Of a stretch of 64,000 nt of DNA, positions 1 to 64,000 are shown piece after piece (the first letter of the stretch is position 1; each line of letters starts with the position of its first letter). The notes under the pieces were generated by a model. That model was not told where the DNA came from. It made no database searches and saw nothing but the letters and a program-made list of their open reading frames with translations. The stretch lies in NCBI GenBank assembly GCA_011032825.1, contig JAADJZ010000038.1, positions 248,001 through 312,000 on the forward strand, given 5' to 3'. The translations under genes and the position numbers were made by a program. The stretch is from Massariosphaeria phaeospora (taxonomy: Eukaryota > Ascomycota > Dothideomycetes > Pleosporales).

Positions 1-234
1 TTGTCTCCAGCTAGGCGGTGAGCGCTGTGAACCGTCCCCTTGTGGTTCAGACGGCTCCCAGTTTGATGGCGATTTAAGGAAAGGGTACAGAAGATTGATG
101 TGAGGAGGCCAGTGTGCGAAGTAGTTGTCGCGCTCACGGCGGACAGCCTCAAGAGGCGGCGTGATGGCAGCGGGTGGGAGCAAGGCAAGGGCGCATCTGT
201 AGGAGAGATGGAGCGGAAGACGGCGTGGCGCCAT
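1..234 (-). CDS. 2H phosphodiesterase / 2'-5' RNA ligase-like protein, N-terminal part
   Basis: A minus-strand frame opens with ATG at 234 and runs 78 codons to the window edge without a stop. Residues 43-52 read PPHINLLYPF, a signature of fungal proteins in the 2'-5' RNA ligase / 2H phosphodiesterase superfamily. It is preceded by a hydrophobic strand (CALALLPP) and a helix ending in VRRERDNYFAHW, as in that family. The first catalytic His would be H45. The second H-x-T/S motif lies outside the window. An intron may fall near the edge, because the last ~20 residues look less conserved. Family members hydrolyse or ligate cyclic-phosphate RNA ends, but the substrate here is unknown. The gene is divergent from the poly(A) polymerase gene and shares its promoter region. 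Confidence 0.7.
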   Translation of the reverse strand, partial: MAPRRLPLHLSYRCALALLPPAAITPPLEAVRRERDNYFAHWPPHINLLYPFLKSPSNWEPSEPQGDGSQRSPPSWRQ

Positions 235-723
235 GGCGAAGCTGTGTAATTGTGTCTGCGGCGGCGTAGGTGCGGACTCGTTCTTTTGCTGGCTCGTTGG
301 GCTGTAGGAATTGGTGGTGATGTCGAGGCGAGTCCATGTCTGAGAAAGTCGTCGATTGGCATGGTTCACGGAAGTTCGCGGTGGCTGGTGCCCCTGTGGC
401 GGTGGCGGTGGCGGTGGCGGTGTAGCTCGTGAAAGCCAACGCAAGCAGCAGGGAGCACCGAGGCAGCGTCGCCAACCACGCCAACAACACCACTCCAGCG
501 GCGCCCCCATTCACCCATTCACCCTTCCGCCTTCGCCTTTCACCGTCCGGCGAGCTGCCCATTCACTGGTCGCGTCGCCATGCGGGAGCGCTAGCCCTCG
601 TCACCCACGGCCTCGAGACGCCCGACGTAAGACATTCCTTTGCAGCCGCTGCACCTGCCCGTCCGCCGCACCCGCAGCTGTCCATCGTGGACCTTGACGG
701 CGCCTCGTCACCCAGCATCGGCC
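235..723. promoter_or_regulatory. Divergent intergenic region with a GGTGGC microsatellite
   Basis: This 489-bp gap separates the minus-strand 2H-phosphodiesterase gene from the plus-strand poly(A) polymerase gene, so it must hold both promoters. It carries a (GGTGGC)n tract at about 396-421. Frames open across it are compositional and match nothing I recognise. No clear TATA box is visible. Confidence 0.5.
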
Positions 724-2802
724 ATGGATGCCCCGCAGAAGCGCCAATGGGGTATCACCAACATCATCTCCGACGCCGCGCCTTCCGAGCACGACCTGAA
801 GCTCAACGACCAGCTCCTCGACACGCTCAAGAACAAGAACAACTTTGAGACTTCGGAAGGGACTGAAGCCAGGCACGTCAATCCTTGCTTGTTCTCACCG
901 GGCCACGAGTGCTGACTGCCGCAGATACAAGGTCCTCAAACACCTCCAGCGCGTCGTCGAGGAATTCATCCGGCGCGCGGCCAAAGCGAAAGGCTTCCCC
1001 GCCTCGACCGTCGACAATGGCGGCGGCAAGATCTGCACGTTTGGCAGCTACGCCCTCGGTGCCTACGGACCGGCCTCTGATATCGACACACTCGTTGTCG
1101 CGCCGAGGCACGTCAACATGGATGACTTCTTCGAACACTTCCCTCCGACCTTCAAGGAGATGTCCCTGGCCTCCGACATCGCAGAGTTCACAGCTGTCAA
1201 AGATGCATACGTGCCAATTATCAAAATGGAGTACCTTGGGATTAGCATAGACTTGCTCTTCGCCTCGTTGCCTTCTGTACCCAATGTAAAGCAGGACATG
1301 GACCTTCTGGAAAAGGGCGTGTTGCGCGGCCTGGATGATGCAGCGATGCGTAGCGTCAATGGCACGCGTGTGACCAAAGAGTTAATAGAGTCAGTACCGC
1401 AGGTGAAATCTTTCCGCCATGCCTTGAGGGCTATCAAACTGTGGTCGAATCGTGAGTATACCATGTCCTAAGGGATTTGTTGTGACTGACGAAAATCAGA
1501 GCGTGCAATCTACGGCGCAGTGTTCGGTTATCCTGGAGGTGTGGCATGGGCCATTATGGTCGCTCGCATCTGTCAACTCTATCCGTTTGCTTGCGGTGCT
1601 ACCATAGTATCCAAGTTCTTCAACCTCATGCTCAAGTGGAAATGGCCCCGTCCTGTTCTGCTAAAAGAGATCGAAGAGGGCAGCCTTAATCTACGCGTGT
1701 GGAACCCTACGGTGCGTTGTCTCTCGCTTCTCCGTGTGCATGCGCTAAGATCGACCAGATTTACCCCCAAGACAAATACCACTTGATGCCTGTCATCACA
1801 CCAGCGTTTCCATCCATGTGTTCCACGCATACGATCATGCATTCCACAAAAGCAGTCATGTTAGACGAGTTCAAGCGAGCCGATAGCATAATGACCGAAA
1901 TTGCGGGTAACAAGAAGACGTGGGACGATTTGTTCCATCGACACACTTTCTTCACAACCGACCACAAGTACTACCTTAGCGTCGTTGCCACCAGCACAAC
2001 CAAGGAAGCACACGCTACGTTTGCTGGGTTAGTTCAATCGAAAGTTCGCATATTGGTCAAAGGGATCGATGAAAGTGACGATGGGGTGAAGATCGCCCGC
2101 CCATACACAAAGTCCTTTGACCGCACCCACCGCAGCAAGAATGATGAAGATACAGAGCGCGTGAAGCAGGGCAGCCTGGACTATATGGTGAATGACGATC
2201 CGGAACTCGCGGAATCCGTTCAGCCAACGAATGGTGATGCGGACAACGGACCACAAACTATCTACACGTCCACCTGGTATATCGGTCTTACACTATCAGA
2301 AGGTACCATTAATTTGACCATCCAAACTAAGCTGCATCGCTAATGCTTTAGGTAGGTGGCACCAAGTCACTCGACATCTCATACCCTGTAGGCGAGTTCA
2401 AACGCATGGTCTCGGCGGCAGATAGCTACCAGGAAGCGTTTATGACTGTTCGCGTTGTTCATACGCGAAGGTGAGCATTCCCTTTACTCAGCATGGACCA
2501 CGGCTGACTGGTTACTTAGCCATCAACTCCCCGCCGACGTCTTCGAGACTGGGGAGGCGCGCCCAGAGAAGGCAGAGAAGAGGAAGAGAGCCCATGGCAA
2601 GGCTGGGAAGCGCCAATTTGCCCAGACCGGGTTGGACGTGCGTAACTCGCAACCTACTAAATCTGCTAGACGCACTCCAGCGCCATAGGAGGCCCATCAA
2701 GCTCTTCTGCTGACGTCTTGGCTAATTTAGGACAGCGCGCGTTCTACCAAGCGCCGCCAGACCGAGAAGGCGAACGGCCGGCCGACTGCCATGCCAGTGT
2801 AG
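724..2802 (+). CDS. PAP1: Poly(A) polymerase
   Basis: The predicted exons are 724-872, 925-1451, 1500-1711, 1750-2302, 2356-2470, 2520-2637 and 2731-2802 (581 aa; yeast Pap1 is 568). The protein is the nuclear nucleotidyltransferase that adds poly(A) tails after cleavage. The nucleotidyl-transferase signature is at about residues 90-104 (FGSYALGAYGPASDIDTLVV, with the DxD Asp pair D102/D104). The third catalytic Asp is in GISIDLLFA. Next come NGTRV, ALRAIKLW, FGYPGGVAWA and MPVITPAFPSMC, then the C-terminal RNA-binding domain (YIGL, SLDISYPVGEFKRM) and a basic tail. Intron 1 (873-924) needs a GC donor: only AG|GCACGT joined to CAG|ATAC keeps the frame and the expected ...EARYKVLKHLQ. The last intron is the least certain; without it the protein ends at 2688. 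Confidence 0.92.
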
Positions 2803-3776
2803 GACGGCATCCGACGAAACCAGCGCATTTTCGATACAAATCACTACCGTCGTACAGCATCTGCTGAAGTGTCGCACCTCTCATACCGGCGCCCCTATAC
2901 TCCTTCACTACCATGACGTCGCCCATTATGCCGCGAAACGGCCTCGCCGAATCGATCGCGACATCGAACTACCACACACATAGTGCCGACCGAGGCGGAA
3001 AACCCAGAGAAAAGGACAAAAAAAATCGCAACAAAACAGACACTTTGTACCGTGATAATACACCCTAAAAGGTTAGTTTCACCATGCTCGCTGCCACACC
3101 GGCTCTTCTTTTCTCCTTCTCGTTTGTGATTCTAGCGGATGGATGGGAAAAAGAAACTTGGCGTTGCACGGGCGGATTCGGTTCGGGTTCGGTTCGATCC
3201 TCAGATTGCATCTTGCACAGGTTAAGGGGCGAAACGGCGCGTGGTGGTTTGAGTTGATGGGACTGACTTGGGAATGGGCTTACTTTGTTTGATTAAGGGG
3301 TGCCTCTAGGGGGTTGAAGGAGCGAAGAACAGCGGCAATGCCCGCGTTTATTCTGTTGCCCTAGGGCTCTCTCTGTTGTTCATATTCTGTTCACTACTTA
3401 CTGTACGGGTCCGTAGGGAGGGAGGGAGAGAAGCAAGGAAGGGAGGAAGTTGAGAGCGAGTCTGTCTGCAGATGAATTGCATTGAATCAAAAATTTGAGA
3501 GAACAAAGTCTAATTGTAAACATGGGGGCCTCGTTGCCGCGTTTAATTTATCGTTCGATTGTGAGTAAGTACCCAGGATTAATTAGATGGACAGTGTCGT
3601 TGATCAATCATTCAGCCCCATAGAGCGAGTCCATACACCATGAAATCCATACACCCAGAAAATCCATACACGCTTTGGCGCCCCGTGTACTCCGTCAATC
3701 CAAACGCCAGTAGTCGTAAATCTGGTTCGGAGTCTGTAAGATACAATACCCTCCATAAGCATTAGTGTAGGGGGGG
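2803..3776. other. Convergent intergenic region
   Basis: This gap lies between the 3' ends of the poly(A) polymerase gene (+) and the RBR-like gene (-). It holds their 3' UTRs, runs of gggaggg/gggagg around 3415-3450 and AT-rich tracts. A GGTTCGATCC string near 3190 resembles a tRNA T-loop, but no cloverleaf forms around it. I see no gene. Confidence 0.5.
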
Positions 3777-4871
3777 TTAACCCGCATTCCTCTGCCGACG
3801 TCCAGCGGGAGTCTCGGCCGCAACATCCTTTCCCGCCGCCAGAGCCGCCAGATTGTCCACCTCGCAGCCGCGGCGCATCTGGTAGTCGACCTCGGCCTGG
3901 GGCATGGCGGGCTTCGCGCCCAGCACGGCGCTCGCGGCGGTCGCCCAGTTGAAGTAGGTGCGGCAGCCCATGCAGTACATGCTGTCGCAGCCGCCGTCCT
4001 TCTCAATCACCATGTGGCAGTTCGGACAGCGCTTGCCGTCGCGCTCCTGCATGATCTGCAGCGTGGCCTTCTCCGGGTCCGTCATGCCCTTGTCGACGCG
4101 CGCGGCGCTGAACTCGGAGCACGTCACGCCCATGTGCCACGGCACGTTGCAGCTCGCGCACATGCGCGCCGAGCACGTGTGGCAGACGACTTGCGGGAAG
4201 CCCGACGCGGAGCGGTCGGCCAGGCCGACGGCCGCGCACGCCGCGTCCACGCACGTCAGCGTCGCCGACTCCTCCATGAAGATGGGCAGCATGGCGTGGT
4301 TGTAGCGCTCCAGGTGCTCGGCGGGGAAGTACCGCAGCACGTACGTCCAGTGCCACTCCGTCTCGCAGCCCGGCTCAATGCACCCGGAGCCGACCTTGCG
4401 CGGGCCCAGCGTGTCCAGGCGCGCGGCCATGGCGGCGCCGATGCACGGCTTGCACACGGGCTCGTTCTTGAGGCGTGGCGACCGGCACAGGTGCGCGATG
4501 CACGGGAACGGCACTTCGACCGTCGACCGGTGGTAGATGGTGCTGTTGGCGCGCCATTTGATGAATAGCGCCGCGGGCTGCTCTTCGGCGCAGATGCGGC
4601 ACGTGTAGTGGGTGGGAGCCGGAGCCCTCGGACGGGGAGCTTTGGTCGAGGCCCGTTTGCGGGGGGCCCACGGGTCGGCGCCCGCAGTGCGGCGGCGGCG
4701 AGTACGTCGGAGGGTGGGCGGGAGTGTGGGTTGAGGTTGGAGTGCGCTGGAGGGTTCGGGCTCGGCTTCGGGTGCGGTGGTGTCGATGGGGTTTGCGGCC
4801 GTGGAGGAGCGGAGGCCGTGGCGTGTGCCGGATGTGCCGCTCGTTCTGGCGGTGCCCTTGACGCGCGCCAT
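3777..4871 (-). CDS. RBR-type (RING-IBR-RING) zinc protein with degenerate second zinc site in RING2
   Basis: A single-exon protein of 364 aa starts at MARVKGT (4871). An upstream in-frame ATG at 5006 adds a non-conserved leader and is probably 5' UTR. After a basic, low-complexity N-terminus come RING1 (CRIC ... CKPC ... CIEPGC), an IBR domain (CVDAAC ... CHTC ... CASC ... H-x4-C) and a RING2/Rcat domain (CPNC-x7-GGCDSMYCMGC). The GGC-D-x-M cysteine sits where the catalytic cysteine of RBR ubiquitin ligases such as HHARI lies, so the ubiquitin-thioester step could be intact. The usual following FCW-x-C pair is replaced by FNWAT, so the second zinc site of RING2 is missing. The likely role is an E3 ubiquitin ligase of unknown target, or a decayed relative. 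Such RBR-like proteins are numerous in Pezizomycotina. Confidence 0.8.
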   Translation of the reverse strand: MARVKGTARTSGTSGTRHGLRSSTAANPIDTTAPEAEPEPSSALQPQPTLPPTLRRTRRRRTAGADPWAPRKRASTKAPRPRAPAPTHYTCRICAEEQPAALFIKWRANSTIYHRSTVEVPFPCIAHLCRSPRLKNEPVCKPCIGAAMAARLDTLGPRKVGSGCIEPGCETEWHWTYVLRYFPAEHLERYNHAMLPIFMEESATLTCVDAACAAVGLADRSASGFPQVVCHTCSARMCASCNVPWHMGVTCSEFSAARVDKGMTDPEKATLQIMQERDGKRCPNCHMVIEKDGGCDSMYCMGCRTYFNWATAASAVLGAKPAMPQAEVDYQMRRGCEVDNLAALAAGKDVAAETPAGRRQRNAG

Positions 4872-5762
4872 GGTTGGCAGGTTGGGGAAGGTAGGTGAGA
4901 GAGAAGACAGAAAGAAGTAGAGAGAGAGGAGACAGAGTTGGGGTGAGCTAGCAGGCTGCAGTCCGAGCTGCCAGTGGAGTGCCCAGGTGGGGTTTGGAGG
5001 GGTCAAGGTGGTACAAACAAAAAGGACCCCGCAACGCTGAGACGCGACGCGCAGGTAGAGGCAGCCAGAGAAAAGATTACACTTATCTATAGCTGGGTAG
5101 CTGCGCCTCCGTGACTCAAACCGGTTCTCCGACGCAGCAGTTGCGGTGAAATCGCGTGGCTGCCTAATCCGGGCTCTCTATGACCTGCCTGAGACCTGCA
5201 GCCAAAGAGCGCACCAGAATCTCGTCCTGAGGGTTCCAGGGTTAGGCAGCCACACGAGGCTGTGAGCCGCCAAAGGCTGGCTTCTACCTACATCAGGGCT
5301 TAATGCTAGACAGTGCTGGTTGCCACTCCTGTCTGGTGATGGCGGAGACGCGCAACAACTAGTTAGATGTATTCACAGTGTAGCAGTATGCGGTCGCAGT
5401 CGACGTCTTGCGGTTTTCCGTGGCGGAAAAGCATTTACCCGAAAGCTAAAGAATCCGCACGCAAGGATACTGTTTAATCTGCGAGAGATTCGCTGTGCGC
5501 TAGTAAAGTGGTATGCCGCCTTATTGGCATGGCAGGATAGAGTAAATTACAGAGGCTTTATCGGAACTCCGGACAATTCACCCTGCTAGCGCTCAGTAAA
5601 CACTGCAGTTTTCACCGTTGTCTGGCACCCGTCCCCATCTGCACTCGCGTCACCGCCTGCGCCAAGAATTCGCGCAGGGGCCATCCGAACTTTTTTCTGC
5701 CGCCGCCATCTGCGAATTGCATCGTATTACTGTTCGCAAACTCCCCCACACCTTTTGATGCA
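4872..5762. other. Divergent intergenic region
   Basis: This gap lies between the start of the RBR-like gene (-) and the Drs1 start (+). It holds a small inverted-repeat element (5156-5253). An 89-codon open frame at 5320-5589 has no recognisable motif and I do not call it a gene. Confidence 0.5.
5156..5253. repeat. 98-bp MITE-like element with 15-bp inverted ends
   Basis: The left end reads GTGGCTGCCTAATCC (5156-5170). The right end, GGGTTAGGCAGCCAC (5239-5253), is its reverse complement with one mismatch. The element is short and non-coding and lies in a promoter region. A miniature inverted-repeat transposon is the simplest reading, but no target-site duplication is obvious. A foldback of local origin is possible. 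Confidence 0.45.
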
Positions 5763-8241
5763 ATGGCGCCAAAAATCGACGACGACTTCGTCTTCACCAT
5801 CTCCGACCACGACGATGTGTCTGGCGACGATCTCGACGACCCTGCCGCCGAAGCACTCAAGCTCGCTGGGCGGGGCAAGAAGCGGAAATACACTGAAGAT
5901 CCGGACGTGAACACGACGGCCAAAGCGGCCCTCACGAAGAAGTCGAAGAAGGACAAGAAGAAGGCTAAGAAGGGGAAGAAAGCTGAGCCGGAGAGCGAAG
6001 AGGAGGCTGAGGACGCCGAGTTCAAGGCCGGAGAGGATGTGGAGGGCAACGACGATATGGCTAGCGATTTCGAGTTTGCGGTCGGCGACATTGACACGGG
6101 ATTCGTGGAGGACTTTGATGGCTGGGGCAATGAGCAGGCAGCTCAAGCGCACAGCAAGAACGCGGAGAAAAAGAGCAATGCCGTGGATCTAGATGAGATT
6201 ATCGAGCGGCGACGAAATAAAAAGGTTCCAGAGACAAAAGTCGTGCAAGATCAGGCTGAAGATAGCGAGTCCGACGGCGGGTTTGAGGGCTTTCGTGACG
6301 ATGACGACGAGCTGCTCGCTGAGGATGGGTTCGGCATGGGCGCAGAGAGTGACGAGGACGAAGACGGGGATGCGGTTCACAAGGACGGCAGCGGCGCAGA
6401 AGAAGGAGACTCTGATGCCGCTGGCCAGGACAGTGACGGCAGCTCGGACGAAGACTCGATTGCCGCCCCCGTTCCACATCCCATGGATCTCGAAGCCGGG
6501 CACTCAGACGAAGACAGCGAGCGGGAGGACGCTGTCGAGGCTAAAAAGGCCAAGGACTTTTTCGCACCGGAGGAAAGCGCTGCCCCCAACAACAAAAAGA
6601 AAGGCACGAAATCGTCCGGGACGTTCCAGTCGATGCAATTGTCACGACCCATCCTTAAGGGCCTTGCCGCTGTAGGTTACACCGAGCCGACCCCTATCCA
6701 GCTAAAGACTATCCCCATCGCTCTCGAAGGAAAAGATGTGGTTGGTGGCGCTGTCACTGGTTCTGGTAAAACAGCTGCTTTCGTCATCCCCATCATCCAA
6801 CGTCTCCTCTACCGCGGCAAGAAGATTCCCACGACTCGGGTTGCCATCTTCATGCCAACGCGTGAGTTGGCTGTACAATGTTTCAACGTTGCGAAGAAGC
6901 TGGCCGCATTCACCGATATCACATTTGCACTAATGGCCGGTGGTTTCTCCTCTCGCGAACAAGAAGCAGTGCTCAAGACGAGGCCCGATGTAGTGATTGC
7001 CACACCGGGTCGTTTCATTGACCATATGCGGAACTCCGCTGCATTTCAAGTCGATACACTCGAGATCCTCGTTCTCGACGAAGCCGACCGTATGCTGGAA
7101 GAAGGGTTCGAGAGTCAACTAAGCGAGATCTTAACAGCGATACCGAAGTCACGACAGACGATGCTATTCTCTGCCACAATGACTAGTTCAGTCGACACAT
7201 TGATCCGAGTAGGCATGAATCGACCCGTACGACTCTTGGTAGATGCAAAGAAGCAGACTGTCGCCGGTCTGGTTCAGGAGTTTGTGCGCCTAAGGCCAGG
7301 GAAGGAGGATAAACGATTGGCTTATCTGTTGTATATGTGCGAAAAGATATACACCGAGAAGGTCATTATCTTCTTCAGGCAGAAAAAGGAAGCACACAGG
7401 GTGCGGGTGATCTTTGCACTGTGTGGGCTAAAGGCGTGTGAACTGCACGGCAACATGAGCCAAGAACAGGTGCGATGCAATGTCTCGTTAACATAATCAG
7501 ATGTGCTAACCAATTCAGCGTATTCAAAGCGTGGAAGCATTCCGTTCAGGAACATCGTCGTACATGCTGGCTACCGACGTGGCCTCCCGTGGTCTCGATA
7601 TCAAGAACGTCTCCACAGTCATCAACTACGAAGCCCCTCAAACGCACGAAATCTACCTACATCGTGTTGGACGTACAGCCCGTGCCGGCCGTACCGGTCG
7701 AGCATGCACCATTGCCGCCGAGCCCGATCGCAAAGTAGTCAAACAGGCCGTCAAATCCGCTCGCGACCAGGGTGCCAAAGTCGTCAGTCGTCAAGTGCCG
7801 CCGGAAGAAGCAGAAACGTGGACGAAGAAGCTGAGAGATATGGAGGACGAGATTGAGGAGGTACTCGAAGAAGAAAAAGAAGAGCGCGCGCTTAGCATCA
7901 CTGAGCGCGACCTCAAGCGCGGTGAGAACCTCATAGCGCATGAAGATGAGATCAAAGCTAGGCCTAGGCGCACATGGTTCGAGTCGGAGAAGGACAAGTT
8001 CGCCGCGAAGTCAAAGGGCGCTGCAGAGCTCAATGGCCCGCTTGAGGGAGTCAAGAAAGAGAAGAAGAAGCTTAGTGGGAAGGACCGGAAGAAGATGGAG
8101 ATTAGGGATGTTCGGACTGAGGGCAAGGTGTGGAAGAAGGCGAAGGGGGACAGTACGGCAAAGCCGCCACCGAAGGGCAAAGATGGCAAGGCAGGGAAGC
8201 CGCCGCCGCCTAAGAAGTTTGGCAAGTCGTCGAGGCATTGA
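5763..8241 (+). CDS. DRS1: ATP-dependent RNA helicase Drs1-like (DEAD-box)
   Basis: Exons 5763-7469 and 7519-8241 (49-bp intron) give 809 aa. The first ~280 residues are acidic and lysine-rich, with many D/E/S runs and [15 protein letters not shown], typical of nucleolar Drs1/DDX27 proteins. The helicase core follows in order: Q motif ([14 protein letters not shown] ... TPIQ), motif I AVTGSGKT, Ia [10 protein letters not shown], Ib [14 protein letters not shown] (DEAD), III SAT, then in exon 2 the RGLDI motif and [15 protein letters not shown]. The C-terminus is a basic coiled region ending in [12 protein letters not shown]. In yeast Drs1 acts in 60S ribosomal subunit assembly (27S pre-rRNA processing). 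The intron falls between motifs in RecA domain 2 ([14 protein letters not shown]). Confidence 0.93.
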
Positions 8242-9036
8242 TCTGGTGGTACTGCCGGGTTCAAATTGCGAATTGCTTCGGTGGAGTGGTGAGAGACGGC
8301 ATCTTAGAGCTCAAGCCGTACCATAAATCGGAGCAAACATCTTCAGAGACAGGTTCAACATGCATACACTAGGTGACTTTACTGGTAATACTAGAGATCT
8401 CCCGAAAGCATGACGCTCAATTGACTGCAGATCGCCAAGACTTGCCGCATCCAGCTAGGTGAGCCCAGCCGGAGGTTGCGGACCAAATGTTGCTCAACCC
8501 AAACCCCAAATTTCCCCAGCTGCAATCTCACCGTGCCACACTCACCTCTCCACACTCGCAACGTTTTCCAAACGCTTTCTCTTCGCCGTCAAGTCGCGAC
8601 CTCTGCCCCCATTCTATCTCGAACACGCGACTGGAGTCGACTCGGACCCGCCGCAGCGTCGCGCCCCTGCTCCGCCTGCAGCCCTACGGTAGCTCCTGAG
8701 CTTCGTTATCGGCTTATCGCAGCTGGCTCTGAACGGCTCCTTTGTGCCACGGTTCACTCTCCGAAATAGACCCCGCCGCCTAACCTCAACCCACATAGAT
8801 AGATACCTAGTTTTGGGGCCGTGTGAGACTGGACGCGCGTGCCCCTCCCTCCACCGACACTCCGCCATCGCGACTTTACAAACACCCCGCGCGTACATTG
8901 CGGCTTTGCCATCTCCTTCTAGGCCGCAGCGAGTGTACCAGACACACACGGACGACGGTGGTCGACCTGAAATACAAAACCGAAATCCAGAGCTAGAAGG
9001 GAGGACCGGGAGAGAACGGACAAGTTAATATTCACA
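8242..9036. other. Intergenic region, promoter and 5' UTR of PI synthase gene
   Basis: This 795-bp gap between two plus-strand genes contains C/T-rich stretches (8500-8660, 8840-8920) typical of fungal promoters and 5' UTRs. No gene or clear repeat is visible. Confidence 0.4.
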
Positions 9037-10100
9037 ATGGCGACCTCACAGCACCTGCCCAACGGCAACGGCAACGGCAGCATAGTCAGGCCTTCGAGCA
9101 CAGAGCAGGACGAGGAGGAGAACATCTTCCTCTTCTTCCCCAATCTCATCGGTGCGTCGTCCACACGTCTCCTCTTTGCGCGCCCCCGCTCTAACCCCTC
9201 CCCAGGCTACTCCCGCGTCGTGCTCGCCATCTTCTCGCTCTACTACATGCCCGTGCACCCGCGCACCTGCTCGCTCCTTTACAGCATATCCTGCCTGCTC
9301 GACGCCGTCGACGGCTGGGCAGCCCGCAAGTTCGAGCAGAGCACAAAGTTTGGGGCCGTCCTGGACATGGTGACGGACCGGTGCACGACGTCGTGCTTGC
9401 TCGTGTTCCTGGCCAGCGCCTTCCCGCGGTGGAGCCTGGTGTTCCAGGGCCTGATCTCGCTGGACCTGGCCAGTCACTACATGCACATGTACGCGACGCT
9501 GAGCATGGGCGGCAGCGGCCAGAGCCACAAGAAGGTGGATGAGAGCCGCAGCTGGGTGCTGAAGCAGTACTACTCCAACAACGTGCGTATACCCAAATCA
9601 CCGATAGCATTGCAGGCTGGGCTGACCTCCCTGTAGAAAGTCCTCTTCACGTTCTGCTGCCTCAACGAAGTCTTCTTCATCGCCCTCTACCTCCTCTCCT
9701 TCTCCTCGCCCTTCCTCTCGCCCACGCTCCTCAGAGACGCCTCGTCGCCCTCGTCGCTGAACCCCGGTTCTCCCGCAGCCCCGAAACCCTCGATGCTGTT
9801 CACAAGCCCCTTCTCAGCGGGCGCTATGGAGATGGCCAGGTATGTGCAGCCCCCATTCCCACTACCCCATACACATACAGAACAGAAACACCTGCTGACA
9901 CAACCCCCTCCAGAGCCAACAAAATGGACTCGAAACTCCCCTGGACCCTCGCCGTGCTGTCCTTCCCCGTCATGTTCGGCAAGCAGTGGATCAACGTGAT
10001 CCAGCTCATCGAAGCCAGCAAGTGGCTCGCCGAGGGCGACCGCGAGAAACGCCGGAAAGACGGGCTTCCGCGCGCCAAATACAACAAGAAGCAGTTGTAG
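9037..10100 (+). CDS. PIS1: CDP-diacylglycerol-inositol 3-phosphatidyltransferase (PI synthase)
   Basis: Exons 9037-9151, 9206-9582, 9637-9839 and 9914-10100 give 293 aa. The CDP-alcohol phosphatidyltransferase signature DG-x2-AR-x8-G-x3-D-x3-D is complete in DAVDGWAARKFEQSTKFGAV followed by LDMVTDR. Several hydrophobic segments follow, as expected for this integral ER membrane enzyme. It condenses CDP-diacylglycerol with myo-inositol to make phosphatidylinositol. Conserved elements (FLFFPNLIGYSRVV, DLASHYMHMYATL, NEVFFIALYLL, WINVIQLIEASKWLAEGD) appear in the usual order across the exon joins, which supports all three introns. The Ser/Pro-rich insert after the third segment (about residues 185-230) is longer than in yeast. 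Confidence 0.93.
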
Positions 10101-11144
10101 ACGACGTCTCACGTCGTTGAAGAGGGGGCAAAGGGGAAAAGAGTTCCGGCTGCTATCATGGCCCCTCTGTGTGCGTACTTGGCACCGTCTAGCTAGCGGA
10201 GCTGGGCAATACCTACCGTATGCCGTTTCGCCGAATAGCCATGTGCTTTATTCGGAGGTTGGTCGGAAAACTGGGAAATTCGTAACATAATAACTGGTGT
10301 GGGGGTGCCGGGTGGGTGGTGGGTGGTTGGGTGGAACATTTCGACAGCTTTCAGCATGTATGCTAGGGGGGGCGTTTGCAATGGCGCAATCGCAAATGAT
10401 TATAGCTTGATTCACACGGCGGGGTTTTTTCAATTTCCGCCCTGATTTTATAAAAGATCGTTTACCTACTTGTCGGGTGTTCGGGACTTGGCCAGCCTGG
10501 GTCGGGGGACCAGTAACGTCACTTCTTTTTGTTATCGATTATTTTCCTTGTGCAGCATACGTACTTGCTTAGGAACATGCTGGGTGGGCTGGACTGGGCT
10601 GACTTTATTATTCGAGTTGTTACTTACAGTGGAGGGAGTAGAAAGTGTTCTTGAAGAAGGTTTCGTTACATGCGTGCTTTTCTTTACAGTCTTCAATCTT
10701 TCCACTGGGTTTGCTCGTTGAGCACTCAGTCTGTCAGCCGTTAGGTTATTCATCGCGGTCTTATATGTCTTTTCTTACTCTACAACTCGGGGATCGGGTC
10801 AAGTCGCAGGGTTCTTGGTAGGCTCCAGTTCGCTTTCGTTTTTATAATGCGGATCCATAACTCATTTTAATAGTTGCAAAACAAGAGATATGGATATGGG
10901 TTGTTGTAAAGTGTTGAAGACGCCTTGGTGACTTGATACACTTTTACTTTCAAACGCCTTACATTTCCATAAATGTCTTGTCTCTATTTTCTAGTCTGCT
11001 GCATTACCTCCGTCGTCTAGTCTAAGTAAACTAACTGCACAGTAGAGAAAAACATACCCATCTGGTTTCCCAGCCACAGTCGACTCCCATCCATAATTTT
11101 CCACCCTTCGCACTCAAGTTCCTACTACCCATTCACCCACCCAC
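10101..11144. other. Convergent intergenic region
   Basis: This gap lies between the 3' ends of the PI synthase gene (+) and the acid phosphatase gene (-). It is AT-richer than its flanks (10,440-11,060). An 83-codon frame at 10,470-10,721 has no recognisable motif. No gene is called. Confidence 0.4.
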
Positions 11145-13350
11145 TCACTCATACCCCGCCGGCTCGACCTGCGCCGGAAAAGCCGGCGCTTCGAGAGGGG
11201 CCGCGCATGCCTGTTTCCAGTTCTTAGGCGTGTACTGGTCGACGATGGATTTGAACGCCTCCTGTAGGTAGTACCAGAGTTAGCTAACACATTCACTCGA
11301 TGTAAGCTACCCACCACTAAGCAGTCAGGGGGCTAGTGGGGCGAGTTGAATTACGCACCAGCGTGCAGAAACTGGCATCGCCGTCCAGGTGCTTGCCCGC
11401 AGGCTTGCACCCGGGGACCTGCATGACGCGATCGTTGAACCGGATGCGCACGTAGTACTCCCGCAGCTCTTCGCGCTGCTGCGGCGTCAGCTGCGTGAGG
11501 GGTTTGCGGCCAATGCCTTTTGGCACAGCAGCGGGCGCCGAGTCCTGCGTCGCCGCCGTCTTCGCCTTGCCGAACAGCGCGGCCCACCAGCCCTGCGTCG
11601 TCGCTGTGACGTTGTCCCGCGTTTTGATCTGCTCGTCGGACGCTGAGCGCTGGACTGGCTGTGCGCTGGGCTGCGGCGACACGGCCTTCTTGCGGAACAG
11701 CTCGAAGGCGATGTGGCTCGTGAACGGGGGCCAGTGCTCGACGTCGTAGGCGCCGAGACTGGTGAGTGCCGCGGCGAGCGTGGTGTCGTGGCAGCCCGAT
11801 AGCGCGAGCTTGATGTCCTGCTCGCCGCCGCGGCCGCGCCCGAGATGGCCGTCCACGCCGCCGATTTCGAGCAGGCCGTCGCTGCCGTTGCGCTCGACGC
11901 TGCCGGCCATGCGAGCTGTGATATCGCCAAGGAGAGCACCGATGCCGAGCATGCGGTACTCGTCCGACTCCTTGTATCCGGAGAACCACTCTTCGACGCT
12001 CACCTTGTCGATGATCTGGCGGGCGCGCGGGTCGTAGAACTCCGTGGGCAGTTTGGTCAGCGGGCCGTGGGCGTCGGTGCTGTTGACCGTGTCCATGATG
12101 CCCGAGACGCGCGGGTGCGAGTCGACAGCCACGGCGGCGTTGTTGGGCATCCATTTGGACCACAAGCTGGAGAGATACCGCATGTCGTCCGTGTCGTTCC
12201 ACCGGTCGGCGGTACGCTGGGCGAATGCGCGGCTGAGGTGTGCAAAGCGTCTGCAGTTGGAGTCGTTCGGAAACAGCGTCTCGTCGGCTGGGGTCCGGGT
12301 GATGATGGTTGGGGTAGGGAAGTCTGCGGTCCTAGATGTTGGTGGGTAGAAGCCGTAGAAGGCTTGCTGGACGGATTCCAGTGCTCGGGGAATGGGTGTG
12401 GCGCGCAGGTAGATCATGTCGCTGTCTGATATCAACGCGGGCATGAAGCGTAATAGGTCTACGTATAGATTCCGGAGTCGTTGTCCCAGCGCCAACGTCG
12501 TTTCGCGGCCTTTGTCCGTGAGTTCTCCGGGCTGGCTGGCCTTGATTAGCGTCGTTGTGGGTCTCTAAGATACCGTGTAAACTCCGCAAACTCGCCCTTA
12601 GCCGGCAGGAAGATTGCACTGAGCTCTGATCCAGCTCTTGCATCATGGCCTTTTTCCACTAGTGTGGTGGTAAGGGAGCTAATCGCTCACATCAAGTCTC
12701 CTGCTGGCTAAGGGCGAGTTTGAAGATTCTACGGTATGGAAGCGCGTACCAGACAGCATCAAATTCGCCTTTAGGCCCAGACGCAATGACTACTAGAGTT
12801 TAGTCTCATGTTAAGATGTTTGGGAAGTCTAGCATACCCGGCCCGTCATCCATGCCGAATGTTTCCAGCCTCCGACGGTATTTGAGCTGATCCCAATTCG
12901 ACCAGTCCGTCGTGGCCATGATCACACCCGTGAGTTGGGTTGCTGCTTTGCAATAAGGCCAGTCTGATGGCGATTAGAACTACCCTGTGAGGTTATGATG
13001 CAGCCTTACAAGGACGAAGCCCAGCCTGATGCTGCAGTTAGAGACCTATCTCAAATCTCGCGGAGTACAAGTACTCACATTCTGAAAACGAGGTGACACA
13101 GGGCTTCGTTCGCCTGCACGTCTTCGATTAATCCCCGGAAATAATTATCATGGGTTTCACAGACCATGTCTAAGCAACTGTCGTCATGGTTAGCTTGAAC
13201 ATTATAAAAGTTTATCTATAAATCTTGACTGTCTCCAAGAAAAAGCAAAAGCAATCTTACAATCTGTACAAGCTGTAGTTCCAGCTCCTTTGGATAGAGC
13301 CGGGCCAGTTCCTCGGAAGAATACGCTTCTCGGGGGATGTGCGTGGTCAT
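11145..13350 (-). CDS. Histidine acid phosphatase (histidine phosphatase clade 2) with two micro-exons
   Basis: The model reads 13350-13261, 13177-13165, 13113-13079, 13025-13010, 12963-12838, 12792-12750, 12535-11359 and 11261-11145, giving 538 aa. Exon 1 ends ...LELQLVQI. The 13-nt exon 2 adds LLRHG and exon 3 continues ERSPVSPRFQN, restoring the catalytic RHGERSP (about residues 33-39, nucleophile H34). The 16-nt exon 4 (AGLRP) leads into YWPYCKAATQL. Later motifs are YRRRLETFG, GELTDKGRETTLALGQRLR and the proton-donor motif SGCHDTT (H357-D358). No signal peptide is visible, so the enzyme is probably intracellular, like LPA-phosphatase-type (ACP6) and fungal relatives rather than secreted phytases. 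Every junction has GT-AG ends and keeps frame. The micro-exons are inferred from motif restoration. Intron 6 (12536-12749) is unusually long and contains an inverted repeat. Confidence 0.85.
12570..12738. repeat. Inverted repeat inside acid phosphatase intron 6
   Basis: Two arms of about 40 bp (12570-12609 and 12699-12738) are imperfect reverse complements. The most conserved block is GGCTAAGGGCGAGTTT (12706-12721) against its complement at 12588-12603. They are separated by ~90 bp and lie wholly inside a 214-bp intron. A weaker third match overlaps the end of the preceding exon (CCTAAAGGCGAATTT on the minus strand). Confidence 0.6.
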
Positions 13351-13924
13351 TTCGTACGCGGATGTAGCTCTTCAAGCTTAAAAGTGGGAATTGGAGGCTG
13401 GTGGCGCAAGATACCCAATGTTTGGGGTTGTAGAGGTACTGGCGCGGGTCACAACAGCGGAGGACGTCGTGAGGTGTTTATCGTCTAAGCCCATCGCGAT
13501 CTAGCGCGTTTGACGACAACGTGCGGGTTCGCGCACCTCCGATTGCTTGCCTGTCGACAGCAGCCACGGACCATCTATAGCCTCGACTTCAGACCTTGTA
13601 CATTATGTACTCAAGGTCGTGCCCCTCGGCTGCGTCCGTGCCAAACTGGTGCATCACGTCAACCTGGAAGCGCTGAAAAAGGTCATGATTGAGCCTCTAT
13701 CATTACAGCTAGGCTAAACTGGCGCATCACGTTAACCCAAAAGTTCTCGTTGTTCTGCTTTACTATCTCTCAATTTGACCGATTTCACGCACAATATTTG
13801 CCAGCAAATGGAAGGAAGTCGATATACTATCTGAAGAAACCTACGGTTGGTATAGACTTCCCGCAAGAGCCCGCTGCAGCTCCCAAACTCAGAGCAGGAT
13901 TTTCTCCCAGAAGCCATGAACCCC
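13351..13924. other. Intergenic region upstream of acid phosphatase gene
   Basis: This 574-bp gap lies between the acid phosphatase start and the 3' end of the next minus-strand gene. It contains a diverged direct repeat of about 30 bp (13637-13668 and 13708-13740, sharing AACTGGYGCATCACGTYAACC). The differences in the shared core are transitions. No gene is visible. Confidence 0.4.
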
Positions 13925-14401
13925 TCAAAGTGTCTTCAATCCCAAAACCCCCATACCTGCACAAACGGCCGCCCCTCCCGCAAGCAGCGCTCCAGGCAGC
14001 TGACCCATATGCCCAATGGCAACTGCAACCGCAAGGCTACAAATGTCGACCAGATCGCACCCCGTGTTCGCCCGTAGTAGTCTCCTGAGTTCTCTTCTTC
14101 CCCCGTCCGGGAGGCTCGCGTCATCAGCGGTGACGAGCAGCTCGCCGAGAGCAACACCACGGACGCCGAAAAGACGGACAATCGTGGCCGTTTCGTTGGA
14201 AATGGCGAGTTTGAAGAGGCCGCAGGTAAAGTGTGGGGAAAAGAGGCTCGCTGCTCCTAGGACGATGCGTGCGTAGCCGAAGGCTTTGATTGTGTAGAAG
14301 GCAGTTGCTATGAGGGGTTCGGAGGCAGATTGGGAGTTTGGAAGCTTTGCTGGTGTAAGAGGCTCGGACTGGGGGTTATTTCGAAGGTTGGAGGATGCCA
14401 T
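13925..14401 (-). CDS. Small predicted multi-pass membrane protein, function unknown
   Basis: A single exon of 158 aa starts MASSNLRNNPQ. After a polar N-terminus of about 30 residues there are four hydrophobic stretches: about 31-60 (TAFYTIKAFGYARIVLGAASLF), 75-95 (VRLFGVRGVALGELLVTA), 113-130 (DLVDICSLAVAVAIGHMG) and 135-155 (GALLAGGAAVCAGMGVLGL). The layout is like small DUF4267-type fungal membrane proteins, but I cannot confirm the family. The frame is clean from start to stop, and the gene is divergent from the bZIP gene at 14882, sharing a 480-bp promoter region. Confidence 0.65.
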   Translation of the reverse strand: MASSNLRNNPQSEPLTPAKLPNSQSASEPLIATAFYTIKAFGYARIVLGAASLFSPHFTCGLFKLAISNETATIVRLFGVRGVALGELLVTADDASLPDGGRRELRRLLRANTGCDLVDICSLAVAVAIGHMGQLPGALLAGGAAVCAGMGVLGLKTL

Positions 14402-14881
14402 GTTGGAGGTGTGTGGGAGGTAAGTTGCTGACTCGGAGATGTACTGAATGATATCTTTTGCAACCTACAATATTGCAAGTCTTTAAGTACTTACCTAACA
14501 TCAGAAGCGCAGTTCAAACTCGCGCCACAGACATGTTCGCCCAGTGAATCGACGTCGCATAACGTTGCAGTAGAGCCAACTTTCCGTTCGCTCGTAAAGC
14601 ATCTGATAGCTCTTTCTACAGCTTGCCTACATGTGCAGATAGAAAAGCAATTCAATAAGTATCATAACGAAAGCGCAGAAGTGACTTCAGACGCCTTAAT
14701 ATCGGCACGATCCCATAACTCGCCGAATAACCCGGTAAGGATGACCGAAGAATTCGTTGCTCAGGCGCATAACGTTATGTTGTCCTAGCGTTCAGTCATC
14801 TCACCATTTAATCCACCCAAACCCCGCATTATTGCAGAATCTCGCTCAGAATCCATCTTAATTCCCAGAAAACATAACAAC
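14402..14881. promoter_or_regulatory. Divergent promoter region
   Basis: This 480-bp gap lies between two divergent start codons. ATAACGTT occurs twice (about 14559 and 14769). Nothing else stands out. Confidence 0.3.
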
Positions 14882-15975
14882 ATGGCTGCTACGCGAAGGA
14901 GAAAGACAAAGACGCCAGAGGAAGTACCCGGCGCAGGAGATCCGGAACGGAAGCGAGTGTTAAATATCCTAGCACAGAGAAGATATCGTACGCTGATAGG
15001 TCCCGGCTCTTGATCGAAAAAAGTTGCTGATAATGTTGCAGGTCAAAGACAAAAAGAGAAAATTGCGGCTCTGGAAGCCCAAGCCCAAGCTAAAAGTCAA
15101 GATTCTCTACAGCCGGTTGGCCAAGATGAGGACGTGCAGGTCCTTGATTTCTTTCCAGAACTCTCAACTACAACGTCTTCAGTATGCTGGCCATATGGTC
15201 CAATTGAAGAGGTGGTGCGAAGCTCAGATGACTTCGGCTTCCCGGAGATGGTTGTCGGCCAGGGTTCTTTGGACATGTCACTGTTTGAAGACTTATGTTA
15301 GTGAAGCAGTCTTGAAGACATACTGGGATGCTGACACGGTTAGATGGTTGCCATCTTCCCAGCGCCAATTCACTAGCAAGCGGTCCCCAAAGTTCACCCT
15401 CTTCAGCATTACCACCCACCCTCGACTTTCCGCTTAGCAGTGACGCGCAACTTCAGGTACCCATCCTAAACGTCATACGTGCATTTTCCTCCATTGCCGC
15501 TGCACTAAACATAATGGGCGTGGTGGGGGATCCGAATCATCTACACGTTCTTCCGCCAACATTGGCAACAAACCTACCCTGGAACCTGCAGCCAACACCA
15601 GCCCAACTAACTATCCCACACCATCCCATGCTCGACGCCCTGCCTTGGCCACTAGTCCGCGAAAAGCTGATATGCATACTGTCACTGCCGTCCATGTTTC
15701 GGCCGCCAGTCGCCCAGGACGATGAGCCTTGCGGAACAGGACAGGCGAATGCGATCCAGCGGCTGATGCACGACCTTGATGACCCCCAGGGGGGCGCCAG
15801 GGTGTACGGGAATGCGGTGGGCTGGGACAGCTGTAGTGAGCTGGTGGAGGACGCGTGGGAAATGGGGCAGTGCTTCTATAGGAACTGGTGGTTCTGTATC
15901 GACCCGAATGCGATGGCGACGAGTAATAGGAGACGGCGGGAACGAGGTGTTTGTGCTTTAAGACTCAAGGGATGA
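14882..15975 (+). CDS. bZIP transcription factor with DUF3425 C-terminal domain
   Basis: Exons 14882-14987, 15042-15296 and 15344-15975 give 330 aa. The joined N-terminus carries a basic region, RKRVLNILAQRRYRQRQKEK, with the N-x2-AQ-x-R-x-R pattern of fungal AP-1/Yap-like bZIP proteins. A short zipper follows (IAALEAQAQAK). The second half is the DUF3425 domain: IPHHPMLDALPWPLVREKLI, LPSMFRPPVAQDD, then RVYGNAVGWDSCSELVEDAW and FYRNWWFCIDPN. It is a nuclear DNA-binding regulator, and members of this group often control stress or secondary metabolism genes. The first intron falls inside the basic region (RRY-R), a common position. The second intron was placed because exon 2 otherwise stops just before the conserved part. 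Confidence 0.85.
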
Positions 15976-16188
15976 GGCGGATGATGTGGGGAGTAACAGT
16001 TCAGTTGGGCGTGTAGTGGTAGAGACGAGTATGACGTATTAAGCTAGATCCGAGTAATCTCCGACAGCGCTAGACCGATCAGATAGGAAGATGTCCGTTA
16101 GTCATCCGACTGCTCGTGGGCCAGAATTGCGCGCGTCCACCACGCCGCCTCGAACTTCACGCCGTTTCCGAGCGCACATCGCTGCACC

Positions 16189-16340
16189 ATGCTGCGCTCG
16201 TCGTACGTCTGCCGCCAGTGCAGAGCACGCTTGACCCAGCGCGGCGCACCGTTCAAACAGCGCCAATGGCAATCGCGAGCCACGTTCATCTCTCTCCGCA
16301 GCGGCCAGGTCTCCTCCGAGCAGCCCGCCTCCGAGCAGCC

Positions 16341-16376
<36 letters not shown>

Positions 16377-19098
16377 CTCCACCGAGCAGCCGCCCGAGAA
16401 GCTTCGAACCGAGTCGGCGCCGCAAGAGTATAGCTTCAAGCGGCCATCCCTCCTCAACGAACAGTCGCGGACTGGGCGATACTCGCGATTCACCGAAGAT
16501 GGGCCATCAGAGGAGCAAGTCGCCCATGCTGCTCCCCCGGGACCCACGCGAAAGGCGGACGCGAGGCCTATACTCCGCCTTGTCAACCAGGGCAATCTGG
16601 CCGAGTCCTGGGCAGCTTTCCTGGAAAAATATCCCTCTCGAGAGTGTGAAGCCCTCACAGACCCCGCTCCGGCAGACATGCCCCTTCTGGATGGCGGCAA
16701 GGTCTTTACGCAGCTATCGAACGCCATGGTCGCCGCTTTTTGCGACGGTGCTGCCGTGCCGGTAACACCGACATCGCTCCTGCTGAGATTCGAACAGCTG
16801 GGCCTGGGAAGCCAACTCATCTGGACGAACACGCTGGCCTACATGACCAATCGGCTGTTAAAGGCCATCGCCAACGTCGCTCAAGAGAAGCAATCCGCAG
16901 AGCTTGTTCTTTTCGAGCTGTTGTCTGTCTGGCGGCTACTCTTCCAATGCAAAGGCACAATCGACATGCCACCAGAGTCTGCGAGTGCCGACTGGCATTC
17001 AATGCCGGATGCGAGCGAGCTCGGCCAACTTCGACTCGGCTTCACCGGCAGAGACTTTGGAAGGCGATTGATGCCATACCACCCCAACTACACTGCCAAT
17101 CCTGTTGCTGCGTTCTCGGCAATAACCATCTTCGTGCTTTGGGATAAAGTCAACCAGAAGACATTTGAGATCCCAGAATCCCTACGAGAGCAAAGCAAGT
17201 CCTTCTTACAACTCATTACGCATCTCCTAGCTGGTGCACGCATTGACCCCGCGCTCAAACATACCGAAGTCTCGAGTGACTTCCGCGCACTACCGGAAGA
17301 GTTCCAACAGGCGATAATCGAACAGATACAGTCCGCACCTGAGCAAGCTATGCTGTTACTGGGCTCAGAGGGCGTCTCCGGGCCGGACAACATACCATTG
17401 CAGCCCTCGGGTGCAGACCAGGCAGCCAACCTAGAACAGCTCTTCTTGGCACGAATTGCTCGAGCCGTAAAGTCGCAATCAGAGGTCCTCACACTTGAGC
17501 ACCGATGGAACGACGCGATCAGGGCATACACGGCTCCAGGGCAAAAAACGACAATCCCCACTTCAATCTACAACGCTTTCCTATCCGGCTTCATGACTCT
17601 TAATCAGTCGCAGCGCTCTGTCCGAACCTGGAACCACATGATTGCGCACGGCCTAACACCTGATGTGCTGACGTGGTCGGCGATGATGGACGGTTGTGTC
17701 AAATCCCGGGATCGCGACGGCCTCGATGCCATGTGGAAGCGGATGCTTGCTGCTGGAGTAGAACCTGACAACCACGCTTGGACGACGCGCATTCATGGTC
17801 TTTTTACACTCAAGCCGGTCAACGTTGGCTTCGCAGCTTTGGACGAGCTGGGAAATAGATGGCTTGCTGGCGAGATCGCCATCAAAAATTCGCAGACGAA
17901 AGGCAAAGGCAAAGGCAAGAAGACGCTTCCATCTACAGCAAAGATTGTCAACAATTCTCTGAAGCCGACCATTGAGATTATCAATGCCGCCATTGATGGC
18001 ATTGCTAGCTCCCGACAAAAATTCGCAGGCCAACAGAAGATTCTGAATGTGCAGCGGGTTCTCCAATGGGCTGGTAACTTTGAAGTGAAGTCCGATGCTC
18101 GCACATACAATACTGTCATCAAGCTATACCTCGAGAAGGGCGACTACAAAACAGTATTTGCACTCCTTCGACAAATGGAAAAAGACGGGGTCGAGGCGGA
18201 CATCGCAACCCATACCATGCTCATCAACGCCTCTTTCCAAACCGAAAGTTTCAGCCGCCTCTCCGCGACCGAGCAAGCCGACCACCTCCTCAAGCTTTTC
18301 GGTCAAATAGAGAGCGGGGGCCTCCGGCTCGGCGCCTACGTCTACTCGTCGACTATCGACCGGCTACTCAAACAATACAACAACTTCTCCGCCGTCAGGA
18401 AACTCATCGACCACATGATGGCCCGCAAGCTCATCCCCAGCCCGCACATCTACACCAGTCTCATCACCTACTACCTCCAGCAAAACCCGCCCAATATCCC
18501 CGCCGTCGACTCGCTCTGGATGCAGATCTTGGCGACGCCAGGCGCGTCGACGGACAAGTTCTTCTTCGACCGCCTGATCGAGGGCTATGCAGCCAACGGC
18601 GAAACCGGCAAGATGATGACGGTGCTCACGCGCATGTCGAAACACGGCAAAATGCCCGGCTTCCAGGCGCTCACGGCGGTCCTGCGCGCGCTGGTCGAGG
18701 CGGGCGACTGGGAGCGGGCGCGGCTGGTGGTGCGCGACGTCCAGCGGGGCGAGGGCGTGGCGAGGTCGGGCATCACGAGCGGCAATGCTGGACAGAGGGC
18801 GTTCTTCGATGTCGTTCGGGCGAGTGGGCTGGCTTGGGGTGATGATTTTGGCGGGCAGCATGTGCCAGAGTATGAGCTGGAGCAGGAGCAAGAGCAGGAC
18901 TGGATCCAGGATCAGGGCGTGGTGGCCGAAGAGTCTGCATTTGAGCGGGGTGCTGCCCCGGGTTTTGCGGAGCAACCGGCGGGCAGGCAGCAGGAGTTTG
19001 GGGACTGGGTGCGGAGAGATGGGCGGGAGAGTGGCGTTACTGGGGACGCGGATGCGGATGTTGAGTATAACGGCACGATTGGAGGTGTGCCGCTGTGA
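16189..19098 (+). CDS. Mitochondrial pentatricopeptide-repeat (PPR) protein, Cya5-like
   Basis: An uninterrupted 969-aa frame. The first ~35 residues (MLRSSYVCRQCRARLTQRG...) are rich in Arg/Ser with no acidic residues, a mitochondrial presequence. A (CAG)n-encoded polyGln run follows at about residues 52-61. PPR units are clear in the middle and C-terminal half: SIYNAFLSGFMTLNQSQRSV, DVLTWSAMMDGCVKSRDRDG, ARTYNTVIKLYLEKGDYKTV, AYVYSSTIDRLLKQYNNF and HIYTSLITYYLQQN. The architecture and length resemble Neurospora CYA-5, which supports COX1 translation, but paralogy makes that assignment tentative. It should bind organellar RNA. The C-terminal ~80 residues are acidic, Gln-rich and not conserved-looking. 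Confidence 0.8.
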
Positions 19099-19962
19099 GC
19101 AAATGCATAATTTTGTTCGGTTTGCGGGTCTAGTTTGGCTCCGAATAGGCGTCCGCACCGTCCCGTGGCAGCGCTCTATATGTACATGGTATTTGTCGGT
19201 GTTGTATGTACTGCAATGTATCATAGTGGGTTCTGCATGGAGTTGTGCTCGATGGACCGATGTAGGATGGAGGAGCACTTTGGTTGGTGCAGACTTCTGT
19301 GCCTCACCAGCCTCTTTCTAAATTCTCTGATAGAACAAACATATCGAAGAGCTCTGAGCAGGGCTGAGCGTTGGGAGAATCTGATTGGCGCAGTACAGAA
19401 TCTATGTTGACGACGCGTCCTGGAGCTTCTAGGTTAAGAGTAAGGACTCCAACATCTTAGCTAAGCCCCCATCACCGCCCCCCCAAACAAAATCTCCGCT
19501 TTGGGCGCTTACGTCGTTTATCTCGTTCGCTTCGTCAACGTCGTTTATGCCGTTTGCATCGTTTACGCCGTTTATCGGGGCTTGATCGATGCCACGGGGA
19601 AATCAAGGTAGCTCTGAAGCTAAGTTGCAGAGTTTTGACCTCTTGTCGCCGCCAGGCCTTTATTCTTAGCAGGAGCTACAATCCTACCGTTCCTACGTTT
19701 ACGCACTCGATATAAGCCACCTTGACAAGGCTTCCGTTGGACAATGAACATCCTATAAGTATGGAATGGATTTCTCGATGACAGTCGCTTGTTACATACA
19801 TCTCGCAAGCTATCTATCCAATTACTCCTCGTGTCTGTCACCAATTCATTCAACGCTATCGCTATATTAACCGCGAACCACCTGCTTTAATCGACTGTCT
19901 CTTATCCAATCTCGAACCATCAACTTAATCAACAATCCACACCTATTTCCTCTTCTCCGAAG
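19099..19962. other. Intergenic region containing a repeat end
   Basis: This gap lies between the PPR gene and the RTA1-family gene. It includes the dispersed repeat described at 19409-19580. The remainder (19580-19962) is promoter/5' UTR of the RTA1-family gene. No gene is visible. Confidence 0.4.
19409..19580 (+). repeat. Dispersed repeat end: GGACTCC...TTAGCTAAGCCCCC plus CGTTTA subterminal repeats
   Basis: The segment begins TGTTGACGACGCGTCC (shared with 25479 onward). It continues GGACTCCAACATCTTAGCTAAGCCCCC at about 19445-19471, then a cluster of CGTTTA-type short repeats (19511-19578). A reversed relative lies at 23462-23535 and a third partial copy at 25690-25720. An end motif followed by short subterminal repeats is typical of DNA transposon termini. 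Confidence 0.5.
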
Positions 19963-21012
19963 ATGTCCGACTCTACCGACGACTGCGAGGCAGTCTCCCC
20001 CAGTTGTCCCGTCTCCGCGACCATATACGGCTACACTCCGAATCTCGGCGGCAATGCCTTCTACGCCGTTGTCTTCGCCATCTGCGCCCTGACGCAGCTG
20101 TATTACATTATCCGCTTCTGGCGCCTTTGGAAAGTCTTCTCCATCATGACCTTCCTCGGCTGTGCCGGTGAATGCTGCGGCTACATCGGCCGCTTGTTCC
20201 TGCACAAGAACCCGTGGAATGGCGCGGCGCTGCCGATCCAGCTGGTGCTGCTCATGGTCGCGCCGTCCTTCCTGGCTGCAGCGTTGTATACGACGCTGAG
20301 GACGCTGGTGCAGTACTTTGGCCCGGAGCATACGAGACTACCTGCGCGGTTTTGGACGTGGCCTTTCGTCACCGCCGATCTGATCGGCTTCTTCTTGCAG
20401 TGCGGGGGCGGCGTCATGGCGGCCACGGCAGAGAAAAATCCTAGCCTGGGCTCTATTGGTAACACGATTATGATCTTCGGTGTCTCGTTTCAGGCTGTCG
20501 TTATGGCACTTGCGGGTGTCCTCACCGTCGACTTTACCTTGCGGATTGGTAGGCGACATGGTGCTCGTGTGTTTGTGGATCTACCAAAAGATCTCAAGAC
20601 TTTCCTACTGGCGATGATGGCAGCGTTCATCCTGATTTTGGCAAGATGCATTTATCGGTGAGTGAGATACTGGAGTTGGCCATGCTAGGGCGATAGAAAC
20701 AACGCTGACAAACTGATAGTATCCCTGAAATGGCTGGCGGTGTTGGTGGACCCCTGATGCGAAAAGAAGCCGACTTTATGATTTTTGATGGCCTGTGAGT
20801 CTTCTGTCGGGGTTTCAGCCCGCACCTTTGGTAGTTGCTCCCGCTCACGTTCTTGAACCAGGATGATTTTACTCGCCGTCGTCCTCCAATCCGCTGTACA
20901 TCCAGGCCTCTTCGCCGGCGCCATGCAAGACTGTACGACCAACCTTTACGGATCGAAAGCCCCGCTGGTCGGTTATGAAAGATCTGAGTCGCATGAACTT
21001 GGCCAGGCATGA
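19963..21012 (+). CDS. RTA1-family seven-transmembrane protein
   Basis: Exons 19963-20657, 20720-20794 and 20862-21012 give 306 aa. The protein has about seven hydrophobic segments. Family-typical stretches are YGYTPNLGGNAFYAVVFAIC, GCAGECCGYIGRLF, QLVLLMVAPSFLAAALYTTL, TADLIGFFLQCGGGVMAA, ARCIYRIPEMAGG and GLMILLAVVLQSAVHPGLF. The last two motifs are only complete once the two introns are removed. RTA1 proteins (Rta1, Rsb1, Pug1 in yeast) are plasma-membrane or endomembrane lipid-translocating or toxin-resistance exporters. The substrate here is unknown. The gene lies between inverted copies of a repeat end and next to a broken hAT transposase, so it may be on mobile or recently rearranged DNA. 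Confidence 0.88.
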
Positions 21013-21224
21013 GCAGCATGTGCAAAAGCTTGAGCAGGAATTAGGAATGCCACGACCATCGGTGTTCGTCATAACATAGAAGCTTGGAGGCGTAGGGTAA
21101 CTTGAACAAAGTAGTAGGGACAAAGCAACACGAATGGAGAGACGGCAGGTTAGGGCATGGGTGCTGATATAGACGTGTAAAATAGACATAGAAAGTTCCT
21201 TAACTAGATCGATATAAAGCAATC

Positions 21225-21560
21225 TTCTTCTTAGCGTTGAGAGAGGCAAGAAAGGGGTTTCTTTTAGCATTGGTGTACACTACATTGACGCTCCTGGAGG
21301 TGTTGTTAACTTGCCTATCGCGCTACCGCAGCTCTTAGGTACATATACTGGCGAGAGGATAGCTGACGCAGTGTCGCAAACTCTGCAGTCCTTTGGCATC
21401 AATCCAATCGCGGCAAACTTGGCTGTTTTGTGCTCGATAACGCGTACAATAACGATATTGCAGTAGTCAAAAAGCTTGCCGCATTGTACAACTTTGTCGC
21501 TGTTGAAAGGCGGCTATGTGTGCCAGGAGACATAGATGGTGATTGTGGATGACAGGGTGG
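21225..21560 (+). pseudogene. hAT-family transposase fragment (degenerate)
   Basis: Reading in frame from about 21230 gives KKGVSFSIGVHYIDAPGGVV, then NLPIALPQLLGTYTGERIAD and LQSFGINPIAANL. After a frame change near 21420 it continues CFVLDNAYNNDIAVVKLAAL. This matches the pattern of Restless/hAT transposases in fungi (GxVxHFID...ALPxLxGxHTGENIA...YFVLDNAxNND). The last Asp belongs to the DDE catalytic region. The N-terminal zinc finger and the C-terminal dimerisation domain are not recognisable, so the fragment cannot be functional. Confidence 0.65.
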
Positions 21561-22145
21561 TCTGGTTTTGCAGGATGAAGTGGGGCGGAACGGAACGACT
21601 GGTTGTTCCGGGTCGCGTCGGCTGTCTGCCACGTCAACTAATCCGGGGAATCAATCAATCAATCAATCAAGAAACTATCAGAAACAAACAATTAGACAAG
21701 CGAACCAAAGTCGATCATCAAGGGAGAAGGAAGAAAAATCGAATTGCGGTAGATTTGGAGGAAATAGGGGATGATATTTAGCAGCCAAGCCGAAATCAAC
21801 GAAAACAACGTAGATGGCATCACAGAGATCGAACAGACAATCGTGGAGCACCTGGAGCAAAGCGAACATGATCGATAACCAGTAGGAATCTCGGAAAGGG
21901 AAATTCTTCGGGAAAGGGCAAAGATGCGACCACGAAGGAGACACCGGCATATATACTGTATAAGATTCGAAGGGAACTCAAGGAGAACAATAGTACAGAT
22001 CTAAAAAAGGAACTAAAGGAAAACAACACTAATCTAAAGATAATAATACATATCTCAAAGCAGCAGCAGGAGACTTTACAACCGAACCAGCACACATCAA
22101 AGCTCAGTTCGCGGAATCCAACACTAAACGGTCAGATCCACGAGC
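21561..22145. other. AT-rich decayed sequence downstream of hAT fragment
   Basis: This stretch contains an (AATC)n microsatellite at about 21650-21670 and Lys/Asn-rich open frames without motifs. The strong A/T bias on the + strand (21680-22090) contrasts with flanking genes. It is probably the remains of the mobile element, with no supportable gene. Confidence 0.35.
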
Positions 22146-23116
22146 TTACGCCTCAGTCCCCGCGCGCTCCGTCAATCCCTCCCCAGGATTATACAAAAAC
22201 GGAACGTCCGTAGGTATTTCTTTGACCAGCTGCGCAGCAATCTCCCTAGACGCGTTGGTGAACAGAATCTCCGTTTGTGGCGGCGTCCAGCCGAGCTCGA
22301 CGGGTAAGCGTTGGTTGCCTGTTGCATCAGCCTGACGAACGATAGGAGGTTAAACCGAGCTTTACTTACGGAAAAAGTACTCAAAGAAGGCTCGGTCAGC
22401 GCCCTTCTCCTTTGTCGTAGCCGCCGGACCAAAGACGAGAAACATCGATGCCATCTCCAGCATGACGGGCGTCTGTTGGCTCGCCAAGATGCTAAACCGC
22501 GGGTTGATCTTGCTCATGTCCTTGAAATGGCGGGCTTTGGCAGCAGCAGCAGCGGGAATGGAGATGGTGTTTGCGTCGTGCGGGATGTAGCTCATGAAGT
22601 TGCTAAAAGTGGGTTCATGATACACAGATGATTGTTGGTCGAGTATCACGTCCTGCATCGAGGTGCTTCCGTCGTGTTCGATGAAGTTCTTGACGTGCAG
22701 CATGCCGAGATCGAAGGACTAGAATCAGATCAATCAGCATCCGTTCTGTATAAGATACCAACGCAGCTTACAGTCGCGTTGAACTCAGGCACAGCGCCGA
22801 GCGCCCCGCCAAAGAGCCGGTCCACACTCTCTCGATCGAAATTCAGAGCGTCGGTGACGCCTTTCAGGAAGATATCGCGCGTGATGGCGCGGCCGTTGTG
22901 CGGGAGGAAGCCGTGGTTTGCAAGCGTGTTGAGCATGGGGCATGGAGCGCGGTCATCGTCTGCGGACGGGGTGAGCCATGTAAAGTGTTGGGGCTTCAGT
23001 GTACTGTTGGGAGGGATGATTCTATCGCTAGTGTTCAGCACGTTTGAGTTGGTGTGTGGTAACGCGGAGGCTTGCTTCCACATAGCCGCGAGAACGAGAG
23101 TGGAGATGAAACGCAT
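22146..23116 (-). CDS. Secreted haem-thiolate peroxidase (chloroperoxidase/peroxygenase family)
   Basis: Exons 23116-22772, 22718-22370 and 22318-22146 give 288 aa. A signal peptide is seen (MRFISTLVLAAMWKQASA). The proximal haem-ligand motif is PCP at 58-60 (APCPMLNTLANHG, Cys59 thiolate). The acid-base motif is E-H-D at 129-131 (NFIEHDGS), which is complete only after splicing intron 1. The PCP plus EHD pattern is that of chloroperoxidase and short unspecific peroxygenases (long UPOs have EGD). Such enzymes insert oxygen from H2O2 into aromatic or aliphatic substrates outside the cell. Exon 3 (NQRLPVELGWTPPQTEI...) completes the usual C-terminus. The intron borders near 22318-22370 could be off by a base. 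The gene sits between repeat ends together with the RTA1-family gene. Confidence 0.88.
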
Positions 23117-24101
23117 GGCGCTGGTATTGAGGATGGGTGGGATGGGTAGGGAAGGTTGAAGGTGACGCTGGAAAGGTTACCAGAGTCTTTATACCTTGGA
23201 TGAGGTATTTTCAACCTCCCTGCTTGAGTGGATACGTCAGTGAATAGCGCCTTGAAACATTGGACTTTGGCAACAGCCTGTCGGTCATGTCGTATCCCGT
23301 TGGCGCAGGCGTGCAAGCCGACGACGTTCCGGACCTAATGTCCGCAGTACATGACAGGAATGAGGAGGTGCTTACGACGCATTGCTTGATCTGCAACTTG
23401 ACAGTCCGCTCCCTTTTGCAAGGTAGGGCTATGGCTATAGCGCGACGTAAAATCCTACACACCTTAAACGATGTAAACGACATAAACGAACGAACGATAT
23501 AAACGACGGTGTCTGGTAGCTAAGGTCGGAATCCATACCTTTACTCTCCGATTTTGGCAGATATTATCTCCAAAACAGAGCTTGGTATAGGGCCGGCGTA
23601 GCATTTTTAATTAAGTTATCCTTAAGTTTGTAGAATCCTATATCATAGCAAAGTGAGCTTTAGACTCAAATGTGTATTCAACAGCACTAATGAAGAACGA
23701 TTAATGGGTAGTCAACATAGTCAGCAATGACTGAACGACTCAAATTGATCAAATAAATAATAGCTTCAGAGATGCTGCGTGTACTCCGGCACACACAAGC
23801 GATCCACAACTGCACAAAGCACGTTTAGCATTGAACGTGGTTTTTTTCCAGCTTTGCTCTTGCCTTAAATGATAGATAATGTGAATTGTAGTTGGTGATT
23901 GGCCTCAACGAATAGAGACATGTTTCGAACTAGCGATTATCAGCACATATAGCCTTCTACTTCCCTCTACTATGCTTGACTACTAGGTTATTGTATACCT
24001 CGCGATCCGACGAATGCCTCTATGTCAGATGGTAGAGATGATTGATACGGTAGGAGTTAACTGGTACAGATATGATTCAATGGCTCCGCCCTATTTCTAC
24101 T
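23117..24101. other. Intergenic AT-rich region with an inverted repeat end
   Basis: This gap runs from the peroxidase start to the 3' end of the Zn2Cys6 gene. It includes the repeat end at 23462-23535 and an AT-rich stretch (23,580-24,000) with no gene. Confidence 0.4.
23462..23535 (-). repeat. Inverted copy of the dispersed repeat end
   Basis: On the minus strand this reads GGATTCCGACCTTAGCTACC, then GTCGTTTATATCGTTCGTTCG and further CGTTTA repeats ending near 23462. It is the same order of motifs as at 19445-19580 but in the opposite orientation. Outside both copies a similar AGAGTAA string occurs, so the homology extends slightly further out. Confidence 0.45.
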
Positions 24102-25303
24102 TCATCCCTGCCTCGATCTCACGATATCTGCCAGTTCGTCGGCCCCTGCCCGTATCCGACGCTCGTGGTAGACCCAATCAATTTCCTTGTTTACCTCCTG
24201 ACTCAAGATGTCGCTACAAGCTTGCAAGATGCGCCGCGACCATCCCGACATCCACCAACATTCATGCTCCGAAGCCGGGATGAGCAGTGCGCTGTAAGCC
24301 AAGACCAGAACGGCGTCGGGATGACGATCGCGCAGACGAGTCCAGTAGTCATCTTCGACTGAAGCCATCCAGGCAGCAGACAGTCGATTGTAGTCAAATC
24401 CGGTTATATACCGATCCAGAAATGTCTGCAACTGCCGCGCTGCGTTTTTGTCCGATCGATGGCCTACTTGGTCGCGTAGCGACTGTAATGTTTGGCGCAC
24501 AGGGTAATTTTGGTTTTCGGGAATGGGTGCTGGTAGCGGCGGGTTCAAGAAGACGTGCATGGGACTTTCCATGATGACTCCTCGATAGAGGCGAAAGACC
24601 GTGCGAGAGCCGCGGATTACATCTACCGTACTGAGAATGTCGTCGAGAGACAGGTGCTCGGGCGCTATTCCCGGAAAAGAGTAAACCCAGACGCAAAGGA
24701 GGATAGAGTACGCAACAATAACTTCTGCTGTCTCGGATGAGGCAAAGGCGACCATTTCCTGGAAGATTGGGAGGCTGAGACCATGATGATAGAGGGCACG
24801 ACTCCGATAGAGGTCGCGGTGGGCTGGTTCTTTCCAGGCGCAGTGAATAGCGGTCACCGCGAGGAAGCCATGCACCAAGATAACGTTGGAGGCGGCGAGA
24901 GCAGGTATGTCATGTTGCCAGACGTGAATTTGCCGCGCTCCTTTAAAGAGATGCTTGCAAGTGTCAGTAACGTAGTGATGCATTAAGGTCATGTCGAGCA
25001 GATCAAAAGACGACTGTGGTGCGGAGGAATCCCGAGCAGCCGATGATGAAGGGGTTCCAGAGGCGTTCGAAGTTGAGAACGGCGATTCCGGATTCGATTC
25101 CGGATTCGATTCCATGCTTGGATAATGGCACTCGGAGCGAGTTCTCACGCATCTTCCGCAGACCGGTTCGTCTTCGTCGCACTTTGGCGGGCGAGTTAAT
25201 TTATACGGCGAGAACGAGCATTACGTTTGGAGCGTACCTTAACCCTTCGCTTCCTGCATTCGGTACACCCAAAACGAGACTTTCGGTGGAATCGGCGTGG
25301 CAT
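24102..25303 (-). CDS. Zn2Cys6 fungal-type transcription factor
   Basis: Exons 25303-25238 and 25181-24102 (56-bp intron) give 381 aa. The spliced N-terminus is MPRRFHRKSRFG followed by a zinc cluster with C-x2-C-x6-C-x6-C-x2-C-x6-C spacing (CTECRKRRVK|CDEDEPVCGR, then CVRTRSEC). The intron falls just before the third Cys, so the long exon alone looks like a protein lacking its DNA-binding domain. The linker is Ser/Pro-rich with a duplicated NPES unit. The rest (about 80-381) is an all-helical fungal activator-type domain: DLLDMTLMHHYVTDTCKHLF, AVTAIHCAW, RDLYRSRALYHHGLSLPIFQ and ECWWMSGWSRRIL. It resembles regulators of the sterol-uptake/DUF3468 class. Its targets are unknown. Its location suggests no cluster partner except possibly the peroxidase or RTA1-family gene. 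Confidence 0.85.
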
Positions 25304-28147
25304 CGCGTTCTTGTGTAGATCCCAGGCAAATTAACGTTGGATCAAGAGGAACAGCGGCGATGTCAGTAACTAGACAAATTCATCGGTGTGCTCGAATGAA
25401 AAGTATGAAGGAAACATCGCCTCGAGGTTGACTAGAGCAATGCCCATCAACAGTCTGTGGCTCCGACCTGCGGTCAATGTTGACGACGCGTCCAGGGCCA
25501 ACTACGAGGCTTAGCCTTTGTAGCACTCCCCAGTAAAAGAGATGGCCTAAGATTCGTAGGATGACTCAGCTATTTTGGGCCATTTCCTTTGCCGGATGGG
25601 GGTGGGGAGTGCTAGCCTCAACAGTAAGGGATAGATAAGTTGTGAGGATGTTTGAAATGCTTGGCATTAGTGGGCTATAGCGTCACGTGCGGACTCCGAC
25701 ATCTTAGCTAAGCCCCCCGTCGATCTGCCAAGACGAGTTATCGATATTGGCGAGGCTGATTTTAGGAAGGCAAGAGTAGACGCGCTGAGTAGAAGGCAGT
25801 GAGGTAGGCTTAGCGCATGCATAAACCTAGGTATGCGTAAGCGGTGAGAAAAGGTAGAAGCTTGACTTGACCTAGCTGTTCGCACCAAAGAGCCTTCTGG
25901 GGTAAAAAGTAACTTGAGAGGAACAACAATAGGCGAGCATGTACCATTAAGTGCTGCGAGGGTATAGGGAAGCTGACGTGATACACTGATCGGTTTGTGC
26001 TGGTCGTACCAGGTTGCTGGAGTTCCGATTCCGCTGGCACGCACACTGCCACACACCCAAACGAGATAACAATATAGGCCAGTGAAGCGGCGCATTCCTC
26101 TGGATCTCCTACTTGAATCACCGTGCATGTTGACAGCAAGTGGGTGCGCGATTCCATCATCGTAAATAATCGCCGTCGAGGTGGCAGGGCAAATCCTATC
26201 GTGGCGCACGCTGATGCTTCAACATCAAATCGCTTCCTGCAGCCATTTTCACGTGTTCTGGAAGCAAACATTCGAATGATTGGGAGTCATCACGATGGCG
26301 CCAGTATTGGTTCCTGGCTAAAATCTGCCGTGGCCGAAGGGGTGGGCTGCCAGCAGTCTACGGGGTCGGCATCTGAGCGTTGAGAGGTCCCCGATCAATG
26401 TGTTGCACGGTGGATCTGGCGCGTTTCAAGCCTACAGTCCACAGCCCGGGTAGCCAACGGTCTCACAGTTGTTGAGCGACTTTGAGATGGTTGATGGCTC
26501 TAGGGATACCATACAACAGTCCGAGCCGGCATGTCGGAGGATCGCAACGGTGAGGTATAATCCCGGGTGACATGGCCTAGGATGTACTTCTCTCCGACTA
26601 ACGTTCGGTGAGTAGAGTTGGAGATGCATATGTTCGCGCGCCAATTCTTGACTGTGGCTATGTCCATGTATGTGGGTGCCAGCGTCGGAGGATCATTGGG
26701 ACATGCGTTCATGGTCCGTGGAAGCTCCGCTCAAGCTCCGCTCAACATCGATGCGCTCGCCATCTACTCCGAAGCTGAAGGAGATAGCTTCTCGCGGCCG
26801 AGTAGTCCGGCAGTATGGACACGGAAATGCAAATGTAACTTTAACGGGATTGAGATAATGCCAAGCAGTAGATGCGCAGATCGCTGTCTCCAACACAACT
26901 GTTCCTTTGAGCACATTTGAGTTCTGAGGCCACCGCCTAGAGATGCTCCATGGTGCGAGTACTTGCCTAAAGAAGCCAAAGGATAATTGGCGTTCAGCTG
27001 TGAAATGCGGCAAGAGGGAGATTGGAAGCAGTAATTGGGCGAATGGCGGTGGACGTCGCAAGCTCTTCCTCTTAAGATGGGGGTTTGTCCAGCACAGCCT
27101 CCTCGGTGGTGGCCCACAACCCACAGACACGACGGACGGTCGGTGTCGGGGCCATCTGGTATGCCGACTAGCAGGAATAATCATTGGGCCGGCGCATTTC
27201 GCGCGTGTAAGTAGGTGGTAATCCTGGCTGCTTCCCGAGCGGAGCACCAAGAAGCCCGAGAGGTCTTGGAGCGGCTGCGGTGATGCTGCCAACGTTCAGC
27301 CGTCAACGCTGCCATCGCGTGGGCTGGCGGTCGAGGGTTATATCCATCCGGTTGGGCAGGAGGCGGTGACATGTGTCAGTATGGCGCGCGCTGGAGCACG
27401 ACGGAGATGCACTGCGACACTGGGGCGTGGAGCATGAATGACGGAGCCAAACGTGCAGTGTGTTGTGTCCTGGCGTCGGTGCGTGTCGGACGTTGCTGGC
27501 GGCATCCCAGCGAGAGGGCGCGCTGGGGGAGGGTCGGCGTGGAAAAGCGGAGAACGGGGTGCCACGGCCGACCGTCTGGGCAACCAAGTGGGCGTTGGGC
27601 ACTTGAGCGGCCCCCATGTATTTTGGGAGCTTGGAGATGCGCGATGAACGGTGCGGAGCGGTGCTGGGTGGCTCCTGATTGCCTGCGACGTCTGCACCGC
27701 CTCGCTGAAACCGCCCCCTGGCCGGCCGGCTTCAGGAATCAGCAAAAGGCTCCTGCGCCCCCCCCCGGCCGTCGCGCTCCATCTGCTCTTCATTCATCTC
27801 TTCGACGCATCGCTCGACATCTCTCGAATTGCTCACCAAACACTCATCACACCCCGCGAACACACACACTATACCTACATACCTACCAGGACACGGCCGA
27901 GCGACCCAAGAGGTGAGCACAAGCAGGCCCGGCTCAGCCACGGCGGCGGCGGCGGCGGCGGCGGCGGATGCCCCCGGGAAAGGTTGACCGAGCTGACGAC
28001 GACTTTTAGGCGCCTAACCCGTCTTGACCCCCCGAGCAGCGCGCACCCGCACCACCGCCCTCTCGCAAACAAACCTCATATCGACGCCTGAGGAGCCCTT
28101 CTTTTGCCCGCAATCCTCCCCAGTCCTCCCACAGACCCTCTCTCCCC
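25304..28147. other. 2.8-kb gene-poor region
   Basis: I find no supportable gene here. Open frames up to ~200 codons occur (for example 26693-27292 on the minus strand) but lack motifs and have atypical composition. The region holds a repeat segment (25477-25721). Its right third (about 27,700-28,147) is the long promoter/5' UTR of the bZIP gene, with CT-rich tracts and a (GGC)n run near 27,940-27,966. A possible 5' UTR intron runs from about 27,914 (GTGAGC) to 28,009 (TTTTAG). Confidence 0.45.
25477..25721 (+). repeat. Third copy of the dispersed repeat end, with an internal small inverted repeat
   Basis: It starts TGTTGACGACGCGTCCAGG and ends GGACTCCGACATCTTAGCTAAGCCCCCC (25694-25720), the two blocks seen in the same order at 19409-19471. 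Here they are about 200 bp apart instead of about 20. The extra segment is bounded by TAGCACTCCCCAG (25526-25538) and GGGGAGTGCTA (25610-25621), which are inverted with respect to each other. This is consistent with a small element inserted into the repeat. Confidence 0.4.
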
Positions 28148-29975
28148 ATGGCTACGGCAATACAGTCTGCGATGACCATGCCGCCGTCGTTCACCAACCA
28201 GTGCATCGACCCGGCCGACCCCGAGGCCTTCTTCGACTTCAGCCAACTACCCTCGCCCACGCCTTCGAGCGCATCGCGGCTGCCCTCAAGTGCGGCGTCG
28301 GCCATCACCAGCCCCGCCACCACCACCCTCGATGCCGACGATCTCCAGACTCCAGCGAAGCCCAGCCACGAGTATGAGCGCTTCAAACAGCAGACGGGCC
28401 TGCCATCGGGCTCCATCGCCGGTCTCACCCAGTCCTACAACAGCGGCTACCAGATGTTCTCCTCGAGCGGTCTGGACGAGATGAGCCTCATGGGCGACTC
28501 GACAATGATGGATGCTGCGTGGAGCAGCGGCTTCGGCGCCGCATCCGATGTAAGCATGAACATGGATCTGTCCCTGTCGCAGCCCTCCTACTTCTCCTTC
28601 TCCAACGAGGCGTCGCAGTCAGACGACTACGTGGATCCTAGCGCCATCACACAAGAGGAGGTGCCCAATGTTCGCGTCTATCCTGGCATGCACCAGAAGG
28701 CTGCCATGGCAAAGGCGGCCCAAGCACAGGCTCAACAGCAAAGACAGCAACAAACGGCTCAGCAGCATAAGCAGCAACAGACCCGTCTGCAGCCAAGTAG
28801 AAGGACCGCTTCCAGTCAGCCCACCGACGCACGCACCGAGGAGATGATCACCCGTGTCGTCAACCAAATCCGACAGAATAGCCAGAACGGCGGGTCGGGG
28901 TCTCAAGATGAGCAGAACGTGCTGCCCCATGTTGTCAGATCAAGGAAGGACGAGGAGGACATGGATGAGGACGAGCGCCTTCTCGCTTCAGAGGAAGGCA
29001 AGAAGCTGACCTCCAAGGAGCGCCGCCAGTTACGCAACAAGGTTTCGGCCCGCGCCTTCCGTTCCAGGAGAAAGGGTGAGTGAGCCGACCATTTCTCTGT
29101 GAATCTCGCTAACCTATACAGAATATATCGGTCAATTGGAGGGTGAAGTTGCCGTGAAAGTCAACGAGGCCAACGAGCTTCGGTCCCAGAACCGTGCTCT
29201 GATGGAAGAGAATGCCCGCTCAAGGGCCTTCATTGAGCGCCTCCTGCGTCACCAGGCCTTTACCCCCTTTCTCGAGGACCTTTCGCGTGAAGAGACTCTC
29301 GAGACGAAGCCAGTCATGACATCCATGTCATCAGCATCGACCCCGACCCCTGCCTCAGTTCGCAAGGACATCAACCCTTTCCAGAACCAGCAGTTTGGAG
29401 GCATGTCCCAGTCTGCGAACCCGCAAATCGGTATGACCCTTGTGCCCGAGACGCAATTGGACATGTCGATGCTCAACCTAAACAACCACTGGGGCATGAA
29501 CGGCATGAACTCTTTCGGCTACCAACAGCCACAGGTTTTTGCAGTGCTCGAACTCCCCGAGGGACCCTCGACCCCCATCGACACTGAGGCTCTGTCTGGC
29601 AAGGGGCATAGCGCTTTCTTTAGCGAGGAATCGTCGTCCGTAGATGAAGTGAAGCCCGACTTCCCCATCATTGAGCGTCCTGTAAAGGTTGAGACTGCTA
29701 CTCCTGTCGTCGAAGAAGAGGACGATGACGACGAGTTTGACCTCTACCGCCCATCACCTGCTTCTTCGAGTACTGCTGCCATCACTACCTCTCTTGAGAA
29801 TCACGAGTCGCTTTTCGGTGACGCCAACCCAGAAAAGGTCTTCGCCCACTTCGAGCTCTTCATCTCAGACGAGGCGGAGAGCCAACGTTTGATGGAGAGC
29901 TTCGAGAAGATGTGCACCGCCATGGAGCCAGCCTACCAAAGAATAGCTTCTTTGACATCGCATCTTGACTCATGA
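28148..29975 (+). CDS. bZIP transcription factor
   Basis: Exons 28148-29075 and 29122-29975 give 593 aa. The N-terminal ~200 residues are Ser/Pro/Met-rich and probably an activation domain. A Gln-rich stretch follows (about 195-220, AQAQAQQQRQQQTAQQ). The basic region KERRQLRNKVSARAFRSRRK ends at the splice junction and runs on into the zipper EYIGQLEGEVAVKVNEANEL, then RSQNRALMEEN. The N-x2-S-A-R-A-F-R pattern is a CREB/ATF-like basic region. The C-terminal part is acidic (VVEEEDDDDEFDLY) and ends in a helical segment. It is widely conserved in Pezizomycotina, but I do not assign a name. The gene has an unusually long CT-rich 5' region, suggesting post-transcriptional control. Confidence 0.88.
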
Positions 29976-30482
29976 CCCGGCTACGAATCTCCCACGCACA
30001 CTGCCAGACGCCTCACGGCTCGCCGACCCAGGCTCCTAGCCTAGTGCGGCTATGGATTTCCTTTGAGCCCGCAGTTTCTCGTGTATCGAAGAACAAGGCG
30101 CTTCACTACTAAGGCTGGAATTGCCTCTCTGCTATAAAGCAACTGTTCAGATTGAACGTATGACTTCACGACTTTCATTTGTTACGCGGCTGGCCACAGA
30201 GGCTTCAGCTATATAGGCTAGGGCGTTGGAATTTTCTTGTATATTGGAGACTGTAAGCCAAGGTTTCAGTAAGGGACTACAATCTAGTTAGCGACGCCTA
30301 TCGAGGCGGTATGTAGTAGATGCGAAGAAGACTTCAATTTTCTTGCATTTTCTTGCCAACTTCCTGATGGTGATTTCTGAAAGCCCCGCACCTTAGTACC
30401 AATTCGGCTTAGCTCAAAACTACTACACTGACGTTCCGTACTACTCACTACATCATCCCAAGTTTAAGTTAACCCCAACAAC
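29976..30482. other. Intergenic region
   Basis: This 507-bp gap contains the 3' UTR of the bZIP gene and the promoter of the amidase gene. No gene, RNA or repeat is recognised. Confidence 0.35.
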
Positions 30483-32572
30483 ATGTCTCCAGAGCCCGCA
30501 GAATGGAAAGCAATTGCGCAGCAGAAGAAAGATGAGCAGTGGTCTCGAATACCTCCAGAATGGCGCTTGAAAAATCTCCCGCCCAAAGACGTAACCAACT
30601 ACCTCGACATACCGCGCACATGTGGCTTGTTGAGCGCGGAAGAGCTCCAAATTACTGAAAACTACGATGCCACGGCTCTGGCTGAAGGTATCAAGAAGAG
30701 ACGGCTGAAAAGTGTAGATGTTGTCCGCGCGTTCTGCAAAGTGCGTCCTTCGTTAACATAAACCTCATGATTCCAACGACAATATCAATCACACCTCCAC
30801 TAACTCATCCGCCCCCCCAGCGTGCAGCCATCGCCCACCAGCTCACCACCTGCCTCACCGAAATCTTCTTCACCGACGCCCTCGCCCGAGCTGCAGAACT
30901 CGACGCCCATCTCGCATCTGGGAAACCGCCGCTAGGCCCGCTGCATGGTGTTCCAGTGTCCCTGAAGGACTCGTTCAAGATTAAGGGGTATGATGCGTCG
31001 ATTGGGATGACGGCGCTGGCTTTCCGGCCGGCGCAGCAGAACTCTACGTTGGTTGATGTGTTGCTGGGGGCTGGCGCGGTGCTGTATGTGAAGACGAATG
31101 TGCCGCAGACGTTGGCGGCGCTGGATTCGCATAATTGGGTTTTTGGGCGGACTTGTGAGTTTGAGATCGCTTTTTGACGTGATCAGAAGGCTCTATGTTC
31201 GATATGGAAAGTCGCAGGTACTCCAGCCATTCTCAAGAGCTTCCGATGTCCTACGGCCCTCTATCTGTCTACACCTCCCCAATCCTCCTATCGTCAATCT
31301 ACTAACCCCACCCCGCCCAGTGAATCCCCACAACACGCTCTCCACAGCCGGGGGAAGCTCCGGCGGCGAAGGCGCGCTCCTCGCCCTCCGCGGCTCCATC
31401 CTCGGCATCGGCACCGACGTCGGCGGCTCCATCCGCATCCCCGCCATGTGCAACGGCCTCTACGGGCTCAAACCGAGCTGTGAACGCATCCCCTACTCAG
31501 GCCAAGAGAGCGGCACACTCCCCGGTCAAGACAGACTCGGGTTGAAAGCCAGCGCAGGCCCCCTCGCGCACTCGATGCGCGACATCGAACTCTTCTTCCG
31601 CGCGGTTGCGGGACAGCGGCCGTGGGAGCTGGATGCAGATGTTGTGCCGGGGCCGTGGGAAACGCTCGCCGCTGCACCACCAAGGACGAAGTTGAGGATA
31701 GGCGTTGTACGGCGCGACGATGTGGCGGATCCGCTCCCGCCGATCGCGCGGCTACTGGGCGAAGTCGCGACGGCCCTTCACCAAGCTGCAGACATCGAAG
31801 TCGTAGACCTGGACATCGCGCCCCTGCTCTCCCAGTGCGCAACCCTCGCCAACGCGCTCTTCAGCCCCGACGGCAACACGCACATCCTATCCCTCCTAGC
31901 CTCCACTTCCGAGCCCCTCTCCCCCTGGCTCTCCTCTCGGCTGGGTCAGAAACCGGAACTCTCGCTCGCTGCGCTGCGCGACCTGCACGCCCGACGCGAG
32001 GCACTGCAGATGCAGTTCCTGGACGTCTGGAAGGGGGCGGCCGGGCTCGCAGGAGGGCAGGGAATCGATGCGTTGATTTGCCCCGTTGCTGCGCACCCTG
32101 TGCCGCTGATCGATTGCTGGAATGGTGTGAGCTATACGAGTGCGTTTGTGGTGCTGGATTGTGCGGCGGGCACGCTGCCGGTGCGGGTGTTCGGCGAGGC
32201 GGAAATGCGTGGCGAGGGAGAAGCGTGTGAACCGCTTGGGAGTTGGGATAAGGCGAATAGGAAGCTTTGTATGTTTATCTGCACTTTTCTTACCTACCCA
32301 TCTAGTTGTGTTTGTGACAGAGTTGGGAGGGAAGGAAAGTGGGCAGCTGAACTGAACCGAACCTACACTGACGACTGTAACTAACTTTTCAACACTTAGG
32401 GACGCACACGCCCCGCTCCGCATACCTCAACACGCCTCTCTGCATCCAGGTCGTTGCGCCGAAGCTGCAAGAGCGCAGACTGTGCGATGTCATGCAGCGA
32501 ATTGACGACGCGGTCAAGGCGGCGGGACTGGGGGGACAAGCGGGAGCTGGGGTTGCGGCGGCGAAATTGTAG
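30483..32572 (+). CDS. Amidase (amidase-signature family, acetamidase-like)
   Basis: Exons 30483-30740, 30821-31154, 31321-32268 and 32400-32572 give 570 aa, the usual length for fungal general amidases/acetamidases. The Ser-cisSer-Lys triad is visible: Lys in PVSLKDSFKIKG, cis-Ser in TAGGSSGGEGALLAL and the nucleophile Ser in GTDVGGSIRIPA. The exon 2/3 join restores FGRTLNPHNTLSTAGGSSGG and the exon 3/4 join gives KANRKLWTHTPRSAYLNTPL, both typical. It hydrolyses small amides to acid plus ammonia in the cytosol. In Aspergillus the homologue amdS supports growth on acetamide. The substrate here is not predictable. It starts MSPEPAEWKAIAQQKKDEQW, a typical N-terminus of the group. Confidence 0.92.
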
Positions 32573-32593
32573 CGTTGAGATAGGGATGGGATC

Positions 32594-33095
32594 TAGGTGA
32601 GGTGGAGTGAGGTAAGATGAGTGTTACCGTAGGGATGTGGTTGGGTGGATGTGCTTGGGGAGATGTAGGTGGAGGTGGATGGAGATGGATATGGAGATGG
32701 AGATGGAGTAGCTCAGGAAGGGATGTGCAGGGTCTCTTGCGAGACCAGATCTCCAGACCTAAGGCTAAACACGCTACGTAGTAACTCTGTAACGAAATCT
32801 CTATCTACTTAGATTTTATACTATGTTTTGTGATATCAAGTAAATACTGTAAATAGCATTGTAGCTTTGTATTGTTGTATTACTGCGTTAGATGATCCTT
32901 TTAGAGGCGCGCGGATTTATCGCATTGGTTCTGGAGATGCTGGTTCTGGGGGAGATGGGGAGAGAGGGGAGGTGGAGTGAAGTGAGGGGGGGTGAGGTAA
33001 GCGCTACGGGAGGGGATGTGGTTGGGTTGGTGTAGTTGGAGATGTTGATATGGATGAAGATAGAGATGGAGATAGCTAGGGGCTATAGAGGAAAG
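32594..33095. repeat. Pair of diverged ~120-bp direct repeats flanking a dispersed repeat
   Basis: Segment 32594-32712 (AGGTGGAGTGAGGTAAG ... GGGATGTGGTTGGGTGG ... GAGATGGAG) recurs at 32968-33095 with substitutions and small indels. Between them lies the 32760-32952 segment, which has a second copy at 54122-54313. The order repeat-unique-repeat could be a remnant LTR-like structure or a duplication made by insertion. Confidence 0.45.
32760..32952 (+). repeat. Dispersed repeat, copy 1 (partner at 54122-54313)
   Basis: It shares with 54122-54313 an ordered set of blocks: CTAAACACG, TTAGATTTT, TGTTTTGTxxTATCAAGT, TTGTAGCTTTGTA, TATTxCTxCGT, ATGATC, GAGGCG and TTCxxGAGATxCTG. The intervening bases differ by many substitutions. 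It is non-coding, and the parent element is not identified. Confidence 0.5.
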
Positions 33096-34210
33096 AAGGA
33101 ATGTATAGAGTGTAAATGGTAGATACTAGGTACCTAGATAGGTCTATATTGTCGACGAGGGTAGGCTGCCCTCGTAGACAGACAGTGCTACTAAAATAAG
33201 TCGCACTTCTGTATATACGAGGTTGTACAGCGAGAAGGAAAAAGGTGGATTGGATAGAATGGGAGAGTTGATGAAAATGTACATACTTACGTCCTTAGAA
33301 TAAATCGCACAGTATCAGTAATAATTATGTATCTCCCATTTTCTCTCTGTCTCTATCTACCCAACCTAACTAAACAGCCAACCTAGCCCAGCCCAGCCCA
33401 TGCCATCTCACGCCATCCCCTACACGCCATCCCGCCGGCAACAGTTATTCACCAACTATCACTGTAGAAGCGCAGTGAGTGCTCAGTGCACCAAGTCACG
33501 ACACCTGAATCGGAACCCCGGCCCGTAAGCAATCTAAACCTTCATATACGTAGGAAGCGCACGTGCTAACAACGAGAACCTTACCTGCATGACGACACCT
33601 AGTCTAGAGCCGCGCTGCGCTGCGCTGCATACGCTGCATGCGCTGCACGATGTGATGCGATGCGATGCGGAGGTCCTTAGACTACCCCGTGGGGTAAAAG
33701 ACGTTACACCCGGACGGCCAGGTCAGCTGTGAAGAAGTCAGCATCTATCTCTCTGTTATGTCAAGCACAAACAAAGATGCAAGATTAACTAGATTCGATC
33801 GAATTGCGTGTTTCAATTCCTCTTCCATAGTCATCTTCTTTCCGTTCCCTTGCTCTCACATTTTGAATAATCTAATCCATCCATCGTCACGCAAGTAAGT
33901 CGAGGCTGGCTGCCCAACCTTGGTAAATCGATCCATTTCTCGCACGTGGCCTAGCCACGAACCATCCCTGTAGATATACTAACCCTCCCGGCAATATACC
34001 GAATATTAAACGGCCACTCGCGCCCTCGCTCGCATATTAACCGCAGGAGCCGTTGCTGCTAGTTTCCAGACTTTCCAGACTTTCCAGGCTTTTCGCTTCG
34101 TTCGATAGAGTACCTACGTATATTCGGTTCGAAGCCGAGCGTGTCGGGTGACGCTGGAAAATGGGCGTGTGCCCGAATTTGGGGAACACTGGAGAAGAAT
34201 TGGGCTGGAA

Positions 34211-34314
34211 GGCTAGGAGGGGGTGTGAAGGATGAAGTGTGGTGGGGATGGTAATATATGTGGAAGGCGAAGGGTGGATTTTGGACGCCGCGTGGGCGTC
34301 CGTGGGGATATAAA
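34211..34314 (+). promoter_or_regulatory. Core promoter of AA9 gene: TATA box with CreA-like and XlnR-like sites
   Basis: A TATAAA lies at 34309-34314, 123 bp before the start codon. GTGGGG (34302-34307), a match to the CreA carbon-repression consensus SYGGRG, directly abuts it. GGCTAG (34211-34216) fits the XlnR/Xyr1 consensus GGCTAR. Known AA9 genes are induced by plant polymers and repressed by glucose, so the sites fit, but such short motifs also occur by chance. Confidence 0.4.
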
Positions 34315-34436
34315 GTGTCTGTGGACGGACCTGGTATGGACGAGCACTACTCCCCAGCCGCTCATCTCGACGATCTCTCATCCGTCCACTGTATCCCAAA
34401 CTCATACTTAAACCGATACCCACATCCGAACCTACC

Positions 34437-35316
34437 ATGGCGCCCCTAACGACGCTCCTCACTCTCTTTCCCGCGCTCATCGCCGCGCACGGCCACGTCT
34501 CGGGCATCGTCGCCGACGGGAAATGGTACACGGGCTGGAACGCCGCCATGCGGTACCAGAACCCTGTGCCCGTGACGGCTGCGTGGCAGGTCGATAACCT
34601 GGACAACGGGTTCGTGACGCCGAGCGGGTTCCAGGGTGCGGATATCGTGTGCCACAAGAGCAGTAAGAACGGGGGTGCGTACGTGCCGGTGAAGGCGGGG
34701 AGTAAGGTGACGTTTCAGTGGGATGCGTGGCCCGTTAGCCACAAAGGTGTGTACAGTCTCCCGTCTCGGTCCTCAGCTGTCTCTTCCCCCCTCTTCGTTT
34801 CTTCTATGTAAGACTACCGACCTTCTGACACTGTTTGTGTCGCCAGGCCCCATTATCGACTACATAGCACCCTGCCCCGGCAACGACTGCACCACCGCTT
34901 CCGCCACCTCCCTCCTCTTCACAAAGTTCGCCGAAGGCGCCTGGAAATCCGGCTCCGACCCCGGTAATTGGGTCACCGACGACTTCGTCAAAAACAACAT
35001 CTCGTGGACGACGACCATCCCGTCTGATCTCGCGCCTGGGAACTACGTCGTGCGGCACGAGATCATCGCGCTGCATGCAGCCGGCCAGACGAACGGGGCG
35101 CAATCGTATCCGCAGTGTATAAATTTCAAGGTCGAGGGTGAGGGAAAGACAGTATTGAGTGGAGGTGTGAAGGCGACGGCATTCTATAAGGCGGCGGACC
35201 CAGGAATCCTGTTCAACTTGTATAGCAAGTTTAGCGGGTACACGATTCCTGGGCCGGCGTTGGTGAAGCTGGCAAGGAGGGAGGAGAGGGGGCATGCCAG
35301 GCAGTGGGCGGAATGA
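34437..35316 (+). CDS. AA9 lytic polysaccharide monooxygenase (secreted, no CBM)
   Basis: Exons 34437-34746 and 34847-35316 give 259 aa. The signal peptide MAPLTTLLTLFPALIAA leaves His18 as the new N-terminus (HGHVSGI), the first ligand of the copper histidine brace. The second is His102 in WPVSHKG, at the splice junction. GPIIDYIAPCPGNDC and the later LAPGNYVVRHEIIALHAAGQ plus QSYPQCINFKV are classic AA9 motifs, the last with the conserved Gln and axial Tyr/Phe region. It oxidatively cleaves cellulose or hemicellulose outside the cell. There is no CBM1 or GPI signal. The C-terminus is short and basic. A TATA box lies 123 bp upstream. Confidence 0.92.
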
Positions 35317-36874
35317 GGGAAAGCAGGAGAATGATAAGATTGAGGAGTAGGGTTAGCTGGGTCAAGTTAGCGGGTGTTGGGAAGCTGTTCTAGTAGGCTC
35401 TTATAAAGTCGTTTTAGACTTCGCCTGGCACACAGTTTTGCAGTTTATCAATCTTTGACGTGACAATTGAGATGTGTAAGTGTCCAGGAGGTTGTACTCG
35501 AGGACTAGAGAGGACTAGAGAAGACTTCTGTATCTGTTGGAATTCCCGGATGTCGAGCGATTGACGTTTTTGTATCAATTGCAGTCCTGAAGGTCCAGAA
35601 ACATGCCTCGAAGTCGATTTCACACTGTAACTTGAGGCATTCGGAATAGAAGGCGGCCGGAGTCAGCTCCAGACCAAGCTTGTGGATGCAAAGGCCTAGA
35701 TCAACATGTGAAGAGCGGTGGATAGTCGGCCAAGAAAATGCTGCTGCCTGCTGCCTGTAACGAGATAGCATGAGCATGAGCACGAGCACGAGCATTTAGC
35801 CAGCACCGCCACTGCCGCCACTGAGGCGCTTCTCGCGAGCGCTGATTGGCTGTGTTCCATGATCAAGCGAAGTCGGCGGCTGAAGCCGTCTCGCAGTCAA
35901 TCAAGCGGGAACGGGCAGTCGATCGGAGGAACGCGACATGATGGCTGGAGAAGCGGGTTTGAAGAAGATGGCTGCCGGCAGTTGGGTACTCTGGCCTGCT
36001 GTGCGCCGGCTGGGCTTTGGCTGTCGCCTGCCTGTCCGAGGTTCGCGGCGAGCAGCCGGTGAGAGAGCGGCCCGGTTAGGCTTGGTGGGACGGTACGAGA
36101 GGGAGAGGATCCCCGTGCGCTGGGGATGACGGGTACGCAGCGCGGGGGAGAGATGGTTGACGTCCAGGGGGAAATGCAAACGAGGAATGACGTTCTGCTG
36201 GAGAAAGGCTAACCTGGTGCTTGAGTGCTCCAGGGCTCGTCGCAAGCCACGTGAAGCACGGGAGCTACCATCTACCTAGGTATGTCGGTGCTGGGGAGAG
36301 AGCTGGAGAACCCCTCCAGTCGCTAGAGCTCCCCTCGCTGTGTGCAACCGGGGCTGTGGGCTGGACGTGGGCTGCCCCGTTTGGACCGACGGCCATTCAC
36401 AGGCGGCGGGGGGACAGCTGTCGGTCGGTGGGTGTCGCTGTTCGGTGGGTCCGGTGGTGGGAGGCAGAGCGGGCGTTGGATGACCCGCTCGAGCTCCCCC
36501 CTCTTGCTGTGTACCTTCTGGTGACGGCCTTGCAGCGCGTTCCCCAGCAGCGTCTGCGCAACAGCACCAGCACCAGCACCAGCACCAGCACCAGCACCAG
36601 CACCAGCACCAGCACCAGCACCGTCGTGTCGACCAGCTGCGGCCGGCGATCCAATCCCTTGTCTGCCTGCGCCTCCACGGCACACCTGAGACGTTGACTG
36701 AGCCTGCCTGAGCCCGAGCCTGCGCCGATGGACCCTAATCTGCACGCTGAAGCGGAATAGCCCACTCAGCCTTGCCTGCTCTGCCTGCTGCCCGCCCAGC
36801 CTTTCCAGCCGCACCAGCTTTAACAACACACACCCCGCCGCCGCTGACCGGCCGACTCCTCTTTCCCTCCCTCT
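35317..36874. other. 1.6-kb intergenic region
   Basis: This gap lies between the AA9 gene and the Hsp70-like gene. No gene is supported. Overlapping open frames at 36,221-36,830 are driven by GC-rich low-complexity sequence. It holds the (CAGCAC)10 tract at 36563-36622 and the promoter/5' UTR of the Hsp70-like gene. Confidence 0.4.
36563..36622. repeat. (CAGCAC)10 hexanucleotide microsatellite
   Basis: Ten perfect tandem CAGCAC units lie about 250 bp upstream of the Hsp70-like start codon. The absence of substitutions suggests recent expansion and likely length polymorphism. It lies in a promoter/5' UTR rather than in a supported CDS. Confidence 0.85.
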
Positions 36875-39317
36875 ATGTCGTCCATGAATGCCCGCTTGAA
36901 AAATCTAGTGGGCTCGCGACGCAGATCCTCCAACAACCCGTCGCCCTCTCCCCAGGGCTCCTCGACGCCCACGCAGCGCCCGACCAGCCTCTCCCCGCAG
37001 GCCTCCAACTCGAGCTCGTCGTCGCTGCCCACGGCCATGCAGAACCCGCAAAATCCGCTCGGCCGCCCTCCCTCGTACACCTACGCACCGCCCTCTGGCC
37101 TCGCGCCCGGCCAGCAGCCGCCCCAGCACGGCCGTCCCGCGAGCCCACTGCCGCCGATTAACACGGGCGCTCCAGGCTACCCTCCCCAGCAGCAGCAGCA
37201 GCAGCAACAACAGCAAATGTACCCACCACAGCAGGGTGGCCCGCCAGGCTATCCGCCGCAACAGGGCCCGCCGCCGGGAGGCTATGGCGGCGGATACGGT
37301 GGACCGCCGCCCGCGCCGCCTGGCCAGCAGGGCGGCCCCGCGGCCTTTGGCCGACCGAACATCTCAGAGGTCGCGGGCGAGGGCCGCTCCAAGACGCAGC
37401 TGATTGTCGGCATTGACTTTGTGAGTATCAGCACCCGCGTGCCCCAGGCAGCCGTGTGGCGCAGGCGCTGATCCCAAAACCCCCAGGGTACCACCTTCTC
37501 CGGCGTCGCATTCGCGTTTGCAACCAACACCGAGGCCAAGGAAGACATCATCACCGAATGGCCCGGTGCCGGCAATCAGGCGAGGCAAAAGGTACGCCCT
37601 TGCAGCCCGCCCCCGCGCCCCCGCTGTGTCTAATGCGAGTGTGCAGATTCCCACGGTGCTGTACTACGACCAGTACCAGAAAGTCGTCGGCTGGGGGCCT
37701 GACATTGCTGACGCCCTGGCCCCCACGGGCTACCCCAAGCCAGGCGTGCAGAAAGTCGAGTGGTTCAAGCTGCAGCTGATGCTGTCTGGCAACACATACA
37801 TCGACCCCATCAACCTGCCCCCGCTCCCCCCAGGAAAGTCTGAGATTGATGTGGCCGCCGACTACCTCTTCCACCTGCGGCAGGCCATGCGCAATGCGCT
37901 GCAAAAGACGCTTGGCGAGGTCTTCAACCGAGAAGAGCGCAACATCCGCTACTACATCACGGTGCCCGCCATCTGGAACGATGCGGGCAAGGCTGCAACA
38001 CGTGCCGCGGCCATTCAGGCCGGTTTCCTCCGTGACGAGAACGACAACAGGCTGACGCTCATTACCGAGCCCGAGGCTGCTGCCATGTTTTGTACAAAGA
38101 CGGGCCTGTTGAATGTCAAGATCCACGATGCAGTGCTGATTGTCGATTGCGGCGGTGGTACCGTGGATTTGATCGCTTATGAAGTCGAGGAGGAGCAGCC
38201 CTTTTCCGTGGCCGAGTGCACAGCAGGCTCAGGTGACTCGTGCGGTTCCACAGCCCTCAACAGGAATTTCAGCAACATCCTGCGTGCGAAGATCCGGAAA
38301 ATGAAGCTCCCTGACGGCTCCAAGACAGCTGGAAAGGTCTATGCCAAGTGCATCATGGACTTCGAGAACAGGATAAAGGCCGACTTCCGTAACAACGGTC
38401 AGAAGTGGGCGGTCGACGTCGGTATCGAGGCCGAGTTTCCCGAGGCCGGTATTGAGGAAGGCTACATGACATTCACAAACGAGGAGATTCTGCAGTGCTT
38501 CGAGCCTGTGGTGAATCGGATCTTGGAGCTGGTGCGAAATCAGATCATTGCCATCCAGGCGCAGAACAGGTCACTCCAGGTAAGCGAGATCTAATGCAGC
38601 TCCAAGGTGGAGGCTAATCTACTTAGAACGTGCTCGTGGTCGGTGGCTTCGGCGCGTCCGAATATCTCTTCCAGCAGATCAAGTTGCACGTCCCGCCGCA
38701 GTATCAGTCCAAGGTTGTCCGACCAATGGACTCTGTCGCCGCCATCGTCAAGGGTGCTGTTACCGCCGGTATCACTGAACGCATCGTCACACACCGTGTC
38801 GCCCGTCGGCATTACCTCATGGCCACGCTCCAGCCATTCAAGGAGGGCCACCATCCCGAACAGTACCGGGTGCCATCCCTGGACGGCAAGGACAGGTGCA
38901 AGTACACTCGGCAGATTTTCGTGCAAAAGGGTCAGCGTGTCAAGATCGGCGAGCCAGTCAAGGTCTCGTTCTTCCGACAGGTGGCACCCGGTGCGACTCT
39001 GATGTACGAGGACATCCTGTACGCCTGCGACGATGACGTTTGCCCAGAATACACCAAAGACCCCCGTAAGTTCTACCCCACAACGACATTCGATATGCCC
39101 ACTGACAATACCCCCAGGCATCAAGGAAGTCGTCACCCTCACCTCCGATCTCTCCCGCAAGAACCTCGAAAAGGACTTTGAGCGCATGGACACGCCCCAA
39201 GGCACCTTCTACCGCGTATACTTTGACATTTACCTGACGCTCGACGGGTCCGAGTTCAACGCCGAGCTGGTGTGCCAGGGCGAGGTCATGGGCCGCTGCA
39301 CGGCGCGGTTCAGATAG
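36875..39317 (+). CDS. Hsp70-like ATPase (HSPA12-like), actin/hsp70 superfamily
   Basis: Exons 36875-37420, 37487-37591, 37647-38579, 38627-39065 and 39118-39317 give 740 aa. The first ~175 residues are disordered, Pro/Gln/Gly-rich, with (PQQ)-type repeats and a polyGln run. The ATPase fold then begins: phosphate-1 loop IVGIDFGTTFSGVAFAF (split by intron 1), connect-1 and NIRYYITVPAIWNDAGKAAT, LTLITEPEAAAMF, phosphate-2 VLIVDCGGGTVDLIAYEV and adenosine motif NVLVVGGFGASEYLF. No canonical Hsp70 substrate-binding domain or EEVD tail is present; the C-terminus is a beta-rich domain, as in the HSPA12-like proteins abundant in filamentous fungi. Its role is unknown. A heterokaryon or stress function has been proposed for relatives, but nothing in the sequence decides this. 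Confidence 0.88.
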
Positions 39318-40752
39318 TCTGTTCGTGCAAGCTTTTGTGCGTGTTTGTGGTTGTTAATTGATTTGGCATTGGCAAACAGAGAAAGAGAGAGAGGGAGAAA
39401 AAAGTGATTAGTCTTTCTTTTCTTCCGGCTCACATATATCTGGATGGAAGGATGAAATTCCTATCCTGCGGAATCGCTATTTAGAATACCTCCTTTTCTT
39501 TTTTGGTTCTTGGTTATGATTTGGATTGATGTTGATATGATATCATCGGGGTGGGTAGGGTGGACGGGCGGATTGGGGGGGTATGCGGAGAGGGTGTGGC
39601 TGTGGTGGTGGTGTGTGGTGTGTTGTGCAGTTTAGTGTCGGGGTCAATCTATGCAGCAGTACCTAAGTGGATAGGATAGAGAAATGGACTGTCCTCTTTG
39701 TTGTTTGACGGACCTTCCTCTTTTTAATTCCTCTCCTTGTTTCTGCTTGTCTTCTTTTGGATTTGTTTTCCTTTTAGAAATAGGTAGAGTAAATATCAAA
39801 ACCCCAACAAAAAACCTATTTTATATACCCTTACCCGTCTCGACTCTCTCTAATAGAATATTTTGTTTCTACCGCGCGTACCTACTGCGTACCCACTATC
39901 TACCTTTTATAACCTCTACCAAGACAATACATAGTATACTAGATACAACCGCGCTTTGTAAAGATAGAGGAAGCCAATTTACCTACTGCTAAAATATCCT
40001 AGGCTGGCAAGAGGATCGCATAAAGTCTTTTGTTACTAGTGAATATCTAATCTGCATGTACAGCAGACCTCTACTCGTGCTAGCAACAAGCGTATCTCTA
40101 CCTCTCGACCTACTAGGACCAACCCACGCGGCCCCCAAAACAACTAACACGAACGTAGTAATATACTTCTACAACGTAGTAATATACTTCTACAAGGCTA
40201 CAATTCCGTACGCACTTCATATCCGCTTGAGTATAAGCACATGTGTAAGATACGAAGTACAGCAACACAGCTAGACAAGATATAATCCAACACATACCAA
40301 TCATACATACAAGTCTTGAAGCTACCATTTTATCTAGACTCACTATTTTGTAGTGTAGGTATAAATGCCACGTGTGTGTAACAAGGTACTATAGCATGCA
40401 TGCTAGTACACTCCACTACACTACACCACACTACACTACACGAGGTACTGAACCCCGCTGGTAGCTACTTGACCAAAACGCAAAACCACACTTTTTAACA
40501 CCGGGGCCCGAACACTGCAAAGTGCAAGGCCAAACCGAAACCGAACCGAACCGAACCGAAACCGAACCTGCCTGGGGAATATGATGCAATTTTCCCACCT
40601 GCCCGTTGCCCATAAAACGCCGCCGCTGAATGTGAAATGGGGGCATGGAAGTAATATGCCCGCACTCCGAAGTCCGAAGTCCCCGCCCTCGATATCCCTT
40701 TGTGAGAAAAAAAACTCCCTGTACTCCCCACCACAGCTCAGCACTTCGCCGC
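39318..40752. other. 1.4-kb convergent intergenic region with repeats
   Basis: This gap lies between the 3' ends of the Hsp70-like gene (+) and TAF4 (-). It contains a dispersed repeat (39930-40018, partner at 50025-50112), a perfect ~21-bp tandem duplication (ACGTAGTAATATACTTCTACA, 40152-40193), a CACTACA-type run (40,410-40,440) and a CCGAA pentamer run (40,532-40,567). No gene is visible. Confidence 0.45.
39930..40018 (+). repeat. Dispersed repeat, copy 1 (partner at 50025-50112)
   Basis: It shares CTAGATACAAC, GCTTT, AGATA, TACCT and an AGGAT-containing end in the same order and spacing with 50025-50112. About one third of bases differ. Both copies lie just downstream of plus-strand genes. 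Confidence 0.4.
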
Positions 40753-42732
40753 TCATCGCGCGGGCTGGACCGCCGCCTTCTGCGTGTTGTTGACTTTCGA
40801 ATTAGCATCCCGCTCCGAGTTCTTGAGCCGGGCCAGCACCGTCGTCAACGTCTTGCGCTCTTTTCCATCGTGCTCCAGAACGTGCACCAGATCCCGAAGC
40901 TGGATCTTCTGGCCCGAGTCGGTCGTCTCCAGCATGCCGCCATAATTCCTCTTGCGAGCGAGCAGCGCGCGGTCGACCTGGGGTTGAGCGGGAGTGTTGG
41001 CCCCGCTTGCACCGCTGACGGCAGCATTGGCCCGCGGCGTGGATGCGCCTGAGGCACCACCACCACCACCACCGCCGCCGCCGCCCATCATCCACGAATA
41101 CTTCTTCTTACCACCGAGTCCACCAAGCGCCATACTGGCAGTTTCATTGGCCTTGCGATGCAGCACGTCTTCTGTCTGTCCTGCTTTGTTCAGTCGATCT
41201 CGCTCCTTTTTGGTAATCTTCTCTGGCAGAGGAAGAGGGGCTATAGTGGGGGTGTCGTTAGGGCCCGAGGAATTGCCCTGGAGCCGCTTCTGCCGTTTAA
41301 CTATTCGGGCTTCTTCGTATTTCTGGTCTTCCGCGACCTTGCGTTTTAGACTGCTCGCGATGTGGTTCGGGAGTTGAACGGTGGGCTGCGGCGTAGGAGG
41401 TGCTTCGGCCGGTGGTGTGGGCAGCCGCGCGGGGTTATGCGGCTCTAGGTGATGATTAGTTTTGAATGTTGACTCAAAAGGCAGGGCAGACTCACGCTTG
41501 CCAGCTGTGACCGTCATGGGGCTGATGGCGCTGTCCGGCGGCGCCTCCCACGCGGTCTTTGAGATGTTCGCCGGTACTGCTTCCACTGATTGTGTGCCCT
41601 GGTCCGCCACGGCAATGTCTACGAGGCTGGGCGGCACGATTCCATGCGACGAATGCTGGCGGCCTTGTGAGAGAGCAAAACCATCTTCTAGTACGGTTCT
41701 GATACGTTCCTCGGCGGCAAGAGAAACGAGCGAAAGTATGTCCACAAAGGGCGCGCCCTGAGCCAAGAGGCTGTCCGCCTGGAGACTACCAATTACCTCT
41801 CCATCGGGGCCTATCCTCGTGGTCGCTGTAACATTCTGAGGAATTGGAGGGATCTTGTCAAACAAGCCCTCAACGTTAACCGTGATTCCATTCTCAAAGG
41901 CGCGTTTTGTCATCCGGTGTCGGAGCACGTTGGCGAAAAGGAATGGGTCTGTGAGAGGCTGTTGCGCAGACTCATTGAGCACGCGAGCGGCCTGCTCGTG
42001 CTTGCGCAGGAACTCGGCCTCCATCTGGTCCATTGTGACTGGCTGACTCAAGGACCCGTTCCCCTGGAAGGCGCCATGGCCGCCGGCTTGACCCCATTGA
42101 TTGAAACTGCCGTGGGGTGATAATGTCGAGGCTGACGCTTGCGAGTTGAACGAGCGGCCACTGAAGTGAAGCAGATGGTCCTCTTCGGCGCGCAGATCGA
42201 TTCCAGATCCCGTCAACACGTCGCTAATGTTATTCACATCCATGTCACGGGGGTTGGCCTTTTCCAGCTCGGAGTTGTCCTGGGTCTTGCTGTATGGGAC
42301 CTTGGGTGGCGGCATAGAGCTCTGCGGCGGTCGAGCATCTGTGCTGCTGGGAGGCTGGTATGCCTGCGGCTGGTGGAACGAGTGCGATGGTTGCGCCATG
42401 CCCGGCGACGGGGGTATCGGCAGATACTGGCTTCCAGAGGGCGAGGTCCCATACGGCGAAGTTGGGTACGGGGACTGATTCGCAGAAAAGGGCGAGTGAT
42501 ATGGCGAAGGCGAGGGCGGGTTCGGTGAGAGACGCTGGCGTTTGCTGGCGGGCAGGATGCTGCCTGCCGTCGGGGACATGGCGCCTGGCGAATGCTGGTA
42601 CGAGGCGGGCGAGAAGGGGCGCTGGCCCGGGTTCTGGTTCTGGTTCAGGTTCAGATTCAGATTCTGCGTCTGTACCGGCGGCGGGGCGTGCATGTGCTGC
42701 TGCCCGAACTGGTTGTACTGTGGGTGCGCCAT
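40753..42732 (-). CDS. TAF4: TFIID subunit TAF4
   Basis: The predicted exons are 42732-41496 and 41444-40753 (642 aa). The open frame also reads through the 51-bp segment 41495-41445. That segment has a perfect GTGAGT donor, an ACTAATC branch site and a CCTAG acceptor, so I treat it as an intron whose length is a multiple of three. The N-terminal third is Pro/Gln/Ser-rich. Then comes the TAF4 homology: NISDVLTGSGIDLRAEEDHL, DPFLFANVLRHRMTKRAFEN, a helix around FVDILSLVSLAAEERIRTVL, a basic segment (KKERDRLNKAGQTEDVLHRK) and the conserved GGKKKYSWM. A poly-Gly run and LVHVLEHDGKERKTLTTVLA follow. The histone-fold and CCTD pair with TAF12 inside TFIID in the nucleus. The gene is divergent from YSH1, sharing a 572-bp promoter region. 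Confidence 0.82.
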   Translation of the reverse strand: MAHPQYNQFGQQHMHAPPPVQTQNLNLNLNQNQNPGQRPFSPASYQHSPGAMSPTAGSILPASKRQRLSPNPPSPSPYHSPFSANQSPYPTSPYGTSPSGSQYLPIPPSPGMAQPSHSFHQPQAYQPPSSTDARPPQSSMPPPKVPYSKTQDNSELEKANPRDMDVNNISDVLTGSGIDLRAEEDHLLHFSGRSFNSQASASTLSPHGSFNQWGQAGGHGAFQGNGSLSQPVTMDQMEAEFLRKHEQAARVLNESAQQPLTDPFLFANVLRHRMTKRAFENGITVNVEGLFDKIPPIPQNVTATTRIGPDGEVIGSLQADSLLAQGAPFVDILSLVSLAAEERIRTVLEDGFALSQGRQHSSHGIVPPSLVDIAVADQGTQSVEAVPANISKTAWEAPPDSAISPMTVTAGKRESALPFESTFKTNHHLEPHNPARLPTPPAEAPPTPQPTVQLPNHIASSLKRKVAEDQKYEEARIVKRQKRLQGNSSGPNDTPTIAPLPLPEKITKKERDRLNKAGQTEDVLHRKANETASMALGGLGGKKKYSWMMGGGGGGGGGGASGASTPRANAAVSGASGANTPAQPQVDRALLARKRNYGGMLETTDSGQKIQLRDLVHVLEHDGKERKTLTTVLARLKNSERDANSKVNNTQKAAVQPAR

Positions 42733-43304
42733 GGCGGACGGTGGAAGCGCGAATGGCGTCCCGAGAGGGAGTGGGAGTGGCTCAGGCTCTGGCGGCGCGC
42801 TCGCGGCTGCTGGTCATCGACAGTGGCAGAGGGTACTGGGGCCGGCGGGTGATATTAGCAGTAGCACGCCTGGAAGTGGAGTTCGTGGTGATAGGCAGGG
42901 GCCTTGGTGGTGGGTTGGGGGTGGGTGCAGACAATAACGTAAAGAATGCGAGGGCACGATGTTGCATGACGCCGCACGGCCGCCGGCGAAACCTCGGCCC
43001 GCCGCCGCGATCAAGGGAAGGGAGAGCGCGCGCACCCGCAGCAACCTCTGCTTGTTCACAACCGCCCACCACGCCCACAGCTACATACCACTTCCACCAC
43101 TTCCACCACTTCCACCCAACAGCTTGCACTCGGACCGCCTTTGGCCTCACCTAGACTTCTGTTGCGCCTGGAGCTGAAGTCTCACGCTCGCGATTGCCAA
43201 CGCGCCCCGCGAGCGGCCCGACCACCTGCGGCCACATTCCATCTACATCTATCCAGGACGCACACCTGACATCGCTCCGTCGCTCTGATCGATCCACAAG
43301 CGCC
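42733..43304. promoter_or_regulatory. Divergent promoter region of TAF4 and YSH1
   Basis: This 572-bp gap lies between divergent starts. It includes a CCACTT(CCA) trinucleotide-like run (43,088-43,118). No TATA box is obvious, as expected for housekeeping genes. Confidence 0.35.
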
Positions 43305-46300
43305 ATGGCGGCCAAGCGGAAGCACGCGACGATGGCGCCCGACGACGAGGACCCTGTAGATCCCTCGGATGAGCTCATGTTCCTGTGTCTAGGCGGAGGA
43401 AACGAGGTCGGACGGTCGTGCCACATCGTCCAGTACAAGGGCAAAACAGTCATGGTGCGTTAGAAGCCGCGAATTAGACCAGGACCTGCCGACTGACACC
43501 TTGTAGCTTGACGCTGGCATGCATCCCGCCTACGAGGGGCTATCCGCCATGCCCTTTTATGATGAATTCGACCTTAGCACTGTAGACGTGCTCTTGATAT
43601 CACAGTATGTATACGCGCATTTCTCTAGGATGCATGGCATTGCGACGGGTGGGGCCTGGCACATCACTGGCAGTCGGGCACAAGGGTCCTGCAAGACGCA
43701 TCCTAATCCATCATGTATATCTGAACCAAATGGAATATTATTTGCACTTGTCTATCTCGACCCGGTGATGTGCCTTATCCCACGTTGTCTTTCTGCGATA
43801 GCTCTCCTCCATACGCCCTGTTATATAGTACGCTTTCGAGACCAAGGACTGACAGTAGCTTAGTTTCCACGTCGACCACGCAGCATCGCTCCCCTACGTT
43901 CTAGCCAAGACCAATTTCAAGGGTCGAGTCTTCATGACCCATCCTACCAAGGCCATCTACAAATGGCTTATCCAGGACTCGGTCCGTGTCGGCAACATGA
44001 CGAGCTCCTCCGAGACCAAAGTGCAAATGTACACAGAGGCCGATCATCTAAACACGTTTCCCAGCATCGAGGCCATTGACTTTTACACGACACACACCAT
44101 CTCTGGTATCCGGATAACGCCATATCCTGCAGGCCATGTACTAGGAGCCGCCATGTTTTTACTCGAAATAGCCGGGCTGAAGGTTCTGTTTACAGGAGAC
44201 TATTCGCGAGAGGACGACAGACATTTAGTCTCTGCATCGGTGCCAAAGGACATCAAGGTTGACGTGTTAATCACAGAATCTACCTTTGGCATATCAATGC
44301 ACACCCCCCGCGTACAAAGAGAAACACAGCTCATGAAAGCCATCACCGACATACTGAACCGGGGAGGACGAGCTCTTTTGCCGGTGTTTGCACTCGGTCG
44401 AGCCCAGGAGCTGCTCCTCATCTTGGAAGAGTACTGGAGCAATCACCCAGACTATCAAAAGGTTCCCATCTACTACAACTCTAGCCTGGCGCGAAAGTGT
44501 ATGGTGGTTTATCAAACCTACGTCTCCGCCATGAATGACAACATCAAGCGCCTCTTTCGAGAACGAATGATTGAAGCCGAAGCAGCAGGCGATGTCGGTA
44601 AAGGCGGACCGTGGGATTTTCACTTCATTCGAAGTCTGAAATCACTTGAGCGATTTGATGATATGGGAGCCTGTGTCATGTTGGCATCTCCTGGTATGCT
44701 TCAGTCTGGAATGTCGCGCGAGCTGCTTGAGCGGTGGGCACCAGATCCAAGGAATGGTGTCATCATCACGGGTTACTCGGTCGAGGGCACCATGGCAAAG
44801 CATATTGTTCACGAGCCCGATACTATTCCCGCCATTACCACGCGAGCAACAAACTCGGCTCGTCGGCCAGGTCAGAGAGAAGGAGAACAGGTCATGATAC
44901 CCAGGCGATGCAGTATTCAAGAATTCAGTTTTGCTGCCCACGTCGATGGTAAAGAGAACATGGAGTTTGTGCAGGAAGTGGCCGCGCCCGTAGTGGTAAG
45001 TTGTTGTCTATTTGAGGGGGTTTTGAATTCGGCTTACCAGTCTCGCAGATTTTGGTTCACGGTGAAAAGGGCAACATGACGCGGTTAAAGTCCAAGCTCA
45101 TGAGTTTTAACGCAAGTAAGGCTGTTCCGGTGAAAATTTACTCGCCTGCAAACTGCGAAGAACTTCGCATTCCTTTCAAGACAGATAAGGTTGCCAAGGT
45201 AGTTGGAAAGCTGGCCTCGATACCGCCGCCTTATCCTCGCATCAAAAACATCAAAGACGAAGAAGACTACGACAAAGAGGCCGAGCAACCCCACCTCATC
45301 ACCGGTGTATTGATTCAAAACGACTTCAAAATCTCGTTGATGGCGCCAGAGGACCTGAAAGAATACGCGGGCTTGACAACGACCATGATTGTCTGCCGCC
45401 AACACCTCACACTCTCCGCCGCGGGCGTAGAGCTTATCCGCTGGGCTCTCGAAGGCACTTTTGGTGCTATCAGAGAGACCAAGCTTACTGATCCACCTAT
45501 CCACGGCAAAGAAGTCAATGGCAACAGCTCACACAAGCACGAAGCCGCGGATGAAGAAGTCGAGCGCACAAGCACGAAGTTCACCGTGATGGACTGCGTG
45601 GACGTGAACTGTGAACCCGGTGGCAAAGTTGAGGTCGAGTGGGAGGGCAATGTGATTAACGATGGTATTGCAGATGCGGTGCTTGCGGTGCTCTTTACCG
45701 TCGAGAGCAGCCCGGCCGCCGTGAAACGTACGTTATTCATTTTCTCCCCGTCAGGGCAGCGTTGAAGCATACTAACAATACCAGAATCATCACGCTCGCA
45801 CTCACACTCTCACACACAACCCGAACCCAGCAAAGATCCATACTCTTCGTTGACCCATCGCTTCAAAGAGCCGCACCCACACCGCACTGCAGACCCCTCC
45901 ACGCGTCTCTCCCGCCTCTTCCTCTTCCTCGAAGCGCAATTCGGCGCCGACGCCGTCTCACCACTGCGATACCCACGGAACTCTACGTCGGACGCGGCCA
46001 ACGGTAACGCGAACGGTAACAGCCCTTCCGCCACCTCACCAGGCGCAGCGCCAATTACCCTCTTCTCCGTAGCCGCCGCCCCGTCAATGTCTACCTCCCC
46101 CGACGAGCTCAAGCTCAATGCCGCGGACAGGGCCGAAGTCAAGAGGCTGCTCAACCTGGGCATTCCGGTGCCGGGCATTGAGATCAAGTTCGACAAGTAC
46201 GTGGCGAAAGTGTGGCTGGAAGATCTAGACGTCGAGTGTGCGAGTAATGCGTTGAAGGCGAGGGTTAAGGCGGTCGTGGAGAGGAGCGTGGAGACGGTCA

Positions 46301-46317
46301 GTGGGCTGTGGGCTTGA
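43305..46317 (+). CDS. YSH1: Cleavage/polyadenylation endonuclease Ysh1 (CPSF73)
   Basis: Exons 43305-43454, 43507-43604, 43864-44995, 45049-45727 and 45785-46317 give 863 aa. The protein is the nuclear endonuclease that cuts pre-mRNA at the poly(A) site. Metallo-beta-lactamase motif 1 [13 protein letters not shown], then LDAGMHP, and motif 2 SHFHVDH (H83-x-H85-x-D87-H88), which is complete only when exon 2 (...LLIS-CA) joins exon 3 (T-TTCCACGTC). Later motifs are [40 protein letters not shown], beta-CASP elements [16 protein letters not shown] and [18 protein letters not shown], then [10 protein letters not shown] and [14 protein letters not shown]. The C-terminal domain carries a variable Ser/His/Thr-rich insert around the last intron. 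Intron 2 (259 bp) is five times longer than the others. Confidence 0.95.
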
Positions 46318-46633
46318 CGTGGTCACTATCCTCATCCCTAGGTGTAACTGAAGTATTTCTACATGAGTCTTGTCTTGTTTGTATGCGAGGAAAACGTTGG
46401 CGTTCACAGTTGGGGAGTATCTTACGGGCGGGCTTGGACGGGCTTCTTCTGTTCATCTCGTCGGGTACGGAGGTATTCACGGAATTCGGATTCTTAGTGG
46501 GTCACGAGAACTCTCTTAATACAATAGCGTTATCACACGCAGATTTACTAATGTTCTGCTATCGCTTATTTTGTCCCTGACTTAGTGGTGTCTGAGTGAG
46601 ACAGCTTTTATGGCCTCCATCAGAGCTCTCTAG

Positions 46634-47081
46634 TCACGTCGCGTGACTGCACGCGCGAACGCTGCAATGAAGAATGTATATGTAGATACATATCACGATG
46701 TACTCGGGCAGCAGACATATCAGTGCAAGAGCGGTAGCAGAGCCGAACAGGGAGCTCCACATGGTTGTGAACATGGCGGGGCCTGTGGCCTTGAAGATGG
46801 CGAGGTCAGCCTGATTAGGTCGACGTTGGGCGCACTCAGGTCCTGCTGCACGGCTATGAGCAAGGCGCCGCCGGCGAGTCGGACTTCAACGCAGTTAGCT
46901 TTTGCCTTGTCGCGAGAAATGCGGAAGAGACAGTTGGCGTACTGAGTGTGAGGATCATGAGCATGTAGCATGCCACCCAGGCGCCATGTTTCCAGCAGCG
47001 AACGCCAATATACTGAGCGTAGACTGTGATGGGTGTGTAGAAGACAATCTGGCCGATGCCAATTTCCGCGTGGGAGTTCAT
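46634..47081 (-). pseudogene. Probable relic of a small fungal multi-pass membrane protein gene
   Basis: From ATG at 47081 the minus strand reads MNSHAEIGIGQIVFYTPITV and YAQYIGV...KHGAWVACYMLMIL. After a plausible intron (GTACGC ... GCTAAC ... TTGAAG) it continues IRLAGGALLIAVQQDLSAPN. A frame change near 46808 is then needed to continue ATGPAMFTTMWSSLFGSATA. The hydrophobic, Gly/Ala-rich segments and the H-x-E-I-x-I-x-Q start resemble fungal DUF7702-like membrane proteins. The frame break, the short length and the lack of a normal 3' half suggest a decayed copy. An intact gene with a further unrecognised intron is possible. Confidence 0.4.
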
Positions 47082-48089
47082 GTTCAGTGCTGCTGGTGCT
47101 AACGGGATCTGGGTGGTGCAAGCAAGGGAAGAAAGGTCGATGTTGCAAGATATCCAAGACTGCTTCGGGCAGGAAAGAACAAGTAAGTTGAAGTTTGTAC
47201 TTTACTCAGGGCTTGTTTTGAAAGTGATATGAAGCCAGTTTATACCTCTCTCGCCATGCTGCGCCAAAACGACAAATTGAGGCTCGCTTGCGCACGTTAT
47301 CGTTCTGTAGCGTGTATAATACCAACTACCCTTAATTATTCACTATTCGGAAAACCTTGCGATGACATCTATACAAATGAGGCTCCCCTTGAGCATTCCC
47401 GCAGACGTTTATCCTTGCGAGGACACCCTTGAGTAAGTTACTAATGCTGCTTCGCAGGACCAGCCAGGTTTATAACCCTAGTCGTGTGTTAACGCTGCCT
47501 ATTGAGGGATATGACTTTTCTCCAACATACATAGCTTAGATTAGGTCCCGTGGGCGCTTCGTAGAGGCATTGCTATAAGCACATAAATAACCTGACCATT
47601 CTGTCGAACGTGGGAACTGGCGGTAATAGGAAAACCTTGCGACGACAGCAGGGGCAGGCTACCTATCGGAAAACAAGCACTGCCAACACCTCTTATGCGC
47701 CGTAAGCTCGTAAGCGACAAGCTTGATAGATTAAGCTCAAGTCCGCAACCTATAGGAACAAAGAAGGTGTTGGAAAAAGATTGGTGGGGACGCGTGGCGT
47801 GGTGCGGCGTTCTTCATCAAGTCAAGCGTCAAACACTCCGTATCGCGACTCCAATAACATACCAGAGAGAAACTCACTTGACCACAACCAACCTAACGAG
47901 CCATGGGTGCTTTGCATTTCAGCCCCAACGCAAGGCGGACAACTGTCTTCTCAATACGAGGTACTGTTTATAACGATTCCCCTTTATTTCTATGCGATTT
48001 GTCTCTCTCCCTCCTTCTGTCTCCCTCTTCTTCAGTTGTAGTTTCCTCTCGCCAGCCGCCAGCCTCCTGTCTTTCGATCCCAATCACCC
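47082..48089. other. Intergenic region
   Basis: This 1-kb stretch has no supportable gene. A short GGAAAACCTTGCGAYGACA motif occurs twice (47,349 and 47,629). The last 150 bp are the CT-rich promoter/5' UTR of the next gene. Confidence 0.35.
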
Positions 48090-49823
48090 ATGAACCGTGG
48101 ACAACACAATGCCGACGGCGGCCAGCAGCAAGGTGGTGGCGGTCCCATCGGCATGCTTGTGCGGGGTATTGCGGCCGGGATCGGTCTTGCATCCGAGAGC
48201 TACCAGCATCGCAAAGAGAAGAAAGCTTCCAAAACGCGAACAGGAAGCGACGTCAAAAATGCCGCCGCAGTAGCACCAGAGGGGCGCGAGATAGAACAGG
48301 ACGCCCCCTTGTCGAAAGAACAGGAGGCCCACATGTCGAAACAGATGGACGAGGCCGTATGGGAACTAGACGCAGCACAAGACCAAATGCGCGACATGGA
48401 ACATGACGCCCACTTGTCAAAACAGATGGACGATGGCGTATGGGAACTAGACGCAGGACAGGACCAAGTGACGGATAATCCATCCGTACCACCTGCCACT
48501 ACCGAAGATGAAGTTGCTGGCCTTGCCAACTCTTTTATCGTCGCCCATCCTCGACCCCCTGCCTACTCCCCAGGCCAATTAGCTTTACCCGTCGTCATCA
48601 CCCAGCGGCGCCCTGGCTCTCGCACGAAGGGGTTTGTTCGCGCCTATTCCCCTCTTCTTGCCGATGTAGGCATCGACCAGGCGACCTTCCTTGACTTTCT
48701 CGTCAAGTTCAACAAATCCATTGAGCCGAGCCCCTGGCTCCAAGCCATCAACTTGGCAGCGTTTGCAGGGCAGGCAGTGCCCGAGCCATTTACCATCATC
48801 ATCTCGCTTGCGGTCAAGGTGGTAGCCGACGCGGCCAGTCAGCTTCACAGCCGGTCAAAGACCAATCGGTTCCTCGACCAGGTCAATGAATCCTTCTTTG
48901 CACCTCGGGGCCTAGTAGCTTTGATCATGACGTGGAAGCCCAGTCAAAAAGACCAGATGATCACCAGGGCCGAGTTCGACATGCAGTCGTCGATTGCCAA
49001 GGCCTCGGATGATAGCAAGTCGCGCCGTCAGTTCGAGAGTTCGAGCGGGGGCACCTCGTTTGAATGGCCTGAGACGGCACCGCTCGTGTTTCCTGCCCTC
49101 GATGCGCTGGCGGACTCGGAAGAAGATGGCGCCAAAGCCAAAAAGCAATCGGCTGTCAAGAGTAGTGGGAAGTTCGTCGAAGAGTACATCGACAAGAGAG
49201 CCAGGGCCAAGTGGGCCGGGGAGAACCCTGGTAGCAGCATGGCCACTTCTACGGGCAAAGAGACTTTCTCCTCCAGATATGCCGATCCAAATCACCCTGC
49301 TAGTAGCGGAGATCCCATTGCCTTATTGACAGGAGGGTAAGTAGCGCTATCGGGCTTGCTTCTGCCCAACACGTACTGACCACCGATAGGTTTATCCAAG
49401 CAGGGCTTGGGCTTGGCAGACAAGCCGGAGGTAGTTCAGGGAATGGCATGCGGGGTGGTGGCCGGGGATTGGGAGGAGGCATATTGGGTGGATTCCAAAG
49501 AGGTGGAGAATCGTCCCAACAGGGCCGTCAAGGCCTCATGGGGTTGGGAAGAGGTGGATCGGATGGATTCCAAAGAGGAGGAGAATCATCTTATGGAGGT
49601 GGCCGCGGTGGTGGACGTGGCCTCGGTGGTGGAGGTGGCCTCGGTGGGGGTGGGATTGGCCCGCTGAGCTTGATAACAGGCGTCAAGAAGCTGTTACAAG
49701 ATGTGAGTAGAGTTGACTTTGACGGGGTCCCGGATACTGCTAACCTCGTTGTAGGACGTGCTTTATCTCATGATTGTACAACGACCAACAGACGACCAGA
49801 TAGCAGAAGCATATAAGCACTGA
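48090..49823 (+). CDS. Fungal-specific protein with Gly-rich C-terminus, function unknown
   Basis: Exons 48090-49336, 49390-49702 and 49755-49823 give 542 aa. I do not recognise a named family. The N-terminus is GGGGPIGMLVRGIAAGIGLA followed by SESYQHRKEKK. About residues 80-135 hold two copies of a ~28-residue acidic repeat (HMSKQMDEAVWELDAAQDQM / HLSKQMDDGVWELDAGQDQV). The central part (170-300) looks structured and conserved: GFVRAYSPLLADVGIDQATF, LDFLVKFNKSIEPSPWLQAI, then a hydrophobic AAFAGQAVPEPFTIIISLAV and FFAPRGLVALIMTWKP. Exon 2 encodes a GGFQRGGESS repeat region rich in Gly and Arg (RGG-like). The short last exon ends MIVQRPTDDQIAEAYKH. No signal peptide is visible. Confidence 0.75.
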
Positions 49824-50480
49824 ACGCTACCGTGTAAATAACCAGTCGTGGGTTTGATGTCACCCGCTCGGCATGAGTCGTTTTCGATGCGAATCTAGGT
49901 AACTGTAATTGTGACACTACCTTTGTATCCGTACTTTCCGGCTTTGTAGAAGTTTTCGCGAGCACATAGCGAGGGAGACTCACTTGCACCCTCTCGCCTT
50001 TACAAGCCCTGTTTAGACATTACTTACTGTACTAGATACAACAGGGCTTTTTGGAGATAAAGATAAACCATCTACCTGTCGCTAGAAACTTCTATACTGT
50101 CAGGAGGATGGCCTACGTTTACTATCATCGACAAGGTCATGTAGTTGACTGACCGAGGAACCAATGTTCCCGTGCAGGAACAGTGTGCTAGCCCTGCAGA
50201 AGATAACAAGTACGATATATGAGTTGCAATGCAGGATCGTTCGCGTTGCCGGCTAGGAGTTGTGTCATGCATGCGACGATGAAGAGTCGTAGCGCCCTTT
50301 CGCTAGTGCTAGTGGGTTGCACAGACCCCCGCCCCGCTGTGACGTGCTGCGGAACTTGGCGACCAAAAAGTCATATCGACTCATGCCTCGTCGGCAGCGC
50401 CGCTCACTACGACTCTGCCAACCGCCCTCTCTGCACACTGTACATATTTCTTCACGTCACTCTCTTAGCTGTCCATCGCA
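49824..50480. other. Intergenic region with dispersed repeat copy
   Basis: This gap holds the repeat at 50025-50112 and the promoter of the tRNase Z gene. No gene is visible. Confidence 0.4.
50025..50112 (+). repeat. Dispersed repeat, copy 2 (partner at 39930-40018)
   Basis: Ordered matches are CTAGATACAAC, GGGCTTT, GAGATA, CTACCT, GCTAGAAAC and CAGGAGGAT. It is decayed and non-coding. Confidence 0.4.
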
Positions 50481-53400
50481 TTGGCTTCTACTTTGCACGC
50501 CGTTCGGCGCCTGACGACCGTTACGACCTCATCGAGAACCCCTCTGCTGCCCTCTCGCCCTTGCCGCGCATTCGCAAGCAGCAGTCGCCGCCTTACGTCC
50601 TGGAACTCCACCCTAGACGCTCTGCACAAGCTACGCGCGACCCGCGATCGCAACAGTGCCGACGACCAGGCGACGCACGACGCAGCTACGCAGTCTCGCG
50701 GACCGCAGGCACGCATCAACACCAATTCTTATGACGAGGTGCATGAGTGGCCCGACTTGCAGCCTGTTGCATCAGATCGCCGACGCTGGGAACGACCCCG
50801 CCAACTGCGTCGTGGGCTTCTCCTACCAGCCCATGCCCACCATAGCACAGCGATTGAGCACACCGTTGACCCCGAAACAACGCAATACCTGAGACACGCG
50901 ATGAACATCCAGTTCGTCACGGTTCCCACGGGGGACACGCCGGGTACTACGCTTGTGCTGCAAACGTATACCAAGAACTACATCTTCGGGCATCTCGCTG
51001 AAGGCACACAACGGTCGCTGAATCAAACGGGCCAGCGTCTGACCAAAGTACAGGACTGCTTCATAACAGGGAAACTAGAATGGCGGACTATCGGAGGCAT
51101 GTTGGGACTCGCTCTGACGTTGGCGGATTCCTCCACGGCGTCCTACCAGAGTGCAATGGAGAGTTACCAGAAGAAGAAGACGGGCACAAGCAAGGCGACC
51201 AAACCCGAGCTTCCGAGGCTAAATCTCCATGGACCGCCGAACTTGAAGCACTCGCTGGGTACCTGTCGAAGATTTCTCTTCCGGAAGGGCATGCCGTTCA
51301 GTGCTACTGAGTACAGGACCTGCGAGCCTCCCCACACGGAGGATGGCTCTATTCTACCGAGCTGGCAGGATGAGAACATAAAAGTATGGGCTTTTGCTAT
51401 CACGCCGGCACAAATCTCACAAGGTGTGGAAAACAAAGTTACACTTGCAACCGAGATCCAGGAATATGAGGCGCAGTGGAACAACTTTGAGGATCAACAA
51501 GCACCGGCGTCCGAGAACCCTGAGGATAGAGAGTCGAGGTACAACCGCATCCGGTCAGGTATCGTCGACCATATGTTTAATTCGGACTGGAGTTTCGATA
51601 CGCTGATCGAGAAGCACATTTCCAACGTGCAGATGCCCGCTGCAATATTTGTTCGGAATCCAGATACCAATCGCTTGGAGAGCTACAAGGGACCACAGCC
51701 TGGCGGACCGGAACCGTTGCCCGATATTAGAGTGTTGACTCGCACCCCCTGGCCAGGCGCAATGGTGTATGCGCTTCCACCTACCAAGCCCGCGCTTGAG
51801 TCAGTCTCATACATCGTACGATCGCATCCAGTGCGAGGCAAGTTCGATGTCAAACGCGCCAAAGAGCTCAACGTTAAGGCAGGTCCGAACTATAGCAAAC
51901 TTACCAAAGGCGAGGCTGTGCAGAGTGAAAATGGGGAAACAATAACACCTGATATGGTGATCGGACCGGACAGGCCAGGTCACGGTGTCGCTATTCTCGA
52001 TGTTCCCACTTCGGAATACCTGGAACCGTTGCTTCAACGAAAGGAGTTACAGTCGAGTCAAGTGATGGAAGGCGTGGAAGCGTTTATCTGGATCTTGGGT
52101 CCGGGCCTGTCTAAAAGCCCCACTCTTCTCCAGTTCATGGAAAAGTGGAACCATGTACAGCATGTCATATCTTCAATCGACGATTGTCCAAACCGACTTG
52201 CATTTGAATCTGTGGCCGCTCAAACAAACCGTCTGGGGCAAATCGACCCTGCGAGGTACCAGGTACCATTCCACGACAACACAACACTCCCACAAAATAG
52301 TCTATATGGGATTGGGCTACCCAAGGACGGGCAAGGACAGAAGCACAATGGTATTGCCGCCGAAAGAGGTCTGGCCTTCAACCTTATGCCCAAGTTCGCT
52401 CAGAACCGCGATCGGATTGCGAGTGACCTACTCATCTCCAAGGATGTTCCTTTTGAAGTCCTCGAACTGAGCAAAGCCGCCCAGCGGAGTATTGTCGACG
52501 ATAGCGAGGCGTTGCAAACTTGGAGACGACTAATAGCACGTCCCGAAACTGAAGTAATCACTCTAGGGACTGGCTCGGCTTTGCCGTCGAAATACCGAAA
52601 TGTATCTGCCACTCTGCTGCGCGTTCCAGGAATCGGGAATTACTTGTTCGATGCTGGCGAGAACACCCTCGGGCAGCTGCAGCGAATGTTCCCACCCGAA
52701 GAACTTGTGGATGTCATCAAGAACCTGCGGATGATCTGGATTAGCCACCTGCACGCGGACCATCACCTAGGGACATCGGCCGTGATCAAGGCGTGGTATT
52801 CAATCGTGCACGACTGTGTCCCATGTAATCTCACACCCTGCGCTTCCACCTTGTCACGTCATATTGGCGAGTACGGTCTATCGGTGGTTTCGCATGAGGG
52901 TATGCTCAAATGGTTATGGGAATACTCACAAGCCGAGGATATTGGTTTTAGTCGCATATTGCCCCTTCGTCTCACCGCAACAAAACCGGGATCTGATTGC
53001 TCAACTCTCAACCTCGCCCAGGGTCTGGGGAAACCTAATTCGAAAGACGACACAAGTATACGGCGAGAAGATTACGGTAGCATCCTTGGCTTGACGGACA
53101 TTCAAGCTTGCTATGTCCAGCACTGCAATGGTGCGATGGCCGTGTCCCTCACGTTTCCCTCGTCGCCGTCAGATCCCGACTCTTCAAAACCCCTCAAAGT
53201 GTCATATTCTGGGGACTGTCGTCCGAGCTCGAACTTCGCGTATATCGGCCGGAACAGCACACTGCTAATTCACGAGGCTACCTTCGATGATGAGCTTCAG
53301 GGCGATGCCATTGCGAAAAAACACTCTACAACTTCTGAGGCTCTCGGCATTGGTGCTCGAATGGACGCCCCTGCCGTCGTACTGACTCACTTCAGTCAGC

Positions 53401-53873
53401 GCTATCAGAAGATACCAGTACTGCAGAAAGTGGGAAATCCTGATCAGGAAGACGATCTTCTAGGTCCGGATGCCATGGATGATGTATGCGACGAAGACGG
53501 AGTAGGCGAGGATGAATTTGGTCCTATTGCTGGCAGCACCAACGTGCACACCTCCGACATTGGCATCGATCCTGCGCTCCCCACCGACAAACCTCCGCTA
53601 CCTGCACACCGACCCAATGAGCATGAACGTGTCATCAAGGTCAGCGCTACGAACATGAAGGTAGCGATCGCATTCGACTATATGCGGGTTAAACTCGGTG
53701 AGATCGCACAAATGGAAAGGTTCAATGATGCGCTGAACAAGCTACTCATTACTGAAGAGGGCGAAGAGGATGGCGAAGGTGAAGTAGAGATCAACGAAAA
53801 TGGGAAGAAGACCAGCGGTGATGATGAAGCAATTGGCACGAAAAAGTCGAAGAAGTCGAAGAGAAACAATTGA
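50481..53873 (+). CDS. TRZ1: tRNase Z, long form (tRNA 3'-processing endoribonuclease)
   Basis: An uninterrupted 1130-aa frame. Residues 1-40 (MASTLHAVRRLTTVTTSSRT...) look like a mitochondrial presequence. An internal Met at 50901 (MNIQFVTVPTGDTPGTTLVL) is where most long-form tRNase Z proteins begin, so two translation starts could give mitochondrial and nuclear forms. The N-terminal half is the degenerate metallo-beta-lactamase domain (FGHLAEGTQRSLNQTGQRLT, FITGKLEWRTIGGMLGLALT). The C-terminal half is catalytic: ITLGTGSALPSKYRNVSATL, YLFDAGENTLGQL, Zn motif SHLHADHHLGT, VSYSGDCRPS, LIHEATFDDEL and VLTHFSQRY. It removes 3' trailers from pre-tRNA. An acidic insert (about 970-1020) and a basic tail (KKSKKSKRNN) are present. 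Residues 85-140 look poorly conserved and may hide an intron. Confidence 0.93.
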   Translation: MASTLHAVRRLTTVTTSSRTPLLPSRPCRAFASSSRRLTSWNSTLDALHKLRATRDRNSADDQATHDAATQSRGPQARINTNSYDEVHEWPDLQPVASDRRRWERPRQLRRGLLLPAHAHHSTAIEHTVDPETTQYLRHAMNIQFVTVPTGDTPGTTLVLQTYTKNYIFGHLAEGTQRSLNQTGQRLTKVQDCFITGKLEWRTIGGMLGLALTLADSSTASYQSAMESYQKKKTGTSKATKPELPRLNLHGPPNLKHSLGTCRRFLFRKGMPFSATEYRTCEPPHTEDGSILPSWQDENIKVWAFAITPAQISQGVENKVTLATEIQEYEAQWNNFEDQQAPASENPEDRESRYNRIRSGIVDHMFNSDWSFDTLIEKHISNVQMPAAIFVRNPDTNRLESYKGPQPGGPEPLPDIRVLTRTPWPGAMVYALPPTKPALESVSYIVRSHPVRGKFDVKRAKELNVKAGPNYSKLTKGEAVQSENGETITPDMVIGPDRPGHGVAILDVPTSEYLEPLLQRKELQSSQVMEGVEAFIWILGPGLSKSPTLLQFMEKWNHVQHVISSIDDCPNRLAFESVAAQTNRLGQIDPARYQVPFHDNTTLPQNSLYGIGLPKDGQGQKHNGIAAERGLAFNLMPKFAQNRDRIASDLLISKDVPFEVLELSKAAQRSIVDDSEALQTWRRLIARPETEVITLGTGSALPSKYRNVSATLLRVPGIGNYLFDAGENTLGQLQRMFPPEELVDVIKNLRMIWISHLHADHHLGTSAVIKAWYSIVHDCVPCNLTPCASTLSRHIGEYGLSVVSHEGMLKWLWEYSQAEDIGFSRILPLRLTATKPGSDCSTLNLAQGLGKPNSKDDTSIRREDYGSILGLTDIQACYVQHCNGAMAVSLTFPSSPSDPDSSKPLKVSYSGDCRPSSNFAYIGRNSTLLIHEATFDDELQGDAIAKKHSTTSEALGIGARMDAPAVVLTHFSQRYQKIPVLQKVGNPDQEDDLLGPDAMDDVCDEDGVGEDEFGPIAGSTNVHTSDIGIDPALPTDKPPLPAHRPNEHERVIKVSATNMKVAIAFDYMRVKLGEIAQMERFNDALNKLLITEEGEEDGEGEVEINENGKKTSGDDEAIGTKKSKKSKRNN

Positions 53874-54610
53874 AAGAGCTGGTTGGGGGTGTGAACCACG
53901 GGTTGCATACGTTTATACCCAACGCTGTATACGATACCATTTTCTACGCTTCCTGAGATTGCATCAAGGATGTGTATAGCAAAAAAAGAAAGATATTGCC
54001 GTTCAATACGTGGGCGCCCTCTGTGCGTAATCGAATGGCACCATAGAAGGACTGACGTCTACGTGCTTCCAAAGCACCAGATCACTAATCATGCGCCTTT
54101 TACGGAAAAGGGTCTCCGCAACTAAGACTAAACACGTTAAGATGTGACTCTCAACTTCCTACAACTTAGATTTTCTCTTGTGTTTTGTAGTATCAAGTCG
54201 ACGCTCCGTATTGGATTGTAGCTTTGTAGAGTTATATTGCTACGTCTATATGATCGTTTTGGAGGCGTGTGGATTCTATCTGTTAGTTCCAGAGATCCTG
54301 TTCCTGTAAGAGATGCGCGAACCATATTCGGCGGGTATCTGTGAGCTGACCGGTAAGAATTGCGGCTTCGCACACCGCGCGGGGCCCGCGGACACCGCGC
54401 CAGCCGCTTTGTGGAGGCCTCAGCCCCGTTCGACGTGACTACCAAGACGGCCAAGACGGACGATAAAGACTGGATTATCTAGTTTCTGACAAATGCTGCG
54501 TTCGCATTAGTTGTGTGCATCAGTAATGTATAAAATGACCGTCAACTCCGCCAGAAGAAGGATAGACATCAATTCCAAGAAGAAGATCACCACTAACGAC
54601 GAATTTTGAG
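53874..54610. other. Intergenic region with dispersed repeat copy
   Basis: This gap holds the repeat at 54122-54313. The region marks the passage from core genes to the subtelomeric part. No gene is visible. Confidence 0.4.
54122..54313 (+). repeat. Dispersed repeat, copy 2 (partner at 32760-32952)
   Basis: It has the same ordered blocks as at 32760-32952, from ACTAAACACG to TTCCAGAGATCCTG, with many substitutions. No flanking direct repeats like those at 32.6/33.0 kb are seen here, so the shared ~190 bp is likely the mobile or dispersed unit. Confidence 0.5.
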
Positions 54611-55763
54611 ATGGGTATTGTAGCAGTCGCAGGAGGTACTGGCGGAATTGGAGGCGCTATCGTCGAGGAACTTGTCCGGCAGGGCACTCATGAAGTGCTC
54701 GTATTAAGTCGAAAGGTTGATTTAGTCCCTTTCTATTTTCCCAATGAACTACTAAGGTTTAATGCGGCTGAAAAGATTTAGGCTTCCCCCATTGCTGGAC
54801 TTTCCGTTCCCGTACTAGAGGCCAAATATGACGAACCACTTGCATTGCAGAAGCTACTGGAGGACCACAAAGTCGAAATCGTTATATCGGCAATCATCCT
54901 GTTTTCGGATGAGAGCAGCATATCGCAATTGAATCTGATCGATGCTGCGAAGAAGACCTCGACGATGAAAACATTCATCCCAAGCGAGTATGGAATTAAC
55001 TACACTACGGAGTGCGTACTGTCAGTTCCAACCGTCCCATATTCTCTTCTAACCGTTCTACCAGTCTTCTCGCTTTCCATCCCGCCGCGAAATACTTTCT
55101 CGACGCCGCCGACGCCCTACGTGCCAGCCATCTCAACTTCACCCGCGTGATCCTCGGATGGACGCTAGACCACTACGGTATGCCGCATGTTCAAAGTCAC
55201 ATGAAGCCCTTCAAGTACGTGCTCGATTTCGACAACCACCGAGCGGCGCTTCCAGGCGATGGCGAGACGCCGGTTACGTTTCTGCATTCGGCAGATCTAG
55301 CGAAATATGTGGCTGCGATGCTGAAGCAGGACAGCTGGCCGGAGACCAGCGCGTTTGTAGCGGATCGCATGAGTTGGAAGGAGATGGTTAGGGTTGCGGA
55401 GTGGGTTACTGGTATGCTTTATTACTCCCTTCAAAGAATGCCACCCTTTTCAAAGAAGATTCCGTATGACCAAGCGACTCACCAGTACCTACAGGCAATA
55501 ATTGGAACGTCACTTACGACTCCATCGAAACATTGCACAACGGGGAAGCCACGCTGTTCGACCAGCCCGAAGGCTCGTATACCGAGTACCCCAAGGAAGA
55601 GTTGCGCAAGTTGGTTTCGGAGTTTGGACTGATGGTCGTTAATGGCATCGTGGATGTCTCGGGGGTAGGGACGAGGAATGCGGAGTTCCCGGAGATCAGG
55701 CCGGTGACAGTGGAGGAAATTATTGAGCGGGCTTGGGGAGGAGAGGTTAGACACAGAAAATAG
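54611..55763 (+). CDS. NmrA-like / isoflavone-reductase-like NAD(P)-binding protein
   Basis: Exons 54611-54715, 54782-55011, 55065-55411 and 55495-55763 give 316 aa. The N-terminal Rossmann motif is VAVAGGTGGIGGAIVEELVR (G-x-x-G-x-x-G). It is followed by VEIVISAIILF and KTFIPSEYGINYT, typical of the NmrA/PCBER group. Later come FHPAAKYFLDAADALRASHL, TFLHSADLAKYVAAML and the helical C-terminus. The exon joins restore EYGINYTTDLLAFHPAAKYF and EWVTGNNWNVTYDSIETL. It is probably a cytosolic NAD(P)-dependent reductase or redox-sensing regulator, with substrate unknown. Its last ~50 bp and 3' flank are partly duplicated at 58966-59016 and 60705-60801. Confidence 0.88.
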
Positions 55764-55886
55764 TGACGATTCGCTCCTTGCAAGCGCACCATGCCCCAAT
55801 TGGAATAGCTTCGGTGAGGCATCCACACAGACCACACCCACATCCCACCACGCCGCACGAGATCCAGACACTCCACATCGCAATAG
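55709..55886 (+). repeat. Source copy of subtelomeric duplication (segments A and B)
   Basis: Segment A (55709-55762, 3' end of the NmrA-like CDS) recurs at 58966-59016. Segment B (55780-55886, its 3' flank) recurs at 60705-60801, with an 11-13-bp deletion and a few substitutions. Here A and B are 17 bp apart. In the second locus they are ~1.7 kb apart. Confidence 0.8.
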
Positions 55887-57057
55887 GTTCTCTTGCGTTT
55901 CACACTACGGCGAACACAGATGCCTGAGGTCGCTCGTGGAGAGATCGAGATCGATCTCGGAAAGCCGTGCGATATCAGCGATTGCTTACCAAGATGTTTC
56001 GGCGCATGTCAGGACTCGCTGTGTCCTCTGAGTTTTTCCATGAGGTCTCCACCTTGTCATCCATGATATCACCACTGGGTTCTTTCCTAGGTACCTCGCA
56101 AGCATGACCAACTCTTCGATGCTGTGGTTTCACAGCGAAGTTGATCAGGGATTTCTCTCGTCAAGTTTCTGGCATGCCCAATGCTCACCTATCTCCACCA
56201 CAGTGTCGGCTTGGATGTGTGCACAGGCGGGTCCGACGTCACGGTAGCGACGGCCGCGCAAACTTTCCCATGGAAAGCTCGGCGCGGGTTCCTGCGTTGT
56301 CGAAAAACGGCCCGTCCATTAACCACCAATCACAACCACTGAAACACCTTTTTTAGTTTCAATCGGGCAACATCGGGCGCTAAAACTTCTAAACGAAACG
56401 TCGCTACACCTGTGTAATCAGCAACGAAGACACCAGTGTTTCGCCACTTCGTGGCTTCACCTTGGCAGTGACATCGTTGGGAGAACAAGCCGCTTCCTTG
56501 CCTAATGCATGGAGCGCGCGCTGGCACAAGTGCTGTTATCCTCGGTAATGTCGAAGGAGAGCGTGCATGAACGGTGCAGATACCTAACCATGTCCACTTT
56601 CCAAGTGTTCCAGAACGCCCAACCCACGGGAGGAAGACCGCGGTACCGTATAATCTAGTGGAGGTCGGATTTGTCGATCGCACCTGATATAGCAACATCT
56701 CTAACAGCTCGGCTACAGATATAATTTTAAAGACGCCTCTTATTTTAACAGGAGGCGCAAACAGGGGCAAATCTGTACTGAATGCTACCTCCTATAGGTG
56801 CGATTGACAAATCCGACCTCCGCCAAATTATACAGTAATAGTTCGAAGCTGCATTGCAGCCTCCTTGGTAGACGCCGGAAACAATGCCCAGCTGAGAGTT
56901 GAGATATAAGACCTGAGGCGGCCTCCAGTTGTTACTCTCACCACCACACCAGGCACTACATTCGTTCCAGTCGCTTTCTACATTCGCTTCATCGCCCTTT
57001 ACATTCATTCTATCACTCTTTTTTGCTTCTACATCAAATCCATTCCTGCCAGTCAGA
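55764..57057. other. 1.3-kb intergenic region upstream of AA9-CBM1 gene
   Basis: It contains duplication segment B (55780-55886) and a 42-bp inverted repeat (56644-56837). No gene is supported. The last 150 bp are CT-rich 5' UTR. Confidence 0.4.
56644..56837. repeat. 42-bp inverted repeat upstream of AA9-CBM1 gene
   Basis: The left arm (56644-56685) and right arm (56796-56837) are reverse complements with five differences, all of them transitions. The arms read AGGTGCGATYGACAAATCCG ... TTATACRGTA, and the spacer is 110 bp. The copy lies ~220 bp before the AA9 start codon. It could be a MITE, a promoter palindrome or a RIP-mutated repeat pair. Confidence 0.75.
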
Positions 57058-58077
57058 ATGAAGTTCTCCGCCTCCGCACTCGTCCTCGGCGCCGTCGCCC
57101 AAGTGGCCTCCGCCCATTACTTCTTCGACACCAACATCGTTGGCGGTGTTGCTCAGTCCCAGTTCAAATACGTCCGCAAGTCGACCCGCGCGGTTGCCTA
57201 CAACCCCATCAAGTTCTCCTCCAACCCCGCCGCCGACATCCGTGATGGATCCCACGCCGATGGCCCCGATATCGTATGCAACCAGGGTGCCTCCAAAGCT
57301 GGTAACACTGCGGTCATGACCGTCAACGCCGGCGAGGAGATCAAGCTCAAGTTGGGTGTCGGAGCCAAGTTCCAGCACCCTGGTCCTGCCCTCGTGTACA
57401 TGTCCAAGGCCCCCACTGGAGACGTAAAGTCCTACGACGGATCTGGCGACTGGTTCAAGATCTTCCAGGAGGGTGTCTGCGGCAACGGCGACTTCACCTC
57501 AACTGCATGGTGCACCTACAACCGTGACACTGTTGCCGCCAAGATTCCCAAGGACACTCCCAACGGCGAGTACCTTGTGCGTGTCGAGCACATCGGTGTT
57601 CACCGTTCCCACGTCAACCAGCCTGAGCACTACGTCTCGTGCTTGCAGGTCAAGGTTCAGGGAGGCGGCAGCGGTACTCCTGGCCCCATGGTCAAATTCC
57701 CCGGCGCGTACAAGGCCACCGACCCTTACGCCAACTTCAGCGTCTACAACGGCAAGAAGGACTTCCCATTCCCTGGACCTGCTGTCTGGAGCGCTGGAGC
57801 CGGCGGTGCCAGCAGCCCTGCGCCTACCACTCCTGCTAAGGAATCTGCCACAACCCCCGCTCCCGTTGCTCAGCCCACCACGATGATCACCAAAGTCGCC
57901 GCAGCTGCCACCACGATGATCACCAAAGCCGCCCCAGCCCCCGCTGCCCCCACCAAGGAGGCAGGCTGCGCTGCCCTCTACCAACAGTGTGGCGGACAGG
58001 GCTTCGCTGGTGCTAAGTGCTGCTCCGCAGGCACCTGCAAGGCAGCCAACGCATGGTACTCCCAGTGCGTTAACTAA
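57058..58077 (+). CDS. AA9 lytic polysaccharide monooxygenase with C-terminal CBM1
   Basis: A single exon of 339 aa. The start was chosen at [19 protein letters not shown], a clean signal peptide. An upstream in-frame ATG at 56929 is in the CT-rich leader. Cleavage exposes His20 ([11 protein letters not shown]), the first copper-brace ligand. The second is the His in [15 protein letters not shown]. The [20 protein letters not shown] stretch followed by [11 protein letters not shown] carries the conserved His, Gln and axial Tyr. A linker of Ala/Pro/Thr contains a duplicated TTMITK unit. The C-terminal CBM1 (about 304-339) has six Cys and aromatic residues for cellulose binding ([19 protein letters not shown] ... 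WYSQC). It is a secreted cellulose-oxidising enzyme. Strong codon bias (mostly C-ending) suggests high expression. Confidence 0.95.
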
Positions 58078-58449
58078 GACATGTGCTAAATTTTGGTCGG
58101 AGAGTTGTCGATATTTCTCTTCTTTGTATCTATGATCGGGGCTCCGCCTCTGCACGATTTCGTGATTATCCTGGCATCGTTCTTGAGCAGGATACGTACT
58201 TTACTCTTCTTGTTCTGATGTGGTCTTGGTGCGAGTCTGTATATAGTAGAAACTTAATACAATAGTTTTATTCTCACATGTTTACCTTGCATCGCTTACC
58301 TAGTAAGGATATCTTTGTGCATGTAGCTCCCAGGTTCCAAAGTACCCTTTTGATAATCTTCGCAGTACTACCACGCTACTGACCCGCGCGATCCCATACG
58401 TTCCGAACGACGTTGGTTTTGCTGAGCCCCGCGACTCGCTTGCACGACA
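58078..58449. other. Intergenic region
   Basis: This 372-bp gap holds the 3' UTR of the AA9-CBM1 gene and the promoter of the next ORF. Nothing else is recognised. Confidence 0.3.
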
Positions 58450-58920
58450 ATGCTAGACGCCGCCGCCGAAGCGTACTCTTGCCTAGAGGCCGCGAAGGAA
58501 GTACTCGAGAAGCGACGCGGACCTAGTCACCAAGTGAAGGCAGCAGTGAAGTTTCTGAGAGAGCACTCTCCAGAGGTGGAGGACGCGGATAACCGCGTGT
58601 ACACCGCCCATGGCAACCTTTTCACCTTTCTTTGGAAGCACAGCGAGCTCACTGGCGGTATGCGAGTACCCGGCGAAACAAACGATACACTCCAAGAGCT
58701 GTCCGAACTTATTGTCAACTTTAACGACGCCTGTGCAGTGCTGATGGGCAAGAAAGTAATGCTCGATTCTTACAAGCTACGACGAGTCGACAAACGAGCG
58801 GTCACAGCTTTCTTTCTGTCCATGAAACAGATTCACGACACATGCATGGATGTGAAGCCGTTGAATACCTTTAGAACGAAGCTGAACATCCTAGACGTGA
58901 CTTGGAAGAACGATAACTAG
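58450..58920 (+). CDS. Hypothetical protein, 156 aa
   Basis: An intact frame starts MLDAAAEAYSCLEAAKEVLE. The protein is predicted largely helical, charged and without signal peptide or membrane segment (QVKAAVKFLREHSPEVEDAD, LQELSELIVNFNDACAVLMG, RAVTAFFLSMKQIHDTCMDV). I do not recognise a family. Length, even composition and the lack of low-complexity sequence favour a real gene, but no intron or conserved motif supports it. It lies in the subtelomere just before duplication segment A. Confidence 0.45.
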   Translation: MLDAAAEAYSCLEAAKEVLEKRRGPSHQVKAAVKFLREHSPEVEDADNRVYTAHGNLFTFLWKHSELTGGMRVPGETNDTLQELSELIVNFNDACAVLMGKKVMLDSYKLRRVDKRAVTAFFLSMKQIHDTCMDVKPLNTFRTKLNILDVTWKNDN

Positions 58921-58965
58921 AAAAGCAATGAAAATAAAATATATACAATTAGCGCTAACATTAAC

Positions 58966-59016
58966 GGTGGAGGAAATTATTGAGCGGGCTTGGGGGAGAG
59001 GAGTTCAGAAAAATAG
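58966..59016 (+). repeat. Duplicated segment A (second copy)
   Basis: GTGGAGGAAATTATTGAGCG, then GGCTTGGGG, matches 55709-55740 almost perfectly and then diverges with small indels. It carries the last codons of the NmrA-like protein (VEEIIERAWG) out of context. Confidence 0.75.
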
Positions 59017-59754
59017 AAGTCAGTGTTGTAAGATAATTCCGAACGCTCCCCAATGCTCAACCTACTTTGTTGATTTTATCGGCTATAGAAACCTGGAAAG
59101 CAGTCGGGTGCCTAACATCATGTCTTACTAGCAGTACCTGCGAGAGCGAATACGATTCTGTGCAGCCAATCTAGCTCGTTCTAGTAAGCGTTGAAAACCT
59201 TCTACGTCCTCTGACCTTTGGTCGCGTTACTACTACGCCGTGATTACCGCTGGGGCTTCGATGAGGGGTACCAGGCGGTCGTCAAAGGAAACTGTGCCTT
59301 ATCAGTAGAGCCAGTTATAGCCAGGGTACTACAAGGTAACGATACTATCCCATGATGCTTAGAGCTTTCCGGCTTCACTTGTGTCCAATCCACGCATTTT
59401 ACTAAGAGTGTGACCTTTGCGAACGCGGCTTTACGCGTCATGTATGGCACGACACGCCGCATTGATACGATGTGTATCAATCGGAGCCATGCCGCTCATG
59501 ACCCCAAGTCAGTGACATGGTACCCGAATGAAAGCGAGCTACCTCGAAGCCAGGCTAAGCAGCTGTGCCTCTTTGGCCTAGCTGAGACTAAACATTTGAC
59601 CCAAGGGGTTTTGCTCAAATACAGACGTGATGCCTTATATTTCAAGCGCACAAAACCCCTCTAGCGAGAACAAATCATCAACCTTTTCCAGTCTACCAAC
59701 ATTACTACCGCCACTACTTTCTTCTACTTTCTTCCTTCTGTACATCCAGTCATT

Positions 59755-59931
59755 ATGACTGACAGCGGCGGTGCGATCAAGATTCCCACCGATCAAGAGG
59801 AGGACCAACTGCGAGTGACTGGCGAGCAATCGCAGAAACGTCGAGAGGCGGCTAAGAAAGCCCGTGAGATGAAGGAACTGGCTGAAGCGGCTGGGAAGGA
59901 TTCTCAAGGGCGTAGAAAAGGCGGAAGCTAG
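59755..59931 (+). CDS. Small ORF, 58 aa, Lys/Arg/Glu-rich
   Basis: MTDSGGAIKIPTDQEEDQLR starts the frame, followed by a charged helix (RREAAKKAREMKELAEAAGK) and GGS before the stop. A CT-rich tract (about 59,695-59,750) precedes the ATG, as in fungal 5' UTRs. It may be exon 1 of a longer gene. No family is recognised. Confidence 0.3.
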   Translation: MTDSGGAIKIPTDQEEDQLRVTGEQSQKRREAAKKAREMKELAEAAGKDSQGRRKGGS

Positions 59932-60704
59932 ATCTCTTTGTGCGCGCAAGCTGTCCGCAGGTACGTTTCGCTCGAGCAAAGTCTGTCTGGAGTGTCACTG
60001 CTGATGCGCAGATGTAGGGCCTTGAACACGGGATCAACCACAGAAACATGATGGCCCTGCCCGATCTGCTCTTACAGCGTGTCATGTTTCCTGGAGACTC
60101 CGATCAAGAACAAGGGTCGAAGGACACGTAGATAGCTTGGACTCATGTCCGCCCCCATTTGTATTCCCTAAAGACACTCTTTGATATCAGCAATATATTG
60201 ATCTTGCCGGCCGGCATCGTATTCACTCTCCACGGGAGACATATATTGGTCTTATCAGTGCTTGTTCAACCTACGTTTGCGCGACTTGTAATCCTCATTG
60301 TGGAATACTCTTGCGAGCCATGAAGCTCCGCCAGCAGACTTAGATGGGGTTTCACTTGCCGGTGTTGGTTTCGGCAACAGCATGCGCGAATTGTTAAAGG
60401 CTTATGTGGTGATAGGGAGCTCCCGTTCCAAAGCGATATTAAGGGACCGACGAGCGAGCGATTGGGTATAATCGACGGGGAGGAATGTCCACGAGGCTTC
60501 CGGTGAGGCACAGCACGTCCGGTGAGGCACGAGGCACAGCACCTCGGCGAGCTTATGGTCGTCTTCGCCACATCAAGCGCTTAGGCACCGACGAAGTATT
60601 GACCAGAAGGTACTGTCGTAGTAGAAGAAGCTGGAAACTTGATGGACAAGTGATGCCGGTCGTAGGTAAGGCTTGGTGTAGCGCGGACATTTCGTGTTCG
60701 CCTG

Positions 60705-60801
60705 GCAAGCGCACCATACCCCAATTGGAATAGCTTCGGTGAGGCATCCACACCACATCCCACCACGCCGCACGAGATCCAGACACTCCACACCGCAATA
60801 G
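60705..60801 (+). repeat. Duplicated segment B (second copy)
   Basis: CAAGCGCACCATRCCCCAAT, then TGGAATAGCTTCGGTGAGGC through to CAATAGG, matches 55780-55886. It has a deletion where copy 1 has CAGACCACACCCA, and few substitutions. It ends 52 bp before the APH-like start codon. Confidence 0.8.
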
Positions 60802-60853
60802 GCACTCCTGCTTTCCATACGGACGGTAGAACACCTACACCTCAAGGAAAAAT

Positions 60854-62215
60854 ATGACGTTCTTTGATGAGCTTGCTGAAACCGAAGGCGACGAGGAATT
60901 CAAAGCTTGGTTGTCAAAAATGATCGATGTGAAACAGGAAATCGTTGAATTCGTTGCGAGTCGACGGGAGGGTAATGAAATTGGAGAGTTCGACAGCTAC
61001 CGGAAAGGTTCTTTCAACCTCAGCCTTGTCGTTAGGTTCAGCAATGGTCCGAAAGCTGTAATACGCTTCCCGAAACCAGGACACACCGCGACATGCCTTC
61101 GGGACGAGAAGGTCAGAAACGAGGTCAATTTTATTAGCTGCTTAATGGAGTTAACGACTATTCCGGTACCCCGTGTGGTGAGTTGGGGAACGACTGAAGA
61201 GAGTCCCCAGCTGCTCGGTCCCTTCATGATCATGGATTACATCGATGGAACTTCATTAGCGACCATATTGAAACAGCCAACAGACTCGGAAAAAGACGAA
61301 GTGATCCTCGTCACCGACGTGGATGAAATGGTATTGGACGGCATCTACGAACAGCTTGCGGACTATATGCTGCAACTCGCCCGCCTCGACTTCTCCCTGA
61401 TCGGTGCGATAGCGAAACATAGCTCCACCGATAAGTGGACGGTCGATCAAAGACCGTTGACGTACAACATGAACGAATTGGCGACTGTGGTGTCAAATTA
61501 CCCCACAGAAGGGTTTCCTACCGTCCCTTTCACGTCCGCGAAGACCTATCTCCATGCGCTAGCTGATGAGCATCTTATACATCTTCGAACTCAGCGTAAT
61601 CTTGCCGCGGACCCAGAAGACGCTAGGAAGCGTTTTATTGCACGTCATCGGTTCAAACAGCTTGTCTCACGCTACTGTCCGGATGACACCGACACCGGTC
61701 CTTTCAAGCCTTTCTGTGACGACTTGCAGCCTACGAATATGCTCGTGGATCCAGATACTCTCCGAATTACGGCCGTGCTGGACTTCGAGTTCACCAACTC
61801 TCAGCCATCGCAGTTCGCATATGACCCCCCTTGGTGGCTGCTCCTCCTCGGCCCGGATATGTGGCTTGAGAACCATAGTATGGAAGAATTCACGAACCGT
61901 TACATACCAAGGATGGAACAATTCCTACGAGCTTTGGAACGTGTTGAAGCGACACAAGAGTCGCGTGGCGGTCGCCGAGATAACGTACGTCTCTCTGAGG
62001 AGATGCGAGACTCTTGGGCGACCGGTAGATTCTGGTTCGATTACGGAATCAGGAAGAGTTTCGATGTTGACGCGGTCTACTGGGCAGCGCTTCATCGGGA
62101 GGGGGACGATGATTTTCTTCGCAATGAAATGAAAGAAGAGATGGAGACGTTCGTGGAGATGAAGATGGAGCAGTTGAAAGCTTATGATGCGGAGTGCAGG
62201 GAACGGTTCTCTTGA
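60854..62215 (+). CDS. APH-fold phosphotransferase-like protein
   Basis: A single exon of 453 aa. It has the aminoglycoside-phosphotransferase/choline-kinase-like fold: Gly-rich/beta-strand region SYRKGSFNLSLVVRFSNGPK, Lys/Arg strand AVIRFPKPGH, a Glu-bearing helix (RNEVNFISCLMELTTIPVPR), hinge FMIMDYIDGTSL, catalytic loop FCDDLQPTNMLVD and metal-binding motif VLDFEFTN. In the loop the canonical H-x-D is C-D-D, as in many fungal paralogues, with the catalytic Asp and the Asn (LQPTN) kept. Such genes are greatly expanded in Pezizomycotina, and the substrate is unknown. It is the last intact gene before the telomere repeats, and its promoter overlaps duplicated DNA. Confidence 0.82.
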   Translation: MTFFDELAETEGDEEFKAWLSKMIDVKQEIVEFVASRREGNEIGEFDSYRKGSFNLSLVVRFSNGPKAVIRFPKPGHTATCLRDEKVRNEVNFISCLMELTTIPVPRVVSWGTTEESPQLLGPFMIMDYIDGTSLATILKQPTDSEKDEVILVTDVDEMVLDGIYEQLADYMLQLARLDFSLIGAIAKHSSTDKWTVDQRPLTYNMNELATVVSNYPTEGFPTVPFTSAKTYLHALADEHLIHLRTQRNLAADPEDARKRFIARHRFKQLVSRYCPDDTDTGPFKPFCDDLQPTNMLVDPDTLRITAVLDFEFTNSQPSQFAYDPPWWLLLLGPDMWLENHSMEEFTNRYIPRMEQFLRALERVEATQESRGGRRDNVRLSEEMRDSWATGRFWFDYGIRKSFDVDAVYWAALHREGDDDFLRNEMKEEMETFVEMKMEQLKAYDAECRERFS

Positions 62216-62345
62216 TTTGAAGTACTGTATGGTGACTGTCGTAGAGCTGGTTCTCCCACAGGTGCACTATGCACTGTGGTTTCGTTCAACCAACACACGC
62301 ACTCGCGACCACATTGTTGATGCTACATCGTCCGCAGCACCTGTA

Positions 62346-62399
62346 ACATGCGACGATTCCGCGACATGCAACAATTCCGCGGCATGCGATAACTCTGCG
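62346..62399. repeat. Three 18-bp tandem repeats
   Basis: The units are ACATGCGACGATTCCGCG (62346-62363), ACATGCAACAATTCCGCG (62364-62381) and GCATGCGATAACTCTGCG (62382-62399). They end 32 bp before the telomere tract. The unit is long enough to be a subtelomeric repeat type. Confidence 0.75.
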
Positions 62400-62431
62400 G
62401 CAGAGCGTCTAGTGCCCAGAGTTGTCAATTT

Positions 62432-62532
62432 GGGTTAGGGTTAGGGTTAGGGTTAGGGTTAGGGTTAGGGTTAGGGTTAGGGTTAGGGTTAGGGTTAGGG
62501 TTAGGGTTAGGGTTAGGGTTAGGGTTAGGGTT
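62432..62532 (+). repeat. Interstitial telomeric repeat tract (TTAGGG)~17
   Basis: There are 101 bp of perfect TTAGGG units on the + strand, the G-rich strand running toward increasing coordinates. This is what the right end of a chromosome would carry. The sequence nevertheless continues for another 1.5 kb. The array has no mutations, so it is either young, a real former chromosome end, or an assembly junction. Frames called across it on either strand are artefacts. Confidence 0.97.
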
Positions 62533-62613
62533 GTATGTAAAGTAAAATGATTCGATTGGATTTGGTCTTTCTGCAAAGAAGAGTCGTCGAAATGCCTTGG
62601 TTCGCAAGACACC

Positions 62614-62652
62614 TTTCGTTTCTTGTTGTATCTACAGAAAGAAACTCATCAG
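62614..62652 (-). ncRNA. Candidate hammerhead-ribozyme core
   Basis: On the minus strand CTGATGA (62652-62646) is followed by GTTTCTT, a 14-nt loop, AAGAAAC (a perfect 7-bp stem II) and GAAA (62617-62614), the conserved core order of hammerhead ribozymes. Directly 5' is ATTC. Downstream, ATC-GAAT (62556-62550) could supply the cleavage triplet and a 4-bp stem I, but stem III is not convincing. Penelope-like elements are known to carry hammerhead motifs, which makes the location meaningful. It is unproven. Confidence 0.4.
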
Positions 62653-62874
62653 GAATGAGGGGAGAGCTGTTTATATACATTGGAATCGGGGGGAAGTTCC
62701 TCCGAGTTGTCCACTTGCTGCGCCGCCGGAAGTTTGGGCTTCCGGCTGCTGCCTAGCCTTTGCAGGGGCCAAGTGCGAGTGGAGGAGCCAAGACGATGCA
62801 GGACGTTGTGCTGTAGAACGGGCAGCCCTGAAAGTCTGTCAGTAATTGGTGGGTACTAGGGTCACTTAAGGTTC

Positions 62875-62886
62875 GGGTTAGGGTTA
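62875..62886 (+). repeat. Second short telomeric tract (two GGGTTA units)
   Basis: GGGTTAGGGTTA lies ~340 bp beyond the main tract in the same orientation, preceded by a degenerate GGTTC unit. Two units can occur by chance, but the position and orientation fit a second chromosome-end junction between stacked element copies. Confidence 0.4.
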
Positions 62887-63388
62887 GCGCCTTGGCGCCA
62901 GGCCCTTACCCAAATCTTCTGTTTCCAGAAACCGCAATGGTCGACCCAGATCGAAACAATACCTTCATATCACTAACAGACTTTTCCCACAAGCTAGCAG
63001 CCTTCTTTTGAAACAAGTTGTTCTCACGCGTAGTTGTCCGCTGCGCGAGTGTTTCCCTAGATTTCCAAGCGTCCGCGCCGTTGCCAGCACTTTCATTCGT
63101 CCATCCAAGTACTTCACAAGCGCAGCGGTCGTTCCGCCGTTTCCCAGGGTCCTTGAATCGCAAAGGCGACGCCACTCCGCGACGCCCTCCCCCCAGGGGG
63201 AGTATCATACCCGAAGGAGCATGCGGAGCAGTGAAACTAGCAAGGGCAGCGACAGGTCTTACAGGTCTTACATCTCAAACTTAACTCGACCTTCGCGACG
63301 CACTTTCCCTAGGGGAAGCGCATGCAAAGGAGGAGAAAGGGACGAGAATGCCATGCGCTGAAGCTGCAACCTGGATAACTAAACAGGC

Positions 63389-64000
63389 TCAGAGCGGAGA
63401 GTAGGATAATCCGGTATCCAGGGAAGACACATTTACCGACAGCTCCTCAATGTCGGTCTCTTCGATTTCCTTGTAAAGGATGCTTCGATTTACCGCCCGA
63501 ACGAGATCCCACATGGATCTAGTCCGTTTTTTGGCAACGATACACTGCGGTGGGTACGGTAGGTCCGAGGGTCCAGCTCGAACCCATTCCGATCGCATGT
63601 CGTTCCAGATGGCGGAGGAAGAGACCTGGTCCCACACAGGGTTATATTTAGAGACGGCAATGATTGCATCACGTGCGACCCTAGTTTCCAGCCCGGAACT
63701 AGGGAAGTACGATCGCCATTGGACCTGTCGTCCCCAGGAGTGTAACACCTGTTTTGGCCAGCCGCGCGCTCGGAGCCTCGACATAAATGTCGCCTTCCAT
63801 GTCAGAAAGTATATCTCCTTGTAGCATATTGCGCGGATCCGGCAGAGCTCGCCTTTGACCAGCCCTTTCTTGACCGAGAAAGGGTGGAAGCTTGCCCATG
63901 GGAGGTATTGATGGTGGTTTAGCACCTTGTTGAAGGGTGCGAAACACACCGCCGCCGACTCAGGGTGCGTGTGGAAGCGTACGTCGAGGAACGAGAGTTC
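63389..64000 (-). CDS. Penelope-like retroelement reverse transcriptase, C-terminal part (endonuclease-deficient type)
   Basis: A minus-strand frame enters at the window edge and runs 203 codons to a stop at 63389. It begins ELSFLDVRFHTHPES, the FLD-x-x motif that closes the RT domain. It then has the block LNHHQYLPWASFHPFSVKKG followed by GLVKGELCRIRAIC and LRARGWPKQVL. This order (YLP-x2-S-x-HP ... KG-x2-KGEL-x-R ... RARGYP) is characteristic of Penelope-like RTs of the Athena/Coprina kind. After it I see no GIY-YIG endonuclease domain, only ~110 residues of unassigned sequence. The RT catalytic YxDD region would lie to the right, outside the window. The element's 3' end points toward the telomere tract at 62,532. 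The frame is open, so recent activity is possible. Without a database search this rests on motif memory. Confidence 0.65.
   Translation of the reverse strand, partial: ELSFLDVRFHTHPESAAVCFAPFNKVLNHHQYLPWASFHPFSVKKGLVKGELCRIRAICYKEIYFLTWKATFMSRLRARGWPKQVLHSWGRQVQWRSYFPSSGLETRVARDAIIAVSKYNPVWDQVSSSAIWNDMRSEWVRAGPSDLPYPPQCIVAKKRTRSMWDLVRAVNRSILYKEIEETDIEELSVNVSSLDTGLSYSPL

What the first reader, a model, noticed from the sequence alone, without database searches (positions are those of the whole stretch)
62432..64000. Telomere-attached Penelope-like retroelement in an ascomycete, with diagnostic polarity
A minus-strand RT C-terminus with Athena/Coprina-type motifs lies beyond a perfect 101-bp TTAGGG tract. 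The G-rich + strand runs into the antisense of the element, so the element's 3' end abuts the telomere repeats. That is what results if the element RNA is copied directly from the 3' end of a chromosome's G-overhang without an endonuclease. Telomere-associated endonuclease-deficient PLEs are established in rotifers, basidiomycetes (Coprina) and some plants and protists. An ascomycete case next to gene-bearing subtelomere would be notable. It suggests capping or extension of chromosome ends by a retroelement.
Basis: partly seen in the sequence, partly recalled or inferred. Interest (0 to 1): 0.88.

Follow-up and report, generated by a model that had tools for sequence, protein, structure and literature searches.

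The report
Telomere-attached retroelement in an ascomycete
At this fungal chromosome end a jumping element with a telomerase-like enzyme has been added onto an old telomere, in the direction expected if the chromosome tip itself was the starting point for copying; the family sits at many other ends of this genome, and the kind has been reported before in another ascomycete.

Summary
A perfect 101-bp TTAGGG tract (62432-62532) is followed by an antisense reverse transcriptase. Read past the window edge it is a 718-codon frame with YIDD, no GIY-YIG or REL motif, and a predicted fold closest to telomerase. It lies in a ~4-kb unit: 355-bp pseudo-LTR, ORF1, RT, pseudo-LTR, with short telomere motifs at the joints. 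The element's 3' boundary keeps one register in 36 of 36 boundaries. All 45 DNA matches found lie within 30 kb of a contig end, on 16 contigs, polarity 42 of 42. 5' ends are truncated at many points and mostly capped by telomere repeats. The pseudo-LTR carries a TATA box and a hammerhead-ribozyme core (candidate; below Rfam's threshold). Most copies look RIP-mutated.

Best reading: an endonuclease-deficient, telomere-associated Penelope-like element in a Pleosporales-like fungus that also has telomerase. The new angle is the pseudo-LTR/hammerhead anatomy and its likeness to a 4-kb repeat of Pyricularia oryzae that amplifies when telomerase is lost; that link is untested by sequence.

The parts
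62432..62532 (+). interstitial telomere tract, 16.8 x TTAGGG, read here as the former chromosome end
   Evidence: length within the range of 10 terminal tracts read, 81-140 bp
62533..62887 (-). 3' pseudo-LTR (R, about 355 bp) of the element; its 3' end abuts the tract
   Evidence: a second R begins at L009:6429 (window coordinate 66429), 333 of 333 bases identical before the contig end
62671..62677 (-). TATATAA box in R
   Evidence: in 33 of 33 R copies examined
62589..62652 (-). candidate hammerhead ribozyme core (CTGATGA, stem II 7 bp, GAAA, stem III 10 bp); predicted cut after 62589
   Evidence: Rfam gives only a sub-threshold type-III match
62866..62887 (+). internal telomere-like motif TTAAGGTTCGGGTTAGGGTTAG at the R/body joint; 5' ends of other copies cluster here
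   Evidence: sequence; 6 of 23 telomere-capped 5' ends fall at this joint
63389..64000 (-). C-terminal 203 codons of the RT frame (ORF2, 718 codons in all, continuing to window coordinate 65545)
60857..62212 (+). last long open frame before the telomere (host DNA, not part of the element)
   Evidence: DNA 60500-62431 has, besides itself, one match of 64% over 844 of 1932 bases (C50) and one of 85% over 120 bases

Best explanation
It is an endonuclease-deficient, telomere-associated Penelope-like element (PLE). Shown: anatomy, position, polarity, constant 3' boundary, telomere-capped 5' truncations, C-to-T type decay. Inferred: transcription from the TATA box in an upstream pseudo-LTR gives RNA that ends in, or runs into, the C-rich telomere complement. 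That tail pairs with the TTAGGG 3' overhang, which fixes the register, and the element's RT copies the RNA onto the chromosome tip without cutting DNA. Telomerase, encoded in this genome, then re-caps the incompletely copied or eroded 5' end, and the cycle repeats, building head-to-tail arrays. The hammerhead, if active, would trim tandem transcripts. Recombination between interstitial telomere tracts very likely adds to the amplification.
Against: Recombination between interstitial tracts, or break and healing, would give much of the same array structure, the constant register included. Copies C8 and C31 differ from C32 by transitions only, which fits DNA-level copying as well as recent retrotransposition. 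The hammerhead lacks a convincing stem I, stays below Rfam's threshold (13.5 of 48.5 bits), and genomic 5' ends do not fall at its predicted cut. No reference Coprina or Athena sequence was obtained, so membership rests on motifs, fold, anatomy and fungal relatives. Sequence matches to solved structures are weak and mixed, bacterial RTs ranking above TERTs.
Confidence: 0.75

Rival explanations
1. The arrays are mainly a by-product of telomere failure: break-induced replication and recombination between interstitial TTAGGG tracts amplify a subtelomeric segment that happens to hold an RT, as proposed for the 4-kb repeat of P. oryzae.
For: A like architecture is reported there (PMC8381367, section 28 read), with amplification after TERT deletion; the internal telomere motif at the R/body joint coincides with 6 of 23 capped 5' ends; C8 and C31 copies differ from C32 by transitions only.
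Against: The RT's catalytic motifs are kept across 119-120 of 120 listed homologues; copies with transversions against C32 (C18, 29 of 3892 aligned sites; C26, 10 of 1649) and copies without (C8, C31) sit on different ends; very short tracts next to 3' ends are missing (minimum 38 bp of 25).
Confidence: 0.2
2. A MoTeR/FoTeR-type non-LTR retrotransposon that cuts telomere repeats with a restriction-like endonuclease.
For: Same address in ascomycetes (PMC12857005 passages; PMC8381367).
Against: No CxxC at all in ORF1 or ORF2 and no REL motif; the predicted fold is nearest to telomerase, R2 ranking below 17 TERT rows.
Confidence: 0.02
3. Assembly chimera at this end.
For: No long reads could be checked; 174 of 174 exact four-unit telomere matches are on the + strand, so no contig begins with CCCTAA, and end handling in this assembly is odd.
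Against: The same boundary recurs on other contig ends with different inner flanks.
Confidence: 0.03

Closest known systems
Telomere-localised PLE family 4 of Mycosphaerella graminicola (Zymoseptoria tritici), PMC4522978
   Same: ascomycete; RT element said to lack the endonuclease domain; TTAGGG at the 3' end, which points away from the telomere; full-length elements at 26 of 41 chromosome ends, truncated ones in tandem (passages read)
   Different: 3.4-3.5 kb; no pseudo-LTR, hammerhead or second ORF mentioned in the passages read; sequence not compared
4-kb subtelomeric RT repeat of P. oryzae foxtail strains, PMC8381367
   Same: about 4 kb, RT nearest to telomerase RTs, LTR-like direct repeats, element and repeats all bordered by telomere motifs, truncated tandem copies, some interstitial telomeres of native length (section 28 read)
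   Different: authors judge the LTR-retrotransposon resemblance likely coincidental; no sequence available here, so homology is untested
Coprina (basidiomycetes) and Athena (bdelloid rotifers), Gladyshev and Arkhipova 2007 (recalled; paper not held)
   Same: endonuclease-deficient PLEs at telomeres; telomeric repeats added to the truncated 5' end (as described in PMC3846280, passages read)
   Different: sequences not compared; named basidiomycete relatives lie outside the ascomycete-type clade in the tree
MoTeR (P. oryzae) and FoTeR (F. oxysporum)
   Same: telomere-linked retroelements of ascomycetes with truncated copies (passages)
   Different: REL-endonuclease non-LTR elements; that motif is absent here

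Membership tests
Penelope-like elements | telomerase-like RT with conserved PLE motifs | tested here: met
   TERTs top the fold rankings of the predicted model; YIDD, KxHK and DKNLG nearly universal in listed homologues; that these are PLE motifs is recalled
Penelope-like elements | pseudo-LTRs from tandem or partial-tandem arrangement | tested here: met
   11 of 11 complete bodies run into a further R; both R copies read for C32, C8, C18, C11 and C2; feature described in PMC11167929 (passages)
Penelope-like elements | hammerhead ribozyme motif | tested here: inconclusive
   core with stems II and III, 0 such in 600 random 64-kb sequences at stem limits chosen after seeing it; stem I about 2 bp; Rfam 13.5 of 48.5 bits
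Penelope-like elements | grouping with reference PLE RTs in a tree rooted on TERT | not tested
   no named Coprina, Athena or Penelope sequence was obtained; the tree has no TERT outgroup
Endonuclease-deficient telomere-associated PLEs | no GIY-YIG endonuclease | tested here: met
   no Pfam match but RVT_1 at E up to 10; pattern absent in both ORFs and in 120 of 120 listed homologues
Endonuclease-deficient telomere-associated PLEs | copies at chromosome ends, 3' end inward on telomere repeats | tested here: met
   (contig ends; chromosome status of each contig not known)
Endonuclease-deficient telomere-associated PLEs | 5'-truncated copies capped by telomere repeats | tested here: met
   23 of 32 5' ends capped; 7 cut by contig ends, 2 in non-telomeric DNA (tallied)
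Endonuclease-deficient telomere-associated PLEs | reverse transcription primed by the chromosome 3' end | not testable with these tools
   only consistent: constant register, tract lengths
MoTeR/FoTeR non-LTR elements | REL endonuclease C[X2]C[X6]H[X3]C | tested here: not met
   pattern taken from PMC12857005
LTR retrotransposons | integrase and RNase H | tested here: not met
   only RVT_1 at E up to 10 in ORF2, nothing in ORF1

The most novel reading that the evidence does not exclude
This family and the 4-kb P. oryzae repeat that amplifies when telomerase is deleted are the same kind of element: a self-processing (hammerhead), endonuclease-less PLE whose internal telomere motifs serve as seeds for re-capping. 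Ascomycetes would then keep a ready second chromosome-end maintenance system, and survivors of telomerase loss would run on a retroelement and not on a chance repeat.
Probability: 0.45. Interest if true: 0.78.

Novelty: new member of a known kind. Interest (0 to 1): 0.5.

Why it matters
It gives a well-resolved ascomycete case of a telomerase relative working at the same chromosome ends as telomerase. Lightly mutated copies, a constant boundary and a ribozyme candidate make end-primed copying testable in vitro. It also offers a checkable re-reading of a published puzzle about how a fungus survives telomerase loss.

Tried and rejected
Rfam on L009 (E up to 1: none), on L010 and L011 (E up to 10: nine matches, all below gathering) and on the 268-bp R piece (two matches, both below gathering, one of them Hammerhead_3). 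The hammerhead was found by eye in the fold and then counted by script. R as RNA is only moderately more stable than shuffles: sense z -1.9, other strand z -0.3. A hammerhead origin of genomic 5' ends was considered: 3 of 23 capped ends lie at +18, +38 and +40 of the second R, near but not at the predicted cut (+56), so it is not claimed. Viral contigs: 34 pattern matches, none confirmed as relatives. PDB sequence searches were weak: best E 0.085 single, 1.7e-5 with the profile, bacterial RTs and TERTs mixed. NCBIfam gave antiviral RT matches far under cut-off. The names of PF26215 and PF28514, shown for many homologues, were not returned by any search; the held Pfam copy listed neither in the six homologues scanned. 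Papers not held: PMC4209133, Gladyshev and Arkhipova 2007. Searches for prior reports. Other mentions seen as passages: Agaricus bisporus, a table with Zymoseptoria, Parastagonospora nodorum with LINE/Penelope at 2.6% of repeats, Macrophomina phaseolina, Cochliobolus, general mention, a G-quadruplex survey. Rows dropped before counts: contig C46 from the polarity counts (3 of 45 DNA and 2 of 44 protein matches); one of 26 internal tracts, not next to a 3' end, from the tract test; 6 of 42 pieces that begin inside the element from the boundary count. R copies cut to 61 bases or fewer were not on my list.

Full report
What is there. The window is C32:248001-312000 of a 42.1-Mb genome in 51 contigs; C32 ends at 314,762, 2,762 bases beyond the window. 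A perfect TTAGGG tract occupies 62432-62532. Inward lies DNA with little similarity elsewhere in the genome: one match of 64% over 844 of 1,932 bases and one of 85% over 120. Outward lies an element on the minus strand. Its RT frame is 718 codons stop to stop, with YIDD and a weak RVT_1 match below cut-off (E 4.9e-6). A 237-codon ORF1 frame lies upstream; by profile it resembles the N-terminal part of longer homologues (hhalign probability 84%, E 7e-6). How ORF1 and ORF2 are joined in expression is not resolved.

Anatomy. The unit is R (about 355 bp), body, R. In 11 of 11 complete bodies the 5' end runs directly into a further R, across a short joint that reads GGATAGGGTTAGGGTT at C32. The other R/body joint carries TTAAGGTTCGGGTTAGGGTTAG (62866-62887). 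At C32 the second R is identical to the first over 333 of 333 bases and then the contig ends. R has TATATAA in 33 of 33 copies examined. On the sense strand it has a hammerhead core that is intact in 7 of 33; in the printed letters of the other 26 it is changed by C-to-T or G-to-A. The core is the only one in the window on either strand. In 600 random 64-kb sequences of like dinucleotide make-up there were 19 with both stems of 4 or more and 0 with stem II of 6 and stem III of 8 or more, limits set after seeing the hit. Stem I is only about two pairs and Rfam stays below threshold, so it is a candidate.

Genome-wide. The protein search found 44 matches and the R search 45 (40 of 44 first-look candidates scored, so a lower bound). 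All 45 DNA matches lie within 29.8 kb and all 44 protein matches within 28.7 kb of a contig end, a zone of at most 7.2% of the genome; the DNA matches fall on 16 contigs; polarity agrees in 42 of 42 in each set, with the 10.8-kb contig C46 left out. In the 18 end stretches read, 36 of 36 element 3' boundaries share one register, 25 on tracts of four or more telomere units and 11 at short joints. Of 32 5' ends, 23 are capped by telomere repeats, 7 are cut by contig ends and 2 (C21 and one on C46) run into non-telomeric DNA; 6 of the 23 lie at the R/body joint and the other 17 at different places.

Tract lengths. The 25 tracts next to element 3' ends average 78 bp with a minimum of 38; 10 terminal ones average 117 (81-140). 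Insertion at random places in a tract gives such a minimum with p about 4e-5, or 0.006 for minimum and mean together when a 24-bp detection floor is allowed for. This favours attachment near the tip. Old tracts may have changed length, so it is support and not proof.

Decay and age. Relative to the C32 copy, C8 and C31 differ by 68 and 59 transitions and no transversion; 12 in each are in the reverse sense, so C32 too carries some. C18 and C26 carry 29 and 10 transversions and share letters in R that set them apart. Older copies (C11, C24, C27, C2) show 477-677 C>T plus G>A changes and 35-40% GC against 51-52% in the young ones. CpA is the commonest context but not exclusive. Many interstitial tracts beside old copies hold no perfect TTAGGG and read TTAGAG, so they look hit by the same process. 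That the process is RIP is inferred.

Protein. 139 homologues were found, 120 listed. The AlphaFold2 model from 31 sequences has mean pLDDT 82.6 and pTM 0.77. The nearest solved folds are telomerases, with the margin over group II and R2 RTs about 3 Z units at the top and none for the lowest TERT rows. A tree of 40 rows puts the window protein with P0001 (100/100) and, further out, in one clade with Ascochyta lentis; named basidiomycetes lie outside (midpoint root). The genome holds a telomerase RNA-binding domain on C23.

Mechanism. Shown: position, polarity, register, capped truncation, tandem arrays. Inferred: end-primed reverse transcription guided by the C-rich RNA tail, telomerase re-capping, hammerhead trimming. 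Recombination between interstitial tracts is likely a second route and could by itself explain much of the array structure, the register included; I give it 0.2 as the main route.

Comparison. PMC4522978 (passages) describes an ascomycete family with the same address and polarity, so the kind is known. PMC8381367 (section 28) describes a 4-kb RT repeat with LTR-like ends and telomere motifs at its borders that amplifies after TERT deletion; its authors call the LTR-retrotransposon likeness likely coincidental. The anatomy found here suggests it may be one of these elements; no sequence was available to test this. PMC11167929 (passages) and PMC3846280 (passages) give the pseudo-LTR, hammerhead and TATA features of PLEs used above.

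Noticed in passing
G000, all contigs: All 174 exact four-unit telomere matches are on the + strand; no contig begins with CCCTAA, and the four left ends read (C29, C50, C46, C2) stop within 2-21 bases of an element match. Looks like an assembly or trimming effect.
   Followed up: partly
60857-62212: The telomere-proximal host frame has FCDDLQPTN...VLDFEF, which recalls fungal aminoglycoside-phosphotransferase-like kinases (recalled), yet gave no Pfam match at E up to 10.
   Followed up: no
L009:6300-6400 (window coordinate about 66300-66400): The ORF1 frame of this copy has an in-frame stop shortly after an upstream ATG, so ORF1 may be interrupted here (read by eye).
   Followed up: no
G000:C21:573240-574399: A copy about 13 kb from the contig end whose 5' side runs into non-telomeric DNA: possibly internalised by rearrangement.
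   Followed up: no
G000:C46 (10,775 bases): A short contig whose first half is made of solo R units and truncated copies separated by mutated telomere tracts.
   Followed up: partly
interstitial tracts at old copies, e.g. L011:856-911: Telomere repeats themselves changed to TTAGAG/TTAAAG, most often the middle G, although CCCTAA holds no CpA.
   Followed up: no
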